Shown here: in pieces, positions 1 through 64,000 of the stretch
Layout of the letters: each line of letters starts with the position of its first letter
How positions within the stretch are numbered: the stretch's first letter is position 1
DNA from: Cohnella kolymensis
GTDB lineage: Bacteria; Bacillota; Bacilli; Paenibacillales; Paenibacillaceae
Assembly (NCBI RefSeq): GCF_000829465.1
Contig: NZ_JXAL01000017.1
Location: 1-64,000, forward strand
Direction: 5' to 3'
DNA: 64,000 nucleotides
The notes under the pieces: generated by a model
Seen by the model: the letters and a program-made list of their open reading frames with translations, nothing else
Database searches by the model: none
What the model was told of the DNA's origin: nothing
Made by a program: the position numbers and the translations under genes

Positions 1-267
1 TGATTCTCCCCGGTTTTTATCCGGATGCGGACAGCTTATCCGACTAATGCTGGACAACTTATGCCGTCATCTGCTGGGCATTATGCGCTAGCAGTAACAA
101 TATCTCAATTCTGGAGCGACAGCTTATAACAGCAAGAGGGGATGGTAAAAGCTATATTTATACTAACTTCAATCCAAAGTATGCTCATTACGCCCTAACC
201 ATCCTTCGGACCTTCTATAATTTCTGCTTAATGTGGCTCTCAATGAAACCAAATCGTCGCAAATCAA

Positions 268-340
268 ATAAGAGGGTATGTTCATATCGTAAAACTTATG
301 GGGATATGTTCTTGTCCGATAAGAGGGTATATTCATGTCG
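268..340. repeat. Direct repeat pair with an inverted repeat arm
   Basis: Two 22-bp copies of ATAAGAGGGTATRTTCATRTCG lie at 268-289 and 319-340. Between them, 304-317 reads ATATGTTCTTGTCC, the reverse complement of the GGACAAGAACATAT arm of the dispersed element seen at 2620, 6639 and 8145. Bases 1-267 hold no convincing gene. Confidence 0.6.
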
Positions 341-395
341 CTACACATATAAAAAAGCATTATCGCCAATCTTTTCTGTCAAAGTGAAGCAAACC

Positions 396-424
396 ACCGC
401 GAGCATCGCGGTTTTTATTTTTTT
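396..424 (+). terminator. Intrinsic terminator hairpin upstream of the sigma gene
   Basis: Stem ACCGCGA / TCGCGGT with a 3-nt loop is followed by a run of T broken by one A. It resembles the GC-rich terminator core of the dispersed repeats and would shield the sigma gene from upstream transcription, or attenuate a transcript that enters it. Confidence 0.6.
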
Positions 425-479
425 GCGATGGAATGAACCTTTTGAGTTGCTCGAGGCTCTTAGTAATAGAGGTGAAAAA

Positions 480-1028
480 ATGGATGTAGTAAATATGGTT
501 AAGAAAGCGAAAAAGGGGGACAAGGAGGCTTTGCTTCAATTGATTTTATCAGAAAAAAACGCGTATTATCGGCTAGCTTATTCCTACATGAGGAATGAAG
601 AGGATGCCATGGATGTCTTAGAGGAAATGATCGTGAAGCTTTATGAGCGGATCGGCCAATTGAAGAAAGAAGAGTCCTTCTACACCTGGAGCAAGACCAT
701 TCTGGTCAATCAATGCAAACGCTCGTTGAAAAGAAACAACAAGGTAATCCCACTAGGAGACCAGCTAGAAGTGAGCAAGGGGCAAATCGACTCTTCCGCA
801 AAATCCGATTATAGCCAAGTGGAAGAGCAGATGGATCTACAAGCGCTACTGACCCATCTGAACGCTGACCAAAGCGAAGCCATTCAACTAAAATATTTTC
901 ATGATCTGGATTATGGTTCGATTGCTGCGATGACCCACGTATCGACGGGAACGGTCAAATCAAGAATTTATCAAGGGCTTCAGAAACTGAGAGCGTTATA
1001 CGGGAGGCTTGCAGATGAGCAACATTGA
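480..1028 (+). CDS. ECF-type RNA polymerase sigma factor
   Basis: 182-residue sigma-70 family protein of the extracytoplasmic-function type. Region 2 spans about residues 25-95 (core-binding and -10 recognition, with YYRLAYSYMRNEEDAMDV), and region 4 about 120-175 (helix-turn-helix with STGTVKSRIYQGL). The ATG at 480 is chosen because AGAGGTG lies just upstream; the longer open frame to 231 runs through repeat and terminator DNA. It overlaps the anti-sigma gene by 14 nt, which implies co-translation. Such pairs respond to envelope stress in Bacilli; the signal here is unknown. Confidence 0.9.
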   Translation: MDVVNMVKKAKKGDKEALLQLILSEKNAYYRLAYSYMRNEEDAMDVLEEMIVKLYERIGQLKKEESFYTWSKTILVNQCKRSLKRNNKVIPLGDQLEVSKGQIDSSAKSDYSQVEEQMDLQALLTHLNADQSEAIQLKYFHDLDYGSIAAMTHVSTGTVKSRIYQGLQKLRALYGRLADEQH

Positions 1029-1973
1029 AGATCGGTTCTTGGAAGAGAAAGTGCGGTTAAGTGAACTTTCCGCCCCTGAAGAGTTGGAAGCAAGATTAAG
1101 AAATGCGTTAAACACCACAGTCCCCAGAAGAAAAGCGAAATGGAATGTAAAAAGAAGTTGGACAATCGCGGCAGCTGTCCTTGCGGTTATGCTGTTCACT
1201 GGAAACCAATACCATGCGTTAGCCTATTACGGCAAGATGCTGCTCGGCTTTGACGAAGCCGTATACGACACTCTTAGCGAACTAGACAAGCAGGGGAAGG
1301 GGCAGGCTCTTAACGAGCGGTTCCAACTTGAGGACGGTACTATGCTTACCATCAACGGCATTATGTCGGATGAAAATCAGTTTATCTTGTACTATACCTT
1401 GAGCAACCCGAATGGGCTTCGGAGTTACGACGGTTTTGATCCTACTGGGATTAGAGGTTTTCAAACGGATTCCCATCATATACTACGTGGAGCAACATCT
1501 GGACCAACTGGCGGGGTTACCGAGACCAAAGGATATTTGGCTTTCGATCCTGTCAGCCCGCTTGCCAAGAAATTAACGCTTTCGTATTGGTATAAGCTGC
1601 CGGAAAGCGATCAACGACGGGAGGGACAAATTACGTTCCCTTACCGGCCGGATGAAGCGATGCCTACCAAGATCAAACAATCCGTAAATGTTACCGTTAA
1701 TGGCCAAACGATAAGCATCGGCACGATTACCGCAACTCCGACGATGACTTTGATTGAAGGCACACTTCAAGCGGAAAATGAACAACTGAATCAAGCCGTT
1801 CTGAACGGAATGGATCTGATCGCCAATGGAGATTCGGTATCTTTATTCAGCAGCTCATGCAGTCTCAGACCGGAGCTTTTTCACTGGAGTATGATACCCT
1901 CCCGGAGAATCTTCAATCTTTGCAGCTTATCCTAAAGAAAACGGGTGATACGGTGCAGATACCGGTTAAATAA
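1015..1973 (+). CDS. Anti-sigma factor, DUF4179-type membrane protein (frameshifted)
   Basis: Partner of the preceding sigma factor. A short cytoplasmic N-terminus is followed by one membrane segment (about residues 45-65) and the YYGKMLLGFD stretch typical of DUF4179 anti-sigma proteins, then an extracellular beta-rich domain. GGGAGG sits 7 nt before ATG 1015. The reading frame breaks near 1855-1857: in-frame translation ends with an unrelated tail at 1935, whereas the next frame continues MQSQTGAFSLEYDTLPENLQ to a TAA at 1971-1973. Restoring one base gives 319 residues. Missing base at AGCTC-ATG; sequencing error and true mutation cannot be separated here. Confidence 0.8.
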
Positions 1974-2058
1974 AAATTTCTTCGACTTAGTAGGTAAGCG
2001 TGGAATTAAGATAAATTCAGTGAAAGCAGCTACATTTTTTTTAGGTGAGGTAAGCGAT

Positions 2059-2295
2059 ATGAATCCGGTGATTGGCTTGGCTGAGAAGGTCAAAATACTG
2101 AAGAAGCTAGAAACACATGGTTATCAAATTGCTTTTTATATACTTCAAAATGAGGATCTTGCTATTGAAGCTATTAAGACGGCGCTGATCGAACTCAGTA
2201 TGGATGATACGTTTTTTAGAAAATCTCAAACTGTTCAGCAACAAATTATGAAAAGAACCTGCATGTATAAATCAATAGCGGTAAAGCAAAAGTGA
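2059..2295 (+). CDS. Small hypothetical protein, possibly sigma-region-2-like
   Basis: 78 residues, starting at ATG 2059 after TAGGTGAGG. No family is firmly recognised. The stretch GYQIAFYILQNEDLAIEAIKTA is reminiscent of helices in sigma-70 region 2, and small proteins of this kind occur beside ECF genes in Paenibacillus, but no DNA-binding region 4 is present. It lies 85 nt after the restored end of the anti-sigma gene and may be in the same transcript. Function unknown. Confidence 0.55.
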   Translation: MNPVIGLAEKVKILKKLETHGYQIAFYILQNEDLAIEAIKTALIELSMDDTFFRKSQTVQQQIMKRTCMYKSIAVKQK

Positions 2296-2368
2296 ATATT
2301 GGACATTTACGGTAAGCCAAGGGATAGTTTAATAAACAAACCGGGCTGCCGCTAGTACTGTCAATTTA

Positions 2369-2400
2369 GGAAAAACCATCCGCATTGGATGTTTTTCCAT
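2369..2400. terminator. Bidirectional terminator-like hairpin
   Basis: GGAAAAAC..ATCC / GGAT GTTTTTCC forms a stem with a short loop; A-rich and T-rich arms make it plausible in both directions. It follows the small gene ending at 2295. Confidence 0.55.
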
Positions 2401-2619
2401 TTATATCCATGCGTTTGCACCTGGTGACAGCGACGCTGGTACTACCCCTAAATCAATAGTTAAACGACATCAAGCTGCCGAGAATTTCTGCGGCTTACTT
2501 TGCTTCTTTGTTTGAACTCGTGATACAAGAAATTAACGAACGAAAGGACAAAAGATGGGGAAGTTATTTCTTAAGAGCTAAAAAGCAATAATATACATTG
2601 ACACTCCATAAATGAAGGA

Positions 2620-2691
2620 GGACAAGAACATATATCCACATCGACCCGCGCCCAGCGCGGTTTTTTTGTTTTATGAATATAACTTCTTGTC
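2620..2691 (+). repeat. Dispersed inverted repeat with terminator core, copy 1
   Basis: 72-bp element. Left arm GGACAAGAACATATATCC, core hairpin CCGCGC/GCGCGG followed by T7 (an intrinsic terminator in the + direction), right arm ATGAATATAACTTCTTGTC, which is the inverted, slightly diverged left arm. The same layout recurs at 6639 and 8145 on the other strand. It follows plus-strand genes, so its core is oriented to terminate them. No transposase or clear target-site duplication was seen. Confidence 0.75.
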
Positions 2692-3240
2692 TTTTGCGCA
2701 GGACAAGAAGTTATAAATATTTCCTAATGAGGACAACAAGTAATAATGTTTTCCACTTCATTAATTACGTTGGTGGCGAATCACTTTTTGAACACTCCAA
2801 GTTGTGAATTTAGCGAGAGAACATTCTGACATATGAAGCCTTTGTATTTGCGGCATTAAAATTGTACGCCGAATAATTGGACAAGAAGGATTACTGTATT
2901 CCGATTTTTTGACCCAACAATACAGTATCATGTCTGCTCATTAAGGACAAAAGGAAAGCGCCTTAATGGCTCTAAGTAGATTTACAGACATATGTATAAA
3001 ATACGGGTTTTGTGAAATAGCCAAACATTTTACCAAACGGCTGCTTATCCTTAATATCGGACGACAAGAACATATATTCATAAAGGACAAGAATTTACAT
3101 CGTTGGATGTATTGTGCGAATTTACATGGGCTGCTGTCCCAACCGCTGCTCGTCATGATGCTTCTTAATCGACATCAATAGCAAATCGGGACAAATCAGT
3201 TACACTTAGCCCAGATATTTGTGCGTTTCGGCACGACACA
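2692..3240. repeat. Gene-free stretch with scattered arms of the dispersed repeat
   Basis: Isolated arm copies occur at 2701 (GGACAAGAAGTTATAAAT), 2731 (GGACAACAAG), 2879 (GGACAAGAAGG), 3063 (GACAAGAACATATATTCATAAA) and immediately after it at 3085 (GGACAAGAATTTACATCG). No convincing gene is present; the open frame around 2966-3181 has no ribosome site and runs through the repeats. Confidence 0.55.
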
Positions 3241-3249
3241 AAACCAGGG

Positions 3250-3285
3250 TTATATAAAAATAAAAAAGCTTGATTTCTCAAGCTT
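3250..3285 (-). terminator. Intrinsic terminator, minus strand
   Basis: Read on the minus strand, AAGCTTGA-GAAA-TCAAGCTT is followed by T-rich sequence. It lies downstream of the reductase fragment at 3319-3555. Confidence 0.7.
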
Positions 3286-3318
3286 CCGTCCTCTCAGTTA
3301 TGTCCCGCTTTTGTGTCG

Positions 3319-3555
3319 TTAGACAAACATATCCTTATATGTCCCTGCCTCACCAGAAATGCCAATTTGCAATTCCTCGACGAGACCAGCCTTTAACAAT
3401 TGCTGCCCAACGATCGGGCCGCCCACTACCATGACGTCTTTTTCTCCAGCGGCTTGTTTGGCTTGCTCAATAGCACCTTCGACAGGTGCAGCCTGATCCG
3501 ATTGAACTCCGCGCAAATGGCGGACTTCAATCGGATCAGGACGATAATTCACCAT
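3319..3555 (-). pseudogene. Fragment of a RibD C-terminal / dihydrofolate-reductase-like protein
   Basis: 78 residues containing IEQAKQAAGEKDVMVVGG and QQLLKAGLVEELQI, the glycine-rich strand and following helix typical of the RibD_C reductase fold. Members of this family are about 180-200 residues. Here the N-terminal half is absent and the C-terminal strand normally carrying the xLLGGGxRLF motif is replaced by an unrelated tail. No ribosome site precedes the ATG. This is best read as a gene remnant in a repeat-rich, rearranged stretch. Confidence 0.7.
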
Positions 3556-3608
3556 AAACTGGTTTGAAAATTACGCAGTTTCATCGGTCGGCTTCTCTCG
3601 CGTCCGCA

Positions 3609-6409
3609 TTACTGAGATGCCGCTTGAATTTGGTCATAAGCCCAATGGTCAGGAGGAACATCGCGCCATTTAGGCGGCTTCGAATCCTTTGGTACCGTTT
3701 TTCCTAGCATATGATTGATGATCGTTACCGCCTCTGCACGTGTTAACGGCCGATTGGGGTAGAAAGCGCCATCTCCATATCCCTTCATCAACCCGGCAGC
3801 CTGCACCGCTCTTATGGCACTGGAAGCCCAATGATTCTTCGTATCGGAGAACGCATTCGTTGGTGTGGCATCGAGATTCATCGCGCGGGCCGCAATGCTC
3901 GCCATTTCCGCTCGAGTAACAGGCGAATCGGGATGGAATGTTCCATCCGGATAGCCGACCAACACATGGTTCCCGATCAGTTCTTGAATCGGCTGCATCG
4001 CCCAATGCATGCTCGGAACATCCAAAACCGCTATCGGGGTTTCTGCTGTCGCCGGCAAATTCAGCACTCTTGCAAGTAACGCAGCTAATTCTGCGCGCGT
4101 AATTTGACGATTGGGACGGAAGCTTCCATCTGCATACCCATTAATATAGCCTGGGCCGTTGTTCTCACTTCCTTCCTTATGTTGTTTGGTTATGGTAATA
4201 TTCAATATCGGCATGATTTCCCCAACGTGAATCAATCCATTCCGAATGTAGCTAAAGCCCCCCAGAGATTCATCGCGCGGATCCTTTCGGCTATCGTAGG
4301 TTTCATACCCCTCTTTCTTTGCAATCACATAGAAGTCGCCATCGGGATAGACCATCCAGCCATATTGGCCATCCGCGTTATTGACCTGCGGATTATGGTT
4401 TTGATTGATCACGTCCGCAGGAAGCTTCGGCAATTTCACCGGGGAACCGGGGATTCGGCCCTTGCTTCGATTCAACTCTGTATCGGCCCAGAAAAGCTGA
4501 ACTTCGACTCCGGCAATGGGTTTGTGCGTCTCGCGATCCTGAATCACGCCATTCGGATAGATGAAATCCGTTTGAATCGAAGCCGTTCCATTCGCCTGAA
4601 CGGTTAATGACCCCGCAATTCCGGATAACTCTTCTCCGGTTGGCGCGACGACATGGATAATTACCGGATATTGTCCGGGAGCCAAATTGCTTGCTAACTG
4701 GAATTGTCCGTTTGAAGCGATCGTCAAATTGGCGATTTCCGCTGAATTCCCATCCGCAGAGAGTACGGCAGCCGTCAAAGATACGCCCGAACCCAGGATG
4801 TTTGGTAAACCGACAGATCCGTTTGCTTGGGGACCTTTTACCTTTAATTCTCCTATAATCGTAATTGGAGCAGTCGGCTGTACAGGCACAACAGGCTGTA
4901 CAGCCACAACAGGCTCAGAGCCGTAAGTTTTGGCCGTACGAGGCTTTCCGCCTTCCCCAAGTTCGTAACCGAGACATATACCGTACCCGAGCCGGTTCCC
5001 AGCTGCAGAATGCTCACTGTTGCCGAGGTTTCACCGGCACCTACGGTTGACGACCCCAGCAGATTCCCGTCTGCCGCCGCGTCATAAACCTTAACCATGT
5101 CGCCCGCGGCCAATCCGCTTACGGACACCGTATCTGGGGTTGGCGCTGTATGATTGGACACCGTTACGTCGGATGCGGAAGGCGCCGTCGATTGCACAAC
5201 AGGCTCTGAGCCGTAAGTTTTTGCCGTACGAGAGCTTTCCGCCTTCCCCAAGTTCGTAACCGAGACATACACCGTCCCCGAGCCGGTTCCCAGCTGCAGA
5301 ATGCTCACCGTTGCCGAGGTTTCACCGGCGCCCACGGTTGACGACCCTAACAGATTCCCGTCTGCCGCCGCGTCATAAACCTTAACCACGTCGCCCGCGG
5401 CCAATCCGCTTACGGACACCGTATCTGGGGTTGGCGCTGGATGATTGGAAACCGTCACATTTGATGCAGGAATTGAAGCGGAAGAGTTCCGCATGATGAT
5501 TTGGATTCGGTTATTCCATGTATCCGCTACATAGATATTTTCATATTGATCAACGGCTACACCGGAGGGCTCATCAAACTGCTCTTTTCCCGCCCCTTTA
5601 CTTCCCCAAGCCTGTATGAAATTACTCGACCCATCAAACTCTTGTATTCGGTTGTTTAAAGTATCGGCAACATAAATATTACCTGCTTGTGCAGCGATCC
5701 CTTGGGGACTATTGAATTCTCCATTCCCGGATCCGCCTCTTCCCCAGACCCACGTGACGTCCGAATTAACGATTCGTTGATTAGCAGTGTCGGCGACGAA
5801 TGGAATTCCAAAGTTGAGAACTACTCCGAATGGGAATAGGAATGGGCCTGGTATTAGTAAGTATACATCCCCGTTATCCTGAAACACGATAAGCCGATTA
5901 TTTCCGGTATCCGCAACATATAATCCTGCGCTGAGTGCTATACCTCTGGGTGAATTCAATGGTCCAACCACAGAATCGGGACCGAAAGTTAACAGATAAT
6001 TTCCGTTTTTATCGAATTTTTGAATTCGGTTATTCCCCGTATCGGCCACATATATATTTCCTTCATAATCCAACTCGACGTCTGAAGGCGAATTGAATTG
6101 TCCATTCCCGGATCCGCTCGTGCCGAATGAGGTCACATAAGTCCCATCGGAAGCAAATTTCTGAATTCGGTTATTCCCCGTATCGGCCACATAAATATTT
6201 AAAGATGAGTCGACGGCTATCCCCCTAGGATGATCAAATTGCCCGTTTCCGCTTCCGAAATTCCCGAAGGAAACCCAAGTGGGAGAAGTCCCCGGGTCGG
6301 CCGAAACAACGAAGCGAGAAGAAAAATTGATTACCAATAATGGAATTGATAGGATAATTAAAACTTTCCTAATAAAGCCTCCGAAAAGAGGCTTGACTTT
6401 TGTTATCAT
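3609..6409 (-). CDS. S-layer-anchored NHL-repeat protein (frameshifted)
   Basis: Exported cell-surface protein, 933 residues when one base is restored. A signal peptide (about 1-36) is followed by six NHL beta-propeller blades with YVADTxNNRIQ motifs (about 45-310), two near-identical 97-residue beta modules (SNHxAPTPDTVSVSGLAAGD), a carboxypeptidase-regulatory-like beta domain, and three C-terminal SLH motifs (GYADGSFRPNRQITRAE, GYPDGTFHPDSPVTRAE, GYGDGAFYPNRPLTRAE) that bind pyruvylated secondary wall polymer. GAGGAGGG precedes the ATG. The frame breaks at about 4941: GTACGAGGCTTTCC has one base fewer than GTACGAGAGCTTTCC in the sister module. NHL propellers usually mediate binding; the ligand is unknown. 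Confidence 0.85.
4911..5470 (-). repeat. Intragenic tandem repeat of a 97-codon beta module
   Basis: Two copies with a 290/291-bp period (one starts at 4911, the other at 5201) encode the modules between the NHL propeller and the SLH region. Near identity at DNA level points to recent duplication and gives a built-in comparison that exposes the one-base loss in the 4911 copy. Confidence 0.85.
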
Positions 6410-6838
6410 GCGAATAAATTCCCTCCTCTAATAAATTTGCCTTAGCGCAACTTCAGAATGGTGGATTAAGAATTCTCATTGAATAGTATAAAGTCCAATA
6501 AATGTTAAGTATGTCGTTTCTTGCTGATAGCTAACAATTTCATAACTGGTTCTAATCGGCAGAATTCCGGAAACGGAAGAGATGCTCGATTTTGCCGCTC
6601 AACAGGCATACTCACTAAGCGCGGCGTAATTGGTGAAAGGACAAGAACTTGTACCCATAAAACGAAAAAACCGCGCACAGCGCGGGTCTTATTAAATGTA
6701 TGTTCTTATCCTCCGACACTTAATCAACAGCCGTTCTATTCCAGTATCGCCCGGCTATTTTCATTGCCGCAGCGGAGTCCCAAAACAGTGCAACTCCGAG
6801 TTCCTAACGGTGATATAAACGCGTTATTGCGATTATGA
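6410..6838. other. Intergenic region
   Basis: Upstream of the surface-protein gene. Apart from the dispersed repeat at 6639-6711 nothing recognisable was found; the plus-strand open frame across 6521-6838 runs through the repeat and has no ribosome site. Confidence 0.5.
6639..6711 (-). repeat. Dispersed inverted repeat with terminator core, copy 2
   Basis: Read on the minus strand: GGATAAGAACATACATTT, core CCGCGCTGTGCGCGG followed by T6, then CGTTTTATGGGTACAAG and TTCTTGTCC. It keeps the arm-core-T-run-arm order of copy 1 and is oriented to terminate the minus-strand gene at 6840-7685, whose stop lies 129 bp upstream of it. Confidence 0.75.
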
Positions 6839-6839
6839 G

Positions 6840-7685
6840 CTATTCAAATGTAATGATCGGTTTGATGGTGATCCCTTTGGCGGAATCCTCGAACGCCTGA
6901 TTGATCTCATCGAATGCATAGTATTTGATCAGTCTGTCAAACGGGAATCTTCCCTTTTTGTACAACTCAATCAACGCCGGAATGTACAATTGGGGCACGC
7001 TTCGGCCCATCAAAAACCCACTGAGCGTTCGTTCAAACAAAATCGTATTTAGATCAACAGTGGCCTCCGTGCCCAGCTTCGAACCGCCGACTTGTACCGC
7101 AACCCCCAATAATTGAAGGCTATCGATTGCGTTTCGTGTGTTTTCCGGACGTCCGCTGGCCTCAACTGCATGATCCACGCCGCCGCCAGTAATACTCTTT
7201 ATCCTCTCCACTACGTTACCCTTGAATGGGCTGATCACACCGACAACCCCAACAGGTAAACGGTACACGCGATTCTCTTTGCCAGGAATGACCGAGGGCC
7301 GAATTTCCCCGGTCATGTTCATTGGAATCGCAGCATAATAACGAATGTCTCCGATAAACATGTCGACCTCGGTCTCCGCCTTGAGATGCGAACTGCCGGT
7401 CTCAATCGTAAGGATCTCAATCAGGTCTTCCCGCTGCTTCTCCACAATGTCGGCTGCCTTCATCATGATGGCAGAACGTGTGTACCGGTTAAGATCCCAC
7501 CACTCGACTTGCGCTGTCGCAGCAGAGCGATAGGCCTCCTCCACATCCTCCTTGGAGGCTAAACGGATGGTAACCAACTCCGATTCGTCGAACGGATTCC
7601 GGTTTGTGTATTGTCTCTCACTGCGACCAGTGCGCCATGCTCCAGCAATGAACTGTTTGTCCCAAGTTTTAAACTCAACCGCCAT
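6840..7685 (-). CDS. Chimeric ORF: aldehyde dehydrogenase N-terminus joined to zinc alcohol dehydrogenase C-terminus
   Basis: 281 residues. Residues 1-154 match the N-terminal part of an NAD(P) aldehyde dehydrogenase (FIAGAWRTG, NPFDESEL, GVVGVISPF). From about residue 155 the sequence is the C-terminal part of an aryl/benzyl-alcohol dehydrogenase (ITGGGVDHAVEASGRPE, IELYKKGRFPFDRLIKYYAF, KGITIKPI). The join is in frame near 7223 at ISPF/KGNV. The product lacks the aldehyde dehydrogenase catalytic Cys and Glu and the zinc-binding half of the alcohol dehydrogenase, so neither activity is expected. The simplest origin is a deletion between two neighbouring genes of an aromatic-alcohol pathway. 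Confidence 0.85.
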   Translation of the reverse strand: MAVEFKTWDKQFIAGAWRTGRSERQYTNRNPFDESELVTIRLASKEDVEEAYRSAATAQVEWWDLNRYTRSAIMMKAADIVEKQREDLIEILTIETGSSHLKAETEVDMFIGDIRYYAAIPMNMTGEIRPSVIPGKENRVYRLPVGVVGVISPFKGNVVERIKSITGGGVDHAVEASGRPENTRNAIDSLQLLGVAVQVGGSKLGTEATVDLNTILFERTLSGFLMGRSVPQLYIPALIELYKKGRFPFDRLIKYYAFDEINQAFEDSAKGITIKPIITFE

Positions 7686-8144
7686 GTTAACTCCCCTTCA
7701 TTTTAAGATGAGAAGGTCTAAACACTTAAGCACGCTCTTCCTAGGTAGTCGACCTGCTTGGAAACCGACGCTGGAATATGCCGTAGCAAGCATCTTCAAT
7801 GTGATATGCGGTTTCTAGCAGTACATCTTCTCTATAATCCGATGTGCGGCAGATAGTGAGGTCGTCATATAAGGGTCGTTTTCCCCGATATAGTGCACGT
7901 TCGTGTATAGCTTGCCCCAGGACAAGAACATATATCGAACAACACTGACATCCTGTAACTCGTTTGTTGTTTGTATATGTATGAGACCTTTGCCCATCGA
8001 CATTGGGATCGACTCATTCTGAATAAATTATCCATAGCGTGCCGCATTGCCTCCGCCAAAGAGCCGGCATCGGCTTTACCGGTGCCCGCAAAATGTTGCG
8101 ATTACGCCTCTTTTCGGAGAACCATATAACTTGTCTTGAGCAAA
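7686..8144. other. Intergenic region with isolated repeat arms
   Basis: About 460 bp without a credible gene. An isolated arm GGACAAGAACATATATCG lies at 7920-7937, and an inverted arm ACCATATAACTTGTCT at 8121-8136 faces the element at 8145. Short open frames here lack ribosome sites. Confidence 0.55.
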
Positions 8145-8212
8145 GGACAAGAAGTTATATCCATAAAATAAAGAAACCGCGCTGGGCGCGGATCTCTAAC
8201 GATATATGTTCT
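8145..8212 (-). repeat. Dispersed inverted repeat with terminator core, copy 3
   Basis: On the minus strand: AGAACATATATCG, spacer, CCGCGCCCAGCGCGG, TTTCTTTATTTTATGG, ATATAACTTCTTGTCC. The core hairpin sequence is identical to that of copy 1. Its position just beyond the stop at 8239 makes it the apparent terminator of the SGNH hydrolase gene. Confidence 0.75.
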
Positions 8213-8238
8213 AACGTAATTCGAGATAATCCTTGCTC

Positions 8239-9297
8239 CTATTTGCTCGATTGCTGCTTCTTGACCACACTGAGTACGGCTCTCGAATACTCTTCCCCGA
8301 GGAATCGGTATCCTTCTTCACTCGGATGTATCCCGTCGGTATCGGAAAGGTATTTTGCATAGTTGTCGTCATTCCATTTCCCCGACAAGTCGACGAAGGT
8401 GCAATTCGTAACGAGGGAGCAGGCGTTCTTGATATCCTGATTGTAGGGAGCAAGCATCTCATCGGACATGCCTCTTATGGAGATAATCCCGCTGGCAAAC
8501 ACATGCGTGAGAGGCAGTGCGTCCGTAATGGACTTGAGAAAAGTCACGTAGTCCGCCTGGTATTGGTTATGGGAGGAGTCTCCACGATTAATATCACGTA
8601 TGGCATTAAAGCCGTATACTGACAGCACATAATCGGGTTTGTAGGAAATCACGTCGCTGCCAACCCGGCTTAAGCCGCTCGATTTTCCGCCAACGTTAAT
8701 ATCCGTTCTTCCGATTCCCACATTGATGCTCTCCATATCCAGTTTATCGCCTACGATCGAGGAGAACGAGAAGAAGCCTTTATTGTTGAGGCAACACCCT
8801 TCGGCATAGCTGTGACCGATGACGACGATTTTTTTCTTTTGTTCCTCTGGCTTTCTCACGTCAGCGCCTTTGTCGATGTACATTCCACCGATCTCATAAT
8901 TGGAATTCGAAAAAGCGACTTCGATCTTATGCCACCCCGTTTGTTTCGTAAAAATGGGAAGATAATGCCACGATTGGTCGCTTGGAATAACATGCGTAAC
9001 GGCAGGATTTCCGTCTACCGAAATTTTGATTTCTCCCCCGGTGCCCCGTTGCTTAAGCGTCGCGTAACTGCTATTCGTTTCGATTTTGGCCTTCGCCCCT
9101 GTAAGCGTCCCGACCATTACCTTTCCTAAAGACGGATCCTCCGAAGCTGTCCATGGTCCATTCGTGTACAGCCAGGAGGCATCGTCCGGAGCCAGAAATC
9201 GCTCGTTGTTCATTCGGCTTGAGACTCCAAATGCTAGAATGAGCAGCATGCCCAAAGTCACTACTATCAAACCGGTAATCTTCACTGTTCGGTTCAT
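8239..9297 (-). CDS. Membrane-anchored SGNH/GDSL hydrolase
   Basis: 352 residues. An N-terminal hydrophobic anchor (about 8-26) precedes a beta-sandwich-like region (about 40-145) and an SGNH esterase domain. Motif blocks are visible: GHSYAEG (nucleophile Ser), VYGFNAIRD in the GxND position, and DGIHPSEEG with the Asp-His pair. The enzyme is therefore expected outside the membrane as an esterase or deacetylase on cell-surface carbohydrate. GAGGGGGG precedes the ATG. It is a single-gene unit; the dispersed repeat at 8145 appears to supply the terminator. Substrate unknown. Confidence 0.8.
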   Translation of the reverse strand: MNRTVKITGLIVVTLGMLLILAFGVSSRMNNERFLAPDDASWLYTNGPWTASEDPSLGKVMVGTLTGAKAKIETNSSYATLKQRGTGGEIKISVDGNPAVTHVIPSDQSWHYLPIFTKQTGWHKIEVAFSNSNYEIGGMYIDKGADVRKPEEQKKKIVVIGHSYAEGCCLNNKGFFSFSSIVGDKLDMESINVGIGRTDINVGGKSSGLSRVGSDVISYKPDYVLSVYGFNAIRDINRGDSSHNQYQADYVTFLKSITDALPLTHVFASGIISIRGMSDEMLAPYNQDIKNACSLVTNCTFVDLSGKWNDDNYAKYLSDTDGIHPSEEGYRFLGEEYSRAVLSVVKKQQSSK

Positions 9298-9466
9298 CTT
9301 TTGCCGCCCCCCTCTTCGTAGCTTCTTTATTCATCCATGCTACCACGCAGGTGAGAATCGATCCTGTCATTTTGTGCTCGCAGCGAACAGATTTCTTCTT
9401 CTCCTTAAACGACCTGAAATCGAGTATAGTTAATTTAATGAAGCAAGAACGGCAGAGGTGAGACAA

Positions 9467-10309
9467 TTGGACGGATTACAACGGATGAGAAATGCGCTGG
9501 AACTCATGGAGAAGAATCTGGACCAACCGCTGAACGTCGAAACGATCGCAAAGGCCGCTTATTCGTCACCGTTTCATTTTCAACGAATGTTCCATATGTT
9601 GACGGGATTAACGGTCGCCGAATATACGCGCAAACGCAAATTAACTCTAGCAGCCAATGAATTGGCGACTTCCTCCTCCAAGGTGGTCGATGTAGCCCTT
9701 AAATATGGATACGATTCACCGGAAGCCTTCTCCAAAGCATTTCGCAAAATTCACGGTATCTCTCCCTCGCAAGCACGGCGTCCGGGAGCTATCCTGAAGG
9801 CTTTTCCACGTATCTCGTTTCAGCTTCTATTCACAGGAGATAAAGAGGTTGTTTATAGGATAGAAGATAAAGAGGCATTCATGGTAACGGGTAAATCCGT
9901 ACAATTAATGTGCGGGGATGAAAGCTATTCGCGGCAAAGCTTTTGGAGCGACTGTCATCGGGACGGAACGATCCGCAAACTCGTTTCTTCGGACCCGCAT
10001 CACCGTTTGTTGGGAATCACGATGGATATTAATGAGGATTTTACCTATATGATCGCAAGCGAGGCAGCCGAAATAGCACCTGCGGAAGGATTAACCGTGC
10101 GAATGATTCCAGCTTGCACCTGGGTGATCTTTACCTCCGTTGGTCCGCTGCCGGGGGCCATACAAAGCTTATTCACACGCATCTTTCAGGAGTGGTTTCC
10201 GGCTACGGGGTATGAGCATTCGGGAGCTCCCGAGATTGAGGTATACCTCCCGGGCGATTCAACGGCAGAGGACTACACGTGTGAAGTTTGGATTCCGATA
10301 TTGAAATAA
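9467..10309 (+). CDS. AraC-family regulator with GyrI-like effector domain
   Basis: 280 residues. The first 100 hold the double helix-turn-helix DNA-binding domain (SSPFHFQRMFHMLTGLTVAEY and KYGYDSPEAFSKAFRKIHG). The C-terminal 150 residues resemble the GyrI/SOUL-like effector-binding fold found in Rob and BltR-type activators of efflux genes. AGAGGTG at 9455 fits a TTG start at 9467; GTG 9458 is the alternative. It is transcribed divergently from the hydrolase at 8239 and may regulate it or itself; target and ligand are not visible. Confidence 0.85.
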   Translation: MDGLQRMRNALELMEKNLDQPLNVETIAKAAYSSPFHFQRMFHMLTGLTVAEYTRKRKLTLAANELATSSSKVVDVALKYGYDSPEAFSKAFRKIHGISPSQARRPGAILKAFPRISFQLLFTGDKEVVYRIEDKEAFMVTGKSVQLMCGDESYSRQSFWSDCHRDGTIRKLVSSDPHHRLLGITMDINEDFTYMIASEAAEIAPAEGLTVRMIPACTWVIFTSVGPLPGAIQSLFTRIFQEWFPATGYEHSGAPEIEVYLPGDSTAEDYTCEVWIPILK

Positions 10310-10313
10310 GCGC

Positions 10314-10354
10314 AAAAAAGCGGAATCCAGTTGAATTCTGGATCCCGCTTTTCC
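10314..10354. terminator. Bidirectional intrinsic terminator
   Basis: AAAAAGCGGAATCCAG / CTGGATCCCGCTTTT stem between the convergent AraC-type gene and the ATP-grasp operon; serves both. Confidence 0.8.
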
Positions 10355-11128
10355 TTACGCGAACTTCTTTCGGCTCTTTTTGTAGTCAGCCGCCAAACTT
10401 GTGATCTTATTATAGAACGTTTTATCTTCCAATCGGTCAAACAATTTATACGAGGGATATGCAAGGTTTACCTCGATAATCCATATCCTCCCCAGATAAT
10501 CGATACCAAAATCAATACCGGTCTCATGGGTTCGATACCCCTTTTTGGCAGCATATCGAATCAATCTAAAAGAGTGGCGGATCAAGTCGCGTTTTATGCT
10601 CGCGATTCGTTCGCGACCGTAGCCTAATGATTTGGCCAAAGCATTGTCGATTGTGGTCGCATACCCTCCACCGCGTCGAACATTGGTCACTACGCTGTCT
10701 GTTCCTGCGACTTTCGCCAGCATCCCCGCGTAGTGCCATTTTTCTTTCCCGTCTCGCATTAACATAACGCGAATGGAGAAGGGTCTTCCTTCAATCATAG
10801 GCGAATGAATGGTCTTTTGGATGAGAACCGAGTTTTTACTTCGTCCGTCTCTGAGCTTATCATATAGTTCATCGATCGATTGCACGGTAACCGGCTTCCC
10901 CTTGACTTTAATGAAATGATAACCTTCTTCTGTTTTCCAAACCTTTATGATTGCTGAGCCTTTATGCTCTTTGTTTCCTTTGACATATACCGACTTGTAT
11001 TTATCCAAGTATTTCGAAAGGGAGCTTAGAGTCAGAATCGATGTCGGAGGCAAAATTTTGCGGAGCTCGGAATGTTTGGAATACAGACGATGTATCTCCC
11101 ACTTTGAACCATCCCATTTAAAGCCCAT
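10355..11128 (-). CDS. YheC/YheD-family ATP-grasp protein (operon gene 6)
   Basis: 257 residues, single ATP-grasp domain of the YheC/D type. Visible are the ATP-binding strand VYVKGNKEHKGSAIIKV, the central RPFSIRVMLMRD, and the metal-binding segment GIDFGIDYLGRIWIIEVN. ATP-grasp enzymes join a carboxylate to an amine or thiol through an acyl-phosphate. Bacillus YheC and YheD are spore-coat-associated, with no known substrate. It is the last gene of the minus-strand operon, 4 nt after the stop of the preceding ATP-grasp gene. It diverges more than its neighbours in the glycine-rich loop (one Gly rather than two or three), so activity is less certain. Confidence 0.8.
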   Translation of the reverse strand: MGFKWDGSKWEIHRLYSKHSELRKILPPTSILTLSSLSKYLDKYKSVYVKGNKEHKGSAIIKVWKTEEGYHFIKVKGKPVTVQSIDELYDKLRDGRSKNSVLIQKTIHSPMIEGRPFSIRVMLMRDGKEKWHYAGMLAKVAGTDSVVTNVRRGGGYATTIDNALAKSLGYGRERIASIKRDLIRHSFRLIRYAAKKGYRTHETGIDFGIDYLGRIWIIEVNLAYPSYKLFDRLEDKTFYNKITSLAADYKKSRKKFA

Positions 11129-11132
11129 GTCA

Positions 11133-11846
11133 TCATTCCTTTTTTATTATTTTTTTGGCATGTAGATATCTCCGATACAACTTCCCGTCATACCTCTTCA
11201 TCCCTGAGCATTCCGGTTTCGTATTGGCTTCGATGAACCACACTTTTCCTTTCTTATCGATTCCCATATCCAACCCGAGAATGTTAAGTGGAAAATGGGA
11301 ACTGAGAATTTGCGCGATTTGATGGGATGCATCCATTAAATCCCGCAAGACAGCAAAACTGTTCAAGGATTGATCGGTTCCCTTGAGCAATTTGTAAAGA
11401 TTACGGTCCTCTGCGCCCTTCGCTACATTCGTGACGACCGATGACTTGTGAGGTGCGAGTTTGGCGGACATTAACGTCGCACGCCACTTGCCCAGAGGTT
11501 TTTGCAAGACAACCCGCACATCGAAGGGGCGATTCTGGTAAGTGGCCAAATCAACCCCTTGTTGGATGATGTATTTCTTTTCGGGCTTCAGAATCTTTTT
11601 GATTCGCGAATACAGTTTATCCGGTGAGCTACGGCTCGTGGTTTTTTTATATGAAATCTCACATTCTTTAGAGTTAAGCTTCTTGACACGGATGATCCCA
11701 GTCCCTTTATTTCCGCTATCCGGTTTTATATAAACGCACGAATAGGTTTTCAGCATTTTATGGAGGGATGAATATTCAAACCAATCCGTATCCGGAACAT
11801 AATGCTTCATGATCGGGTCTTTCATGATGGAAAGTCCCTTTTTCAT
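11133..11846 (-). CDS. YheC/YheD-family ATP-grasp protein (operon gene 5)
   Basis: 237 residues from ATG 11846. Shows VYIKPDSGNKGTGIIRV (ATP loop), PFDVRVVLQK and GLDMGIDKKGKVWFIEAN (metal ligands Asp/Glu/Asn). Start is uncertain: the only strong ribosome site, TAAGGAGGTG, coincides with the stop of the transaminase gene and lies 5 nt before an in-frame ATC at 11873, nine codons upstream of the first ATG. The paralogue at 16721 has the same site 6 nt before its ATG. Either AUC is used or the ATG is served at unusual distance. Translationally coupled to the transaminase gene. Confidence 0.8.
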   Translation of the reverse strand: MKKGLSIMKDPIMKHYVPDTDWFEYSSLHKMLKTYSCVYIKPDSGNKGTGIIRVKKLNSKECEISYKKTTSRSSPDKLYSRIKKILKPEKKYIIQQGVDLATYQNRPFDVRVVLQKPLGKWRATLMSAKLAPHKSSVVTNVAKGAEDRNLYKLLKGTDQSLNSFAVLRDLMDASHQIAQILSSHFPLNILGLDMGIDKKGKVWFIEANTKPECSGMKRYDGKLYRRYLHAKKIIKKE

Positions 11847-11885
11847 CTTGCTGCGAATGACGGTGTGTTCGATACGATCACCTCC

Positions 11886-12998
11886 TTAAATAAACCCTTT
11901 ACGATTCAGATAGGTTTCAAGCAGATTCAAAAATGACTCTATATCTCTGCATGTGATATCACCGATATTTGCGATTCTGAATGTTCTATATTCGTCGAGC
12001 TTGCCGGGATAAATCGTATAGCCTCTGCTATGCAAATAGTCGTGCATCTCTTTGAAGCTGTATCCTTCCACGTTCGGCTCGAAGATGGACGTAACCAGCT
12101 TGGAATGGAGATTATCGCTGGCGATATATTTTAAACCCAGCCGTGTGATGCCCGCGATTAACGTCTCCCAGCATTTCTGATATCGCTCATATCTTTGCTC
12201 AATGCCCTCTTCTTGTAATTCTTCTATCGCTTGTTTAAGCGCATAAAGGGTTTGAACGGGCGGCGTAAACCGGGTTTGACGTGTTTCAGAGAAAAAACGA
12301 TATTGGGCGTACAAATTCAAATAATAATTTTTCGATTTCTTATTCTGCTTTCTTTTCAATAACTCCGTTTCGGCGATGACGAACGAGATCCCGGCCATGG
12401 CTTGAAGGTTTTTGTTGGAACTGGCCGCGAGATAATGTATATTCATTTCGCTCATGTTGATGGGAATTGCTGCAAAAGAACTTATGGCATCGACAATCAG
12501 GTGAATTCGGTGACTCCGGCACAATTCGCCAATCGCTTTAATATCATTAAGAAGTCCGGTTGTCGTCTCGTGGTGAACGACAGCGAGATGGGTGATTTTC
12601 CGGCGGCTATTGTTCAGAAGCGATTCCAACGCAGTCAGATCGATAGCGGCGTGAGGAGGACTGTGAAAGATCAAATGGTTCAAGCCGTAGGCTTCGGCAA
12701 TTTCGCAAAACCTTTCGCCGTACGCGCCGTTATTTACAATCAAAAGCACATCGCCATGATGTACGACGGAACTTAATATGGACTCGACTGCGGCGGTACC
12801 GGAACCCCCGAACAATACGGTCGAATAACTGTCCGGATCGGCAGTCATACGAGTCAAATCTGTGCACACAGATTCCATCAGCAGGCCGAATTCTTTTTCC
12901 CGCGGGCAGATATCAGGCACCACCTGCGCAAGTTTAACGGAATCCGTTGTCGTTGCGGGACCGGGAGTGAGTAAAATATTTCTTCTGACAGGCTGCAT
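11886..12998 (-). CDS. phnW: 2-aminoethylphosphonate--pyruvate transaminase-like PLP enzyme (operon gene 4)
   Basis: 370-residue class V aminotransferase fold. LLTPGPATT at the N-terminus, FGGSGTAAVES, VDAISSF (Asp170 to the PLP ring nitrogen) and SSNKNLQ with Lys196 as the likely Schiff-base lysine match 2-aminoethylphosphonate transaminases (PhnW/AEPT). In phosphonate synthesis such enzymes aminate phosphonoacetaldehyde to 2-aminoethylphosphonate; in degradation they run in reverse. The start overlaps the decarboxylase stop by one base (TGATG). Being next to a phosphonopyruvate-decarboxylase-like gene, with no phosphonatase in view, favours the synthetic direction. Related class V enzymes with other amines remain possible. 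Confidence 0.85.
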   Translation of the reverse strand: MQPVRRNILLTPGPATTTDSVKLAQVVPDICPREKEFGLLMESVCTDLTRMTADPDSYSTVLFGGSGTAAVESILSSVVHHGDVLLIVNNGAYGERFCEIAEAYGLNHLIFHSPPHAAIDLTALESLLNNSRRKITHLAVVHHETTTGLLNDIKAIGELCRSHRIHLIVDAISSFAAIPINMSEMNIHYLAASSNKNLQAMAGISFVIAETELLKRKQNKKSKNYYLNLYAQYRFFSETRQTRFTPPVQTLYALKQAIEELQEEGIEQRYERYQKCWETLIAGITRLGLKYIASDNLHSKLVTSIFEPNVEGYSFKEMHDYLHSRGYTIYPGKLDEYRTFRIANIGDITCRDIESFLNLLETYLNRKGFI

Positions 12999-14158
12999 CA
13001 GCTTCCCACTCCTTCAAATTCGGAGAAATTGCGATTCAAAAATATCTCTAACCGTTCCTTGACTTCATGAGGTTTCATTGCCGGCCGGCCTAACTCATCT
13101 TCGGTGCTTGAAGAAATTTTGAGATGAACAAAGGTCAAGCCTTTCGTCATTTTCCATTCTTCCAGGCATGTGTTCAGCTCGTCTAGATTGTGGATATAAA
13201 TAGACTTTGAGTAACCGCAGGAAGATGCAATATTTACAAAATGAATGTTATGGGATACCGTCATCTGTCCCCCTGTAGAATCATGGGCATTATTATCCAG
13301 TAAGATATGAATCATATTCTCTGGATTATAGTAACCGCTCGTAGCCAAGCTGCCCATGCGCATCAGCAGCGCGCCGTCCCCATCGATCACGACGATATCG
13401 AAGTCCGGTTTACTAAGCGCGAGCCCAAGGCCGAAGGAACCGACACACCCCATAGAGCCGACCATATAAAGGTTATTGCTGGCATCTTCGATTTCGTACA
13501 ATTGCCTTCCGGTTTTTCCGGTTGTCGCAAGCTGGACCGTTTTGGCATCCTTCCATCGATTGATCACCCGTAATGCTTCCTGGCGGGAAGGGAGCTGATC
13601 GTCGGCGTGCTCAGCAACGCTTACTTTGTTAACGCTGAAAGAACGCTCCTGTTTTTCCAATATTTCTTGTGCGAAAGTTCCTTTTTTTACCACAAAGAAA
13701 AAAGGATGTCCGCTTTCAATATACTGGGATGCCAGCACCAGCTGTCGTTTGGCTTTCTCCATATCGTTAGACAAGTACATCCACTTCACCTGCATGGAAT
13801 CAAGCAGCTTTGTCGTTATCCGCCCCATCAGTTCATGCTGAGGCTCATCCGGGTAACCTGGCTGTCCTCGCCAACTCACGAACCCGAGTACCGGCATACG
13901 AAACGGATAGTTAAGAGATACGAGCGGAGAAACGGCGTTCGACAGACCCGAATTTTGCATTAAAACAACCGGTTTCTTTCCTCCGAGCAAGGCTCCCGCA
14001 GCGATCGCGACCGCGTCTCCCTCGTTCGTCGCCCCTATATATTCGCATTCATTAATCGCATAATTGATTAAGTTTTTTAAAAAGGAGCAGGGTACGCCGC
14101 TGTAAAAATCAAAACCCATTTTTTTCAGTTCTCTCCCAAAACTTTTGGTGTTGAGCAT
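12998..14158 (-). CDS. Phosphonopyruvate decarboxylase-like TPP enzyme (operon gene 3)
   Basis: 386 residues from ATG 14158. The N-terminal half has the pyrimidine-binding features of the phosphonopyruvate/sulfopyruvate decarboxylase family (FYSGVPCSFLKNLI, GATNEGDAVAIAAG, MQNSGLSN); the C-terminal half carries the TPP diphosphate motif GDGALLMRMG...NN. The family decarboxylates 3-phosphonopyruvate to phosphonoacetaldehyde (or sulfopyruvate to sulfoacetaldehyde). Pairing with the AEPT-like gene supports the phosphonate reading. GGAGGG lies 13 nt upstream, rather far. The open frame continues upstream into ATP-grasp codons only because of a frameshift in the preceding gene; this is not a designed fusion. 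Confidence 0.85.
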   Translation of the reverse strand: MLNTKSFGRELKKMGFDFYSGVPCSFLKNLINYAINECEYIGATNEGDAVAIAAGALLGGKKPVVLMQNSGLSNAVSPLVSLNYPFRMPVLGFVSWRGQPGYPDEPQHELMGRITTKLLDSMQVKWMYLSNDMEKAKRQLVLASQYIESGHPFFFVVKKGTFAQEILEKQERSFSVNKVSVAEHADDQLPSRQEALRVINRWKDAKTVQLATTGKTGRQLYEIEDASNNLYMVGSMGCVGSFGLGLALSKPDFDIVVIDGDGALLMRMGSLATSGYYNPENMIHILLDNNAHDSTGGQMTVSHNIHFVNIASSCGYSKSIYIHNLDELNTCLEEWKMTKGLTFVHLKISSSTEDELGRPAMKPHEVKERLEIFLNRNFSEFEGVGS

Positions 14159-14178
14159 CGATTGATTCGCACCCTCCT

Positions 14179-15287
14179 TTAGCTGTCGGCGATCGTTAGC
14201 GCATACTCCAGCGGGTTCGAAAAAAACGCGCCGCGCTTTAGACCCATATGCTTTCAAAATTGAAACCTTAGCCGATTGAGCATTGCATTCGATAAGCCAT
14301 AACTTTCCTTCTTTATCCACTGCAAAGTCAATGCCCATTTCTCCGAATTTTCCGTATACTTTCTCCACAGCCACATAAATTTTGCGTAAAAAAATCCTTG
14401 ATATTTTGTTTCAAACTATTTAATTGCTTGGTGGTGTAACGGGGAAAAAGCTTAGGGAGATAAGTATCGTACCGATAAGCGGACGAATGGGTTGTAATTG
14501 GCGAATGGGGTTGGCCTGCCCGCGCGCAAACTCCGACAATATCGATTTCTCTCTTTTTGTTTCTTTGTACTTCGGCCCGAAAATCTACAAGACGGTTGTT
14601 GCTGATCGTCACCAAATCGATCGCCTTCTGTACGACCACTTTTTTATCACCGAAAAAAGATCTGATTGTACGAAGCAAGTGCTCCATATTGTCAGCTTTC
14701 TTGCTGACCAATTTTCCGAGAATGGAATAAGTGCATAGATAACCGGAATTTTTAGACAATTTTTCAACGCGCATCACATGGAGCCCTCTCCTGCCGTCGC
14801 GTGCCTTCACATACACTTTCCCCAACTTCAGAATCGCGCTTTTGATATCATTCTTTTGTTCAACACTTACCGTAAGAGGCAGATGATGACGTACGTTGGG
14901 GTCTTGAATCAATTGCTCGAATAACTCGCCTTTATTAAAGGCATGGATCGGATTGATTCTTTTGATTCCCAGGTACTCGAATTTTTCCAAAAGATCCTTG
15001 GTTTTACCCCCTCTTCCCCGCACATACACGACATCCGGAAATGGAAACGAGCGCTTTGTCCAACTTTTTTTCTTGACGTCAAAGGAAGCCCCCGTAAATT
15101 CCTCCTTGGACAAATCCACTTCTTTATAACTGAAGAAGGCAAGGGAAGTACCGACCTCCTTGTTCGCTTCCACCAGCTTGCGGATTCTAATATGATTACT
15201 GATCTCACTTAGAGACATTGTTCTGGTGCCTAGATATACTCCGACGAGCCGAGGTGCAGTCGAAGAAGCCGTGATTGAACGGTACAT
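14179..15287 (-). CDS. YheC/YheD-family ATP-grasp protein, long form (operon gene 2; two frameshifts)
   Basis: Close paralogue of the intact 384-residue gene at 17501-18655. Two one-base extensions of T7 runs (14388-14394 and 14220-14226 on the + strand) break the frame; removing one base from each gives 368 residues ending DFLRKIYVAVEKVYGKFGEMG...NPLEYALTIADS, TAA 14181-14179, collinear with the paralogue. N-terminal domain residues 1-110 (GVYLGTRTMSLSEI, DVVYVRGRGG), ATP-grasp core with VYVKARDGRRGLHVMRV, DFRAEVQRN and GIDFAVDKEGKLWLIECNAQSA. GAGGTGAAC precedes ATG 15287, 6 nt after the KamA-like stop. If the indels are real, the protein is truncated before its metal site. Confidence 0.8.
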
Positions 15288-15293
15288 TCCTGT

Positions 15294-16470
15294 TCACCTC
15301 ATGTTTTCATTTGTTTTTTTCTGAGGCATATCCGGCATTTCGTTAACGGATATGACTTCCGTCGTCTTCTTGGCCGGTTTGTTCCAATATTTTTCGTTTC
15401 CGGGCAAATCGTCAAACCAGGCGGCCTCCCCGGGACAGTCCAAAATCATCAATTTTCCATACTCCCCGTCACGCGATTGATGATACTTCAAATAAGCTTT
15501 GCCGTTCTCGATGGCGAGGATCTCGATTTTACCGGACGTATGACTCATGCACAGCTTCACGCGTTTGCCTAAGCCCGATGTTCTGGATTTGGCTTCCTCC
15601 ACGATTCGATAGACTTCTTCAAGCGGAAGCACGAATCCCCTGTTGCCCGCAACGGGTCTGTTTATGAAAAAAGTAATAAGGAGTAACACCCGCCCATGAA
15701 AGCTTATCAAGCAATTCGCCGAGCACTGCGGGATCATCATTGATTCCTTGCAGCACAGGCGTTTGATTGACGACAATGGCTCCAGCGTCGTAAAGTGCCT
15801 TGAAACATTTTTTGGCTTCCGGTGTGATTTCTCTGGGATGGTTAACGTGCGCCATGATATAGATCCGCTTCTCTGCCGTAGAATATGTCCGAATCGCATC
15901 AAGCAATTGCTCATCTTCATATATTCTCATGGGGTTGAACACAGGCATTTTGGACCCGATTCTAATAATTTTGACATGCTCGATCGATCTTAGGACTTCT
16001 AGCAAATTGCGAATCTTACTGGTCGCCAGGATCAGCGGATCGCCGCCGGTAAGAAGAACATTGTTGATTTCAGGTGTTCTTGCGATATACTCGATTCCGT
16101 CTTGGACGTCAGGCATCGCCTCTTTCACGTCCGTTCGGAACAAGCGTTTACGAAAGCAAAATCTGCAATACGACCCGCACACTTCCGAGACGAGCAGCAA
16201 AGCGGTCGTTTCGTATTTATGCTGGCATCCTTTTACCACGTAATTCGTGACTTCGTCGGAAGCGTCCCATCGGCCGTATTCCTGAAGCTCATTCGTGCTT
16301 GGGATCACGAGCTTTCGGATGGGGTCATCCGGATTCGACCAGTCGATCAATCGCAAATAATAATCGTTCAGCCGAAAAACGAATTTCTCGGTCACTTTAC
16401 TCAAGGCGGCCCTCTCTCCGTCAGTCAAAAAAGGTAAGTCGTCCAAATGGGTGGTGTATTTCACTTGCAT
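15294..16470 (-). CDS. Lysine 2,3-aminomutase-family radical SAM enzyme (operon gene 1; frameshifted)
   Basis: First gene of the operon, 391 residues after removal of one base. Radical SAM cluster CGSYCRFC (Cys98, 102, 105), GGDPL for SAM amino-group binding, HVNHPREITPEA typical of KamA, and the C-terminal PLP lysine in SHTSGKIEIL. The family converts L-lysine, or glutamate in related members, to the beta-amino acid. The frame shifts at 15671-15676, where T6 replaces the expected T5; the read-through in the next frame, FINRPVAGNRGFVLPLEEVYRI, matches the family. GAGAGGAG precedes ATG 16470. In this operon a beta-amino acid would be a natural ATP-grasp substrate. Exact substrate cannot be read from sequence. 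Confidence 0.85.
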
Positions 16471-16620
16471 GATAAATTGAATTCTCCTCTCAAGTGCATG
16501 TTGATCAGAGTACGACTACAATACCCTCTGTGAATTTGTACTAGTTAATGCGCCAAGGGAATTCCATGTGTTAGATAAACGTGGAAAGCTAAGAGAAATC
16601 CGCAAGCTGACACATTAATA
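16471..16620 (-). promoter_or_regulatory. Conserved leader/promoter block of the ATP-grasp operon
   Basis: This 150-bp block is duplicated upstream of the paralogue at 18715-18862 (shared CCATGTGTTAGATAAACGTGG, ATCCGCAAGCTGA and the whole ribosome-site segment). Minus-strand CATTAACTA, kept in both, is one mismatch from the mother-cell sigma-K -10 element CATANNNTA. Sporulation control is inferred, not shown. Confidence 0.5.
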
Positions 16621-16659
16621 TAAAAAGCCGCGTCCAAGTCATTTTTTAAAAAATGATAG

Positions 16660-16700
16660 AGATTCGTACAAGCATTATCATTTCAAAATTCATATTTTAT
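16660..16700 (+). promoter_or_regulatory. Candidate mother-cell promoter for the 16721 gene
   Basis: CATATTTTA at 16691-16699 fits both the sigma-E (CATANNNT) and sigma-K (CATANNNTA) -10 consensus. GCATTATC lies about 14 nt upstream at the sigma-E -35 position. Consistent with the coat association of YheC/D proteins; no experiment supports it. Confidence 0.4.
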
Positions 16701-16720
16701 TAAAAAAGGAGGTGACGAAC

Positions 16721-17452
16721 ATGAAAACCAGACACAAATGGATGCAGTACAAGCATATGAAACGGTTTGAAAAAATAAGAAGTCATTTGCCGGAAACAGA
16801 GCTGTTCGATAAACACACCTTAAAGGAGCTTATCGGTAAATATGGCGATGTGATTCTTAAGCCTGACGATGGCCGCCGTGGAAGAGGAATTTACAGGGTA
16901 TCCGTGATAGATAAAAAGACTTACGAGATACACAAAGAAAGTAAAAAGAAAGTAATGGGAAAGGGACGGGCCTATGAGTATTTAAAAGACAAAATCGGGT
17001 CTCAAAAGTATCTTGTTCAACGTCGGATTCCGCTTGCTACGATTAACTCCCGTCCTATGGACGTTCGGGTGATCGTACAACGAAAAAGCCACAGCGATGT
17101 ATGGAAAGTAACCGCAATAGTAGTCAAAGTGGCCGGCAAAGGTTATATCGTTACCAATATCGAAAGGAGTAACGGTACGATCATGTCGTTTAAAAAAGCC
17201 CTTCGAAAATCTTCATTAAAAGATTATTCCTATCATAGTTTGTTGTCAAAAATAGAACGGGTTGCTATACGCTCAGCCGAGAAAGTAAGCCGGTTATATT
17301 CGCATCATCGCATTTTCGGATTTGATATGGGCCTTGATAAGAAGGGGTATGCATGGATCATTGAAGTCAATCGGTTTCCAATGATGTCCCACTTCCGTAA
17401 ATTAAAGGACAAAACATTGTATCATCGAATTATGAAATATAAGAGGAGTTGA
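16721..17452 (+). CDS. YheC/YheD-family ATP-grasp protein (divergent single gene)
   Basis: 243 residues from ATG 16721 with AAAGGAGGTGA upstream. ATP loop VILKPDDGRRGRGIYRV, RPMDVRVIVQRK, and GFDMGLDKKGYAWIIEVN with the Asp/Glu/Asn metal ligands. Most like the short ATP-grasp genes at 10355 and 11133. It is read in the opposite direction to the operon, between it and the duplicated long paralogue, and has its own terminator. Function unknown; expected to form an amide or peptide bond, probably late in sporulation by analogy to yheC/yheD. Confidence 0.85.
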   Translation: MKTRHKWMQYKHMKRFEKIRSHLPETELFDKHTLKELIGKYGDVILKPDDGRRGRGIYRVSVIDKKTYEIHKESKKKVMGKGRAYEYLKDKIGSQKYLVQRRIPLATINSRPMDVRVIVQRKSHSDVWKVTAIVVKVAGKGYIVTNIERSNGTIMSFKKALRKSSLKDYSYHSLLSKIERVAIRSAEKVSRLYSHHRIFGFDMGLDKKGYAWIIEVNRFPMMSHFRKLKDKTLYHRIMKYKRS

Positions 17453-17491
17453 AAAAAGCTTTTGTCCCTGCGATAGGACAAAAGCTTTTAT
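17453..17491. terminator. Bidirectional intrinsic terminator
   Basis: AAAAGCTTTTGTCC / GGACAAAAGCTTTT stem between convergent ATP-grasp genes. Confidence 0.85.
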
Positions 17492-17500
17492 TGTTCTATA

Positions 17501-18655
17501 TCAATTGCTGCGGTAACCTCGGCTGTAGTGATGGGATGAATGGTTTCTGTTCGACTTGGCAATCGTCTTGGCATACTCCAGCGGGTTCAAAAAAACTCGC
17601 TGCGCTTTAGCTCCATACGCTTTTACAATGGATACTTTGGCCGATTGAGCATTGCATTCGATAAGCCAAATCTTCCCTTTTGTATCAATGGCAAAGTCAA
17701 TGCCGATTTCCCCGAATTTCCCGTATTTTTTCTCCACGCCCGAATAAACCTTGTGTAAAAAATCTTTGATATCCTTTTTCAAAACCTTTAATTGTTTGGC
17801 GGTGTAACGGGGAAATAACTTCGGCAAATAATCCTCATACCGATAAGCGGAAGAATGGGTTGTAATGGGGGCATTGGACCTGCCTACTCGCACGTTAATT
17901 CCGACAATATCGATTTCGTTGTTTCTATTTCTTTGAACTTCGGCCCGAAAATCGACAAGTCGATTGTCTCCGATCTTCACCAGATCGATCGCCCTCTGAA
18001 CGATCACTTTTTTATCGCCGAAAAAAGTCGTTATTTTTTTAAGCAATTGCTCCGTATTGCTTGCTTTACCGCGAACCAATCTGCCTATAATCGAATAACT
18101 GTATTGATAACCGGAGTTGTTGGGCAATTTTTCAACGCGCATTACCTGCAGCCCTTTCCTGCCGCGGTGAGCTTTAACATACACTTTTCCATACTTAAAA
18201 ATCGTATTTTTGATCTCGCTGCTATTATCGACATTTACGCTGGGAGGCAAATGCGGCCGAACGTTTTTGACTTGGTACAAGTGTTCATATACCTCACCCT
18301 TATTAAAGGCACGGATCGGATTGACTCTTTTGATTCCCAATTCATCGAATTTTTTCAGAAGCTGGTCCGTTACACCTCCTCCTCCCCGTACATAGATGAC
18401 GTCCGGAAAAGGAAATAATTTCTTATCCCACTTTTTTTCCTTGTCATTGAAATAGATCCCGGTGATTTCTTCCTCAGAAAAATCTACTTCGTCTGCGGTG
18501 AAGAAGAAGAGCGTCGTGCCTGCTTCTTTATTCGCTTGCACAAGATTTTTGAGTCTAGGGTATCGTCCAACTTCTCTTAACGGTATGAATCCGTCGCCTA
18601 AATACACTCCTACAATCGTTCGTGCAATCGAAGAATTCCCATACGAACGGCTCAT
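17501..18655 (-). CDS. YheC/YheD-family ATP-grasp protein, long form (intact paralogue)
   Basis: 384 residues. N-terminal substrate-side domain (GVYLGDGFIPL, FPDVIYVRGGGG), ATP-grasp core with VYVKAHRGRKGLQVMRV, DFRAEVQRN and GIDFAIDTKGKIWLIECNAQSA. A short tail rich in His, Ser, Tyr and Arg (NHSSHHYSRGYRSN) follows, a composition common in coat-associated proteins. No ribosome site stands at its own ATG; instead a 20-codon reading frame with a strong site ends in an ATGA overlap with it, implying translational coupling. It is the duplicate of operon gene 2, and the fifth ATP-grasp gene within 8.3 kb. Confidence 0.85.
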   Translation of the reverse strand: MSRSYGNSSIARTIVGVYLGDGFIPLREVGRYPRLKNLVQANKEAGTTLFFFTADEVDFSEEEITGIYFNDKEKKWDKKLFPFPDVIYVRGGGGVTDQLLKKFDELGIKRVNPIRAFNKGEVYEHLYQVKNVRPHLPPSVNVDNSSEIKNTIFKYGKVYVKAHRGRKGLQVMRVEKLPNNSGYQYSYSIIGRLVRGKASNTEQLLKKITTFFGDKKVIVQRAIDLVKIGDNRLVDFRAEVQRNRNNEIDIVGINVRVGRSNAPITTHSSAYRYEDYLPKLFPRYTAKQLKVLKKDIKDFLHKVYSGVEKKYGKFGEIGIDFAIDTKGKIWLIECNAQSAKVSIVKAYGAKAQRVFLNPLEYAKTIAKSNRNHSSHHYSRGYRSN

Positions 18656-18714
18656 GATTGCACGAGCTTTCGGATGGGTTCATTGTGATTCGAACAATCG
18701 TTCAATTGCAGCAT
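18652..18714 (-). pseudogene. KamA remnant acting as a 20-codon leader ORF
   Basis: ATG 18714 follows AAAGGAGAG. The encoded peptide MLQLNDCSNHNEPIRKLVQS ends with TGA overlapping the ATG of the ATP-grasp gene. Its DNA aligns with two separated parts of the KamA-like gene: the start region (near 16468) and codons for DWSNPDDPIRKLV (16306-16352). It is thus the residue of a duplicated aminomutase gene after internal deletions, kept in frame as a coupling leader. Confidence 0.65.
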
Positions 18715-18862
18715 GATAAATTGAACTCTCCTTTCATGTTCATGTTGATCTGTCTTCGATGAAACGCCTCCCTTTCAATTTGTAGTTAGTTAATGCGGTT
18801 ACGGGTAGCCATGTGTTAGATAAACGTGGAAAAGCCATGAAATCCGCAAGCTGAGTCAGCGA
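18715..18862 (-). promoter_or_regulatory. Duplicated leader/promoter block
   Basis: Second copy of the block upstream of the KamA-like gene, including GCATGATAAATTGAACTCTCC (here one substitution from the first copy), CCATGTGTTAGATAAACGTGG and ATCCGCAAGCTGA. Conservation beyond the ribosome site suggests a retained promoter. Confidence 0.5.
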
Positions 18863-19032
18863 ATATAAACCCCCTCTTCATGCTCCAAGCGGTTTCTCCT
18901 CTATTTACATGAAATCATGTTAATAAACGGAAATAGTCTGACAATTGGCGTTTTAAAGCAGTTTCTATGTTTAAGAATTAGTGACTGCTAGAGAAGACAT
19001 ACTCCACTAATCTTATGGGAGGAATGTAAAAA

Positions 19033-19790
19033 GTGTTTAAGCGTATGGATGAGATTATGATCGAAATTCCGGAAGTGCAGAACCCGGATCCGAATGCCGC
19101 TGCCGCTGTCCAGGAACTCCTCGGAGTAAGTTCGGTGAATTGTCCACATTGAATACCAAAGAAGGCGCTCCGGACGCCACTCCTCTCAATCCGTTGAAGG
19201 ATATGCGGCTGTCGTACCCTTTCCTTGCCGGCGCACAGGGCTCTATGCCGATCGACTCGATGGGCAGAACGTGGAGCGGTGAGTATGTATTCAACAGCGG
19301 TAATTTAATCGAGGACCTGCTTCATAATTTCTTCCTGGAATGCGGTGCGCGCACACACAAAATGAAAGTTTATCAAACGACGGATCACCCAGCTGCCCGC
19401 GAAGTTGTGGGATTCCTGCTCGTACGGGGCGGTGTGCATGTGGTGGCTTACGCTAAGGCATTGGAAATCACAACGGGTGTGGATGTCACCAAGCTCATCC
19501 CGATTCCTTCACTGAATAACAAAGCGTTTAACGAAGCACGAAAATATGAGGAAAAAGGCGTTCACACAAAGCTCTATACTTGGAGTGACAACGATTTCAA
19601 CGATATAGCGCAGATCTGGCTAGGCACTCACCCGGAAGACGGTATGCCTTTGGAAGTTATCCAAGGGGTGCCGAAAGGTGTCCCGATTCCAGAAGCGCCT
19701 GAAGCTCCGATAGAATTTGCTCCCGGGATCTCGGCTGAGGACTTCAAGGAAATATCGAAACGCCTTAAGGTTGCGGCGAATGTTCGTTAA
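19033..19790 (+). pseudogene. Manganese catalase, internally deleted and frameshifted
   Basis: GGGAGG precedes GTG 19033 and the opening FKRMDEIMIEIPEVQNPDPN is typical of Mn-catalase. One base is missing near 19127 (ELLG-KFGELSTLN after repair). The protein then jumps from STLN to TKEGAPDATPLNPLKD, skipping about 48 residues that normally contain the AxEEFGHxE segment with two manganese ligands. The second half is intact, with NLIEDLLHNFFLECGAR and VRGGVHVVAYAKALE carrying the other Glu and His ligands. Length after repair is 252 residues against about 300 in relatives. A binuclear centre cannot form, so the peroxide-dismutating activity is expected to be lost. Confidence 0.8.
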
Positions 19791-19801
19791 TAGATAATAT
19801 C

Positions 19802-19838
19802 AAAAAGATGGAGTCCCTTGAGGTGACTCCATCTTTTT
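19802..19838 (+). terminator. Intrinsic terminator
   Basis: AAAAAGATGGAGTC / GACTCCATCTTTTT hairpin after the catalase remnant; also usable by the convergent ABC gene. Confidence 0.85.
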
Positions 19839-19853
19839 GTCATCATAATAAGA

Positions 19854-21620
19854 TCACACCGTAACTTCCTTCAGATTCTGCACATTATACAATCTGGCAT
19901 ATCCGCCATCCAGCCTCATCAGCTCTTCATGAGTGCCCTTCTCTTTGATTTCGCCATTCTCGATCAGAACGATTTGGTCGGCGTGCGTGATCGTCGACAG
20001 CCGGTGCGCGACAATTAACGTCGTTCTGTCTTTGGCCAATCTCTCGAGCGAGTCCTGAATAAGATGCTCAGACTCGAGATCGAGTGCCGAGGTGGCTTCA
20101 TCCAGGACTAAAATGCGCGGATTTTTGAGGAACACTCTTGCAATGGCAATTCGCTGCTTCTGTCCTCCTGACAGTTTCACACCCCGCTCGCCGATCTCCG
20201 TGTCATAGCCGTTCGGCAGATTCATCACGAAATCATGCGCGTTAGCGGCTTCTGCAGCTTGAATAATCTCAGCCTGTCCTGCATCCGGATTCCCGAACAA
20301 TATATTGTCACGCACACTGCCGCTGAACAAGATGTTATCCTGCAGCACCATGCCGATCTGGCTTCTTAAGCTTTTTACGGTAATATCCTGAATATCTGTG
20401 TCGTCTACCGAGATCTTCCCATGCTGTATATCGTAAAAACGGGGGATCAAGCTGATCAGCGAAGATTTGCCCCCTCCGCTCATCCCTACGAAAGCGATCG
20501 TTTGACCCGGTTGGATACTGAGTTTCAGATCGTTCAGCACCCAGCCGGCCGGATTGTCTCCGGCATCCTGATAACGGAAAAATACATGATCAAAATCGAT
20601 CTTGCCTTTCACTTCGCGGATCGGCTTTGCACCGGGACTGTCCATAATATCGTAAGGCTCTTGCATAAACTCGATTACGCGTTCCAGCGAAGCGCTTGCT
20701 TGCGTAAGTTCCGTCGAGGCATTCACGACACGTCGAAGCGGTGTATACAGTCGATCCAAAAAGGCAAAGAAAGCGACAAACGCGCCTAATGTAATATTTT
20801 CCTGAATAACCTGGTATCCCCCATAACATAAAACGAGTAATGGAGCGATGTCGGTTAAGGTATTGATAATGGCATTCGTCCTTGCATTCCACTTGGTCAA
20901 AGCCAACGCTCTTTGCAGAAAATGACGGTTTTTCCCTGCGAAATTCTCGGCTTCCTTCTCCTCCAGTGTGAAGCTTTTGGTCACGGCGATCCCGTTGACC
21001 CGCTCATGGAGATAGCTTTGCATATCGGCAAGCGCTTGCGATCTTGATTTACTGAACGCTTTCAACTTCCGATAGAGCTTCTTCACGGACAAAGCGTAGA
21101 AAGGCAGCACCGCGATCGACACGAGCGTTAGCTCAAAATCCATATGAAACATGAACCCGAGTGCGAGGGTAAGCGTGAATAAATCCAGCCAAATGTTCAT
21201 CATCCCGGTTTCCACAATGCTCTTGGTCGCTTCTGCATCGTTAATCATACGGGAAATGGTCTCGCCGGTCTTATGGTTATGATAGTACCGGAGAGACAGC
21301 TTCTGAGTATGAACATAGAGGTGATTACGCAGATCATACAGGATTTTGCTGGTGGTTAACTGTGCAAAATATTGACGCAAATACTCGATCGGCGCCCTTA
21401 TGACAACGAAAAGTGCAAACGCGGCCAGCATCACATAGCTTAATCTCTCCACTTTTACTCCCGACGGGAGTGTAGCAAGGAGCAGATCATCCACGACATA
21501 TTTCATCAGAAGCGGCATGGTGAGCGGAATTCCGAATTTGACCATTCCGATCACTAATGTCAATAGAACCAGCTTCCAATAAGGTTTAACGAATGAGAAA
21601 TATATTTTGAAACTTGACAT
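19854..21620 (-). CDS. ABC exporter, fused permease/ATPase
   Basis: 588 residues: six membrane segments (about 15-310) and a nucleotide-binding domain with Walker A GMSGGGKSS, signature LSGGQKQRIAIARVF, Walker B ILVLDEATSALD and switch histidine AHRLSTI. This is the half-size MsbA/YfiB-like exporter layout and should homodimerise, or pair with a partner not seen here. Single-gene unit convergent with the catalase remnant. Substrate is not predictable; drug or lipid export is usual. Confidence 0.9.
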   Translation of the reverse strand: MSSFKIYFSFVKPYWKLVLLTLVIGMVKFGIPLTMPLLMKYVVDDLLLATLPSGVKVERLSYVMLAAFALFVVIRAPIEYLRQYFAQLTTSKILYDLRNHLYVHTQKLSLRYYHNHKTGETISRMINDAEATKSIVETGMMNIWLDLFTLTLALGFMFHMDFELTLVSIAVLPFYALSVKKLYRKLKAFSKSRSQALADMQSYLHERVNGIAVTKSFTLEEKEAENFAGKNRHFLQRALALTKWNARTNAIINTLTDIAPLLVLCYGGYQVIQENITLGAFVAFFAFLDRLYTPLRRVVNASTELTQASASLERVIEFMQEPYDIMDSPGAKPIREVKGKIDFDHVFFRYQDAGDNPAGWVLNDLKLSIQPGQTIAFVGMSGGGKSSLISLIPRFYDIQHGKISVDDTDIQDITVKSLRSQIGMVLQDNILFSGSVRDNILFGNPDAGQAEIIQAAEAANAHDFVMNLPNGYDTEIGERGVKLSGGQKQRIAIARVFLKNPRILVLDEATSALDLESEHLIQDSLERLAKDRTTLIVAHRLSTITHADQIVLIENGEIKEKGTHEELMRLDGGYARLYNVQNLKEVTV

Positions 21621-21716
21621 AGCAGACTCCTTTTAGATAGTTGCTGTGAGTAGTACCCCGACGTGCATACCTAAAACTATCCCCCTCCGGCAAATCTGTC
21701 AAGTTCCACATAATGA

Positions 21717-21750
21717 AAGAGGACAGCCCGAAAGCCGTCCCCTCTTCATC
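21717..21750 (-). terminator. Intrinsic terminator of the malic enzyme gene
   Basis: Minus-strand GAAGAGGGGACGGC / GCTGTCCTCTTTC hairpin just after the stop at 21756. Confidence 0.75.
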
Positions 21751-21755
21751 TCGCT

Positions 21756-23180
21756 TTACTGTGTATCTCTTGGAATTCTGCGTGCCGCTCCTGTATCGAT
21801 AGCAGCCTGAATGACATGGTGCCGGACCGATTCAACGACTTTACTGTTGAACACGCTGGGAATGATGTACTGCTCATTCAGCTCATCCTCGCCGATAATG
21901 GAGGCAATGGCATTCGCTGCCGCAATCTTCATTTCCTCGTTGATCATCGTCGCCCGGCAGTCGAGCGCACCGCGGAAGATGCCTGGAAAGCAGAGCACGT
22001 TATTGATCTGATTCGGATAATCGGATCGGCCGGTCGCCATTACTTTCACGTAAGGTGCAGCCTCTTCAGGGCTGATCTCCGGAGTTGGATTGGCCATTGC
22101 GAACACGATCGGATCCTTGGCCATATTTTTCAAATCTTCTACCTTAAGAACACCCGGCCCTGATAAACCGATAAATACATCCGCGCCATGGATAACATCG
22201 GACAGCGTTCCGGTCTTGATCTCAGGGTTGGTAAGCTCAGCATACCAGTTATAAATCGGATTTTCGTATGTTTCGTTACGATTGATGGCGCCGGCTCGTG
22301 TTACCCCAACAATATTCTTGCTCTGAACACCGGCACTGAGTAAAATTTTCGTACAAGCAACGCCGGCTGCGCCGATACCGGAAAATACGATCCTGAGGTC
22401 TTCCATCCGCTTTCCTACGATCTTCAGCGCATTGATTAAACCGGCCAGCATCACAACGGCAGTCCCGTGTTGATCGTCGTGAAACACCGGAATGTCCAAT
22501 TCCTTCTTTAATCTTTCCTCGATTTCAAAACACCGGGGAGACGCGATATCCTCCAGATTAATGCCGCCGAAAGCAGGCGCAATCGCCTTAATGATACGTA
22601 TGATCTCTTCGGTGTCCGTCGTATCCAGGCAAATGGGGAAAGAGTCCAGATCCGCCATCTCCTTGAACAGCATCGCCTTCCCTTCCATTACCGGCATCGC
22701 TCCGTAAGGACCGATATTACCGAGGCCGAGCACGGCGGTGCCATCCGAGATGACGGCAACGGTGTTGCGTTTAATGGTCAAGGAGTAAGCCTTCGACGGA
22801 TCCTCGTGAATGGCCATACACACGCGGGCCACACCAGGGGTGTAAACTCTTGATAAGTCGTCCCTGTTTTTAACCGGAACTTTAAGCTTCGTCTCGATTT
22901 TGCCGCCAAGGTGGAGCAGAAACGTTTGATCCGAGACGTTCACCAAGCGAACGCCGGGATCATCCGCAATACATTTCACCAGCCGCTCTTGATGAGTTTC
23001 ATCGAATACGTTCACAGTAACGTCGCGTACGTTGGAGTCCTTGGAAGCACTGATCATGTCCACTGCAATGATGTCTCCACCGGTTTCGTTAATCTTGGAA
23101 GCGATCTCGAAGAACGAAATTCCTTGTGATATTTCCATCCGCAAAATAATGCTGTAGCTGCCTTTGGTTACATTGGACAT
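21756..23180 (-). CDS. NAD(P)-dependent malic enzyme with N-terminal ACT domain
   Basis: 474 residues from ATG 23180 (AGGAGG 7 nt upstream; TTG 23186 is less likely). An ACT-like regulatory domain fills residues 1-80, then the malic domain (SRVYTPGVARVC, INLEDIASPRCFEIEE, HDDQHGTAVV) and the NAD-binding domain (FSGIGAAGVACTKILL). It converts malate to pyruvate and CO2. The layout is that of Bacillus YtsJ/MalS-type enzymes. Proximity to ppdK and gapB suggests a malate-to-PEP gluconeogenic route. Confidence 0.92.
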   Translation of the reverse strand: MSNVTKGSYSIILRMEISQGISFFEIASKINETGGDIIAVDMISASKDSNVRDVTVNVFDETHQERLVKCIADDPGVRLVNVSDQTFLLHLGGKIETKLKVPVKNRDDLSRVYTPGVARVCMAIHEDPSKAYSLTIKRNTVAVISDGTAVLGLGNIGPYGAMPVMEGKAMLFKEMADLDSFPICLDTTDTEEIIRIIKAIAPAFGGINLEDIASPRCFEIEERLKKELDIPVFHDDQHGTAVVMLAGLINALKIVGKRMEDLRIVFSGIGAAGVACTKILLSAGVQSKNIVGVTRAGAINRNETYENPIYNWYAELTNPEIKTGTLSDVIHGADVFIGLSGPGVLKVEDLKNMAKDPIVFAMANPTPEISPEEAAPYVKVMATGRSDYPNQINNVLCFPGIFRGALDCRATMINEEMKIAAANAIASIIGEDELNEQYIIPSVFNSKVVESVRHHVIQAAIDTGAARRIPRDTQ

Positions 23181-23213
23181 GTTCAAGCCTCCTAATATTA
23201 GAAAGAATAAGGA

Positions 23214-24245
23214 TTAACCGCCCATCCGGAACATCTCTTCTTTGCGATTATCCCTCTGTGGCATTTCTTTCAAACGTTCCTCGGAGTATTTGTCATCACG
23301 TGATTGCCAAAACCCGGCAATATGGCTGCTTAACTGTGCGTCGCTCATCTCCGAACGCAAATGCGAACGCAGATCATGGCCTTTGGAAGCGAATAAGCAG
23401 GTGTACAATTTACCTTCTGCGGACACTCTCGCCCGGGTGCATGTCGAGCAAAATGCTTGTGTTACTGAAGAAATAAGCCCGATCTCTTTGTCACTTCCTA
23501 TGTAGCGGTACCTTGTGGCCACTTCACCGTAATAATTGGCATGTACGGGTTCCAGCGGGCGGATGCGATGTATGGCGTCCACGATTTCTTGGGATGGAAC
23601 AACCTGATCCAGCCTCCAGCCGTTCGCGTTGCCCACATCCATATATTCGATAAAGCGGAGTACATGACCTTTTTCATAGAAGTATTCCGCCATCGGTACA
23701 ACGTCCTGATCGTTAACGCCCTTGCGTACAACCATATTGACCTTAATCTTCATCCCCGCATCGGCGGCAGCCTCGATCCCGTCAAGAACTTTCTGTACCG
23801 GGAAACCTCGCCCGTTCATGAGACCAAACCGTTCGTTATTCAGGCTGTCCAGACTCACGCTTATTCTCTTGAGTCCTGCTTTACGCAATTTGTGAGCCAG
23901 CCCGGGAAGCAGCGAACCGTTTGTTGTGACAGCGATGTCCGAGATGCCCTCGATTTCGCCGACCATCCCGATCAGTCTGTCCAGATTCGGCCTTAATAGC
24001 GGCTCGCCTCCGGTGATTCTGATTTTTCGTACGCCAAGCGGTACGCATAAGGTAATCAATCTACAAATCTCTTCAAAGCTCAGCAGCTTGGATTGTTCTA
24101 GAAAAGGGAAATCCGGGCCGAAAATTTCAGCGGGCATGCAGTAGCTGCAGCGAAAATTACATCGATCCGTAACAGAGATTCTGAGGTCGGAAAGAGGACG
24201 CTTTAACACATCCGTGACATCATTGTGCAGATTGGAATCGGTCAT
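23214..24245 (-). CDS. moaA: GTP 3',8-cyclase MoaA (molybdenum cofactor)
   Basis: 343-residue radical SAM enzyme for the first step of molybdopterin synthesis. The N-terminal cluster motif CNFRCSYC binds the SAM-cleaving 4Fe-4S cluster; the C-terminal [18 protein letters not shown] binds the second cluster that holds GTP. The protein ends in Gly-Gly, as is typical and functionally required in MoaA. No other Moco gene lies in the window. It shares orientation with the malic enzyme gene 33 nt downstream. Confidence 0.95.
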
Positions 24246-24325
24246 AGTGTCCTCCCTATACAGTAGTCCGTAATGCGACCGTATAGATATCAGAACAAGA
24301 TTTTGACCCTATGTCAAGTTTTCAC

Positions 24326-24357
24326 GCCAAAAGGCGGAGCGACAACGCCTCCGCCTG
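24326..24357 (-). terminator. Intrinsic terminator after ppdK
   Basis: Minus-strand GGCGGAG / CTCCGCC hairpin followed by TTTT, about 20 nt beyond the ppdK stop. Confidence 0.65.
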
Positions 24358-24375
24358 CAGTGAAAGGTTAATATG

Positions 24376-27057
24376 TTAAATAACTTGTAGATCTAACGGC
24401 TTCTCTACAGAACGGCTTCCGTGCACCACGGATGCTTGTGCAGCCGCAATTCGGGCCAGCGGAATACGATACGGTGAACAGCTGACATAATCCAATCCGA
24501 TCTGGTGGCAGAAGAAGATGGACTCCTGATCTCCGCCGTGTTCACCGCAGATTCCCGTTTTCAGCTGCGGCTTCACGGCTCTGCCGTTCGTAACGGCCAT
24601 TTCCACCAATTGCCCGACCCCTTCGGTATCCAATACCTCGAACGGATTGTGCGGAAGAAGCTTCTGGTCCAGATAGTGCGATAGAAACTTTCCTTCAGCA
24701 TCATCACGGCTGTAACCTAGCGTCATTTGCGTCAGATCGTTCGTTCCGAAGGAAAAGAAATCCGCGTACGGAGCAATCTGCTTAGCGGTAAGCGCCGCCC
24801 GAGGAACTTCAATCATCGTTCCTACCTTGTACGCGCATTTGCCTTTATGCGTGCCCAATATTCGCTGCCCAACATCGTCAACCAAGCTTCGAAGCACTTG
24901 CAGCTCGCCGGCGTGGCCGACCAGCGGAATCATGACCTCCGGATAGACGCTTGTTCCTTCATCCATAACGGCAGCTGCCGCTTGGAATATCGCTTCAACC
25001 TGCATTTCATAAATCTCAGGATATACGATTCCCAGTCTGCATCCCCTGTGCCCAAGCATCGGATTCGATTCATGAAGCTCATGTACTTTGCGGATCATTC
25101 GGCGAAGCTCAGTCTCTTCCGCTGCCGCTCCCGCGTCACTTGCAATCTGCGCAAGACGATGTTCAAGCTCCGGCAGCTTCGGCAGAAATTCATGGAGCGG
25201 CGGATCCAGCAGACGAATGGTGACCGGAAGTCCTGCCATTTGCCGGAAAATGCCTTCAAAATCGGACCGCTGCATCGGAAGCAGCTCCTGAAGCGCCTCG
25301 ATGCGAGCTTCCGTCCGGTCAGCCAAGATCATGCGCTGAATGACGGCAAGCCTCTCAGGCGCGAAAAACATATGCTCCGTACGGCAGAGACCGATGCCTT
25401 CCGCGCCGAACTTGCGCGCGATCTCGGCATCCTGCGGATTATCCGCGTTGGCGTAAACCTTGAGATCGCGGACTTCATCCGCCCAGACGAGCATTTGGAG
25501 CAGCTCCGGTGTCATTTCCGCTTCCTTGAGCGGAACGATGCCGGCGAAGAACCGCCCGCTAGCGCCGTCCACGGTAACCCAGTCTCCTTCTTCTATCGTC
25601 CGCTGACCAATCGTGAATTTCTTATCGTCCGGGACAATACGCGCCTCTTCGCAGCCGGAGATGCAGGGCTTGCCCATTCCGCGGGCGACTACCGCCGCAT
25701 GGCTGGTCATTCCGCCGCGGCTTGTGATGACCGCTTCCGAGACGAGCAATCCATGGATATCCTCAGGTGTCGTTTCCGGTCTGGCTAGAATGACCTTCTT
25801 TCCTGACTGGGACCATTCGACGGCCGTATCGGCATCGAACACCACCTGACCCACCGCAGCTCCGGGAGAAGCCGGCAGTCCCGTGCCGAGAAGCTCCGTT
25901 ACAGCATCCTCATCCAAGCCGCGATGCAGAAGCTGATCGAGATGGGAGACTTCGATTCGCTGAAGGGACTCTTCTTTGGTCAATATGCCTTCTTTTACAA
26001 GATCTACAGCAATTTTCAAGGCAGCTTGCGCGTTCCTTTTGCCGTTTCGCGTCTGCAGCAAGTACAGCTTTCCGTGTTCCACGGTAAATTCGATATCTTG
26101 CATATCTTTATAATGGAGTTCAAGCTGTTCGGCACTTTGGACAAGCTGGTTATAAACGTCGGGCATTTCGTCTGCCAAAGCCGAAATGGGCAGCGGTGTT
26201 CTGACTCCTGCAACCACATCTTCGCCTTGCGCATTGGTCAAATACTCTCCGAACAATCGCTTCTCGCCTGTGGACGGATTCCGGGTAAAGACGACTCCGG
26301 TTCCGCAGTCCGCGCCTTTGTTGCCGAACACCATGATTTGAACGTTAACCGCGGTTCCTTGACTATCCGGGATCTGGTGAATTTTCCGGTATACTTTTGC
26401 TCTCTCATTATTCCAAGAGCGGAATACAGCCTCCACGGCCATCCGCAATTGTTCTTTTACATCCTGCGGAAAATCGATGGGAGCCATTCGTTTGATGCAC
26501 TGCTTGTAATCACCGATGAGCTGCTTCCAACCGTCCGCCGTCACTTCCTGATCGTTACTCCATCCGTGTTTGCGTTTTAATTTGATCAGAAGCGATTCGA
26601 AATAGTGAGACTCAATACCGAGCACCACATTGCCGAACATTTGAATGAAACGTCTGTAACAATCGAAAGCGAATGCGGGCTTACCCGTAAGGTTCGATAA
26701 AGCCTCTGCCGTCTCGTCGTTCAAACCTAAATTCAGAATGGTATCCATCATGCCCGGCATGGAATTGACCGATCCGGAGCGTACGGATACGAGCAGCGGG
26801 CGTTCAGGGTTTCCTAGCACAAGTCCGGTTTTCTGCTCCAGCTCACTCAAAGCCATATGGATGCCGGCTTCCAGCTCGGCGGTGATCTGGTTCCCACTCT
26901 GGAAATAAGCCAAACAAGCATCCGTTGAAATGGTAAAGCCGGGAGGGACCGGCAGACCTCTCCTGGTCATTTCCGCGAGGTTGGCGCCTTTCCCTCCGAG
27001 AGTCGACTTCATCTGTGCATTGCCTTCCGTAAAAGAATAAACCTGCTTCAACGACAC
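24376..27057 (-). CDS. ppdK: Pyruvate, phosphate dikinase
   Basis: 893 residues from GTG 27057 (AAGGAGAG 10 nt upstream, inside the end of the small SR1P-like gene). Residues 1-350 form the ATP-grasp nucleotide domain (GGKGANLAEM, RSGSVNSMPGMMDT), the middle carries the phospho-histidine motif GGMTSHAAVVARGMGKPC, and the C-terminal TIM barrel binds PEP/pyruvate (GICGEHGGD with the catalytic Cys). It interconverts pyruvate, ATP and Pi with PEP, AMP and PPi. The unit gapB - small gene - ppdK points to the gluconeogenic direction. Confidence 0.95.
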   Translation of the reverse strand: MSLKQVYSFTEGNAQMKSTLGGKGANLAEMTRRGLPVPPGFTISTDACLAYFQSGNQITAELEAGIHMALSELEQKTGLVLGNPERPLLVSVRSGSVNSMPGMMDTILNLGLNDETAEALSNLTGKPAFAFDCYRRFIQMFGNVVLGIESHYFESLLIKLKRKHGWSNDQEVTADGWKQLIGDYKQCIKRMAPIDFPQDVKEQLRMAVEAVFRSWNNERAKVYRKIHQIPDSQGTAVNVQIMVFGNKGADCGTGVVFTRNPSTGEKRLFGEYLTNAQGEDVVAGVRTPLPISALADEMPDVYNQLVQSAEQLELHYKDMQDIEFTVEHGKLYLLQTRNGKRNAQAALKIAVDLVKEGILTKEESLQRIEVSHLDQLLHRGLDEDAVTELLGTGLPASPGAAVGQVVFDADTAVEWSQSGKKVILARPETTPEDIHGLLVSEAVITSRGGMTSHAAVVARGMGKPCISGCEEARIVPDDKKFTIGQRTIEEGDWVTVDGASGRFFAGIVPLKEAEMTPELLQMLVWADEVRDLKVYANADNPQDAEIARKFGAEGIGLCRTEHMFFAPERLAVIQRMILADRTEARIEALQELLPMQRSDFEGIFRQMAGLPVTIRLLDPPLHEFLPKLPELEHRLAQIASDAGAAAEETELRRMIRKVHELHESNPMLGHRGCRLGIVYPEIYEMQVEAIFQAAAAVMDEGTSVYPEVMIPLVGHAGELQVLRSLVDDVGQRILGTHKGKCAYKVGTMIEVPRAALTAKQIAPYADFFSFGTNDLTQMTLGYSRDDAEGKFLSHYLDQKLLPHNPFEVLDTEGVGQLVEMAVTNGRAVKPQLKTGICGEHGGDQESIFFCHQIGLDYVSCSPYRIPLARIAAAQASVVHGSRSVEKPLDLQVI

Positions 27058-27064
27058 GAATCCG

Positions 27065-27229
27065 TCACTCTCCTTCGTTGGGCTGGCAATTGTCTTTGCA
27101 CACGCCGTATATTGTCTTGACACCGTTAGTAGGAAGCGTGAACATAACATTGCCGCAGTTTTTGCAGATCACGGCGCCCAAGTCAGGCAGCGGTTTGGAC
27201 TCTAGGATAACACCGTTTGTTTGTTCCAC
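27065..27229 (-). CDS. SR1P-like small zinc-ribbon-type protein (GapA-binding peptide family)
   Basis: 54 residues from GTG 27229, with AAGGAGG 10 nt upstream, both inside the 3' end of gapB in another frame (28-bp overlap). The core GAVICKNCGN...VKTIYGVCKDNC matches the layout of B. subtilis SR1P (G-x-IVC-x-x-C ... K-V-x-x-LYG-x-C), a peptide encoded on the SR1 RNA that binds GapA. Four cysteines could bind zinc. Its stop lies 7 nt before the ppdK start. Assignment rests on the remembered family pattern; a functional link to this GAPDH is inference. Confidence 0.7.
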   Translation of the reverse strand: MEQTNGVILESKPLPDLGAVICKNCGNVMFTLPTNGVKTIYGVCKDNCQPNEGE

Positions 27230-28257
27230 TCAGAATCAGCCTCCTTAATTTGTAACTCTTTATGCGCCACGTAATGCGCCAAATCATACACTCTGCATGT
27301 ATAAGCCCATTCATTGTCGTACCATGCCAGCAATTTGACCCCTTGACCATGTACAGTGAGGCTTAAGCCGTCTACAACAGCCGATTTGCTATTCCCGACA
27401 TAATCAACCGACACCAGCGGGAGGTCCGTGTAGTCGACATACTTGCCCATAGGTCCGGCGATTGCGGTGCGAATGGCATGACGGACATCGTCTGCCGATA
27501 CTCCAGGTTTCTGAAGGTCAAGCTGAAGGTCCAGCAATGAGACGTTCACCGTAGGGACGCGAATCGACTGACCTTGAACCCGATCCGCCAAATGCGGCAA
27601 TATACCGGACAAAGCTTTGCTGACACCGGTTGTTGTGGGAATGATCGACTGTGTGCAGGATCTGGCCCGCCTTAAGTCCTTATGGGAATTATCCAAATGA
27701 TTCTGATCGTTCGTAAAAGAATGAACCGTTGTCATCCATCCGTGCTCGACACCGAAAGCCTGATCCATGATGTGCAGCACAGGAGCCAGACAGTTCGTGG
27801 TACAGGATGCTGCCGACAGCAAGTAATGAGAGGATGGATCGTATGCCTCTTCATTGACTCCCATAACGACGGTGAGATCCATGCCGCGTCCCGGCGCGGT
27901 TATGATCACCCGTTCGGCACCTGCCGACAAATGCTGCTGAGCGCCTTGCCGGTCGTTAAACTTGCCGGTTGCATCCACGACGATCGATACACCATAATGC
28001 TGCCACGGAATTTTGTCGGGCAGCGGTTCAGATATTACAGGCACCCGCCGGCCATTAATCACCAGCGCATCCTCTTCCGCGATGATTTCAGCATCCCAAT
28101 AACCATGAACGGTGTCGAACTTCAGTAAATGCGCCAAAACCGGGAGCTTGGCAAGGGAATTGATCACTGTGATTTCGAGCTTCGAATCCTGCTCGGAGAA
28201 CGCCTTTCGAATAAAAAGCCGCCCTATTCTTCCGCTTCCGCTAAGTCCGATCCGCAA
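27202..28257 (-). CDS. gapB: Glyceraldehyde-3-phosphate dehydrogenase, gluconeogenic GapB type
   Basis: 351 residues. Catalytic Cys152 in SAASCTTNCLAP, Rossmann GSGRIGR, and HSFTNDQNHLDNSHKDLRRAR. The cofactor-selecting position after strand 2 reads VINSLA rather than the IND of NAD-dependent glycolytic enzymes; GapB proteins that prefer NADP read INA or similar, so this is called GapB. It heads the gapB - SR1P-like - ppdK unit. GGGGAGGGG lies before the ATG. The AT-rich upstream region (28260-28370) probably contains the promoter; no exact CcpN box was found. Confidence 0.9.
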   Translation of the reverse strand: MRIGLSGSGRIGRLFIRKAFSEQDSKLEITVINSLAKLPVLAHLLKFDTVHGYWDAEIIAEEDALVINGRRVPVISEPLPDKIPWQHYGVSIVVDATGKFNDRQGAQQHLSAGAERVIITAPGRGMDLTVVMGVNEEAYDPSSHYLLSAASCTTNCLAPVLHIMDQAFGVEHGWMTTVHSFTNDQNHLDNSHKDLRRARSCTQSIIPTTTGVSKALSGILPHLADRVQGQSIRVPTVNVSLLDLQLDLQKPGVSADDVRHAIRTAIAGPMGKYVDYTDLPLVSVDYVGNSKSAVVDGLSLTVHGQGVKLLAWYDNEWAYTCRVYDLAHYVAHKELQIKEADSEWNKQTVLS

Positions 28258-28381
28258 ATGATTGTCCCCTCCCCTATATATATTACATCATAAATATAAA
28301 TCATTAGTATATAATACACAATATATATTCATCAGCACGACGTATATTTATTTGGCAATGATTTCATATGATTTTGAGATG

Positions 28382-28420
28382 AAAAAAGCAGGGAGCCCGA
28401 GAATGGGTCTCCCTGCTTTC
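28382..28420 (-). terminator. Intrinsic terminator after the K+ channel regulator gene
   Basis: Minus-strand AAAGCAGGGAGACCC / GGGCTCCCTGCTTTTTT hairpin. Confidence 0.85.
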
Positions 28421-28449
28421 TATATGTAAGGATGCTTTTCTACATTCCC

Positions 28450-29109
28450 TTATGTAATGCCTCTCTCGAACCGGTCAATCTGTTCATTCGTTCCGATGAC
28501 GACCATGACGTCGTCCTCCTCAAGAATATCCTCCGCTGTAGGAGCGATCACCACATCGTCCGGTTTGTTGATCGCTACAATGGTACAGCCGTAACGGGCG
28601 CGCGTATCCAACTGCATCAAGGAATGGCCGGCAATCTCCCTCGTTACCGAGATCTCCGCTATGGTGTAATCCTTCGAAAGCTCGATGTAATCCAATAAAT
28701 TCGGTGAAACCAGTTGGTTGGCAACGCGCACTCCCATGTCCCGTTCAGGATAGATCACGCGATCGACGCCGATTCTTTTCAGCACTTTCCCATGCAGAGG
28801 CGACAGTGCTTTCGCCACAACCTTTTTGACCCCCAAATCTTTAAGAATGATCGAGGTCAGAATGCTGGCTTGGATGTCGTCGCCGATCGCCACGACCACA
28901 CAGTCTATATTGCGAATGCCAATCGATCGCAGCGCCTCTTCATCTGTGGTGTCGGCGACGACCGTGTGAGTCAGATACTGGTTCATATCGTCCACAACCT
29001 GGACATTCTTATCTACGCCAAGAACTTCATGGCCTAACCCGGCGATCTGTCTCGCTACACTCGATCCGAACCTGCCCAATCCGATCACCGCAAACTGGCT
29101 AACCGCCAT
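28450..29109 (-). CDS. ktrA: Ktr/Trk potassium uptake regulatory subunit (RCK)
   Basis: 219 residues: RCK_N Rossmann domain (GLGRFGSSVARQI; acidic VDKN at the end of strand 2) followed by an RCK_C domain (about 135-219). Such subunits form octameric rings that gate KtrB/KtrD channels, bind ATP/ADP, and bind c-di-AMP at RCK_C. It is divergent from its apparent partner at 29221, with a 111-bp shared promoter region. Whether it is the KtrA or KtrC type cannot be told from sequence alone. Confidence 0.9.
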   Translation of the reverse strand: MAVSQFAVIGLGRFGSSVARQIAGLGHEVLGVDKNVQVVDDMNQYLTHTVVADTTDEEALRSIGIRNIDCVVVAIGDDIQASILTSIILKDLGVKKVVAKALSPLHGKVLKRIGVDRVIYPERDMGVRVANQLVSPNLLDYIELSKDYTIAEISVTREIAGHSLMQLDTRARYGCTIVAINKPDDVVIAPTAEDILEEDDVMVVIGTNEQIDRFERGIT

Positions 29110-29220
29110 ACTAGTCGCCCCTTCTAAATCTGTATATTCGTTACTGAATCCGATTTGTAAATGTTGGGAAGTCTATTCATCATGCAAATACGAGCGGCCG
29201 ACTCTGCGAGGTGATGATTC

Positions 29221-30561
29221 TTGCTGGCTAACTTTTTTAATCGGCTGAGACTGTCGCCGCCGAGAATTCTTGTCTGCGGTTTTGCGCTTATTATTGTGCT
29301 TGGCGCTGTATTATTATCCCAACCGTTTGCATCGAAAGATGGATCCGCCCTGCGTTATATCGATGCAATTTTTACGGCAACCTCCGCGACATGCGTGACC
29401 GGCCTGGTCGTCGTCGATACGGGAACTTATTTTTCCGTCACGGGGCAGCTCATCCTGCTTATGCTCATACAGATGGGCGGACTCGGATTTATGACGATGG
29501 CCACTCTCATCGCCCTTATGCTGGGCAAACGCATCTCATTACGGGAACGCATGGTACTTCAGGAGGCGATGGGACAGCAGAACATGGAAGGGATCGTCCG
29601 GTTGATCCGACAGGTGATTGTTTTCTCTGTTACGATTGAAGCTGTCGGCGCGCTCCTCTTTACCATACGGTGGGCATTCGATATGCCTCTTGGACAAGCC
29701 GCCTATTTCGGGTTGTTCCATGCCGTATCATTCTTCAATAACGCCGGCTTCGATGTGTTCGGAGAATACCGGAGCCTGACTCCCTATGTGGACGATCCTT
29801 TCGTCAATATGGTCTCTATGGCATTGATTATTTTGGGCGGCATCGGTTTTGTCGTTATGAAAGAAGTATGGGAACATAGAAAATTCGGGAAGAAGCTTTC
29901 CTTGCATTCCAAGGTGGTGCTGGCGATGACCGGCTTTCTTATTCTCATCGGAGCGCTCGTTATTTTCACCTTCGAATTCACCAATACACTTGAACCGCTG
30001 AATTGGAGAGGAAAAATTCTTGCTTCTCTATTTCAGTCCGTAACGCCGCGAACCGCCGGTGCGAACACGCTGGATCTTGCCGAATTGCGGCAAGCCTCTC
30101 AGTTTTTCCTTATCATCCTCATGTTTATCGGTGCCGGACCGGGTTCAACGGCCGGAGGCATCAAGATCACCACCCTGGCTACTCTGTTCGGATGTGTGAA
30201 AGCAATGAGCCGCGGTAAACAGGACATCGTTCTGTTCCATCACCGGTTGGCGCCGGACCGTGTGTTCAAAGCGGTTACGGTTACCATGATGGGACTGGGG
30301 CTTGTCATCATCGTCGCCATGGTGCTGTCCACTACCGAGGATGCGGCATTCATCCGCATCTTGTTCGAAACGGTCTCCGCGTTCGGAACCGTCGGGTTGT
30401 CGACGGGACTGACGCCTGATCTTAGCGACATCGGCAGAATTCTGCTCTCAGTAACGATGTTCGCAGGCAGGCTTGGACCTTTAACGCTGGCATACGCGCT
30501 TGGACCCGGCACCGAGAAGGAATTGTACCGGCACCCGGAAGGCAAGCTCATCATTGCATGA
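29221..30561 (+). CDS. ktrB: Ktr/Trk-type potassium transporter membrane subunit
   Basis: 446 residues from TTG 29221 (GAGGTG 7 nt upstream). Four M1-P-M2 repeats with selectivity-filter sequences TCVTGL, NAGFD, TAGANT and TVGLSTG. The intramembrane loop in M2C (FIGAGPGSTAGGIKI) is the gate typical of KtrB. Imports K+ coupled to Na+ under control of the RCK ring encoded divergently at 28450. Confidence 0.9.
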   Translation: MLANFFNRLRLSPPRILVCGFALIIVLGAVLLSQPFASKDGSALRYIDAIFTATSATCVTGLVVVDTGTYFSVTGQLILLMLIQMGGLGFMTMATLIALMLGKRISLRERMVLQEAMGQQNMEGIVRLIRQVIVFSVTIEAVGALLFTIRWAFDMPLGQAAYFGLFHAVSFFNNAGFDVFGEYRSLTPYVDDPFVNMVSMALIILGGIGFVVMKEVWEHRKFGKKLSLHSKVVLAMTGFLILIGALVIFTFEFTNTLEPLNWRGKILASLFQSVTPRTAGANTLDLAELRQASQFFLIILMFIGAGPGSTAGGIKITTLATLFGCVKAMSRGKQDIVLFHHRLAPDRVFKAVTVTMMGLGLVIIVAMVLSTTEDAAFIRILFETVSAFGTVGLSTGLTPDLSDIGRILLSVTMFAGRLGPLTLAYALGPGTEKELYRHPEGKLIIA

Positions 30562-30595
30562 AATCACAGGGAGCGCATATGCCGCCCCCTGTGTT

Positions 30596-31612
30596 CTACC
30601 GCTTGGAATATCGGTCAAGCTTTTTGAGAAACGCTGCTATTTTCCTTTCGGCAGACAAAGTGCGATAAAACTGTTTGGCGATCAACTTTTTCACCCGCCT
30701 GTTTGAACGCCGGTATCTGTTCAGCAGAAGATATGTCGTGCGTGGAAACCGAAGCAGTGTACTCAGCATCGCGAAGTCTTCCTCCGTCAGTTTGGTGACC
30801 GTTTGATAACCGTTCAGAATATTTCGGGCAATTGAAAATTTCCAGGAATGATCCTTGCAAGAATTGTAAATGACCCGGTATAAATCATATGCTCTCAAGT
30901 CTATGCGCAGCGTCTCGAAGTCGATTAAATGAGTGCCGCGGCTGTTAATGATGAAGTTTGAGGGCCCTCCATCGCCATGGCACAAACAAGTTAAATGAGA
31001 TCCGGTACGACATATTTTCCGGTATCCGCGCTCGCGCAGAAGCTTCCTGGCTTGATTGGAAAACCCGAGGATTTCTTCCCCATGCTTGCTCAAGCTGCGA
31101 TCCATGGACAGCTTGTTTTTTTTCCGCGATGCCCGTCTGACCATCTTTGCGATCAGCGAATGTCTCGCGCGAAGCTCCTCAGGCCACTGACCTACCTTAT
31201 TGACGGCGCCTCGTCTTTTCAAGCGATCCGGGCGGCCGGCCTGATGAAAACGAGCCAGTGCGGCGCCGCAAGCTCTCATATGCCTCCGGGAATGAACGGA
31301 TGGCCACCGCCCGTTAATCCAAGGAACGAGAACATAGGGAGCGCCGCCGGATCTCTTTTTTACGAACAGACGCCGTCCCGCCTTTGCTTGCGGATTACGC
31401 CAAGCGATCCGAGTGAATCCGTGCCTCCGCACGCACCTGAGCGAACGGTCCATCCACCTCAGGCGTTTGGCTGTAACGGGCATGCGCTTCAAACTATACT
31501 TTCTGCCTTTGCGCAGGACCACCCGATACACCCCCTTCTTAATAGGGATGATTCGCAGCGGTCTTAAACGAAAGCCCCTGACAATTCGGAGCACTTTTTT
31601 GCGGTCACTCAT
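30596..31612 (-). CDS. CotS-like spore coat kinase-fold protein
   Basis: 338 residues, very basic. Aminoglycoside-phosphotransferase/CotS fold: HGDGGPSNFI (catalytic loop, Asp) and LIDFETLRIDLRAYDL (Mg-binding Asp). CotS-family proteins sit in the spore coat, and their true substrate is unknown. The ATG overlaps the stop of the glycosyltransferase by 4 nt (ATGA), reproducing the cotS/cotSA pairing of Bacillus. High Arg/Lys content suits tight packing on anionic polymers. Confidence 0.8.
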   Translation of the reverse strand: MSDRKKVLRIVRGFRLRPLRIIPIKKGVYRVVLRKGRKYSLKRMPVTAKRLRWMDRSLRCVRRHGFTRIAWRNPQAKAGRRLFVKKRSGGAPYVLVPWINGRWPSVHSRRHMRACGAALARFHQAGRPDRLKRRGAVNKVGQWPEELRARHSLIAKMVRRASRKKNKLSMDRSLSKHGEEILGFSNQARKLLRERGYRKICRTGSHLTCLCHGDGGPSNFIINSRGTHLIDFETLRIDLRAYDLYRVIYNSCKDHSWKFSIARNILNGYQTVTKLTEEDFAMLSTLLRFPRTTYLLLNRYRRSNRRVKKLIAKQFYRTLSAERKIAAFLKKLDRYSKR

Positions 31613-32787
31613 CTCGCCTTCACTCTCTTTAAAGGACGACGTTTATTTTTTTGAAGCCGAATGAACACAGACTTATATCTAGCAGCCGTTCTCCGCCAGC
31701 TGTAGCGTTTTGCCACCAGCTTACCCTTACGGATTCGCTTCAGAGTCCTCTGCGGATTGTCCCACATCGCTTGAATGGCTCGCGCAATTGCTTTGCTGTT
31801 CATTCCGGTAATAATTTGTGCGTTGTCTCGATTGACAAATTCCTTGAGTCCGCCCGCCCGGGTTGTAACAAGAGCAATGCCGCTGGCCATCGCCTCAAGC
31901 GCAACCAGACAGAAAGACTCCTTTCTGCTTGGAACGACGACCGCGCCGTAGGCTTTATACAACCTTTGCACCTTTTTATGAGGAACGAACCCGCGCCAGC
32001 GGATTTTCGAGGAGATGCCTTTCTTTCTCGCAATGCTCTTCAGGCGTTTCGAATATTTGCGAGAGCCTTTGCCAATGACGGTCAAGCGGACTTGTCTGTT
32101 TTTAACGGACAATAGAGAGACAGACCGGATCAAGGATTCGATTCCTTTTTCCTTGAACAGCCTGCCGACAAACAACAGTCGATAACGCTTGCTTCCGGAA
32201 CGGCTTGAAACGGATTTAACGCCATGGGGAATGACGATTGCTCTTCGGGCCGCGGCGGGATATCTCTTTCGCAGCTGTTGTTTAAGCCATAAACTTGGAA
32301 CAATGATCCGGTTTGAACGGCGCAGCAGTTTACCTTGGTTTTTCGACCGGAATGTATGTCTGCCTCCCCTTTTGGAAACCAGAGAATGACAGGTATAGAC
32401 GACAGGAATTCGATATTTTCGTTTAAAAAATAATGCCGCCTGGGCGAACTCCAGACTATGAACATGAATGACATCCGGCTTACGGTGTAAATAACGGGCG
32501 GTGATCCGCCGTATGCTGTGCGGTCTAAAAGTTAAACGCTTGCCGCGGTAAAACCGGTTACTGAAGGGAAGTCGAAGGATTGCCGTTCTGCTTCCTCTCG
32601 TGAAGCGGAAGGCTCGGTGTACGCTTGCGGTTATTACGTCGGTTTTCACGTTCGAGTCCTTCAATGCCTTCGTTAATTCAGTAGCAACCGTGCCGAGTCC
32701 GCCAATAATCGCCGGCCCGTACTCTTTAGTCATCACCCACACGGATGGCGAGCGTAGTTTAGTCAATGACATGGCCTCCCCCAACAT
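31609..32787 (-). CDS. CotSA-like GT4-family glycosyltransferase
   Basis: 392 residues, GT-B fold, strongly basic. N-terminal GGLGTVATELTKAL (acceptor/glycine loop), VIHVHSLEF, then the nucleotide-sugar domain LLFVGRLFKEKGIESLI and E-x7-E motif ESFCLVALEAMASG. First gene of the two-gene coat-type operon with the CotS-like kinase. Two starts are possible: ATG 32787 without a clear ribosome site, or ATG 32772 after GGGGGAGG at very short spacing. Confidence 0.85.
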   Translation of the reverse strand: MLGEAMSLTKLRSPSVWVMTKEYGPAIIGGLGTVATELTKALKDSNVKTDVITASVHRAFRFTRGSRTAILRLPFSNRFYRGKRLTFRPHSIRRITARYLHRKPDVIHVHSLEFAQAALFFKRKYRIPVVYTCHSLVSKRGGRHTFRSKNQGKLLRRSNRIIVPSLWLKQQLRKRYPAAARRAIVIPHGVKSVSSRSGSKRYRLLFVGRLFKEKGIESLIRSVSLLSVKNRQVRLTVIGKGSRKYSKRLKSIARKKGISSKIRWRGFVPHKKVQRLYKAYGAVVVPSRKESFCLVALEAMASGIALVTTRAGGLKEFVNRDNAQIITGMNSKAIARAIQAMWDNPQRTLKRIRKGKLVAKRYSWRRTAARYKSVFIRLQKNKRRPLKRVKAR

Positions 32788-32883
32788 TACTCATCTAGTG
32801 TATGAATGAAAGGAAAGATGTACCTGTGATACGGTCTAGCCCGCTCATTTTTGGGACATTGCGGATGTAGTCGTGCACATTGC

Positions 32884-32923
32884 TTGACAAAATTAAATTG
32901 CTATCAATATAATTGCTATAGCA
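32884..32923 (+). promoter_or_regulatory. Sigma-A promoter with overlapping MarR-type operator
   Basis: TTGACA (32884-32889), 18-nt spacer, TATAAT (32908-32913). TTGCTATCAA (32898-32907) and the palindrome TGCTATAGCA (32914-32923) form a direct-repeat operator over the -10, suited to autorepression by the adjacent MarR protein. Confidence 0.7.
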
Positions 32924-32949
32924 TTTATATGTGAAAAGGAGATCTAGCT

Positions 32950-33390
32950 GTGAGGCAGGACGATTCCATTGGATTTATTATTAATCAGGCCGGAAGACGG
33001 CTGAGCCAATTGCTGGCCATCCGTTTTGCGGCCTTTGATCTAACCACGGAACAATGGTCCGTGTTATCCCGCTTGTGCGAGCAGGACGGAACTAGCCAGA
33101 AGGATCTTGCTGTGCGCGTGGGCAAGGATCAAACGAATATTACTCGTATTCTGGATCAGCTCGAGCGTAAGAAGCTGGCTGAGCGGCGGACAAATCCTGA
33201 TGATCGCAGGTCTTTTTACGCCTTTGTAACCGACGCGGGAAGAGATCTTCAAGGACGGCTGGTACCGATTGAGCAGGAGGTGCTTGCATCCGTTACAGAA
33301 GAGATAACCGAGCAGCAAGCCACCATTCTGAAAGAGCTGCTGATCCGGCTGACAAACAAAACAAACGAATTACTTCAACATTATGAGTAG
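32950..33390 (+). CDS. MarR-family transcriptional regulator
   Basis: 146 residues from GTG 32950 with AAAGGAGAT upstream. Winged helix-turn-helix with SQKDLAVRVGKDQTNITRILDQLERKKLAERR and wing NPDDRRS. It stands 25 nt before an MFS exporter gene and behind a strong promoter overlapped by a palindrome, the standard arrangement of a substrate-inducible efflux operon that represses itself. Confidence 0.9.
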   Translation: MRQDDSIGFIINQAGRRLSQLLAIRFAAFDLTTEQWSVLSRLCEQDGTSQKDLAVRVGKDQTNITRILDQLERKKLAERRTNPDDRRSFYAFVTDAGRDLQGRLVPIEQEVLASVTEEITEQQATILKELLIRLTNKTNELLQHYE

Positions 33391-33414
33391 ACAACTAGAA
33401 AAAGGAGCTTGAAA

Positions 33415-34602
33415 TTGAGGAGTCAGAAATTATGGAATCGAGGTTTTATCAGCGTCTGTTTGAGCAGTTTTTTTGTTTTCCTTACCTTCTACACCCTATC
33501 GGCTACACTTCCCCAGTTCGTAAGCGATAAGTTAAACGGCAGCCATCAGCAAGTGGGCTGGGTTATGACCGCGTTTATTATTTCCGCCGTTTTATTCCGT
33601 CCTTTGGCCGGCAGGTGGCTTGATCTCATCGGAAGAAGAAAAGTACTTATTTTCTCTCTTCTATTATTCATTGCAGCAACCATTTCTTATTTTTCCGTTT
33701 ATAGTTTTCTGTTTCTTATCTTGCTTCGCTTTGTTCACGGCATAAGTTTTGGAGTGGCCACAACCGCTAACGGAACAATCGCTGCCGACATCATTCCGGA
33801 GAAGCGCAAAGGCGAAGGAATGGGATACTTTGCTCTATCGATGAATTTGGCGATGGCGCTCGGACCCTTCCTCGGGCTGGTGCTCATTCAGCATACCAGC
33901 TTCACCGTGTTGTTCGCCGTTACGTCGCTGTTCGCCGCGCTTGCCTTGATCTGCGGCGCCGATATCCGGCTGCCTAAACCCGCTGCGCCGGTTGCGGCAG
34001 CGCAGGCAAGTAACCGGCATTGGACTCAATTTATTGAACCTGGTGCAATGCCCATAGCCTTAATCGCGATGATGCTTTCTTTCGCTTACAGCGGGATCCT
34101 GACCTTCATTCCCAGCTATGCCGGCGATCTGGGGATGCCATCCATGGCCAGTTCTTTCTTCGTTGTTTATGCGGTGATGATCATTGTATCCCGTCCTTTT
34201 ACCGGTAAATTATTCGATCGATTCGCAGAACAATACGTCATTTATCCGTCTCTCATTCTCTATGTATTGGGATTGCTGCTCTTGAGCCAAGCTCATACGC
34301 CGCTGTTATTCTTGGCCTCGTCAGCCGTGATTGGGTTAGGCTTCGGCACATTGTATCCGTGCTTGCAAACGATCGCCATCCGCGATTCAGCGGCTCACCG
34401 TCGCGGTTTGGCCACAAGCACCTTCCTGTTGTTTTACGATATCGGAATCGGACTCGGTTCCGTCATTCTCGGCAGCATCGCGTCCTCCACCCATGAGGGG
34501 AACATGTATTTGTTGTCAGCGGCGGTAGTGGCTGCAGCCGGGTTGGCCTACATGAGCTTGCTTTATGTAAGACAAAGAAAGCTTCGTCTCGCCATGGAAT
34601 GA
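33415..34602 (+). CDS. MFS multidrug-type efflux transporter
   Basis: 395 residues from TTG 33415 (AAGGAG 7 nt upstream), 12 predicted membrane segments. Motif A between TM2 and TM3 reads GRWLDLIGRRKVLIF; the degenerate copy in the second half is GKLFDRFAEQYV. Cotranscribed with the MarR regulator. Substrate unknown; drug or metabolite export by proton antiport is usual in this family. Confidence 0.88.
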   Translation: MRSQKLWNRGFISVCLSSFFVFLTFYTLSATLPQFVSDKLNGSHQQVGWVMTAFIISAVLFRPLAGRWLDLIGRRKVLIFSLLLFIAATISYFSVYSFLFLILLRFVHGISFGVATTANGTIAADIIPEKRKGEGMGYFALSMNLAMALGPFLGLVLIQHTSFTVLFAVTSLFAALALICGADIRLPKPAAPVAAAQASNRHWTQFIEPGAMPIALIAMMLSFAYSGILTFIPSYAGDLGMPSMASSFFVVYAVMIIVSRPFTGKLFDRFAEQYVIYPSLILYVLGLLLLSQAHTPLLFLASSAVIGLGFGTLYPCLQTIAIRDSAAHRRGLATSTFLLFYDIGIGLGSVILGSIASSTHEGNMYLLSAAVVAAAGLAYMSLLYVRQRKLRLAME

Positions 34603-34613
34603 CTAGAAAAAAT

Positions 34614-34658
34614 ACCAAAAAGGGATTGCCAAACCGACAAGGTTGCAATCCTTTTAGT
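34614..34658. terminator. Intrinsic terminator of the MarR-MFS operon
   Basis: AAAAAGGGATTGC / GCAATCCTTTT stem; also faces the small minus-strand gene at 34667. Confidence 0.75.
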
Positions 34659-34666
34659 ATAATCTT

Positions 34667-34804
34667 TTATTCCAGCCGCGCTTTGAGCCGGGAGACAACG
34701 CTGAGAACTGTATCTAACGGTTCATTGTCTAATTCAACAGCAAGCTCAGAATTCTGTAGTGCCAAGCCGATTTGTGTACAAATCCAAAGCCATATCTTCT
34801 CCAT
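34667..34804 (-). CDS. Small hypothetical protein (45 aa)
   Basis: ATG 34804 to TAA 34667: amphipathic helix-like sequence beginning MEKIWLWICTQIGLALQ and ending VSRLKARLE. A modest GGGTGT lies upstream, and a terminator follows directly on the minus strand. Coding is supported only by ORF integrity and the flanking signals; no family recognised. It sits about 105 bp downstream of a lipoprotein gene. Confidence 0.4.
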   Translation of the reverse strand: MEKIWLWICTQIGLALQNSELAVELDNEPLDTVLSVVSRLKARLE

Positions 34805-34909
34805 CACGTTACACCCTTCCATCCACAATCATTAATCTGTCTGCAGGGAGGTAAATTATTCGTCACACGACGGGTAACCCGGAACCGGTTTACATAATAA
34901 AAATTATGG

Positions 34910-35684
34910 TTATCTCTCGACCTTAACTTGTGCAGCAATGTCGTCGCGATCTCCATAACCCGTGAGCCAAACTTCGACTTTATCCTCCAACTGAATATCT
35001 TGCAGCTGCGCCAGCGAATTGTTAAGCCAATATTTCGTGTATAGCTGTAAAACATATTTTTGTCCATCAACTTCAATAGAAGTCTGATCTGCCTTGTCAA
35101 CGTTCAGTGCCGTTACCTTACCTTTTACATCCGCATTGCCTGTTTCGTAACTTACGACCTGAACCTGGATGCCGGTCGTTTGGCGGGGCATGCTTTCCGC
35201 GATAATGCCGTTACTCCATGCATTCACCTGATAGCCGATTTTAAGACCGCCCAGCACATTCGCAGGCAGCTTGACCCATATTGCGCTGCCGGTCTCCAGT
35301 TTATTCACGATCAGAACTCTTTTTTGCGTCCACCGCCGTAATCTTACCGGTGATATCAGCTTTGTCAGGCAGCACGAACGACTTGATTTCCAGCGGAAAA
35401 GTACGGTGCAGCGAATCGAAAATGGCTTCCTCGAGCTTCTGCTTGTCATCTTCGGACAGGTCTTCCCAAGGCTTACGAGATTTATGAACTTCCAAATAAA
35501 CCTGACCTTCTTCACTGTACGCAGAATGAGGTTGAACGCCCTGCTTTTCATATACGTTATTTAGCGCCATTATTTGCTGCGGAATCGAATCGAAATCTTC
35601 ACCGGTCGCCGTGCTCGCTCCGCAGCCGGAAAGCAACAATATTACAGTCAAAAGGATGCCCGCCCAAGCCGTCTTCTTGTTCAA
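34910..35684 (-). CDS. Lipoprotein of unknown function (frameshifted)
   Basis: 257 residues after removal of one base. Signal peptide with lipobox LLLSGCG, so a membrane-anchored extracellular lipoprotein. The N-terminal half has an acidic helical region, the C-terminal part two short beta-barrel-like segments (GKITAVDAK, KGKVTALNVDKA) resembling OB/DUF3221-type repeats. The frame breaks at about 35317, where A6 in GCAAAAAAGAG should be A5 (DAKRVLIVNKLETG). No family is firmly recognised. Confidence 0.7.
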
Positions 35685-35933
35685 TGGACTTCCTCCATTC
35701 TTTTCAATCTCGTAGTTGATCTATACCTTCCAAACGCAATGATCAGGTCAAATGTTGCTTGCTAACAATTTGCGATTAGTTACTGAGATTAAATTTTTAC
35801 ATGATTAATTCACTTATGAGTTTACATAACTTTTATTATGTTTGCACTACCCAACCGTGCAAAAACAAACTTCGTCCAATGATCGAATTTTGATATACTG
35901 AAAGTGATAAACTCCTGCGCAAAGGGGCAAGCC
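35685..35933. other. AT-rich intergenic region upstream of xerS
   Basis: Divergent promoter region between the lipoprotein gene and xerS. A CATAA-N6-TTATG inverted repeat lies around 35825-35840. No convincing dif site or riboswitch was identified. Confidence 0.35.
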
Positions 35934-37025
35934 ATGAATCTGCAAAAGATCAAAGACCGCGAACAATTGGATCAGCGTATCCCGAGAATGCCATGGTATG
36001 TTGAGAAGTTTATTAACTATAAGCTGCCCGATCTCTCTCCTTCTTCGCTGCTCGAGTATGTCAGAGACTATGAAACGTTCTTTTCCTGGCTGATGGCCGA
36101 GGGATTAACATCCGCTGCAGCAATGAGCGCAATCCCGCTTGAGGATCTCGAGCGTCTCCATATGGACAGCGTTGATAATTTTCGGATGTTCCTGTCCACT
36201 AGACGGGAGCAAGCGAACAGCAAAATAACGATCTCTCGCAAGCTTTCCTCCCTTCGATCGTTATTCCATTATTTAAGCCAGATTGCCGAGGACGATAACT
36301 TTTACCCGCTGCTCAAGCGCAATGTCATGGCCAAGGTGTCCATTAAACGTACGCAGAAGCCTAAGGACACCGCCGCCAAGCTCGAAGGCAAATTGCTGCA
36401 AGAACAGGAAATCAGCGAGTTCATTCACTACATTAAACAAGATTATGCTCATGATGCGGCGAACAACAAGCAGGCCATTTACGCACATGAACTCAATCGG
36501 ATCCGGGATTGCTGCATCGTCAGTCTCATCCTGAACTCCGGTTTGCGCGTATCCGAACTCGTCAATTTAAACACAGATGATATGGATTTCAAAAAAAGGC
36601 TTCTTTACGTTTACCGAAAGGGGAAAAATGACGATACTTTCAAAACGCCCGTCTACTTCCGCCAAGATGCCCTCATCGATTTGGAACAATATTTAGCCCA
36701 GCGGGACACCCGGTATAAAGCGCCCAAAAAAGAAAAAGCCCTCTTTCTCGCCATCGCTAACGGCAAAAAAGAAGGCTCAAGAATGACCAAACGCGCCATT
36801 CAAGAGATGGTGATGAAATACGCCAAACGTTTCGGGAAGCCCTATTTGTCCGTACATAAGCTGCGCCACTCATTCGCGACGGATTATTATTTGCGCAATG
36901 ATCTATACAAGACGCAAGAACAGCTGGGACACGCCTCGCCTGAGACGACTCAGATTTATGCTCATCTCACTGACAAAACAATGGCGGATGCGATTGATCG
37001 CCGCAAAACGGGAAACAATGAATGA
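35934..37025 (+). CDS. xerS: Tyrosine recombinase XerS
   Basis: 363 residues from ATG 35934 (AAAGGGGC upstream). N-terminal SAM-like core-binding domain (1-140) and C-terminal catalytic domain with the Arg in SGLRVSELV, Lys in YRKGKND, HKLRHSFATDYY, LGHAS and nucleophile Tyr in IYAHL. The extended N-terminus (RDREQ...PWYVEKFINYKL) is characteristic of XerS, the single recombinase that resolves chromosome dimers in some Firmicutes. No adjacent integrative element is seen. Confidence 0.88.
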   Translation: MNLQKIKDREQLDQRIPRMPWYVEKFINYKLPDLSPSSLLEYVRDYETFFSWLMAEGLTSAAAMSAIPLEDLERLHMDSVDNFRMFLSTRREQANSKITISRKLSSLRSLFHYLSQIAEDDNFYPLLKRNVMAKVSIKRTQKPKDTAAKLEGKLLQEQEISEFIHYIKQDYAHDAANNKQAIYAHELNRIRDCCIVSLILNSGLRVSELVNLNTDDMDFKKRLLYVYRKGKNDDTFKTPVYFRQDALIDLEQYLAQRDTRYKAPKKEKALFLAIANGKKEGSRMTKRAIQEMVMKYAKRFGKPYLSVHKLRHSFATDYYLRNDLYKTQEQLGHASPETTQIYAHLTDKTMADAIDRRKTGNNE

Positions 37026-37056
37026 GGGGCTGCTGCCCCTCATTTTTTTCTTTTCG
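37021..37056 (+). terminator. Intrinsic terminator of xerS
   Basis: AATGAGGGGC-TGCT-GCCCCTCATT followed by a T-rich run, overlapping the xerS stop. Confidence 0.85.
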
Positions 37057-37096
37057 TGCTCACATTTAACATCCTTAATAAGAACAGGGTGACTCT

Positions 37097-37423
37097 ATGT
37101 ATAACGTATTCCGAACCACTGTCCTTGCTGCTCTGTTTTTCACAGCCACTTTGGGCGTACTGCCCGTCACAATCGCCGCAGGACAACCCGAATACGCCAA
37201 ATGGGGCGAGATCGCAATGCAGCAAACGTCGGACAGATACCACGCTGCTATTGTGGATTATTTACACGTCGGCCGGGCGCACCCCGCACCCGGCATCTCG
37301 GAAGAAAAGTTCAAGCTATGGCTCCGCGAGAACAACCGGGAATTCGGCGTATATGTAACGATTCAATTCTACACGAGCACGGAACAGATCATTGCGATTC
37401 GTTTCCAGGAAACGCCGCGTTAA
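37097..37423 (+). CDS. Secreted DUF3889 protein (YqzG/YhdC family)
   Basis: 108 residues with a cleavable signal peptide (about 1-28). The remainder (YAKWGEIAMQQTSDRY...VDYLHVGR, EFGVYVTIQFYT) matches the small secreted YqzG/YhdC family of Bacilli, whose role is unknown. GGGTGA precedes ATG. Its last 4 bp overlap the convergent gene at 37420. Confidence 0.8.
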   Translation: MYNVFRTTVLAALFFTATLGVLPVTIAAGQPEYAKWGEIAMQQTSDRYHAAIVDYLHVGRAHPAPGISEEKFKLWLRENNREFGVYVTIQFYTSTEQIIAIRFQETPR

Positions 37424-37812
37424 TGTTCGTTTCTGGATTTGTAGGCTTGAACCAATTTCTTCGGAGCTGTCCGGAGGTATGCCTCCTCAATCAGTTGAGC
37501 GATTTCTTCCCAGTCACGAATCTGATCGGCCTTGATGGACACCCAGCCATGCTGCCCGATATACGGTGTTTTGTAAAAATGTCCTTGTCCGATTAGCAGC
37601 TGCTGGGTTTCTTTGTCCGTCTTGATGGACATGCCAGGGTCCCCGCCGTTCTCGCCTTCCCCCATAAAAACAAAACTCTTGTCTCTAACACGCAATACCA
37701 TATGCCCGAAGCCGTCGATCTTCTCTTCCGTTTCGGGCAGCTTTGATGCGTATTCTCTCACCTTGCCCAGCATTGCAACTCCGAGCTCCGATTTCATACT
37801 CTTGTCATGCAT
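37420..37812 (-). CDS. YjbR/MmcQ-family protein
   Basis: 130 residues with the compact YjbR fold (CyaY-like, putative DNA binding): KVREYASKLPETEE, FGHMVLRVRDKSFVFMGE, HFYKTPYIGQHGWVSI and the terminal IAQLIEEAYLRTAPKKLV. Biochemical role not established for the family. A second, more distant member is at 55508. Confidence 0.82.
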   Translation of the reverse strand: MHDKSMKSELGVAMLGKVREYASKLPETEEKIDGFGHMVLRVRDKSFVFMGEGENGGDPGMSIKTDKETQQLLIGQGHFYKTPYIGQHGWVSIKADQIRDWEEIAQLIEEAYLRTAPKKLVQAYKSRNEH

Positions 37813-37851
37813 CTTGGAAATCCCCTTCTGTGTAGATTGCCGCAGCTGGGC

Positions 37852-38106
37852 TTACTTCGGTTTTCGGCGGAAAAAGCTGATTACCGACACCAGTGTTCCC
37901 ACTAGATATATAGGTCCCACGACTACCAGCAGTGTAGCGATCGCCGCCAAGTCCCCCCAGCCGTCTTCGTCTCTCAGAGTCGTGATCAAAAAGAAAAGGC
38001 ATCCGAGAGCATAAATTCCGAAAGCCCACCATTTTCTTTTCCAAGCCGCCGCTGCAGGAAATGCAAGCAATACGATCCATATTAACAAATAAGCAGGACC
38101 ATCCAT
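37852..38106 (-). CDS. Small membrane protein, hypothetical
   Basis: 84 residues, three hydrophobic segments (about 5-21, 27-43, 54-76) and a basic C-terminus (FFRRKPK) predicted cytoplasmic. No family recognised. It sits between the YjbR gene and the divergent fumarase gene; no clear operon signal. Confidence 0.6.
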   Translation of the reverse strand: MDGPAYLLIWIVLLAFPAAAAWKRKWWAFGIYALGCLFFLITTLRDEDGWGDLAAIATLLVVVGPIYLVGTLVSVISFFRRKPK

Positions 38107-38199
38107 TGCCTCTCACCCTCTTTGCCGTCGTTCATTTAATTATATACGATAAATGCGGTATGATTAATCTATATCTGACCATTCGAGAGAGGTGTCATT

Positions 38200-39587
38200 A
38201 TGGAATATCGCATCGAAAGAGATACGATCGGAGAAATACAAGTTCCTGCGAATAAGTTATGGGGCGCCCAGACGCAGCGCAGCTCCGAGAATTTCCGGAT
38301 CGGTACGGAAAGAATGCCCGCCGAGCTCATCACGGTCTTCGCCGTTCTCAAAAAAAGCGCAGCTATCGTCAATCTGGAACTGGGCAAGCTGGATGCGGAC
38401 AAAGCCAAGGCGATCATCACTGCGGCTGAGGAAGTTATCGAAGGCAAATGGGACGATCACTTTCCGCTCGTTGTATGGCAGACGGGAAGCGGAACCCAAT
38501 CCAATATGAACGTCAATGAAGTGATCGCTAACAGAGCGAATCAACTGCTTGAGCAGCAAGGAATCGACAGCCGTGTCCATCCGAACGACGATGTCAATAT
38601 GTCTCAAAGCTCCAACGACACTTTTCCGACAGCCATGCATATGGCCGCACTTGTGACTGTAGAAGATCGGGTGCTTCCTGCGATTATAACCCTGAAGGAG
38701 ACATTAGAACAGAAAAGCCGCGAATTCACCGATATTATCAAAATCGGAAGAACGCATTTGCAGGACGCTACTCCGCTCACGCTCGGACAGGAAATAAGCG
38801 GTTGGGTACGCATGCTTGAGAAGTGCGAGCGGATGCTGCGGGAAAGCTCCTCCAGCTTGCAAGAGCTCGCCATCGGAGGCACGGCAGTCGGAACAGGCAT
38901 TAACGCTCATCCGCAATTCGGCGGCAAGGTGGCCGAACGAATCAGCCTGCTGACAGGAAAGACGTTCGTATCCGCCCCGAATAAGTTTCATTCCTTAACA
39001 AGCCATGATGAGATTGTGTACGTTCATGGAGCGCTCAAAGCGCTGGCCGCCGATCTGATGAAGATCGCCAACGATGTCCGCTGGCTGGCCAGCGGGCCGA
39101 GAAGCGGAATCGGCGAAATCACGATTCCGGCGAATGAGCCGGGCAGCTCCATCATGCCCGGCAAAGTGAACCCGACACAGTCGGAAGCGATGACGATGGT
39201 TGTTACACAAGTGATGGGCAACGATGTTACGATCGGTATGGCGTCCAGCAGGGGAACTTCGAGCTCAATGTTTTCAAGCCCGTCATCATTTATAATTTTC
39301 TGCAATCCGCACGTCTTCTCTCCGATGCCATGCAGTCATTCAACGACAATTGCGCGGTCGGAATAGAAGCGAATGTGCCGGTGATTCAAGGTCATCTGGA
39401 GCGCTCGCTGATGCTGGTGACGGCGCTTAATCCGCACATCGGTTACGAGAATGCGGCAGCCATTGCCAAAACCGCCCACAAGCGAGGACTCACTCTTAAA
39501 GAGGCCGCTCTTGAAAGCGGTCTGCTGACCGAAGCGCAGTTCGACGAAATTGTCCGGCCTGAACATATGATTCACCCTAAGGAATAA
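38200..39587 (+). CDS. fumC: Class II fumarate hydratase FumC (frameshifted)
   Basis: 462 residues after adding one base, the usual FumC length. TCA-cycle fumarate/malate interconversion. Motifs: [37 protein letters not shown], and the signature [15 protein letters not shown]. The frame is lost near 39250 ([15 protein letters not shown]... instead of [13 protein letters not shown]) and resumes in another frame through [29 protein letters not shown] to TAA 39587. AGAGAGGTG precedes ATG 38200. A one-base loss at AGC-AGGGGAAC fits; for a core enzyme this suggests sequencing error. Confidence 0.92.
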
Positions 39588-39599
39588 TGCTTCAGCAGA

Positions 39600-39640
39600 A
39601 CAAGGCCCAGTCGCTTGAACCGACTGGGCCTTGTTCTCTT
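39600..39640. terminator. Bidirectional intrinsic terminator
   Basis: CAAGGCCCAGTCG / CGACTGGGCCTTG stem between convergent fumC and the PhzF-like gene. Confidence 0.85.
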
Positions 39641-39641
39641 T

Positions 39642-40436
39642 CTATGAAATCAGCCGTCCCTTCAATGTCGTTACTGCCTGACCGGATATCCGGATCCGCT
39701 CACCCTCAATCTTAAGCTTCAATACGCCGCCCCGCTTCGATATCTGCAGAGCAGAAAATTCATCCTTATGCAGACGCTTCTGCCAATACGGGCCCAAGCA
39801 GCAATGCGCAGAACCTGTCACCGGATCTTCGTCGATTCCTACACCCGGAAAAAAGCACCTCGATACAAAATCGACCGCTTTGTCATTCGCCCGGCTGGTT
39901 ACGATGACTCCTCGGCCCTCTAGTCGTCTAAGGAGCTCCATTTTCGGCTTCAAGCTTTTGACGACCTCTTGGTTCTCCACTTCCACGATATAGTCCATGC
40001 GATTTCTTCCCACGTACTTCAAAGGAACACCCAAAGCCTCTTCAAGAAAGCCCGGAGCTTCACAAGCGTTGTCCCGCTCCAACGGGAAATCGAGGACGAT
40101 CCAGTCTCCGCTCCTGGATGCTGTCAGCACACCGCTCTTCGTCATGAACCGGAGCTCGGCCGCCGAATCATATCCTTCGGTCCACAGAATATGAGCGCTT
40201 GCCAAAGTCGCATGGCCGCACAGATCAACCTCTGCCTGAGGCGTGAACCATCTGAGTGAGTAATATCCGTCAACCTTATGTAAAAGAGCGGTCTCCGCCA
40301 AATTCATTTCAGCGCCGACATTCTGCATCCATTCCTCCGACACAGCACCTTCAACCATGCACACACCCGCCGGATTACCTTTGAACGCCTCATTCGTGAA
40401 CGCATCAACCGTATAAATCGCTAAATTGGACGGCAA
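39642..40436 (-). CDS. PhzF-family isomerase-like protein
   Basis: 264 residues with the two-lobed diaminopimelate-epimerase fold of the PhzF family: VDAFTNEAFKGNPAGVC, MNLAETALL with the family catalytic Glu, FTPQAEVDLCGHATLASAH and the second lobe GIDEDPVTGSAHCCLGPYW. The phenazine enzyme isomerises DHHA; most homologues, including this one outside a phenazine cluster, have no known substrate. Single gene. Confidence 0.88.
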   Translation of the reverse strand: MPSNLAIYTVDAFTNEAFKGNPAGVCMVEGAVSEEWMQNVGAEMNLAETALLHKVDGYYSLRWFTPQAEVDLCGHATLASAHILWTEGYDSAAELRFMTKSGVLTASRSGDWIVLDFPLERDNACEAPGFLEEALGVPLKYVGRNRMDYIVEVENQEVVKSLKPKMELLRRLEGRGVIVTSRANDKAVDFVSRCFFPGVGIDEDPVTGSAHCCLGPYWQKRLHKDEFSALQISKRGGVLKLKIEGERIRISGQAVTTLKGRLIS

Positions 40437-40515
40437 AATCCACCACTCCTTTAAAGGGGCTGTATGTGCAGCAAAACTCGCATTAAACGTCTGTCTCGGC
40501 TGTTATCATCTTAGC

Positions 40516-40562
40516 ATAAAAAAGAACCCCTTGGCATTCCCGACGGAATGACTAAGGGGTTC
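40516..40562 (-). terminator. Intrinsic terminator of the rsgI-region transcript
   Basis: Minus-strand GAACCCCTT..CATTCC / GGAATG..AAGGGGTTC followed by TTTTTTAT, just beyond the stop at 40565. Confidence 0.8.
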
Positions 40563-40564
40563 GC

Positions 40565-40780
40565 TTATGCATGGATATTGCCGGCTGTAAGCTCCCGGAT
40601 TCGATTTAACGATAACCCGGTGTGCTGCACCACATCCATTATGCTCGCTTCGCGGTTGTTAGACAGATATTCTTTAATTTTGAGCAAATCTTCCTTCTGG
40701 CTTTCAATGCAATCGTTACATAAGCGGATCCGACGCTCTAACATCACTTTACCGCAATCCCTACAATTGACGACCGACAC
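40565..40780 (-). CDS. YvyF/TIGR03826-like small zinc-ribbon protein
   Basis: 71 residues from GTG 40780 (GGGAGG 9 nt upstream; GTG 40786 is an alternative). CRDCGK and CNDC form a four-cysteine zinc ribbon, followed by a helical segment IKEYLSNNREASIMDVVQHTGLSLNRIRELT that looks like a small helix-turn-helix. The pattern matches the flagellar-operon protein YvyF, but no flagellar gene is in the window. It follows rsgI by 73 nt in the same direction. Confidence 0.65.
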   Translation of the reverse strand: MSVVNCRDCGKVMLERRIRLCNDCIESQKEDLLKIKEYLSNNREASIMDVVQHTGLSLNRIRELTAGNIHA

Positions 40781-40853
40781 AATCACGAACCTCCCAATTT
40801 TAAGCTTTCCATGACGTATTACGTCGAAAAGCGTCGATTTATGGGGGTGCTCG

Positions 40854-42234
40854 TTAAAAACTTCCTTGATTGTCTTCATTATGTTTATCGTCTTGATCCG
40901 TTTTTTTACGTTTGTCCTCTTTACTGTCTTTATCGTCCACATTCACCGGGGCGACCGGTATAACGGTGCCGTCATCGTCGTAGTCACTGCCGGGATTGAC
41001 TTCGTTGTTAACATCGCCCGGGCTGCGATGGTCTTCTTGGCTGTCCGGATTATTATGTTGCTCTGTGCCGTCGTCATCTAAAGGATCATCCGTATCGCCG
41101 GAATCCATATGATCATCCGGAACATCCGGGGAGCTTGCCCCGCTCCCGCTTGTGTCATCATCTTGGCGCTCGCTACCTTCTTGGCCGCCTGCATGGTCTT
41201 CCACGCTTTTATCCTCTTGTGCTTCGCTTTCATCACGATCTTTTCTCTCAACTTTCGGACGATCGTCTTCTCCCTTGTTATCTCTTTTGCCGGATTTTTT
41301 TGCTCTTTGCTCCTTTTCCAGATTCGGCTCCGGCTCAAGATTAACCGCCGGTCTTTCCTGCACTTGCAGGTTGAACGGCTTGACCGCAGCTGGAGGGCTC
41401 AGTACTTCATCCGTCTGCTCCGTCACGGCCGTCTCGGGCAGCTTTTCTTCGCTACCGAGCTGAATGGCTGTTGCCTGTTCGCCGAAAAAGCTTTCCATAT
41501 TCACGCCTGCGTCTTGCAGCGATAAAGCTATGGAATGCGTGCGAAGTTCCTCGGTGTTTAGCGTAATCCCTCGTTGTTTCGCCTGTTCGTATACGAGCAA
41601 TTTGTTGATGGTTAAGCCCATCTGTTTCGCTTGTGTGCGTTTGTTTTGGTCTGTGTGGTACAGTTCGAAGCTGCATTCAGCCAGTACCGGAGACATTTTC
41701 TCCAGATCGACGTCAAAAGAATGTTCTCCCAAATCGACCACCGACATAAAAACATATTTTTTTCTCGGTGTTTGTGTCCAGATACCCTTGCTCTTTGGCC
41801 TTGGACACGATGGCTTCAACAGCTTCATAGAGCGGTTCGTCCAATAATTCTTCTTCCGTGATCAATTGCTGCGCATCTTCATTGACCAGGCTCACCGCAT
41901 CCACATTGCCATCCCCGTCAACTATCAGTTCGATGCTGGGGTTAATATCGATAGCGATCATCGCGACAGGCTCCGATGCGCCCGGTGTTCTCATTAGCTG
42001 AACCGATAATCCGAACAATAGGAGCAAAGATGCGGCTGCCGACGCCATCCTTCTTAGCCGATGTACCCGGCGCCCGCTCTGTTGTCTCGGCATTTCCTCC
42101 GCCGCGGGCATCGCAATCCGCTGTCCCAATGCGTATTGGACCGATGGATTCCGCAAATTGCGAAATTTACCGTCATCGCAAAGAATGACGACTGTGCCGT
42201 CGCTTATTTTCATCACAACGCCTTGCATTTCCAT
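40854..42234 (-). CDS. rsgI: Anti-sigma-I factor RsgI (frameshifted)
   Basis: 459 residues after removal of one base. Cytoplasmic RsgI N-terminal domain (GVVMKISDGTVVILCDDGKF), one membrane helix (about 63-80), extracellular DINPSIELIVDGDGNV segment containing the Asn-Pro where RsgI proteins self-cleave, then a long low-complexity Asp/Glu/Lys/Ser-rich tail without a carbohydrate-binding domain. The frame breaks at 41757-41763: A7 in GAGAAAAAAATATG should be A6 (EKKYVFMSVVDLGEH). Its start overlaps or abuts the sigI stop. Sequesters SigI at the membrane until regulated proteolysis. Confidence 0.88.
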
Positions 42235-42236
42235 AT

Positions 42237-42953
42237 TCACTCTCCCATTCCGCTGAAGGAAACGGTGCTCCGAATTCGGCCAAAATCCTCGTATGTAAAG
42301 ATAAGAATAAGAGCGATCAGATACTTTCTGTTTCGCTCCAATGTTTTTTTGCTAACCGTCGCTAAATTAAGCATGGCCTTGATCGGCAACTGCTTCGTTC
42401 TTAGCAAATGCGCCCTTAATTCCGGATATTCGTTCAATTTTTTCGCCAATTGAATCATGTGGATCCGCGCATCCAGATGGCTCGGAGAACACTCTTCCAG
42501 CTCTTCCAGACGAACACCGTATTCTTGCAGCATTTCGTCATAACGCGAAAGCTCCTGTGCCAGCTCCATCGCAGCTTGTTCGCGCTCATAGGCTTCCATT
42601 GAACTGGAAAAAGCGGCGGATGACAATTCCAAGTCATCATCGTCGCTCCATATGATGCTTTCGGTTTTCAGCTGCTTGCCGTTTCTCCGAAATTCATCGA
42701 TAAGCCGATTGCGAATAATCATAAATGCAAAATTATCAAATGTTTTGCCGTGCGACGTGTCATAGCGATCGATCGCCTCATTAAAAGCAATGAGCCCGAC
42801 ACTTGCCTCATCATCGCTCCAGCCGATTTTGCATTTGCAAATATGAGATACCACCCGCAGCACGAATGGCCGATAGGTCTCAATCAACTTACCGCGCTCT
42901 TCTGCACTCCCGTCGTGAATGAGCAGAATAACCCGTTCAATCGAACTATCCAT
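42237..42953 (-). CDS. sigI: RNA polymerase sigma factor SigI
   Basis: 238 residues from ATG 42953 (GGAAGTGA upstream; GTG 42965 possible). Sigma region 2 is visible (RPFVLRVVSHICKCKIGWSDDEASVGLIAFNEAIDRYD, FDNFAFMIIRNRLIDEFRR), and the C-terminal half is the SigI-specific domain (ELEECSPSHLDAR, LPIKAMLNLATVSKKTLERNRKYLIALILI). Paired with rsgI as in Bacillus and Clostridia, where it handles heat or cell-wall/polysaccharide signals. No sigma-I promoter (ACCCCC/CGAA) was convincing upstream. Confidence 0.92.
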   Translation of the reverse strand: MDSSIERVILLIHDGSAEERGKLIETYRPFVLRVVSHICKCKIGWSDDEASVGLIAFNEAIDRYDTSHGKTFDNFAFMIIRNRLIDEFRRNGKQLKTESIIWSDDDDLELSSAAFSSSMEAYEREQAAMELAQELSRYDEMLQEYGVRLEELEECSPSHLDARIHMIQLAKKLNEYPELRAHLLRTKQLPIKAMLNLATVSKKTLERNRKYLIALILIFTYEDFGRIRSTVSFSGMGE

Positions 42954-43205
42954 AACCGCTATCACTTCCTATTTCGCAGGAACTCGGTTTTTTATGTCGG
43001 TCTTCTCCAATAATAAGAACTCTCTATCCACTTTATATATCGAACAATTTATGAATTGTTTAAAGATAAAGCGGTATACCGTCTTCCCCCAGATAAACGG
43101 AGGGTTATCCGTTTAGGTTTGATGGACAGCAGCGCTGTTTTTTGCGTGAAATAGTATATTGATGCTACGATGGAAATATATGACGATCAGAGGGGAAGAG
43201 ACGAA

Positions 43206-44087
43206 TTGATCACGTACAAAAAATTGAGCGAGCTGTCCATTGAAGATGTAATTGCCCTGTGGAACCGAAGCTTTGAGGAATATTTGGTTAATATTACGAT
43301 GACTGTCACAACGTTCTTACGAAGAGTGGTAATCGAGGATCTGTCTTTGGAGCATTCATTCGCTGCATATGTCGACGGGCAGCCCGTCGGCATTGTCGTT
43401 AACGGTTTCCGCCAGGTCAATGGCGACAAGGTCGGCTGGAACGGCGGCACGGCCATTGTACCCGAGCATCGCGGTAAAGGGTTAGGACTTATTTTGATGC
43501 AGGAGAATATCGAGCGATATCGGCGCGAAGGCGTGCAGATTGCACTGCTGGAAGCGATCAGTGAGAATGAACGGGCAATCAAGCTATATCGAAATGTCGG
43601 CTATACAATCGAAGATCAGTTGACGTTCATGAACACATCCGGCGATCTGCCCGAAGATGTGTTCGGCTCCTCCGACCCCAATGGCCGCTATACCATAAAG
43701 AGGGGCATGGCCCGCGATATCCGAGCGTTCCCTTTCCACAAACCGCTTGCCGCATGGCAGACCCAGTGGCCAAGTGTAAAAGACGGCGAAAGTATCATCA
43801 TATTCGACGGTACGGAAGCCGTTGGCTATGCTCTTTACAAACAAGTCTACGATGATTCCGGGAATTTAACGATGATTTCATTGTACCAGTGCGAGGCATT
43901 GCCCGGTCATCAGGATCAGGATGCGATCCTTCGGTTAGCCCTGCATGAAGTCTACCGTCCTCATAGCTTTTCTTGCAGAAGAATTACCGTTAACCTGAGC
44001 AAATCGAATGAAGTCGTGATTCGGGCGTTAACGGACGCCGGCTTCGAGAAACAGGTGGATTTGGTACATATGAAAAAAATGATTTAA
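43206..44087 (+). CDS. GNAT-family N-acetyltransferase, two-domain
   Basis: 293 residues from TTG 43206. The alternative ATG 43170 lies almost at a likely transcription start, and homologues begin with ITYKKLSELS. The N-terminal GNAT domain has the acetyl-CoA loop GGTAIVPEHRGKGLGLILM and NVGYTIEDQ. The C-terminal half is a degenerate second domain lacking the loop. Substrate unknown. It has its own promoter region and terminator. Confidence 0.8.
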   Translation: MITYKKLSELSIEDVIALWNRSFEEYLVNITMTVTTFLRRVVIEDLSLEHSFAAYVDGQPVGIVVNGFRQVNGDKVGWNGGTAIVPEHRGKGLGLILMQENIERYRREGVQIALLEAISENERAIKLYRNVGYTIEDQLTFMNTSGDLPEDVFGSSDPNGRYTIKRGMARDIRAFPFHKPLAAWQTQWPSVKDGESIIIFDGTEAVGYALYKQVYDDSGNLTMISLYQCEALPGHQDQDAILRLALHEVYRPHSFSCRRITVNLSKSNEVVIRALTDAGFEKQVDLVHMKKMI

Positions 44088-44094
44088 ACTTGCA

Positions 44095-44142
44095 AAATAA
44101 AAGACGCATTCGCTCTGATTCGAGAGGAATGCGTCTTTTGTC
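44095..44142. terminator. Bidirectional intrinsic terminator
   Basis: AAAAGACGCATTCGCTC / GAGAGGAATGCGTCTTTT stem between convergent genes. Confidence 0.85.
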
Positions 44143-44144
44143 TA

Positions 44145-45412
44145 TTATTTACCTATCTTCTCTACCACTCTATTTACTGCCTCTTCATGAGCCGGACTGT
44201 ATATCTTAAGAAGCCAAATGGCTGCTCCTTTCAGACCGTGCCGCTTGGCGAGACCGATCTTATCATCGATAGAATCCGGGGTTTCGCTGCCCAGACTGAT
44301 CCCGAGCAAAAGTTTGTTTTTAGGTACCCCTGCTTTAACGAGCATTGTGATCGCATCATCCACCATCGAATTGGGTTCCGGTCCTGTTACACCTTTCGGG
44401 TGATACTTATACGCCATGATCATCAAATCTTCTGCCATGGATGCGAGCGTTATATAATCATAGCCTTTGTAGGCACTGTTCGGAGGAGGTACGGCAACAG
44501 ATACCGTGGCTCCGAGAGGTGATATTTTATCGACGAGCTGTCTCACGTAATCATTGAGCAATTTTTGCTGGGAAGCCGCATCAAGCTTCAAGCCGAGCCC
44601 CTCGAAATCCAGCATCACACCGCCGAACCCTTTGTCCTTCACCAAGGCAGCGATGCTGTCGATGGAACGATTGCGAAGCGTCTCATCGCTTAGCATTAGA
44701 GTCAGCTGATTGTCCCCATCCAAGGAATACACCATGAGATACGGTTTGACGCCCTCAGCGGCAGCGCCTGACACGAGGGATTCGGGTGTTATATCTCCAG
44801 CTGCTTCAGGCCAGAAATATTCTCCGCCTTCAAGCGTAAATTCACCTTTCTCATTGATGTGACTCCACCCGAACGCAACGGAATCCATAGAGGAAATTTT
44901 ACCTCTTTGTTGGAAAGAGCCGAGCGCATAGAAAGAGCGCAAATGTATTTTCTTCTTCGGAGAACGATCGTCACAGTCTGCGCGGCCCCGCTCCAGCCGA
45001 CCTGTGCACCGAATTCGGTGCTGAAGAACCTGAGCGGAATGAGGATGTTATCATTCACAACCAGGGGAGCACTAAGGAGCGCCACCTTCTTCCCGTTCAC
45101 ATCCGCCGTCTTCTGTCCCAGGCGCAGCACGACTTTTTTGGCTTCCCCGTCTACCACTGTTTGGGCGATAACGGCTTTGTTCTTGCCGTCCCAATCTACC
45201 TTAATTCCTAAAGCTTCGCCAATGGATCGGAAAGGCACCATAGTCACGTTGTTCTTCACCGTCGGCGCCGCATTGAAGGCTAACGGCACATCGTCCAGAA
45301 TGATTTTGACATTCGGCACAGCTGCAGCCGCGGCGGAAGGCTTAAGCGGGACTCCGCTTGCTAGAGTCGTGCCCAGCAAAGCGATTAGAGCTGTTTTTCC
45401 CCATAAACTCAT
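44145..45412 (-). CDS. Stalk-domain GH18-like glycoside hydrolase (frameshifted)
   Basis: 422 residues after adding one base. Signal peptide (1-28), a copper-amine-oxidase-N-type stalk domain (ILDDVPLAFNAAPTVKNNVTMVPFRSIGEALG...LIPLRFFSTEFG), then a GH18 barrel like YdhD/YaaH spore-cortex glucosaminidases (SMDSVAFGWSHIN, VMLDFEGL with DxxE in place of the usual DxDxE, LMIMAYKYH). The frame is lost near 44962 (VTIV-SPKKKIHLRSFYALG after repair). GGGAG precedes ATG. Probably acts on peptidoglycan or spore cortex; the altered catalytic motif makes hydrolysis uncertain. Confidence 0.8.
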
Positions 45413-45492
45413 CTCTTAATCTCCCATTCTATAAATATAGTGATACGAGTAGTATAGCAAACGACATTACACGCGTGTACCAACCCGAGCAC

Positions 45493-45527
45493 TAAAAAAC
45501 GCAGACCAGGTGTCCCTGACTGCGTTA
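45493..45527 (-). terminator. Intrinsic terminator
   Basis: Minus-strand ACGCAGTCAGGG / CCTGGTCTGCGT stem followed by TTTTTAG, downstream of the thioredoxin-like gene. Confidence 0.85.
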
Positions 45528-45548
45528 ATGATGAGATATATTAACTGC

Positions 45549-46133
45549 TTACACGACCAAATCGCAGGCTTCCACCGGCATCCAGTGAGGATCCTTGCCG
45601 TCCCATTTCACATTACAGCCCATCGGGTTGGTCAAAGGTATGGAGACAGGTTCCCCCGCGACAAACTCGGAAAGCGCGCGCTCCAAGTTGTTCATCGTCA
45701 TCTTGCTGACATCCTTGGGTGAGTCTACCCCCCTGCCGGTATAGATCAGCCTGCGGTCCACATTGAAAACATAGAAATGAGGTGTCCGCAATGCGCCGTA
45801 TACGCGTGCTACATCTTGACTTTCATCCCGCAGATAAACCCATGGGAAATTCTTCTCTTTCATAATCTCGACCATGTGGCCATAGGAATCTTCCGAATAA
45901 GTGTTGACGCTGTTCGCGTTAATGGCGACAAATTTGATCCCATGCTGCGCATACTTCTCTGCGGTGTCCCGCGTCACTTCGTTGGAGCCCATGACATAGG
46001 GGCAATGATTACACGTGAAGAAGACGACCAGCCCTTTGGCGTTGTCAAAATGCTCGAGCGAATAATAGCTGCCGTCCGTGCCAAGCAGTTTGAAATCAAT
46101 CGCAGAATCTCCAATCGATAACGTAAAAGCCAT
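45549..46133 (-). CDS. Thioredoxin-fold redox protein (AhpC/TSA type)
   Basis: 194 residues from ATG 46133 (GAGGAGG upstream). Peroxiredoxin/TlpA-like fold with FTCNHCPYV, a CxxC pair at Cys41 and Cys44, conserved [17 protein letters not shown], and RTPHFYVFN with the cis-proline. The family is common in Paenibacillus as a cytosolic thiol oxidoreductase with no defined substrate. Single gene. Confidence 0.85.
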
Positions 46134-46262
46134 TTCATCATCCTCCTCGATATCTCTTATGTTTATAGCCAATAAAGAGTCTAGTAAAACGAAGGAGCAG
46201 ACGCAAAGTAAGAACACCTAATGAAGCAAATGGTATAATTGGTGCATAAAGGGGGAGAGAAT

Positions 46263-46709
46263 GTGCGATCGATCAGATACAATCTGCTGAACTACGCGGC
46301 TTCCAAGCTGTCAGGATTGGGATTCTGTCTGCTGTTTATTTCATTTGCCGGCGTGATCGCAGGAGAATTGGATGTTCATGGTTTCATCCAGTCTTTCTAT
46401 GAAAACCGTGCGGGCTGGATCATCATCATATATAGTTTAGGTTGTTCCATTGCGATCGATCTTCTGGCCTACCCGCTTCGCCGGTATAAGGAACTCGTGA
46501 AAGTTATACTCTACATTATAGCGGGCGCTGGATTTTTCATCTTTCAGGTCTCGCACCCGATTGCCATTTTTTTCGGTTTGTTGGGCGCTTTGTGTTCGCT
46601 TTTTTTCTACTTTGGAACATGGATTGCGCACATAGACTCTCCCTTCAAGTATTTACTCTCTATTGTGGTCCCCCTTTGTTTCCTTCTGATTGGAATCAGC
46701 TGTCTTTAG
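46263..46709 (+). CDS. Membrane protein, hypothetical
   Basis: 148 residues from GTG 46263 (AGGGGGAGAG upstream). Four hydrophobic helices (about 16-36, 51-73, 80-96, 103-145), with few charged residues between them. No family recognised. Its last 14 bp overlap the convergent VanW gene. Confidence 0.6.
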   Translation: MRSIRYNLLNYAASKLSGLGFCLLFISFAGVIAGELDVHGFIQSFYENRAGWIIIIYSLGCSIAIDLLAYPLRRYKELVKVILYIIAGAGFFIFQVSHPIAIFFGLLGALCSLFFYFGTWIAHIDSPFKYLLSIVVPLCFLLIGISCL

Positions 46710-47520
46710 AGGTCTCGCTTATCAGTGGAGCATACATCATAAGCGCATGATTCTCCGTAATCTCCTCTTCTCGAAGCCATTCCCCATCCACATTATATAC
46801 ATCCCGGCAAAGCAAATTATGCCTCACATAACCGCCCCAAGGTTCGGATGTGATTGCATGATTCCTTTCCTTCACCTCATATCGATAGCGCGAAGGCGCC
46901 TGCGCGTGCCAGCTTCCTCGCAGATCCTGCCCGTCAAGCGATAGACGAAGCTGATAAGCCGTATCCGTGTTGTTCGTTATTCTCAAGTCCAAATAATTAT
47001 AAGAACAAGTTGCTCCGCTTCCGAAAGGCTGCGTGCGATTGGCGTCCGGAAACACGTCATAGCTGTGACGATGCCGCTCCGTTACGGTTAACTCGGTGTG
47101 CAGCGTCATCCAATAAATCAGATTGGATAGCTGGCAAAGTCCTCCCGCGACACCCGTTCTTACCTGACCGTAGAAGAGAACCATTCCGTCCACGTACCCC
47201 TTGCCGCGTGTCGGTCGTCCTAACAAGCGCCAGTAGGAGAATGTTTCGCCCGGATTCAGCAGCAGACCGTCTAGCCGGGGAACCGCTGCCTTGAGGTTCT
47301 GAATCTTATTATGCTGAAGCCGCATGTCTGTGTTGGAAAGCTTCCGAAGAAGAGGCGTTTGATGCTGAAAAATCGTATATGGCAGCGACGCATAGCTTTT
47401 TTTGCGCGCAAAACGAACTTTGCCGAACCACCATTCCAAGTACCGGGCAGACGTATAACCCCATTTGCCGAGTTTCAGTCTCAAGGGGGAACGTGGCACC
47501 GGCCGCAGCTGCTGCATCAT
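46696..47520 (-). CDS. VanW-family protein
   Basis: 274 residues from ATG 47520, overlapping the GNAT stop by one base (TAATG). VanW domain with GLLLNPGETFSYWRLLGRPT, GGLCQLSNLIYW and NYLDLRITNNTD. VanW accompanies some vancomycin-resistance clusters, but the domain is widespread and its biochemistry unknown; there is no van gene here. No signal peptide is evident, so it may be cytoplasmic. Confidence 0.85.
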   Translation of the reverse strand: MMQQLRPVPRSPLRLKLGKWGYTSARYLEWWFGKVRFARKKSYASLPYTIFQHQTPLLRKLSNTDMRLQHNKIQNLKAAVPRLDGLLLNPGETFSYWRLLGRPTRGKGYVDGMVLFYGQVRTGVAGGLCQLSNLIYWMTLHTELTVTERHRHSYDVFPDANRTQPFGSGATCSYNYLDLRITNNTDTAYQLRLSLDGQDLRGSWHAQAPSRYRYEVKERNHAITSEPWGGYVRHNLLCRDVYNVDGEWLREEEITENHALMMYAPLISETSKDS

Positions 47521-48068
47521 TACCCTACATCTTCCTTCCATTCCGATTTGAGCAGCCCCATCTGAATCACATCTACATAACGGCCGTTCTTGTACTGCCG
47601 TTCCCGCAGTCTTCCCTCCTCCTTGAAGCCGCAGCCCACATAACAGCGATAAGCCCGGTCATTGAAATCATACACTTCAAGCTGCAGCCTGTTCAGATTC
47701 ATCTCCTGAAAAGCGAATCGAATAAGCAGCCGCATCGCTTCCGTTCCATACCCTAACCCCAGCTGTTCCGAAGAACCGATCACGATGCCGATGCTGCCTG
47801 CGCGATTCTTCCAATCGATTGAATCCAGGTTGACTTGTCCGATATAAGCTTCCGATTCAAGGTCCGCTATGACAAACCCTCTGCTGTCCGAGCTTCCTTC
47901 GATGACAGCCTCCAAGAAAGCTTCCGTAGACTCCAGCGCATGCGGGTAAAGGAAAATATCCGACAGATTACTTACAATGGCGGGATCGTTGACCCACTGA
48001 CGGATCCAAGGCAAGTCATCCCTCCGGTATTCACGCAGCATAATTCTGTCACCGAACAAACGTGCCAT
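47520..48068 (-). CDS. GNAT-family N-acetyltransferase (RimJ/RimL-like)
   Basis: 182 residues. DRIMLREYRRDDLPWIRQWVNDP opening, IGIVIGSSEQLGLGYGTEAMRLLI acetyl-CoA loop, and NLNRLQLEVYDFNDRAYRCYVGCGF are typical of RimJ/RimL-like acetyltransferases acting on protein N-termini or small amines. Cotranslated with the downstream VanW gene and 3 nt after the HD hydrolase gene, so these three form an operon. Confidence 0.85.
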   Translation of the reverse strand: MARLFGDRIMLREYRRDDLPWIRQWVNDPAIVSNLSDIFLYPHALESTEAFLEAVIEGSSDSRGFVIADLESEAYIGQVNLDSIDWKNRAGSIGIVIGSSEQLGLGYGTEAMRLLIRFAFQEMNLNRLQLEVYDFNDRAYRCYVGCGFKEEGRLRERQYKNGRYVDVIQMGLLKSEWKEDVG

Positions 48069-48071
48069 CGC

Positions 48072-48698
48072 TTAATCCTCCTCATCACCCGTGTCATCAA
48101 GAAGAATCCCTTTGTCGACGGCACGCTGCAGCAATTCCAGGGTGAACGTCCACAGTGTCTCGGACACCGTCTCAATCGGAGCCATCCGCTTCATGACTTG
48201 GGAGCGGAAAATGCGGTTCTTTTGCCAGCTCTCGCCGCCTGTATAGTAATTGTGGATAACCGGGTGAAGCCGGTCGATGGCTGCCGCGTATCTGGACTCG
48301 TATGTAATTCCATCTTCAAACTCTCGCCAAAGCGCCATCCACTCGTTTCTTTGATCGTCCGGCAATATCCCGAACAGCCGCTGCGCCGCCGCGTTTTCCC
48401 GTTCTTCTTTGTCCAAATAACCTTCTGCGTCATACGCAAACGTATCGCCTGCATCGATCTCCACCAGATCGTGTAGCAGGAGCATCCGGATCACGCGGTA
48501 TAAGTCCATGTCAAGATTGTCGGCGTGCTCCTTCATCAACAAGGCCATAAGGGAAATGTGCCAGCTGTGCTCCGCCACGTTCTCGTTGCGGCTTTTATCG
48601 ATGAGGAAGGTGCGTCTTGTCACACTCTTGAGTTTATCCACTTCAACCAGAAATTCGATCTGCCGGGTCAAACGTTTATTGTTCCAGTTATCGTTCAT
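48072..48698 (-). CDS. HD-domain nucleotidase (YfbR/HDDC2-like)
   Basis: 208 residues with the HD metal site: EHSWHISLMALL, LLLHDLVEIDAGDTF and a later Asp in AAIDRLHPV. YfbR/HDDC2 proteins are 5'-deoxynucleotidases that hydrolyse dNMPs. First gene of the three-gene operon with GNAT and VanW. Confidence 0.85.
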   Translation of the reverse strand: MNDNWNNKRLTRQIEFLVEVDKLKSVTRRTFLIDKSRNENVAEHSWHISLMALLMKEHADNLDMDLYRVIRMLLLHDLVEIDAGDTFAYDAEGYLDKEERENAAAQRLFGILPDDQRNEWMALWREFEDGITYESRYAAAIDRLHPVIHNYYTGGESWQKNRIFRSQVMKRMAPIETVSETLWTFTLELLQRAVDKGILLDDTGDEED

Positions 48699-48799
48699 GT
48701 TCGTGCTCCCTTGCGATGTTGTTCGTACCTGTATTGTACCACGCCCGGGAATACGATTTCCCGATATCTGTTGTTCTAGATTACGTTCTTATGATAAAA

Positions 48800-48941
48800 T
48801 AATCATTGTAAAGAATGTACGACAAAAGACCGCAGATGCTGAACCATCTACGGCCTTCCCATCGATTGCCACAAGGGCAGTCGGCATAAGAGAGTAGACA
48901 GACCTCCCCGGCCGGGCAAGCTCAAGGGAGGTCTACTTTTT
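48800..48941 (+). ncRNA. Candidate antitoxin RNA of a type I toxin-antitoxin locus
   Basis: A plus-strand promoter (TTGTTC near 48771, 18 nt, TAAAAT) precedes a stretch with a stable hairpin GACCGCAGATG / CATCTACGGCC and the terminator AGACCTCCCC / GGGAGGTCT with T5. It converges on the toxin gene and shares its 3' end, as in TxpA/RatA. The 5' end is estimated. Confidence 0.55.
48900..48941. terminator. Shared bidirectional terminator of toxin mRNA and antisense RNA
   Basis: AGACCTCCCC ... GGGAGGTCT; followed by ACTTTTTG on the + strand. Overlaps the last codon and stop of the toxin gene. Confidence 0.75.
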
Positions 48942-49016
48942 GTTCAAGTAGCTAAGTAAGGCGAGAAGAAGCATGCAAGATGAGAGCATGAGGTTCAACG
49001 CATCCTTTACTTCCAT
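48933..49016 (-). CDS. Type I toxin, holin-like small membrane peptide
   Basis: 27 residues (MEVKDALNLMLSSCMLLLAL...NKK): a charged N-terminus, one hydrophobic helix and a Lys-rich end, the pattern of the putative holin-like toxin family (TxpA/YonT-related). AAAGGAGGTGATGCT gives a near-perfect ribosome site before ATG 49016. Its 3' end overlaps a bidirectional terminator and a converging RNA, the usual type I antitoxin layout. A LexA-type box sits upstream in the likely promoter (TGTTCC-17-TATACT on the minus strand). Confidence 0.7.
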   Translation of the reverse strand: MEVKDALNLMLSSCMLLLALLSYLNKK

Positions 49017-49102
49017 AGCATCACCTCCTTTCCGGAGATGTGCCAACCTGCCCTTGTAAACTTATCGATGGTATAATTAGTATATCATTATTTAAAGAAT
49101 AG

Positions 49103-49114
49103 GAACATATGTTC
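49103..49114. promoter_or_regulatory. LexA (SOS) box between toxin and ABC exporter genes
   Basis: GAACATATGTTC is a perfect palindrome and an exact match to the Gram-positive LexA consensus GAAC-N4-GTTC. It overlaps the -35 of the minus-strand toxin promoter, and lies inside the spacer of a plus-strand promoter TTAAAG (49092) - 17 nt - TAATAC (49115) leading to the exporter, so either or both could be SOS-controlled. Confidence 0.7.
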
Positions 49115-49177
49115 TAATACCTAGTTCGGACTGAATAGGTCCGGGCTATTTTAATCCGCAGCGAAACGAGGGTCTAT

Positions 49178-50950
49178 ATGAATACGACTGGAATCGATGC
49201 TTCCCCTGCTTCACCAAAAGGAAATTGGCGTGCTTTCTTTGATCTGGTCCGTAAGGCCAAACCTTCTTACAAGATGCTGGCTATCGCCCTTGCGCTAAGC
49301 TTAGTAAACACTGCAGCCGGGCTTTTCGTGCCCTTGTTTACTAAAAATTTGGTAGACGGATTCACGCTCAATTCCCTGCGGACTTATCAGATCGTTCTGC
49401 TCGTGTGCGCCTTTGTGGCCCAAGCTGCAGCGGGAGGCGTGTCCATTTATCTTCTGAACAAGTTCGGTCAGCAAATGTTAGCCGGACTTCGGGAGATGCT
49501 GTGGCGCAAGTTGTTATATCTTCCGGTTGCTCATTACGATCAGGAAGAAACCGGCGGACTCATCAGCCGGGTTACCAACGATACCGGAGTCGTCAAGCAA
49601 GTGATTTCCGAACATATTGCCGGGTTCGTTACCGGTGTCATCTCCATCATAGGATCGGTCATTATTATGCTGACACTCGATTGGCAAATGACTCTGTTGC
49701 TCCTCATTGCAGTTCCTCTCACTCTATTCATTCTTATCCCGCTGGGCCGGCAAATGCATAAGATCTCGAGGAACATGCAGAAGGAGACCGCTAACTTCAC
49801 ATCGGTACTCACACAAGTTCTCTCGGAGGTTCGGCTCGTCAAATCTTCCAATGCTGAACCTATTGAATATGCACGCGGCAAACAAGGCATAAGCAAGCTG
49901 TTTCATCTCGGCGTTAGAGAAGGCAAAATACAGGCGTTTATCGGACCGCTTATGGGCATTGTCATTATGACACTCATGGTTGTGATTATCGGCTACGGCG
50001 GACTTCGCGTATCATCCGGTTCAATCTCAGCCGGCGAACTGGTTGCCTTCATCCTGTATTTGATCCAAATTGTGATGCCGCTCGGCCAGATCACCGCATT
50101 TTTCACTCAGCTGCAGAGAGCAATGGGCGCCACGGAACGGATGATCGAGATCCTCGGTAAATCCGAAGAAATGCAGCAGGAAGGGCAGCCGGTACCGAGT
50201 GCAGACGCGACTATTACCCTTGAGAACGTAAGCTTCCATTACGATAATGGCGAGCCGATATTGAAAGAGGTAAGCTTTTATATGCCGTCAGGAAAAGTCA
50301 CTGCGCTTGTCGGTCCCAGCGGAAGCGGGAAAACCACCTTGTTCGCCCTGCTTGAGCGTTATTACGAGCCTGAGCAAGGCCGCATTCTGTATGGCAGCCG
50401 CTCGATCGAGGAATTCTCCTTGGTTTCTTGGAGAAGCCAAATCGGCTATGTCTCGCAAGAAAGCCCATTAATGTCAGGAACAATCCGTGACAACATTACG
50501 TACGGACTGGACCGCGAAGTGAGTGAACAACAGCTGAGGAGTGTAGCGGAGATGGCTTATGCAGACGGGTTTGTCGACGAGCTGCCGGAAGGCTTCAATA
50601 CACAGGTCGGTGAACGAGGGATTAAATTATCCGGCGGGCAGCGGCAACGGATTGCGATAGCACGAGCTCTGCTGCGGAATCCCCGGATCCTCATGCTGGA
50701 TGAAGCCACATCAAGCCTGGACAGCAAATCCGAGCTGGTGGTACAGGAAGCGCTGCACAATCTGATGAAAGGCCGCACCACACTGGTCATCGCCCATCGA
50801 CTTTCCACTGTGGTGGACGCGGACCAGATCATTTTCCTCGACAAAGGAAAGATTACCGGCAGCGGAACACACGATGAGTTGATGAACACCCACGCCATGT
50901 ACAGGGAGTTTGCCAAGCAGCAGCTGCGTTATGCCGAGCACTCCGAATAA
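49178..50950 (+). CDS. ABC multidrug exporter, BmrA-like
   Basis: 590 residues: six membrane helices (about 30-310) then an ATPase domain with GPSGSGKTT, signature LSGGQRQRIAIARALL, LMLDEATSSLD and AHRLSTV. Resembles BmrA/LmrA homodimeric drug exporters. GAGGG precedes ATG 49178. A LexA-type box and promoter lie 60-85 bp upstream; DNA-damage induction of an exporter would be unusual. Ends at a strong terminator. Confidence 0.9.
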   Translation: MNTTGIDASPASPKGNWRAFFDLVRKAKPSYKMLAIALALSLVNTAAGLFVPLFTKNLVDGFTLNSLRTYQIVLLVCAFVAQAAAGGVSIYLLNKFGQQMLAGLREMLWRKLLYLPVAHYDQEETGGLISRVTNDTGVVKQVISEHIAGFVTGVISIIGSVIIMLTLDWQMTLLLLIAVPLTLFILIPLGRQMHKISRNMQKETANFTSVLTQVLSEVRLVKSSNAEPIEYARGKQGISKLFHLGVREGKIQAFIGPLMGIVIMTLMVVIIGYGGLRVSSGSISAGELVAFILYLIQIVMPLGQITAFFTQLQRAMGATERMIEILGKSEEMQQEGQPVPSADATITLENVSFHYDNGEPILKEVSFYMPSGKVTALVGPSGSGKTTLFALLERYYEPEQGRILYGSRSIEEFSLVSWRSQIGYVSQESPLMSGTIRDNITYGLDREVSEQQLRSVAEMAYADGFVDELPEGFNTQVGERGIKLSGGQRQRIAIARALLRNPRILMLDEATSSLDSKSELVVQEALHNLMKGRTTLVIAHRLSTVVDADQIIFLDKGKITGSGTHDELMNTHAMYREFAKQQLRYAEHSE

Positions 50951-50954
50951 ACGA

Positions 50955-50997
50955 AAAACCCGCAGCCGCACATTCGGCGGAAGCGGGTTTTTATTAT
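50955..50997 (+). terminator. Intrinsic terminator of the exporter gene
   Basis: AAAACCCGC ... GCGGGTTTTT with an inner CCGC/GCGG stem. Confidence 0.8.
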
Positions 50998-51006
50998 TTA
51001 ACATCA

Positions 51007-51297
51007 TTAACTTTGGAGATTGTGACGGAAGCGCTGCAGCATGAACTGGAGAAACAGGGCCTGCAGCTCGCGGGATGAGCGTGTTTTCGTTTTATTCATC
51101 ATGCACGCCATATGATTCTTCAGCGTTTTAGTAGAAATATGCAGTACTGATCCCATGTCGTCATTGCGGAAACCGAACAGGATCAGCAGCCTGAACACTT
51201 CTTTTTCCCTCGGTGTCATTCGGTATCCCGCCCCGAACTCCTCAATCATCGGTGCCGTAATCGAATCGGTCTCACTCATTACTTGATAATGGAGCAT
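51007..51297 (-). CDS. LuxR/GerE-type HTH-only regulator
   Basis: 96 residues with a single LuxR-type helix-turn-helix (MTPREKEVFRLLILFGFRNDDMGSVLHISTKTLKNHMACMMNKT) and no receiver domain, like GerE. It is divergent from the response-regulator pair at 51467. The N-terminal start (ATG 51297 or 51279) is uncertain. Target unknown. Confidence 0.8.
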   Translation of the reverse strand: MLHYQVMSETDSITAPMIEEFGAGYRMTPREKEVFRLLILFGFRNDDMGSVLHISTKTLKNHMACMMNKTKTRSSRELQALFLQFMLQRFRHNLQS

Positions 51298-51466
51298 TTA
51301 TTAATGTCACCGTTCCCTTCTGTGGTTACCTCATTCGTCGGGCGATGTTTCATACAAATACTGATTCGTTATGACAATAATATAGTAATAAAGTATTAGT
51401 ACACTTACATAACCACTATTTTATTTTTATGAATTTCGCTAACAACCGACAACCGGGGGTGGCCGA

Positions 51467-52252
51467 TTGTTCCACGTGAAATTGGATGATCAGGTAAATA
51501 GTGGAATAATATTGGTCGTCGACGATCAGCAGATCAATCGATTAATCTCCCGGCAATTGCTGATCGAGCTTGGGTTTAACGTTGTGTTGGCGAATAACGG
51601 GAAAGAAGCTTTGGATATCCTGGAGCGATCACCGGTGGATCTGATTCTCATGGATCTCTATATGCCGGTTATGGACGGAATCGAAACCGCTATAAAAATT
51701 CGCGCCGACAACAGATTCAACGAGCTGCCCATCGTTGCTTTGACGGCGGATGACAAGCAAGATCAGCGGATCCGCTGCTTGAATGCGGGAATGAACGATG
51801 TGATTGCAAAGCCGCTGCAATCCGAAGTGATCATCTCAGTCGTTTCACGGTTATTACCTGCCGCACCGTTGACGCATGTTAACAGTTCATCAGGAGAACG
51901 GCATTGGCCGGACACGCCTGGAATTAACGTGCCGATTGCGCTGGAGAGGTTAAACGGCAAAACAGAGCTTTATTTCAAAATGCTGGACAAGTTCCAACAA
52001 CAATATGCCGAAGCTGCGATCGCATTAAGATGGATGCTTGATACCGGCGATGTACAGAGCGCGATTCGTTTTTTGCACTCCATCAGCGGAGCAGCCGCCC
52101 ATTTGGGCGCGTCGACAATTCAAACGCAGGCAGCCGCTTTGGAAACGTTACTTAGAGAACAGCCGGGGCGAGAGGTGGAATTCGCATTATTCGAAAGCTC
52201 CATGAACGAGGCGATGGAAACGATCAATCAGCTTTTGTCAGCAAACGATTAG
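51467..52252 (+). CDS. Response regulator with receiver and HPt domains
   Basis: 261 residues from TTG 51467 (GGGGGTGG upstream). The receiver domain (about 14-130) has the phospho-acceptor Asp in LILMDLYMPVMDG and Lys in AKPL. The C-terminal HPt domain (about 155-255) carries the histidine in LHSISGAAAHLGA. REC-HPt proteins act as intermediates in phosphorelays. No histidine kinase is adjacent; the following gene encodes an OmpR-type regulator that could take the phosphoryl group. Confidence 0.85.
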   Translation: MFHVKLDDQVNSGIILVVDDQQINRLISRQLLIELGFNVVLANNGKEALDILERSPVDLILMDLYMPVMDGIETAIKIRADNRFNELPIVALTADDKQDQRIRCLNAGMNDVIAKPLQSEVIISVVSRLLPAAPLTHVNSSSGERHWPDTPGINVPIALERLNGKTELYFKMLDKFQQQYAEAAIALRWMLDTGDVQSAIRFLHSISGAAAHLGASTIQTQAAALETLLREQPGREVEFALFESSMNEAMETINQLLSAND

Positions 52253-52288
52253 TTTTCCAAACAATTTGTTAAAAAGGGTGTGACTTCA

Positions 52289-52996
52289 TTGACACGAGTT
52301 CTTGTAATCGAAGATGATCCGATCATTGGAGAAATGCTCACCCTGTATTTATCCGAAGAGCAATTTAACGTTCAACGGGTAGATACGGCAAAAGACGGTA
52401 TGCATGCTCTGGATCATTTCGATCCGGATATCATTCTCCTTGATCTGATGCTTCCCGATTCGTCAGGCTCGGAGCTCTGCGATGAATTTCGCCAACAGAC
52501 GAGCACCCCTATTATTGTGACTTCCATGAAATCCGCTGTGGGGGATCGAATCAAAGCCATAAGCGCAGGTGCGGATGATTATCTATGCAAGCCGTTCAGC
52601 CTGCAAGAACTGAAAGCCCGGATGAATGCCGTGCTTCGACGCACGTCCGGATCCGCTGTCGAACAACCGTTGTCTGCCGACAAGCGGTCCGATGGCACCC
52701 AAGCCTCAAAGTCGGGAATTTCTCTGGATGTGGAACGCAGAACGATTGTGGTGGATGACAGGCATATAGACACAACTTTCTCCGAATATGAGATTATGAA
52801 GCTCTTTGTCCAGCACCCTGCCCGTGTATTCAGCCGGGAAGAACTCATCAATGCGGTTAGAGGTATCGACTCGTTCATCAACGACCGGGCCATCGATGTC
52901 CATATCACAAATCTGCGCCGCAAAATCGAGAAAAATCCGAAGGAGCCGCGGTTCATCAAGACGGTGTGGGGTGTCGGCTACAAATACGTAAATTAA
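52289..52996 (+). CDS. OmpR/PhoB-family response regulator
   Basis: 235 residues from TTG 52289 (AAGGGTGTG 6 nt upstream). Receiver domain with Asp in IILLDLMLPDSSG, switch Thr/Ser in IIVTSMKSA, Lys in LCKPF; winged-helix DNA-binding domain with SREELINAVRG...RAIDVHITNLRRKIEKNP and KTVWGVGYKY. Follows the REC-HPt gene by 36 nt; the pair lacks a local kinase. Confidence 0.9.
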   Translation: MTRVLVIEDDPIIGEMLTLYLSEEQFNVQRVDTAKDGMHALDHFDPDIILLDLMLPDSSGSELCDEFRQQTSTPIIVTSMKSAVGDRIKAISAGADDYLCKPFSLQELKARMNAVLRRTSGSAVEQPLSADKRSDGTQASKSGISLDVERRTIVVDDRHIDTTFSEYEIMKLFVQHPARVFSREELINAVRGIDSFINDRAIDVHITNLRRKIEKNPKEPRFIKTVWGVGYKYVN

Positions 52997-52999
52997 AAA

Positions 53000-53048
53000 G
53001 ATCACCCATAACTCGGCCGAAAGGCCGGGTCAGGCGATCTTTTTTTGT
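53000..53048 (+). terminator. Intrinsic terminator of the two-regulator operon
   Basis: AAAGATC and GATCTTTTTTT flank an inner CTCGGCC-GAAA-GGCCGGG stem. Confidence 0.8.
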
Positions 53049-53098
53049 GGCTCGCGATGGACTTAACCATTCGACGGTCAAGGTAAGCCTTGGCAACG

Positions 53099-53569
53099 TC
53101 AAACGTTCAGTACCTGATCCATTTGCCGGCGATGGTGCGCATCATGATGGATGAAATCTTCCAGATACGCGTGAATGGTAAAAGGATTGCCGTCAGCATC
53201 ATGATGAGTGATCTCATATTGAGACTCATCGATGTCGGAGACTGCTTTAACTAGCTTCCGCCGGATTTGGATGGTCTCCTCGAGCAACTGCTTCCATTCC
53301 ATTCGACTGCAAATTCCCATAGCTTCTTGGTTAAAAACGTTGTAATCCAGGCTATGATACGTAAGCGGTTGGTGCTGGGCGATCGCCCGGATCGCATGCT
53401 CCCAGAAAAACTCATCCCACTTCACCATATGAGCGATAACGTCGCGAACCGCCCATTTTCCCTCGCCAAGCGGTTGTAATTGTTTTTCCGGAGGTAAATC
53501 GGTGAGTGAGTTGACGTAATCGATCCATGATTCGAATTGATGCAGCTGCTCCGTATATTTGCTCATCAA
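53099..53569 (-). CDS. DinB-family protein
   Basis: 156 residues, four-helix DinB/YfiT fold: WAVRDVIAHMVKWDEFFWEHA (first metal His), and FIHHDAHHRRQMDQVL (second and third His). The family binds a divalent metal and includes bacillithiol and mycothiol transferases as well as proteins of unknown activity. First of a run of minus-strand genes; 62 nt after the YfiT-like gene. Confidence 0.85.
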   Translation of the reverse strand: MMSKYTEQLHQFESWIDYVNSLTDLPPEKQLQPLGEGKWAVRDVIAHMVKWDEFFWEHAIRAIAQHQPLTYHSLDYNVFNQEAMGICSRMEWKQLLEETIQIRRKLVKAVSDIDESQYEITHHDADGNPFTIHAYLEDFIHHDAHHRRQMDQVLNV

Positions 53570-53631
53570 GTGTCCTCCCGCTGGTTAAGAATCCTCTTCA
53601 TTTCTTGCAGCTCGCTGCAATTGATCTGCCG

Positions 53632-54162
53632 TTACCAGCCCATTCTTTCGCGCAGCCGGGTAATATGAGCCGTGTGATGGCGGCCATGCCATGAGTAAAG
53701 AGCCAGAATGCTGTCAAGAGGAATAAGCTTTTGAGATTCCGGATGGAAAAAAGTGCGGGAGAAGTCTTGCTCGGACATGGAACGAAGCAAATAAACCCAG
53801 CGCTCATGCAGTCCGTTCAGAAGGACGATCGACAAATCAGGCGGCGCTTTTGTCGTATCATCCAGAAGCGCCCATCGTTCCTCAAAGTAAGGCTTGATCG
53901 TCGGCTGATCCTCCGTCAGCGCAAGCTTAAACCGGATAAAGCTGTTCATATGACTGTCCGCCAGATGATGGGTAACCTGCCGAACCGTCCATCCTTCAGG
54001 CCGATACGGAGTATCAAGCTGTTCAGAGCTGAGTCCCTCGATTGCAGCAGCCAGCTGTTCAGGCAGCATGACAATATCGTTGATCCACTGCTCCCGCGGC
54101 TGAGCTGAAACTTCACCATCATAACTGAATCGTCCGATCGGATAACTTAGATTCGTACTCAT
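53632..54162 (-). CDS. BstA/YfiT-like bacillithiol transferase
   Basis: 176 residues from ATG 54162. YfiT-type DinB fold: YPIGRFSYDGEVS opening, GWTVRQVTHHLADSHMNSFIRFKLALTED (metal His) and YSWHGRHHTAHITRLRERMGW (remaining His ligands and family C-terminus). BstA/YfiT conjugates bacillithiol to electrophiles; FosB, another bacillithiol-dependent enzyme, is at 58306, which supports bacillithiol chemistry in this organism. Confidence 0.85.
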   Translation of the reverse strand: MSTNLSYPIGRFSYDGEVSAQPREQWINDIVMLPEQLAAAIEGLSSEQLDTPYRPEGWTVRQVTHHLADSHMNSFIRFKLALTEDQPTIKPYFEERWALLDDTTKAPPDLSIVLLNGLHERWVYLLRSMSEQDFSRTFFHPESQKLIPLDSILALYSWHGRHHTAHITRLRERMGW

Positions 54163-54197
54163 ACCCATTCCCACTCTCGCTTTTCTATGAATTCGTT

Positions 54198-54656
54198 TCA
54201 GACAAGCAAATCATAATGATAGAATCCGTCATCTCTTGTAAAACCGAATGATTCGTATAAAGACTGTGCCGTTAAATTGTCCACTGCTGTCGAAAGCGAC
54301 AGCCCTTTCGCATTCGATGCTGCGGCATGCTGCTTCGCCGCTTCCAAGAGTCTTGTGGCAATCCCCGTTTTACGACGATCGCTGCGGACGAACAGATCAT
54401 TGAGGATCCAGGCCCTCCGTGCGGATACGGAGGAGAATGTCGGATAGAGCTGTGTAAATCCCAGACCCTCGCCTGATTGCGCCGCCAGCGCCAAATAGAT
54501 GACCGATTCATTGCGCTCCAGCCGTTCTTTCAGAAAATGAAAGGCTTTGTCCAAGTCCGATGGCTGTCCGTAAAACTGCCGGTATTGATCGAATAAAGGA
54601 GCCGCAATATGTAAATCATCCGAAGTTGCCTGTATGACCTGTATCGTATTAGTCAC
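54198..54656 (-). CDS. GNAT-family N-acetyltransferase
   Basis: 152 residues from GTG 54656, overlapping the AAC(3)-like gene by 8 bp. IYLALAAQSGEGLGFTQLYPTFSS, acetyl-CoA loop VRSDRRKTGIATRLLEAAKQ and SLYESFGFTRDDGFYHYDL place it in the small GNAT class. Substrate unknown; cotranslation with the AAC(3)-like gene suggests related use. Confidence 0.82.
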   Translation of the reverse strand: MTNTIQVIQATSDDLHIAAPLFDQYRQFYGQPSDLDKAFHFLKERLERNESVIYLALAAQSGEGLGFTQLYPTFSSVSARRAWILNDLFVRSDRRKTGIATRLLEAAKQHAAASNAKGLSLSTAVDNLTAQSLYESFGFTRDDGFYHYDLLV

Positions 54657-55476
54657 GTGATAAAACCCCTTCCCTGTTTTGAAACCACTCTACCGCAAAA
54701 TCCACACCATCCCTTTGTTTGAATAGCCGGCATAAGGCAGAGGCGACCGGCCGGACAACTACCGAATGCTTCTCTTCGAATTGTGCTCCGATATCATTGA
54801 ACACTTCAGTCTCAAACTCGATTTCAGAGTATTCGATCCACTCCCGCTCGCCGCCGCTAATGACGGGCGCGCCTTTCAATTCAACCTTCCGATCATGAAG
54901 ACGATTCTCCGCCAGATGAAAGGATGTATTACTGTCATATTCCACTCCTATCAAGAGCACAAAACCGTCCAAGTCATAGATTCGAGCCAAGGGCGATTGC
55001 TCGCCGAGTCCGAAATCCAAGCCGTGAGCTTCGGTCACCAGCTTGGCATGTCTTCCCCATGCGGCAAACGACACGGCTGGATGATCGCTTCGATGTACGC
55101 CTGGGAACGAACGAAAAGTTTCGACGATGGCCCCCATGCCTTGGGATGGCGTATAGGCGGGGTTAAAGGCAGGCATTGTCGCCCGAATCGTGTCCCACCA
55201 AGTTTCGGGAACCGGGGGATTCTCCCACTGTGCCGGGTCTGAATATTCCCCGGAGTGGGCAGGCATCACCAGGGTGCCTTCGTCTGTAATCACTTCCATG
55301 AGAGCTTGAACGACTGCAACCGGTCCGCCGCTCACCCAGCCTAATGAACTGAGGGAGGAATGAACGATCAAGGTCATTCCCGGGGCTAGACCCAGCTGCC
55401 GGAACTCCTGTTCCAGCAAGGGTTTGGTCACGACTTGCGAATAACGCCGAATCGCTTCTTCTTCTTTGGTCATCAT
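54649..55476 (-). CDS. Aminoglycoside N(3)-acetyltransferase-like protein (YokD family)
   Basis: 275 residues. Conserved AAC(3) features: LIVHSSLSSLGWVSGGPVAVVQALMEVI, GTLVMPAHS, HPAVSFAAWGRHA and LLIGVEYDSNTSFHLAE. Enzymes of this fold acetylate the 3-amino group of 2-deoxystreptamine aminoglycosides; chromosomal YokD-like members of Bacilli often show little or no resistance and may have another substrate. Coupled to the downstream GNAT gene. Confidence 0.85.
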   Translation of the reverse strand: MMTKEEEAIRRYSQVVTKPLLEQEFRQLGLAPGMTLIVHSSLSSLGWVSGGPVAVVQALMEVITDEGTLVMPAHSGEYSDPAQWENPPVPETWWDTIRATMPAFNPAYTPSQGMGAIVETFRSFPGVHRSDHPAVSFAAWGRHAKLVTEAHGLDFGLGEQSPLARIYDLDGFVLLIGVEYDSNTSFHLAENRLHDRKVELKGAPVISGGEREWIEYSEIEFETEVFNDIGAQFEEKHSVVVRPVASALCRLFKQRDGVDFAVEWFQNREGVLSRD

Positions 55477-55507
55477 CGTCTGATTCCTACTTTATCGAAT
55501 GTTGGTG

Positions 55508-55852
55508 TTACCGTGAATCCGGATTGAATGCGGTGATGAGCCGTTTGGGCGATACGCTTCGCCAAGCCTTGATCAGCAAACCGTGCAGCTCTGCAGGTTC
55601 AACCCGATCCATCCGGACAACCATGTAATTCAAGTTTGAAAAAGCCGCCGGCATCTGATAGATATCGGGATCCATCATCGTGTACACAGCCCGGTCGTCG
55701 GGAGCCGTTTTGATCACCAGTGAAATCCGATCCGGCTGAATAACCGCAAATATTTTGTTCCGCACACGAAAAGACGGTTTATCCCAATGCTTCACCTCAA
55801 CGGCTTCAGGAAACGATAGTGCGATATTTCTGACTTCCTCCGGCGTGATCAT
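55508..55852 (-). CDS. YjbR/MmcQ-family protein
   Basis: 114 residues from ATG 55852 (GAGGAGTG upstream). ITPEEVRNIALSFPEAVEVKHWDKPSFRVRNKIFAVI opening and the closing LIKAWRSVSPKRLI are diagnostic of the YjbR fold. Starts 14 nt after the repaired stop of the AHSA1-like gene, so it belongs to the same transcript. Confidence 0.85.
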   Translation of the reverse strand: MITPEEVRNIALSFPEAVEVKHWDKPSFRVRNKIFAVIQPDRISLVIKTAPDDRAVYTMMDPDIYQMPAAFSNLNYMVVRMDRVEPAELHGLLIKAWRSVSPKRLITAFNPDSR

Positions 55853-55866
55853 TGAATGCACTCCTC

Positions 55867-56297
55867 TCAACCGGCTTCCGCCAGCCTCGCAATCACCTGT
55901 TCCCAGCGATTCTTCATCTCATCTCTGACGCGGGCGTCAGATAAATGCTCTTGATGGAAGCTTACCGTTGTCTTGAAGGGATTATCGCCGCTGCTAATGA
56001 GACGGATCTGAAGCGTTGACGGCTTGCTCCAGCTTCTAGCTGCCAGGTGAGACGAAGCTGCTCATGAAGCTTTACGACCTTGAACTCGCCTGCTATGCCT
56101 TCCTCCGACTCGTACTTCTCGCCGACATCGAACCGCACCGCCGTCAAGCTGCCCAGCCACCATTTCAAACCCTCTGCGGATGTCAGCCTTTCCCAAGCTT
56201 CTTCCTTGCTGATCGACAGCGTTCTTCTTACTCCAATCTGAAAACCGGCTTTCGCTGTCAATCCGACCGGCTTACGCTCCGAATTGTTACGTGTCAT
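55867..56297 (-). CDS. SRPBCC/AHSA1-domain protein (frameshifted)
   Basis: 143 residues after adding one base. START-like helix-grip fold: GFQIGVRRTLSISKEEAWERLTSAEGLKWWLG, GEKYESEEGIAGEFKVV, and, in the shifted frame, LRLTWQLEAWSKPSTLQIRL to HLSDARVRDEMKNRWEQVI, the helix typical of AHSA1 proteins. The break is at about 56035 (GAAGC-TGG). Without repair the protein ends early at 55962. Family members bind hydrophobic ligands; the role is unknown. ATGA overlap with the upstream DUF2164 gene. Confidence 0.78.
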
Positions 56298-56551
56298 GAT
56301 AAGCCTCCTTTAGTCAGATTTGGGGCATACAGCTCCTCTTCAAGTTCGGATGTTTTTTGCAGGATCGTTTGACGGCTGTCTTCAATGGCTTTGTTGTAAA
56401 TATACGGTCCGATCTCCTTAATCATTAAATCCACGAGCTGCTCGGCGGCAAGCTCTCCGATCGTCTCGCCGCGATCCGATTCAAAGTGGGCGATTACGCC
56501 TCTAATAATTTCGTCCTTCTGTTCCTTCGGCAATTTGATTGGAATGAGCAT
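56294..56551 (-). CDS. DUF2164 family protein
   Basis: 85 residues: IKLPKEQKDEIIRGVIAHFESDRGETIGELAAEQLVDLMIKEIGPYIYNKAIEDS covers nearly the whole DUF2164 domain, small helical proteins of unknown function. Heads the short operon with the AHSA1-like and YjbR genes (4-bp overlap with the next gene). Confidence 0.85.
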   Translation of the reverse strand: MLIPIKLPKEQKDEIIRGVIAHFESDRGETIGELAAEQLVDLMIKEIGPYIYNKAIEDSRQTILQKTSELEEELYAPNLTKGGLS

Positions 56552-56705
56552 TCGGCTGTCTCCTGTCCCCTGTCTCTGTTTCCTGCTTATGCCATTGATT
56601 ATACATCTCCGTATTCAAGCCCGTCCAACAACAATCATTGAGTTTTATGCGATGGCCGGATTATAATGTAGACTGTTGCTTAAATTTAAGAAAAAGGTGC
56701 GATAT

Positions 56706-58262
56706 ATGAGTATTTTAACGGTAAAAAACTTGACTCACGGCTTCGGCGACCGCGCGATATTTAACAATGTGTCCTTCCGATTGTTGAAAGGCGAGCACGT
56801 TGCGCTAATCGGCGCGAACGGTGAAGGCAAGTCGACCTTTATGAATATTATAACGGGGAGTTTGGAGCCGGATGCCGGGAAAGTCGAATGGGCCAAAAAA
56901 GTTCGCGTCGGTTACCTGGATCAGCACTCCGTGCTGCACAAAGGAATGACGATTCGCGATGTGCTGAAAGGTGCATTCAGCTATCTTATCGATCTCGAGA
57001 ACGAGATGAACCAAATGTATGACCGCATGGGCTCAGCCTCTCCGGAGGAACTGGAACAGCTGTTGGAGGAAGTCGGCAACATCCAGGATACGCTGACGAA
57101 TAACGACTTTTATCTGATCGACGCCAAGGTCGAAGAAATCGCGCGCGGTCTCGGACTGGGAGATATCGGGCTGGACAGGGACGTACATGATTTAAGCGGC
57201 GGACAGCGAACCAAGGTTCTGCTCGCCAAGCTGCTGCTGGAAAAACCGGATATCCTTCTATTGGACGAGCCGACCAACTACCTGGATGAGCAGCACATCG
57301 AGTGGCTCAAGCGCTATTTGCAAGAGTATGAGAACGCCTTTATTCTCGTATCCCACGATATTCCGTTCCTGAACAGCGTAATCAATCTCATTTACCATGT
57401 GGAAAATCAAGAGTTGAGCAGATACGTCGGAGATTACGATACATTCCAGCAGCAGCACGAAGCGAAAAAGGCCCAGCTGGAATCCGCATATAAGCGTCAA
57501 CAGCAGGAAATTGACGATCTTAAGGACTTTGTCGCCAGGAACAAAGCTCGTGTCTCTACGCGCAACATGGCGATGTCCAGACAGAAAAAGCTCGATAATA
57601 TGGACATTATAGAACTCGCGAAAGAGAAGCCGAAGCCGGAGTTCCTTTTCAAGGAAGCCCGAACTTCAAGCCGGCTCATCTTCGAAGCCAAGAATCTTGT
57701 GATCGGCTACGAAGATCCTCTCTGCAGCCCGATCGACCTGCTGATGGAACGCGGGCAGAAGATCGCGATCGTCGGAGCTAACGGTATCGGCAAGACTACG
57801 CTGCTTCGCAGCTTGATCGGCGAGATCCCTGCCCTGTCCGGATCCGTTACTCGGGGCGACAATCTGTACACCGGCTATTTCGAACAGGAGATCAAGGGCG
57901 GAGTCGATGAAACCTGTATTGAAGCGGTGTGGAAGGACTTCCCGTCGTTCTCTCAGTTTGAAGTGCGCGCAGCGCTCGCCAAATGCGGTCTGACTACCAA
58001 GCATATTGAGAGCAAGGTGTCCGTTCTTAGCGGCGGCGAGAAAGCCAAGGTTCGCCTGTGTAAGCTCATTAACCGGGAAACGAATTTGCTCGTGCTGGAC
58101 GAGCCGACCAACCATCTTGATGTGGACGCTAAAGACGAATTGAAACGCGCGCTTAAGGCATACAAAGGCAGCATTTTGCTCATCAGCCACGAGCCGGAGT
58201 TCTACCGCGATATTGCGACAGATGTTTGGAACTGTGAAGAGTGGACGACCAAAGTTTTTTAA
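56706..58262 (+). CDS. ABC-F family ATPase (translation factor type)
   Basis: 518 residues from ATG 56706 (AAAAAGGTG upstream). Two ATPase domains without membrane segments: Walker A GANGEGKST and GANGIGKTT, signatures LSGGQRTKVLLAKLLL and LSGGEKAKVRLCKLI, Walker B ILLLDEPTN and LLVLDEPTN, joined by a linker (about 240-320) with basic helices. ABC-F proteins act at the ribosomal E site, easing stalled translation or giving antibiotic target protection. No leader attenuator was noticed, which favours a housekeeping role. Confidence 0.9.
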   Translation: MSILTVKNLTHGFGDRAIFNNVSFRLLKGEHVALIGANGEGKSTFMNIITGSLEPDAGKVEWAKKVRVGYLDQHSVLHKGMTIRDVLKGAFSYLIDLENEMNQMYDRMGSASPEELEQLLEEVGNIQDTLTNNDFYLIDAKVEEIARGLGLGDIGLDRDVHDLSGGQRTKVLLAKLLLEKPDILLLDEPTNYLDEQHIEWLKRYLQEYENAFILVSHDIPFLNSVINLIYHVENQELSRYVGDYDTFQQQHEAKKAQLESAYKRQQQEIDDLKDFVARNKARVSTRNMAMSRQKKLDNMDIIELAKEKPKPEFLFKEARTSSRLIFEAKNLVIGYEDPLCSPIDLLMERGQKIAIVGANGIGKTTLLRSLIGEIPALSGSVTRGDNLYTGYFEQEIKGGVDETCIEAVWKDFPSFSQFEVRAALAKCGLTTKHIESKVSVLSGGEKAKVRLCKLINRETNLLVLDEPTNHLDVDAKDELKRALKAYKGSILLISHEPEFYRDIATDVWNCEEWTTKVF

Positions 58263-58305
58263 AATTGTGCGGAGCACGTAACGTTCTATATAGGAGGTCT
58301 TCAGA

Positions 58306-58728
58306 GTGCAGCTCGGCGGGATCAATCATCTGCTTTTCTCAGTCAGCGATCTGGACGAATCCATCCGGTTCTATACCACGGTCTTAAATGCGAAGCTGTT
58401 AGTCAAAGGCAGGAGCTTAGCTTACTTTGATCTAAACGGGCTTTGGCTGGCGCTGAATGTAGAAAAGGACATCCCTCGCAATGAAATTCAGCATTCGTAC
58501 ACGCATATCGCCTTTTCCCTGAAGGACGAGGAATTCGATTCTGCAGAAGAGCGGCTAAAGAGGCTGAATGTCAACATTCTTCCAGGGAGAACCAGAGACG
58601 AGAGAGACAAGCGTTCCATTTACTTTACAGATCCTGACGGGCATAAATTCGAATTCCATACGGGCAGTTTGCAAGACCGGATGGATTATTACAGAACGGA
58701 AAAGCCTCATATGCAATTCTTCGAGTAA
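58306..58728 (+). CDS. fosB: Metallothiol transferase FosB (fosfomycin resistance)
   Basis: 140 residues from GTG 58306 (TAGGAGGT upstream). VOC fold with metal ligands His in INHLLFSV, His in YTHIAFSL and Glu in KFEFHTGSL, and the FosB-type [16 protein letters not shown] and [18 protein letters not shown]. FosB adds bacillithiol to fosfomycin using a divalent metal. Follows the ABC-F gene by 43 nt and may be cotranscribed. Residues match FosB better than FosA or FosX. Confidence 0.92.
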
Positions 58729-58729
58729 A

Positions 58730-58770
58730 AACAAAGGACAGAGGGTTCATCCCTTCTATCCTTTGTTGTT
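58730..58770 (+). terminator. Intrinsic terminator after fosB
   Basis: AACAAAGGA..GAGGG / CCCTTC..TCCTTTGTT stem-loop immediately after the stop. Confidence 0.7.
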
Positions 58771-58914
58771 ATCCCGTATAACAAAATCTTACTTTTGTAA
58801 CGAAAAAAATGGCTATATTCGAGGAGTTGCAATGTTCGTGCCATGCATAGGTTAGATGTCCTTCAGCAATCATAAATCCATTCGTAAAAATTGGGCTATG
58901 GAGGGAAAATACGG

Positions 58915-60039
58915 ATGGATCAACAATACAACCCGATCTTCAACTCATTTGTGTTCGACAACGGAATGGATTTGCGCAACCGGATCGTCATGGCGCCTAT
59001 GACCAACTTCTCTTCTCATGAAGACGGCACCGTTTCCGATGCTGAATTGGCCTACTATGCCCGCAGAGCTGACGGTGTAAGTATGGTAATCACGGCATGC
59101 ACCTATGTCACTGCGAACGGAAAAGGATTTCATGGAGAATTTGCCGGTCATCGCGATGAGATGATCCCAAGCTTGCGAAGGCTTGCCACCGTCATCAAGG
59201 ACAAAGGTGCAGCGGCCGTACTGCAGATTTTCCACGGCGGCCGAATGTGTCCTGTTGAACTCGTACCGAACGGTGACGTAGTGAGCGCCAGTTCCATCTC
59301 ATCGAGCGAAAATCCTAATGTGGTGCCGAGGACGCTTACCAATGACGAAGTGGAAGCCATTATCCGCGATTTCGGACAAGCTGCTCGCCGCGCGATTGAA
59401 GCGGGTTACGACGGTGTTGAAATCCATGGTGCCAACGGATATTTGATTCAACAGTTCTTCTCCCCTCATTCCAACGAACGTGAGGATCACTGGGGAGGCG
59501 ACTTAGAGCAGCGAATGGCGTTTCCTTTAGCTGTAGTTGATGAGGTCAATAGGGTTGTAGCCGAACATGCGAAGCGGCCCTTTCTGGTAGGCTACCGCTT
59601 CTCGCCGGAAGAACCGGAAACGCCCGGGATCACCATGTCTGACACACTTAGTTTAATCGATAAGCTGGCAGACAAAAACCTGGATTATCTCCATGTTTCT
59701 CTAATGGATTTCTGGTCACGTCCGAGACGCGGGGTCGATGACAGCAAGACCCGTATGGAGTGGATTCTGGAGCGGGTCGGAGACCGCGTTCCGGTTATCG
59801 GCGTAGGCTCGATTCATACGGTGGAAGATGCGCTGAAAGCTTTCCAAACCGGTGTGCCGTTACTCGCATTGGCGCGTGAAATTATTATGGAACCTGACTG
59901 GATGGAGAAAGCTGCGAACGGACGGGAGAGAGATATCAAAACCACGTTAAGCAGGGACGATCAAGCCCGTTTGGTCATTCCCGATCCGTTATGGCAGGCG
60001 ATCATAAACACTCCCGGATGGTTCCCGGTGGAACAATAA
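58915..60039 (+). CDS. Old Yellow Enzyme-family NADH:flavin oxidoreductase
   Basis: 374 residues from ATG 58915 (GGAGGG upstream). FMN-binding TIM barrel: LRNRIVMAPMTNFSSHEDGTVSDAELAYYARRADG, LQIFHGGRM, GYDGVEIHGANGYLIQQFFSPHSNEREDHWGG, and VIGVGSIHTVEDA. Reduces activated alkenes in related enzymes; physiological substrate unknown. Single gene with its own upstream region. Confidence 0.88.
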   Translation: MDQQYNPIFNSFVFDNGMDLRNRIVMAPMTNFSSHEDGTVSDAELAYYARRADGVSMVITACTYVTANGKGFHGEFAGHRDEMIPSLRRLATVIKDKGAAAVLQIFHGGRMCPVELVPNGDVVSASSISSSENPNVVPRTLTNDEVEAIIRDFGQAARRAIEAGYDGVEIHGANGYLIQQFFSPHSNEREDHWGGDLEQRMAFPLAVVDEVNRVVAEHAKRPFLVGYRFSPEEPETPGITMSDTLSLIDKLADKNLDYLHVSLMDFWSRPRRGVDDSKTRMEWILERVGDRVPVIGVGSIHTVEDALKAFQTGVPLLALAREIIMEPDWMEKAANGRERDIKTTLSRDDQARLVIPDPLWQAIINTPGWFPVEQ

Positions 60040-60151
60040 ACTGACGGGCTGCCCTCATGGCAGCCTGTTCTGTCAAAATTCGATAAAAACTGGTAAGATT
60101 ATGGATAGAGCGCGTGTGAATGCCGGCAAACCTATAAGGTGGAGATCAATC

Positions 60152-61405
60152 TTGGTAAACTTCATCAAAACGATGATGAGCAATTTTATGTTCATGCTTA
60201 TTCCACCTGTCGTCTATTTTCTCTACTGGAGTTCCAGCGAGAATAGGCGCCCCAAATTTTCACCTCTGATTATGCTCATTACGCTTACCAGTTCCATGCT
60301 GCTTTGCATGTCTTTCCCTTATGAATACCAGGATCATTTTAATTTTGATTTCAGGCACGTCCCGATCGTGTTAGGAGTCTTATATGGAGGTCCGCGTCTC
60401 GGCGCACTTATTGTTGCCATTTTTTTAGTCTACCGTTATGTAATAGGCGGAGAAGGTGTGTCACCGGGTTCGCTCATTACGGTCGCCGTCTATTTAAGCC
60501 TCGTCTACATCAAGTCCAGATATCATTTGGATACCCGCTACAAGCTGATTCTGGCGGTATGGATCTCTGCCGCGATCGTTCCGATCCCACTGCTGCTGTC
60601 GCTGGCGTTAACTAATTTAATAACGTTCCAACTTGCGTTCTCTTTTATTCTATTCCGGCTTGTTCAGAGCGTGGCCATCTGTTTCATTGTTTATCTTATC
60701 GAATTTTTGATCGATCATTATAAAATGCAAAGCCAATTGCAAGAATCCGAGAAAATGAGAGTTGTAAGTGAACTTGCCGCCAGCGTTTCACATGAAATCC
60801 GGAATCCTTTGACTACGGTTAAGGGAATGCTGCAGCTGCTCGGAGCAAACGATTATTCCAAAGAAAAGAAGCAGGAATATATCAAAATGGCTCTGAACGA
60901 GCTGGATACATCTATTAATATCATTTCGGATTATTTGACCTTTTCCAAGCCTCAATTAGATAACGTAAAGCCGATCCATCTCGCCGATGAATGCAAAAAA
61001 GTCATTAATGTGCTGACTCCCTACGCTAACTTGCACCAGGTCCATTTACACTTCAGCCTTGATCCATCTTGCATCATATTGGGCGACAGCCAAAAGCTTC
61101 GTCAAAGCGTTATCAATCTGGTCAAAAATTGCATCGAGGCCTCAAAGGATGGCACGGTGGAGCTTATAGTCCAGAACAATAGAGAAGGATCCATTATTCA
61201 GATCAGGGATACGGGAATCGGAATGACCAAAGAACAAGTGAACAGACTCGGCACCCCGTATTATTCGACCAAAGAAAAAGGGACCGGGCTCGGCTCGATG
61301 GTCGCTTTCAGTTTAATTAAAGCAATGAACGGCTCCGTGACAGTGGAGAGCGAGATCGGTAAAGGAAGCAGATTTATTATCGCCTTCCCCCATCGCGTCA
61401 TGTGA
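60152..61405 (+). CDS. Sensor histidine kinase, 5TM-LYT type (KinB/KinD-like)
   Basis: 417 residues from TTG 60152 (AAGGTGGAG 7 nt upstream; ATG 60101 lacks a site). About six membrane helices (5TMR_LYT-type sensor, with HVPIVLGVLYGGPRLGALI), then HisKA with SHEIRNPLTTVKGMLQLL and HATPase with N-box VINLVKNCIEAS, IRDTGIGM and GTGLGSMVAFSLI. Similar orphan kinases in Bacilli feed the Spo0 phosphorelay. No response regulator is adjacent, consistent with that role but not proof. Confidence 0.88.
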   Translation: MVNFIKTMMSNFMFMLIPPVVYFLYWSSSENRRPKFSPLIMLITLTSSMLLCMSFPYEYQDHFNFDFRHVPIVLGVLYGGPRLGALIVAIFLVYRYVIGGEGVSPGSLITVAVYLSLVYIKSRYHLDTRYKLILAVWISAAIVPIPLLLSLALTNLITFQLAFSFILFRLVQSVAICFIVYLIEFLIDHYKMQSQLQESEKMRVVSELAASVSHEIRNPLTTVKGMLQLLGANDYSKEKKQEYIKMALNELDTSINIISDYLTFSKPQLDNVKPIHLADECKKVINVLTPYANLHQVHLHFSLDPSCIILGDSQKLRQSVINLVKNCIEASKDGTVELIVQNNREGSIIQIRDTGIGMTKEQVNRLGTPYYSTKEKGTGLGSMVAFSLIKAMNGSVTVESEIGKGSRFIIAFPHRVM

Positions 61406-61435
61406 AAAGCTCCCTTGGCATAGGGAGCTCCAGAT
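61404..61435 (-). terminator. Intrinsic terminator of the PdaA gene
   Basis: Minus-strand GGAGCTCCC-TATGCCAA-GGGAGCTTTTC, right after the stop at 61439. Confidence 0.65.
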
Positions 61436-61438
61436 TAA

Positions 61439-62228
61439 CTATCTGTATATTTTGACTTCCAACCGGTTCAAGTTTTTAAACTCATATCCCCGCTCCCGGG
61501 CAGCGTCGATCATTCTACCCAATGCTTCTGCATTGTCACGGGACACGGAATGCAGCAGGATAACCGCGCCGGGGTGAAGCTGTGCCATCACATTGTCATA
61601 AGCATAGCGCCAGCCTTTTTGATCGTTGATATTCCAGTCTCTATAAGCGATGGACCAGAATACGTTCGTGTAGCCAAGCTCGCCGCAAACAGCCAGCATT
61701 CGATCGCTGAAGATCCCTCTTGGCGGCCGTACAAAATGCATCTCTTGCTGTCCCGTCAGCTCAGCCACTCCCGCTCGCACTTTGTCCAATTCATCCTTTA
61801 TCCTTGCCGGCGATACTTGGGACAGATCAGGATGGCTCCACGAGTGATTGCCGATCAAATGGCCTTCGCTGTACATTCGCTTAATCAGCTCTGGCTGATC
61901 CTTGACAAAATGTCCCGTTACGAAAAAAGCGGCAGGCACTTTCTTCTCTTTTAAGACATCAAGAATTTTGGCAGTCATGCCATTTTCATACCCATTATCG
62001 AAAGTCAGGTACAACTCTTTCTTTTCGGTGTTCCCTAAAAAGATGGCTTGATGCCTTTGAAGTGTGCCCATGAATCCTTCTTGAGCAATGGAGGGGAGTT
62101 CACCGTTCTTGCTTTTTTTAAACCCGAAGTGAAAAGGTCCGGGAGCTTGAGCGGATGCGGTGTAGACCGTCAATAATACGCAAAAAAATAACCGCGAGCA
62201 GAGCCGCAGGCTTAATCGCTCGTTTCAT
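61439..62228 (-). CDS. pdaA: Polysaccharide deacetylase PdaA-like (frameshifted)
   Basis: 262 residues after removal of one base. Start ATG 62228 follows CAGGAGTGAGG and opens a signal peptide (MKRAIKPAALLA...). The frame breaks in T7 (A7 on +, 62182-62188), where T6 restores FCVLLTVYTASAQA. NodB-type deacetylase: LYLTFDNGYENG (usual DDG/DNG acid), GNHSWSHPDLS metal histidines, RPPRGIFSDRM, and ILLHSVSRDNA. PdaA deacetylates MurNAc for muramic delta-lactam formation in the spore cortex; length and motifs fit PdaA rather than PdaB. Confidence 0.88.
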
Positions 62229-62326
62229 GTCCTCACTCCTGTAAATGATCGTCCCAAATATCCTTCCACAATAATCCAAAAGATACTCATCGTCATTTCT
62301 TACAGGAGCGGGTCATCTGCCGGCTG

Positions 62327-62464
62327 TTAAACCGGTTTGTTTAGACTTTCCTTGATCTCATCCAGAGTTTCCTGCATCTTCTGCATTCTTTGCAAACCGG
62401 AATATTGGTTACCGATAATGCCCGCAAAGCCGATTATAATCACGATAGCTATGAATAAAGACAA
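62327..62464 (-). CDS. Small membrane-anchored coiled-coil protein
   Basis: 45 residues from TTG 62464, with AAAGGAGGG 7 nt upstream. One N-terminal membrane helix (FIAIVIIIGFAGIIG) and a short helical tail (GLQRMQKMQETLDEIKESLN) likely to form a coiled coil. Similar tiny proteins are common in Paenibacillaceae without known role. It follows the VOC gene by 14 nt. Confidence 0.6.
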   Translation of the reverse strand: MSLFIAIVIIIGFAGIIGNQYSGLQRMQKMQETLDEIKESLNKPV

Positions 62465-62478
62465 TTTAAAGCCCTCCT

Positions 62479-62907
62479 TTAAAAATGGATCATCGCGCCG
62501 CGTTCGTCGAATACAGCAGTCGGATTCCAGGCAACTTCCCAAACATTCTGCTCCGGATCGAGAAAATACGCGGTCCGTCCTCCCCAAAACGCGTTGCTGG
62601 GCTCTCTGGTAATCCTTGCGCCGGCGCTGCGAATCGTCTCAATGGTCTGGTCCACTTCTTCAGGTTTATCCACATTTATCGCTAATGTTATTCCGCTGAA
62701 CCCTTTCCTCTCCTCAAGCGCCATTCCGGCATCTTTCATAAGCTCCTGCAAGGGAAACAAAGACAGCAATACGCCTGCAGTTTCAAATACACAGTAATCG
62801 TCGGAGCTCATCTCCGTTTCACGCCAACCGAGCTTTTGATAAAACCTTCGCAGCTCCGGCAAATCCCTGGCTCCAATCGTAATCAGACTTACTCTTTGCG
62901 GTACCAT
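62479..62907 (-). CDS. VOC-family (glyoxalase-like) protein
   Basis: 142 residues with paired beta-alpha-beta-beta-beta modules: RVSLITIGARDLPELRRFYQKLGW, then GGRTAYFLDPEQNVWEVAW. Metal positions are incomplete relative to glyoxalase I (Thr in place of the first His), so it may be a binding protein or use another chemistry. Start overlaps the stop of the PH-domain gene by one base. Confidence 0.8.
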   Translation of the reverse strand: MVPQRVSLITIGARDLPELRRFYQKLGWRETEMSSDDYCVFETAGVLLSLFPLQELMKDAGMALEERKGFSGITLAINVDKPEEVDQTIETIRSAGARITREPSNAFWGGRTAYFLDPEQNVWEVAWNPTAVFDERGAMIHF

Positions 62908-63365
62908 TACAATTCCTCCTTACGAAACGGATCTACTTTTATTTCAGGATTGCGCTTCTTTAATTCATCAACAAACAATTGCTGAGGTTCAGGTGAGATC
63001 TTAATGCTCCCTAAGACCCCTGTCTTATAATGGATCTCGATGGCATCTCTAGCGGACATAATTCGATACCCGAACCAAATATTGGGGTGAAAAGAGATCC
63101 TGGTGATATCCTCATATTTAATTAAAGATTTAACGGGTCCGCCTCGGACATATAGATGATCCTGCCTGAATTCATAAGTTATGTCCATCATAATCCAAAC
63201 CAAAAACACCGATATTACGACCGCGATACCAATCACAATCAGGACATCTTGGACATTCGTATCTTCAAAAAATAAGATGGGAACAATCAGTATACTATTA
63301 ACAAATACAAGCATGATGGTTAGCAATCTCTTGTAGAAGCTATCCCTTTTTACTTTGAATTTCAT
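62907..63365 (-). CDS. Membrane PH-domain protein (bPH type)
   Basis: 152 residues from ATG 63365 (TGAGGAT upstream). Two membrane helices near the N-terminus (about 14-32 and 40-60), followed by a bacterial PH-like domain (YEFRQDHLYVRGGPVKSLIKYEDITRISFHPNIWFGYRIMSARDAIEIHY). SunI/YnzG-like and YyaB-like proteins share this arrangement; function usually unknown. Divergent from the DCC-family gene at 63424. Confidence 0.75.
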   Translation of the reverse strand: MKFKVKRDSFYKRLLTIMLVFVNSILIVPILFFEDTNVQDVLIVIGIAVVISVFLVWIMMDITYEFRQDHLYVRGGPVKSLIKYEDITRISFHPNIWFGYRIMSARDAIEIHYKTGVLGSIKISPEPQQLFVDELKKRNPEIKVDPFRKEEL

Positions 63366-63423
63366 AAGTATCCTCACAAGTGTATAATAGGTAGCAATTC
63401 TGTTCCCTATGGAGTGTACATTT

Positions 63424-63825
63424 ATGCCGGAAGATCGAGTGATTCTGTTCGATGGAGTATGTAATCTATGCAACAACAGTGTTCAATTCATTATCAAGAG
63501 AGACCCGAACGGCTATTATAGATTTGCTTCACTTCAAAGCGATATAGGGCAAGCTTACTTGAGTAAATACAACCTGGGCGGCTATGCGGACAGCTTCGTG
63601 CTGATTGAACAGGATCGCGCTTATTTGAAATCGGATGCTGCATTACAAATCTCGAAAAACTTAGCAGGTGTGTGGAAGGTCTTTTACCTGTTCAAAATCG
63701 TTCCTCGACCTTTGCGGAATCTGGTCTATAGCGTCATCGCGAAAAATAGATACAAATGGTTCGGCAAAAAAGAAGCTTGCATGATTCCAACACCGGACAT
63801 CAAATCCAGGTTTCTTGATGCTTGA
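63424..63825 (+). CDS. DCC-family thiol-disulfide oxidoreductase (DUF393, YuxK-like)
   Basis: 133 residues from ATG 63424 (GGAGTG 8 nt upstream). Thioredoxin-like domain with the family motif FDGVCNLC close to the N-terminus and YRFASLQSDIGQAYL. The CxxC pair suggests redox chemistry. No partner gene is evident. Confidence 0.85.
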   Translation: MPEDRVILFDGVCNLCNNSVQFIIKRDPNGYYRFASLQSDIGQAYLSKYNLGGYADSFVLIEQDRAYLKSDAALQISKNLAGVWKVFYLFKIVPRPLRNLVYSVIAKNRYKWFGKKEACMIPTPDIKSRFLDA

Positions 63826-63831
63826 CCCTGC

Positions 63832-64000
63832 TCATATTTTTCTCCCCATAATGACCAGATCTCTTTCAACGTGATCTAACTCGGCAACCCCCGGCAAGCG
63901 TCCCCATTGTTCGAAACCAAACTTTCCGAGCAGTCTCAGACTGGGTTCATTGTGGCCGAAAACAAACCCGAGTAAAGTTTTTATTTTAAGTCGCGGACAT
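63832..64000 (-). CDS. GNAT-family acetyltransferase, C-terminal part (runs off the window)
   Basis: In-frame minus-strand reading from the window edge to TGA 63834-63832: [36 protein letters not shown]...[11 protein letters not shown]. This is the C-terminal strand-helix of phosphinothricin-acetyltransferase-like GNATs ([18 protein letters not shown]). The N-terminal two thirds lie beyond 64000. Confidence 0.75.

Follow-up and report, generated by a model that had tools for sequence, protein, structure and literature searches.

A putative route to aminoethylphosphonate and its amide ligation, encoded by two loci of Cohnella kolymensis

The window analysed here, that is, the whole stretch of 64,000 nucleotides of Cohnella kolymensis DNA, contains at positions 10355-18655 a minus-strand operon for a KamA-type aminomutase, a long YheC/D ATP-grasp ligase, a phosphonopyruvate decarboxylase (Ppd), a 2-aminoethylphosphonate transaminase (AEPT) and two short ATP-grasps, accompanied by two further ATP-grasp genes (AG-II and AGlong2). 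The question raised by this locus is what such a set of enzymes may produce together. The genes, strands and order given in a preliminary description of this DNA agree with the gene coordinates, and so do its families: TIGR03297, TIGR03301 and PF14398 scores exceed their cut-offs, and the radical SAM/KamA assignment holds. The junctions, described as 1-24 nt, are tight between kamA and AGlong (6 nt), Ppd and AEPT (overlap of 1 nt) and AG1 and AG3 (4 nt), but that between AEPT and AG1 measures 39 nt. The features are:

10355..11128, minus strand: AG3, short YheC/D ATP-grasp (PF14398 170.8 bits; ortholog group in tree)
11133..11846, minus strand: AG1, short YheC/D ATP-grasp (PF14398 180.9 bits; ortholog group in tree)
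11886..12998, minus strand: AEPT, 2-aminoethylphosphonate transaminase that looks of biosynthetic type (TIGR03301; nearest structure 6pd1)
12998..14158, minus strand: Ppd, phosphonopyruvate decarboxylase, open frame (TIGR03297)
14159..15287, minus strand: AGlong, long YheC/D ATP-grasp and partner of kamA, interrupted by a frameshift around 14388-14410
15294..16470, minus strand: kamA copy, encoding a radical SAM aminomutase of KamA type, broken by a frameshift into an N piece (15634-16470) and a C piece (15318-15671)
16542..16572, minus strand: sigma-K-like promoter element AC-N17-CATTAACTA before kamA (pattern scans)
16712..17452, plus strand: AG-II, short YheC/D ATP-grasp, divergent from kamA (PF14398 194 bits; tree)
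17501..18655, minus strand: AGlong2, second long YheC/D ATP-grasp, open frame (PF14398 212.9 bits)
18661..18719, minus strand: 59-nt remnant of a deleted kamA before AGlong2 (local alignment to kamA)
18787..18817, minus strand: promoter element of kamA type before AGlong2 (strict pattern match)
18812-18836: conserved upstream box by the AGlong2 promoter element

The same genes are found together elsewhere. A search of other genomes for co-occurrence, which the preliminary description had suggested, found the set conserved across genera, with pepM-kamA-AGlong-ppd-aept-AG1-AG2-AG3 contiguous in four other genomes (L045-L048) and divided over two loci (L053 and L054) in C. silvisoli. Cohnella endophytica and C. 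pontilimi are among the carriers of an intact operon, and Paenibacillus terrae has a type that lacks KamA. With a limit of 336 bits, picked after the score gap had been seen, AG-II is present in 20 of 398 Bacilli genomes, all 20 of which carry PepM (35/398 overall), the two genes lying within 4 kb of each other in 18; weaker AG-II relatives occur in 29 further genomes, mostly without PepM. Among 80 named PepM loci, chosen as the 80 top matches out of 561 and for that reason weighted towards Bacillota, YheC/D ligases lie near 38 of 51 stand-alone PepMs and near none of 29 of fused length, these classes being split by length only (over 430 aa) and ATP-grasp matches under 200 bits being left out of the count. 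Four long PepMs compared with Pfam comprised two with a nucleotidyltransferase domain and two with no second domain. Matches under 200 bits occur in many Bacillus-type loci, so these are not free of amide ligases; one that was checked is a COOH-NH2 ligase/YheC/D fusion. Around general kamA genes, on the other hand, no YheC/D gene was found in any of 19 stretches of 13-20 kb each. The operon recurs and general kamA genes lack such neighbours: the association is more than chance.

The phosphonate type initially attributed to Ppd and AEPT is borne out by their scores. Against TIGR03297 (cut-off 312.5), Ppd reaches 412.6 bits in the window and 401.4 bits on contig C3 of the same genome, and it scores below the cut-offs of the sulfopyruvate decarboxylase models. 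The window AEPT is the only one of nine matches in its own genome to exceed the cut-off of TIGR03301 (AepZ/PhnW; 395.9 against 360.8); it also exceeds that of the broader PhnW model NF010006 (334.2 against 296) and falls below that of the catabolic PhnW model TIGR02326 (326.7 against 400.8). Its nearest solved structure is 6pd1, a nucleotidyltransferase/aminotransferase (370 bits; PhnW 1m32, 256 bits). With this neighbour and this shortfall against the catabolic model, AEPT looks biosynthetic. As regards the substrate, the preliminary description had suspected a 2-oxo acid other than phosphonopyruvate and had called for PEP mutase to be sought in the whole genome. The enzyme was found on C3, at the head of a paralogous operon (TIGR02320, 391.8 bits against an equivalog cut-off of 319.55); it has 289 aa, PEP_mutase is the sole domain matched, and EDKIFPKTNS in its alignment agrees with the EDKxxxxxNS motif defined for PEP mutase (excerpt of PMC6697681). 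Because of its presence, a non-phosphonate 2-oxo acid as the feed of Ppd was dropped.

The pairing of PEP mutase with Ppd runs towards synthesis. This direction, the Ppd scores over the equivalog cut-off and under the sulfopyruvate decarboxylase ones, and the distance of AEPT from the catabolic PhnW model make it highly improbable that the enzymes degrade phosphonates or use a different 2-oxo acid, e.g., sulfopyruvate. Such a role would be in line with the nearest solved structures of Ppd, which are two-subunit TPP enzymes and only putatively phosphonopyruvate decarboxylases, and with the counting of Paenibacillus polymyxa ppd/pepM among degradation genes (excerpt of PMC4209062). Since AEPT is present only at the window locus and PEP mutase on C3, the two loci would together encode the steps from PEP to 2-aminoethylphosphonate (AEP), a predicted synthesis that these model scores leave well supported.

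The relation between both loci has to be considered in more depth, as not all genes of the window are entire. The C3 operon is an intact sister, pepM-kamA-AGlong-ppd-AG1-AG2-AG3. The window kamA pieces, in two frames, share 81% and 86% identity with the unbroken kamA of C3, and the window AGlong, 56% identical to its C3 counterpart, consists of pieces 14388-15287 (PF14398 130 bits) and 14159-14410, again in two frames (tblastn). A 458-aa open reading frame at 12998-14374 begins in the C-terminal part of the ATP-grasp and continues into Ppd, which itself starts near 14158. Window and C3 Ppd are 71% identical, and AGlong2 is 60% identical to C3 AGlong. The kamA remnant preceding AGlong2 gave a local alignment score of 61, the maximum in 500 shuffles being 25. 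The frameshifts in kamA and AGlong may be sequencing errors; as they stand, with two operon genes disrupted, the window copy is by itself insufficient for the full product. These frameshifts and the reduction of a further kamA to a stub are what would be expected if the window operon were a dying, functionless duplicate and only the C3 operon mattered, its product not being AEP. We consider this unlikely, given that Ppd, AEPT, AG1, AG3, AG-II and AGlong2 are all open frames and that loci L045-L049 keep AEPT within a single operon, so that its absence from C3 makes sense with the window copy as the source. In the explanation preferred here, which is held as a whole with moderate confidence, the window copy would be the product of a duplication, partly decayed in kamA and AGlong, and yet the carrier of the only AEPT of the pathway.

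The aminomutase is a member of the KamA family with a distinct position in it. The C3 protein exceeds the cut-off of TIGR00238 (213.0 against 199.2; the window N piece alone scores 198.7) and shares with lysine and glutamate 2,3-aminomutases the radical SAM CxxxCxxC motif (CGAYCRFC). It is nevertheless far below their substrate-specific cut-offs, with 217.1 against 525.4 for lysine 2,3-aminomutase (TIGR03820) and 222.9 against 650 for glutamate 2,3-aminomutase (TIGR04368), though the latter is its best-scoring model; the window pieces are under every such cut-off too. Compared with the lysine 2,3-aminomutase structure 2a5h (183 bits), the cluster KamA has, counting on the alignment, Arg273 in place of Asp293, which belongs to the Asp293/Asp330 pair presumed to mark lysine 2,3-aminomutase, and a conserved K316 where the PLP-lysine is expected (hand alignment past the printed match). 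Arg273 is kept in all 39 aligned rows, which comprise 35 distinct sequences. Near-fixed differences such as F106/Y and C309/S separate cluster from general kamA; the residues were checked for the 30 matches with loci, those without loci having 77% identity or less. The cluster genes also form a clade apart from general Paenibacillaceae kamA (19 of 20 cluster rows together, the exception, L098, being on a very long branch), and the idea that they are ordinary kamA genes of this family was dropped on these grounds. Of 245 genomes of the family, 12 have a cluster-type kamA, and in 10 of these PepM lies at most a few kb away (Fisher p=1e-9); the two without PepM, G034 and G014, are 75% and 90% complete. 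KamA would probably make a beta-amino acid.

Six window ORFs, corresponding to five genes, exceed the cut-off of PF14398 (YheC/D). The whole genome contains 22 matches, a number from which some proximity is to be expected; in the tree, the ligases of the cluster fall into ortholog groups that are largely distinct from the genome's remaining YheC/D genes, and AG-II groups with the ligase placed after AEPT in other genera. K50, R119, D205, E218 and N220, which we take to be catalytic-type residues, are invariant in 21 AG-II sequences. To our knowledge, no chemistry of YheC/D enzymes has been described. Among the nearest solved folds of the AG-II model are TTLL6/TTL/RimK, and among those of the AGlong model are D-Ala ligases, TTL and LysX/ArgX, with both ligase models matching at 10-20% identity and TM-scores mostly of 0.45-0.7 (the AGlong2 model has a pLDDT of 87.6). 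Given this likeness of the models to TTL/TTLL6, RimK and LysX/ArgX, the acceptor would most likely be a protein or peptide; no clear acceptor peptide was seen among conserved neighbours with ORFs of 50 aa or more.

One of the described systems closest to the cluster is the Pnt pathway; the structure 6pd1, nearest to AEPT, comes from work on it. The Pnt pathway comprises PEP mutase, Ppd, AEPT and the nucleotidyltransferase PntC (excerpt of PMC6697681), the first three of which are shared with the cluster. It differs in that the cluster PepM is stand-alone and YheC/D amide ligases occupy the place of the nucleotidyltransferase; no match to a nucleotidyltransferase was obtained, either fused to PepM or among the C3 and window operon proteins scanned. 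In the available text of PMC6697681, the words 'grasp', 'ligase', 'spore', 'Paenibacillus' and 'Firmicutes' do not occur. No earlier description of the gene set was noticed among the papers that literature searches listed; Iyer et al. 2009 (amidoligases) or Yu et al. 2013 (pepM diversity) may mention it.

Where in the life of the cell these ligases could act is suggested by their relatives and by promoter elements. The cluster ligases share the family PF14398 with YheC and YheD of Bacillus subtilis, which was matched among the control genomes. The sigma-K consensus is AC-N16/17-CATANNNTA; cluster heads were scanned with consensus strings for sigma-E and sigma-K. Before the cluster kamA genes, AC-N17-CATNNNNT(A/G) is conserved, a pattern that differs from sigma-K at the fourth base of CATA and that is post hoc, having been spotted on inspection of the cluster-head scan. 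This kamA-type element precedes 13 of 17 distinct cluster kamA genes, which are not independent, being mostly from close relatives (the misses are L084, L088, L098 and L102), and none of 19 general ones. Elsewhere it was found at 4 of 92 non-kamA cluster heads, in 31 of 534 controls (slightly longer regions) and in about 3% of shuffles, as well as at one of 32 heads of PepM operons not starting with kamA, that of L102 (starts approximate); it is absent before the genome's own cotH and cotB-like genes. Both C. silvisoli loci carry an element fitting the pattern. A stricter pattern is matched exactly at three places of the genome, each of them within these clusters; allowing one mismatch, there are six matches elsewhere (one in the reversed control). 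No sigma-E enrichment was detected at cluster heads (score of 11 or more in 24/103 against 130/534 controls), and the sigma-K excess is weak (score of 6 or more in 17/103 against 43/534), 9 of those 17 heads carrying the kamA-type element. The cluster promoter element resembles a sigma-K promoter.

A location on the spore surface had been put forward as a possibility in the preliminary description, and a spore link of the gene set is plausible: the promoter element is sigma-K-like, CotH genes lie near the clusters of this genome and of L052, and yheC/yheD belong to the sigma-E/SpoIIID (mother-cell) programme of B. subtilis (excerpt of PMC517825). The same CotH genes and B. subtilis programme, together with the lack of a nucleotidyltransferase among the scanned operon proteins of both loci, render it quite unlikely that AEP is amide-linked to a polymer of the wall or capsule in growing cells with no special spore tie. 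Surface tailoring does account for most of the bacterial phosphonate capacity (excerpt of PMC6697681), and one cluster, L107, sits among genes of a glycosyltransferase family.

A soluble product has to be weighed as well, in which the ATP-grasps would join AEP or another phosphonate to amino acids, giving a secreted antibiotic or signal. The linkage of several ligases would point to a peptide built step by step. Recurrence in families of spore formers and a promoter like those of sporulation genes are more in keeping with a structural role. The contiguous operons (L045-L048 and C3) have no room inside them for an exporter; an ABC-transporter-like family is present somewhere in 19 of 93 loci. 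Phosphonoalamide and related pathways share PEP mutase and two ATP-grasp ligases with the cluster, such ligases building phosphonopeptides in Streptomyces and being proposed to do so in Bacillus, but phosphonoalamides branch off by transamination of phosphonopyruvate to phosphonoalanine instead of through Ppd/AEPT (excerpt of PMC11867202). A secreted phosphonopeptide is consequently judged somewhat unlikely.

We therefore favour, as a moderately probable reading, that the window and C3 operons specify a pathway which makes AEP and attaches it by amide bonds, in the mother cell, to the spore coat. By homology, the C3 PEP mutase would convert PEP to phosphonopyruvate, Ppd of both loci would yield phosphonoacetaldehyde, and the window AEPT would aminate the latter to AEP. 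The YheC/D ligases would then take the place of the nucleotidyl activation on which most phosphonate clusters rely, amide bonds linking AEP, probably with a KamA-made beta-amino acid, mutually and to an acceptor; the reaction would proceed during sporulation, within the mother cell, and its product would decorate the spore coat. A bolder version, offered as a tentative proposal, is that a YheC/D relay caps or cross-links proteins of the spore surface, or a beta-peptide carried by them, with AEP, which would constitute a second, unrecognised use of phosphonates in spore-forming Bacilli; at its fullest, the dedicated KamA would supply an unusual beta-amino acid, or even shift the amino group within an amino acid that bears a phosphonate.

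If this were true, YheC/D enzymes would gain a chemical role and spores would carry carbon-phosphorus bonds. A nucleotidyltransferase is present in over two-thirds of phosphonate clusters (excerpt of PMC6697681); for some of the remainder, up to a third, amide ligation by YheC/D enzymes would be a concrete alternative. Two questions, the function of the YheC/D ligases and the presence of phosphonates on bacterial spores, thus become testable jointly. Phosphonates on spores could affect adhesion, charge and resistance, as well as phosphorus cycling in soil.

The minus-strand operon and two additional ATP-grasp genes proposed in the preliminary description are borne out by the open reading frames and coordinates in the window:

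10355-16470, minus strand, operon
16712-17452, plus strand, further ATP-grasp gene
17501-18655, minus strand, further ATP-grasp gene (second long)

Its family calls (ATP-grasp, Ppd, AEPT and KamA-type radical SAM) were likewise upheld by Pfam and NCBIfam. The ligases are YheC/D ATP-grasp enzymes (Pfam PF14398), and the NCBIfam models give 412.6 bits for the phosphonopyruvate decarboxylase Ppd (TIGR03297, cut-off 312.5) and 395.9 for the 2-aminoethylphosphonate (AEP) transaminase AEPT (TIGR03301, cut-off 360.8), the latter falling below the cut-off of the PhnW model TIGR02326 and above that of the broader NF010006. Both kamA and the operon's long ATP-grasp are broken into two overlapping frames. 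The second long ATP-grasp is preceded by a kamA stub of 59 nt (alignment score 61, shuffle maximum 25), itself behind a copy of the promoter found at the cluster kamA, the kamA-type gene of phosphonate clusters. Stub and promoter copy thus suggest that the unit of kamA and AGlong (a YheC/D ligase group) was probably duplicated, one kamA then being mostly lost. The window contains a duplicate locus that has decayed in part yet retains the transaminase of the pathway. Elsewhere in it, a single minus-strand ORF (6840-7685) with, by eye, an aldehyde dehydrogenase-like start and a zinc alcohol dehydrogenase-like end may be either a deletion chimera or an assembly artefact.

The whole-genome search for PEP mutase (PepM) suggested in the same description gave four matches, of which one, on contig C3, is a true PEP mutase (391.8 bits against a cut-off of 319.55; 453 bits with the solved PEP mutase 1m1b). 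By our reading of sequence and flanking genes, the other three resemble methylisocitrate lyase, isocitrate lyase and PanB. The PEP mutase gene heads an operon with all frames open, pepM-kamA-AGlong-ppd-AG1-AG2-AG3 (AG1 to AG3 being further YheC/D ligases), downstream of which lie two genes that we take to be CotB-like, matched in Pfam only by DUF6897 (24.2 and 23.2 bits, cut-off 23.9), and then a CotH kinase gene (236 bits). AEPT is absent from this operon, and only one of the nine AEPT matches in the genome, that of the window, exceeds the cut-off, so that the two loci complement each other. The genome also holds five consecutive YheC/D genes (G000:C5:43448-49105), with no phosphonate genes found on that contig, and two YheC/D matches with internal stop codons (G000:C14:73184-73843 and C32:15994-16741), probably further decayed copies.

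Among 245 genomes of the same family, PEP mutase occurs in 25, a Ppd match in 25 (23 above the cut-off) and an AEPT match in 68. Twenty stretches around pathway genes (19 genomes) and 20 around kamA were fetched. In four of the former (L045, L046, L047, L048), KamA, Ppd, AEPT and YheC/D co-occur as a contiguous pepM-kamA-AGlong-ppd-aept-AG1-AG2-AG3; the set lacks AG2 in L049, is rearranged in L050, L051 and L052, and is divided over two loci in L053/L054 (matched to C. silvisoli), while kamA is absent from the other ten. Around kamA, 19 of the 20 stretches (L065-L083) are free of YheC/D, PepM, Ppd and AEPT; on the short contig L084, kamA is accompanied by ATP-grasps. Twelve of the 245 genomes have the cluster-type kamA, told by its residues; ten of these also have PepM, each time within a few kb of it (Fisher p=1e-9). 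The kamA tree unites 19 of 20 cluster kamAs in a single clade (support 100/99), separate from 19 general ones, the other kamAs of Paenibacillaceae. Four genomes (G014, G117, G156, G171) have a second kamA of 74-76% identity, and the two copies of G156 fall on opposite sides of the tree.

The association extends beyond the family. In a scan of named genomes by PepM alignment (best 80 of 561 loci), YheC/D ligases (at least 200 bits, within 8 kb) accompany 38 of 51 stand-alone PepMs and none of the 29 that exceed 430 aa. The usual order is PepM, Ppd, AEPT and ATP-grasp, often with an extra ATP-grasp ahead of PepM, in many Paenibacillus and also in Alicyclobacillus, Thermoflavimicrobium, Shimazuella, Kroppenstedtia and others, with a variant in Chengkuizengella; in Alicyclobacillus pomorum (L102), 14 kb contain PepM, Ppd and AEPT, a cluster kamA, and ligases from the groups AGlong, AG1, AG2, AG3 and AG-II. 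A FastTree phylogeny of 129 ATP-grasps recovered the ligase groups, placed the plus-strand gene of the window in AG-II, the group of ligases located after AEPT, and separated most other YheC/D genes of C. kolymensis, though a few neighbour AG2. In 398 Bacilli genomes, AG-II (at least 336 bits) occurs in 20, all of which have PepM (35/398 overall; Fisher p=1e-24), within 4 kb in 18; in C. kolymensis and G505 the two are on separate contigs. Eight loci (L105, L108, L117, L118, L138, L145, L147, L151) carry a different, Bacillus-type cluster of long PepM, Ppd and AEPT with, by eye, NUDIX-like and spermidine-synthase-like genes and, in at least seven, a Mur-ligase-like family, assigned in Pfam from the L093 member alone; upstream in L117 is an 877-aa fusion of COOH-NH2 ligase type 2 and YheC/D. 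The PepM ORF of L061 (G111:C15, 8701-10014) has an N-terminal extension, cytidylyltransferase-like by eye, which we liken to that of fosfomycin-type Fom1. In L116 and L134 the Ppd frames are in pieces within otherwise complete clusters, which could reflect either the decay of individual genes of the pathway or faulty sequencing.

Regarding the chemistry, the predicted structure of AG-II (pLDDT 92) is closest, among solved folds, to TTLL6, TTL and RimK, which attach amino acids to proteins. The nearest folds to the AGlong model (pLDDT 87.6) score only modestly in TM and comprise D-Ala ligases, RiPP ligases, TTL and LysX/ArgX. AEPT is nearer to the nucleotidyltransferase/aminotransferase 6pd1 (370 bits) than to PhnW 1m32 (256). 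KamA retains the radical SAM cysteines and has, in 39 of 39 rows, Arg273 at the position of Asp293 of lysine 2,3-aminomutase, a residue reported from structural work to bind the side-chain amine of lysine; this makes it more likely that the substrate is acidic, for example glutamate or a phosphonate. Since general kamAs share Arg273, this residue alone does not point to a phosphonate.

A link with sporulation was also considered. In B. subtilis, yheC and yheD are members of the sigma-E/SpoIIID programme (PMC517825). CotH genes lie close to the clusters in C. kolymensis and L052. Ahead of kamA in L107 is an APH kinase (Pfam APH only) that we liken to CotS, and on the minus strand of the window (30596-32787) an APH-type kinase gene and, after it, one for a group 1 glycosyltransferase (both by Pfam) are reminiscent of the spore coat pair CotS/CotSA. 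A common promoter element, AC-N17-CATNNNNT(A/G), precedes 13 of 17 distinct cluster kamAs, none of the 19 general ones and 31 of 534 controls; in most of these cluster kamAs a conserved box stands upstream of it. In C. kolymensis a stricter form has exactly three matches, all of them within these clusters. We take the element to resemble the sigma-K consensus, with a mismatch at the fourth base of CATA. It was not found before nearby coat genes and is missing from 31 of 32 tested heads of PepM operons without kamA in front, so control of the cluster kamAs by sigma-K is hypothetical. A box close to GCGGATTTCTTGGCTTTTCCACGTTT, possibly a regulator site, stands directly upstream of the sigma-K-like element, before kamA or ppd, in L045-L048, L054, L086, the window and L005, less clearly in L049.

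Among the open-literature matches listed, no title or abstract start connected phosphonates with kamA or the YheC/D ligases, or AEP with spores. Published work describes nucleotidyl activation of phosphonates (PMC6697681, where a word search did not find 'grasp'), phosphonopeptides built by ATP-grasp enzymes (PMC11867202), and Paenibacillus polymyxa pepM and ppd classed as degradation genes (PMC4209062). AEP synthesis by the pathway is well supported by the sequences, and ligation by the YheC/D enzymes is likely. In Bacilli, AEP biosynthesis is paired with dedicated YheC/D amide ligases; this association is genuine, conserved and, as far as searched, undescribed, and a subset of the clusters adds a specialised KamA to it.
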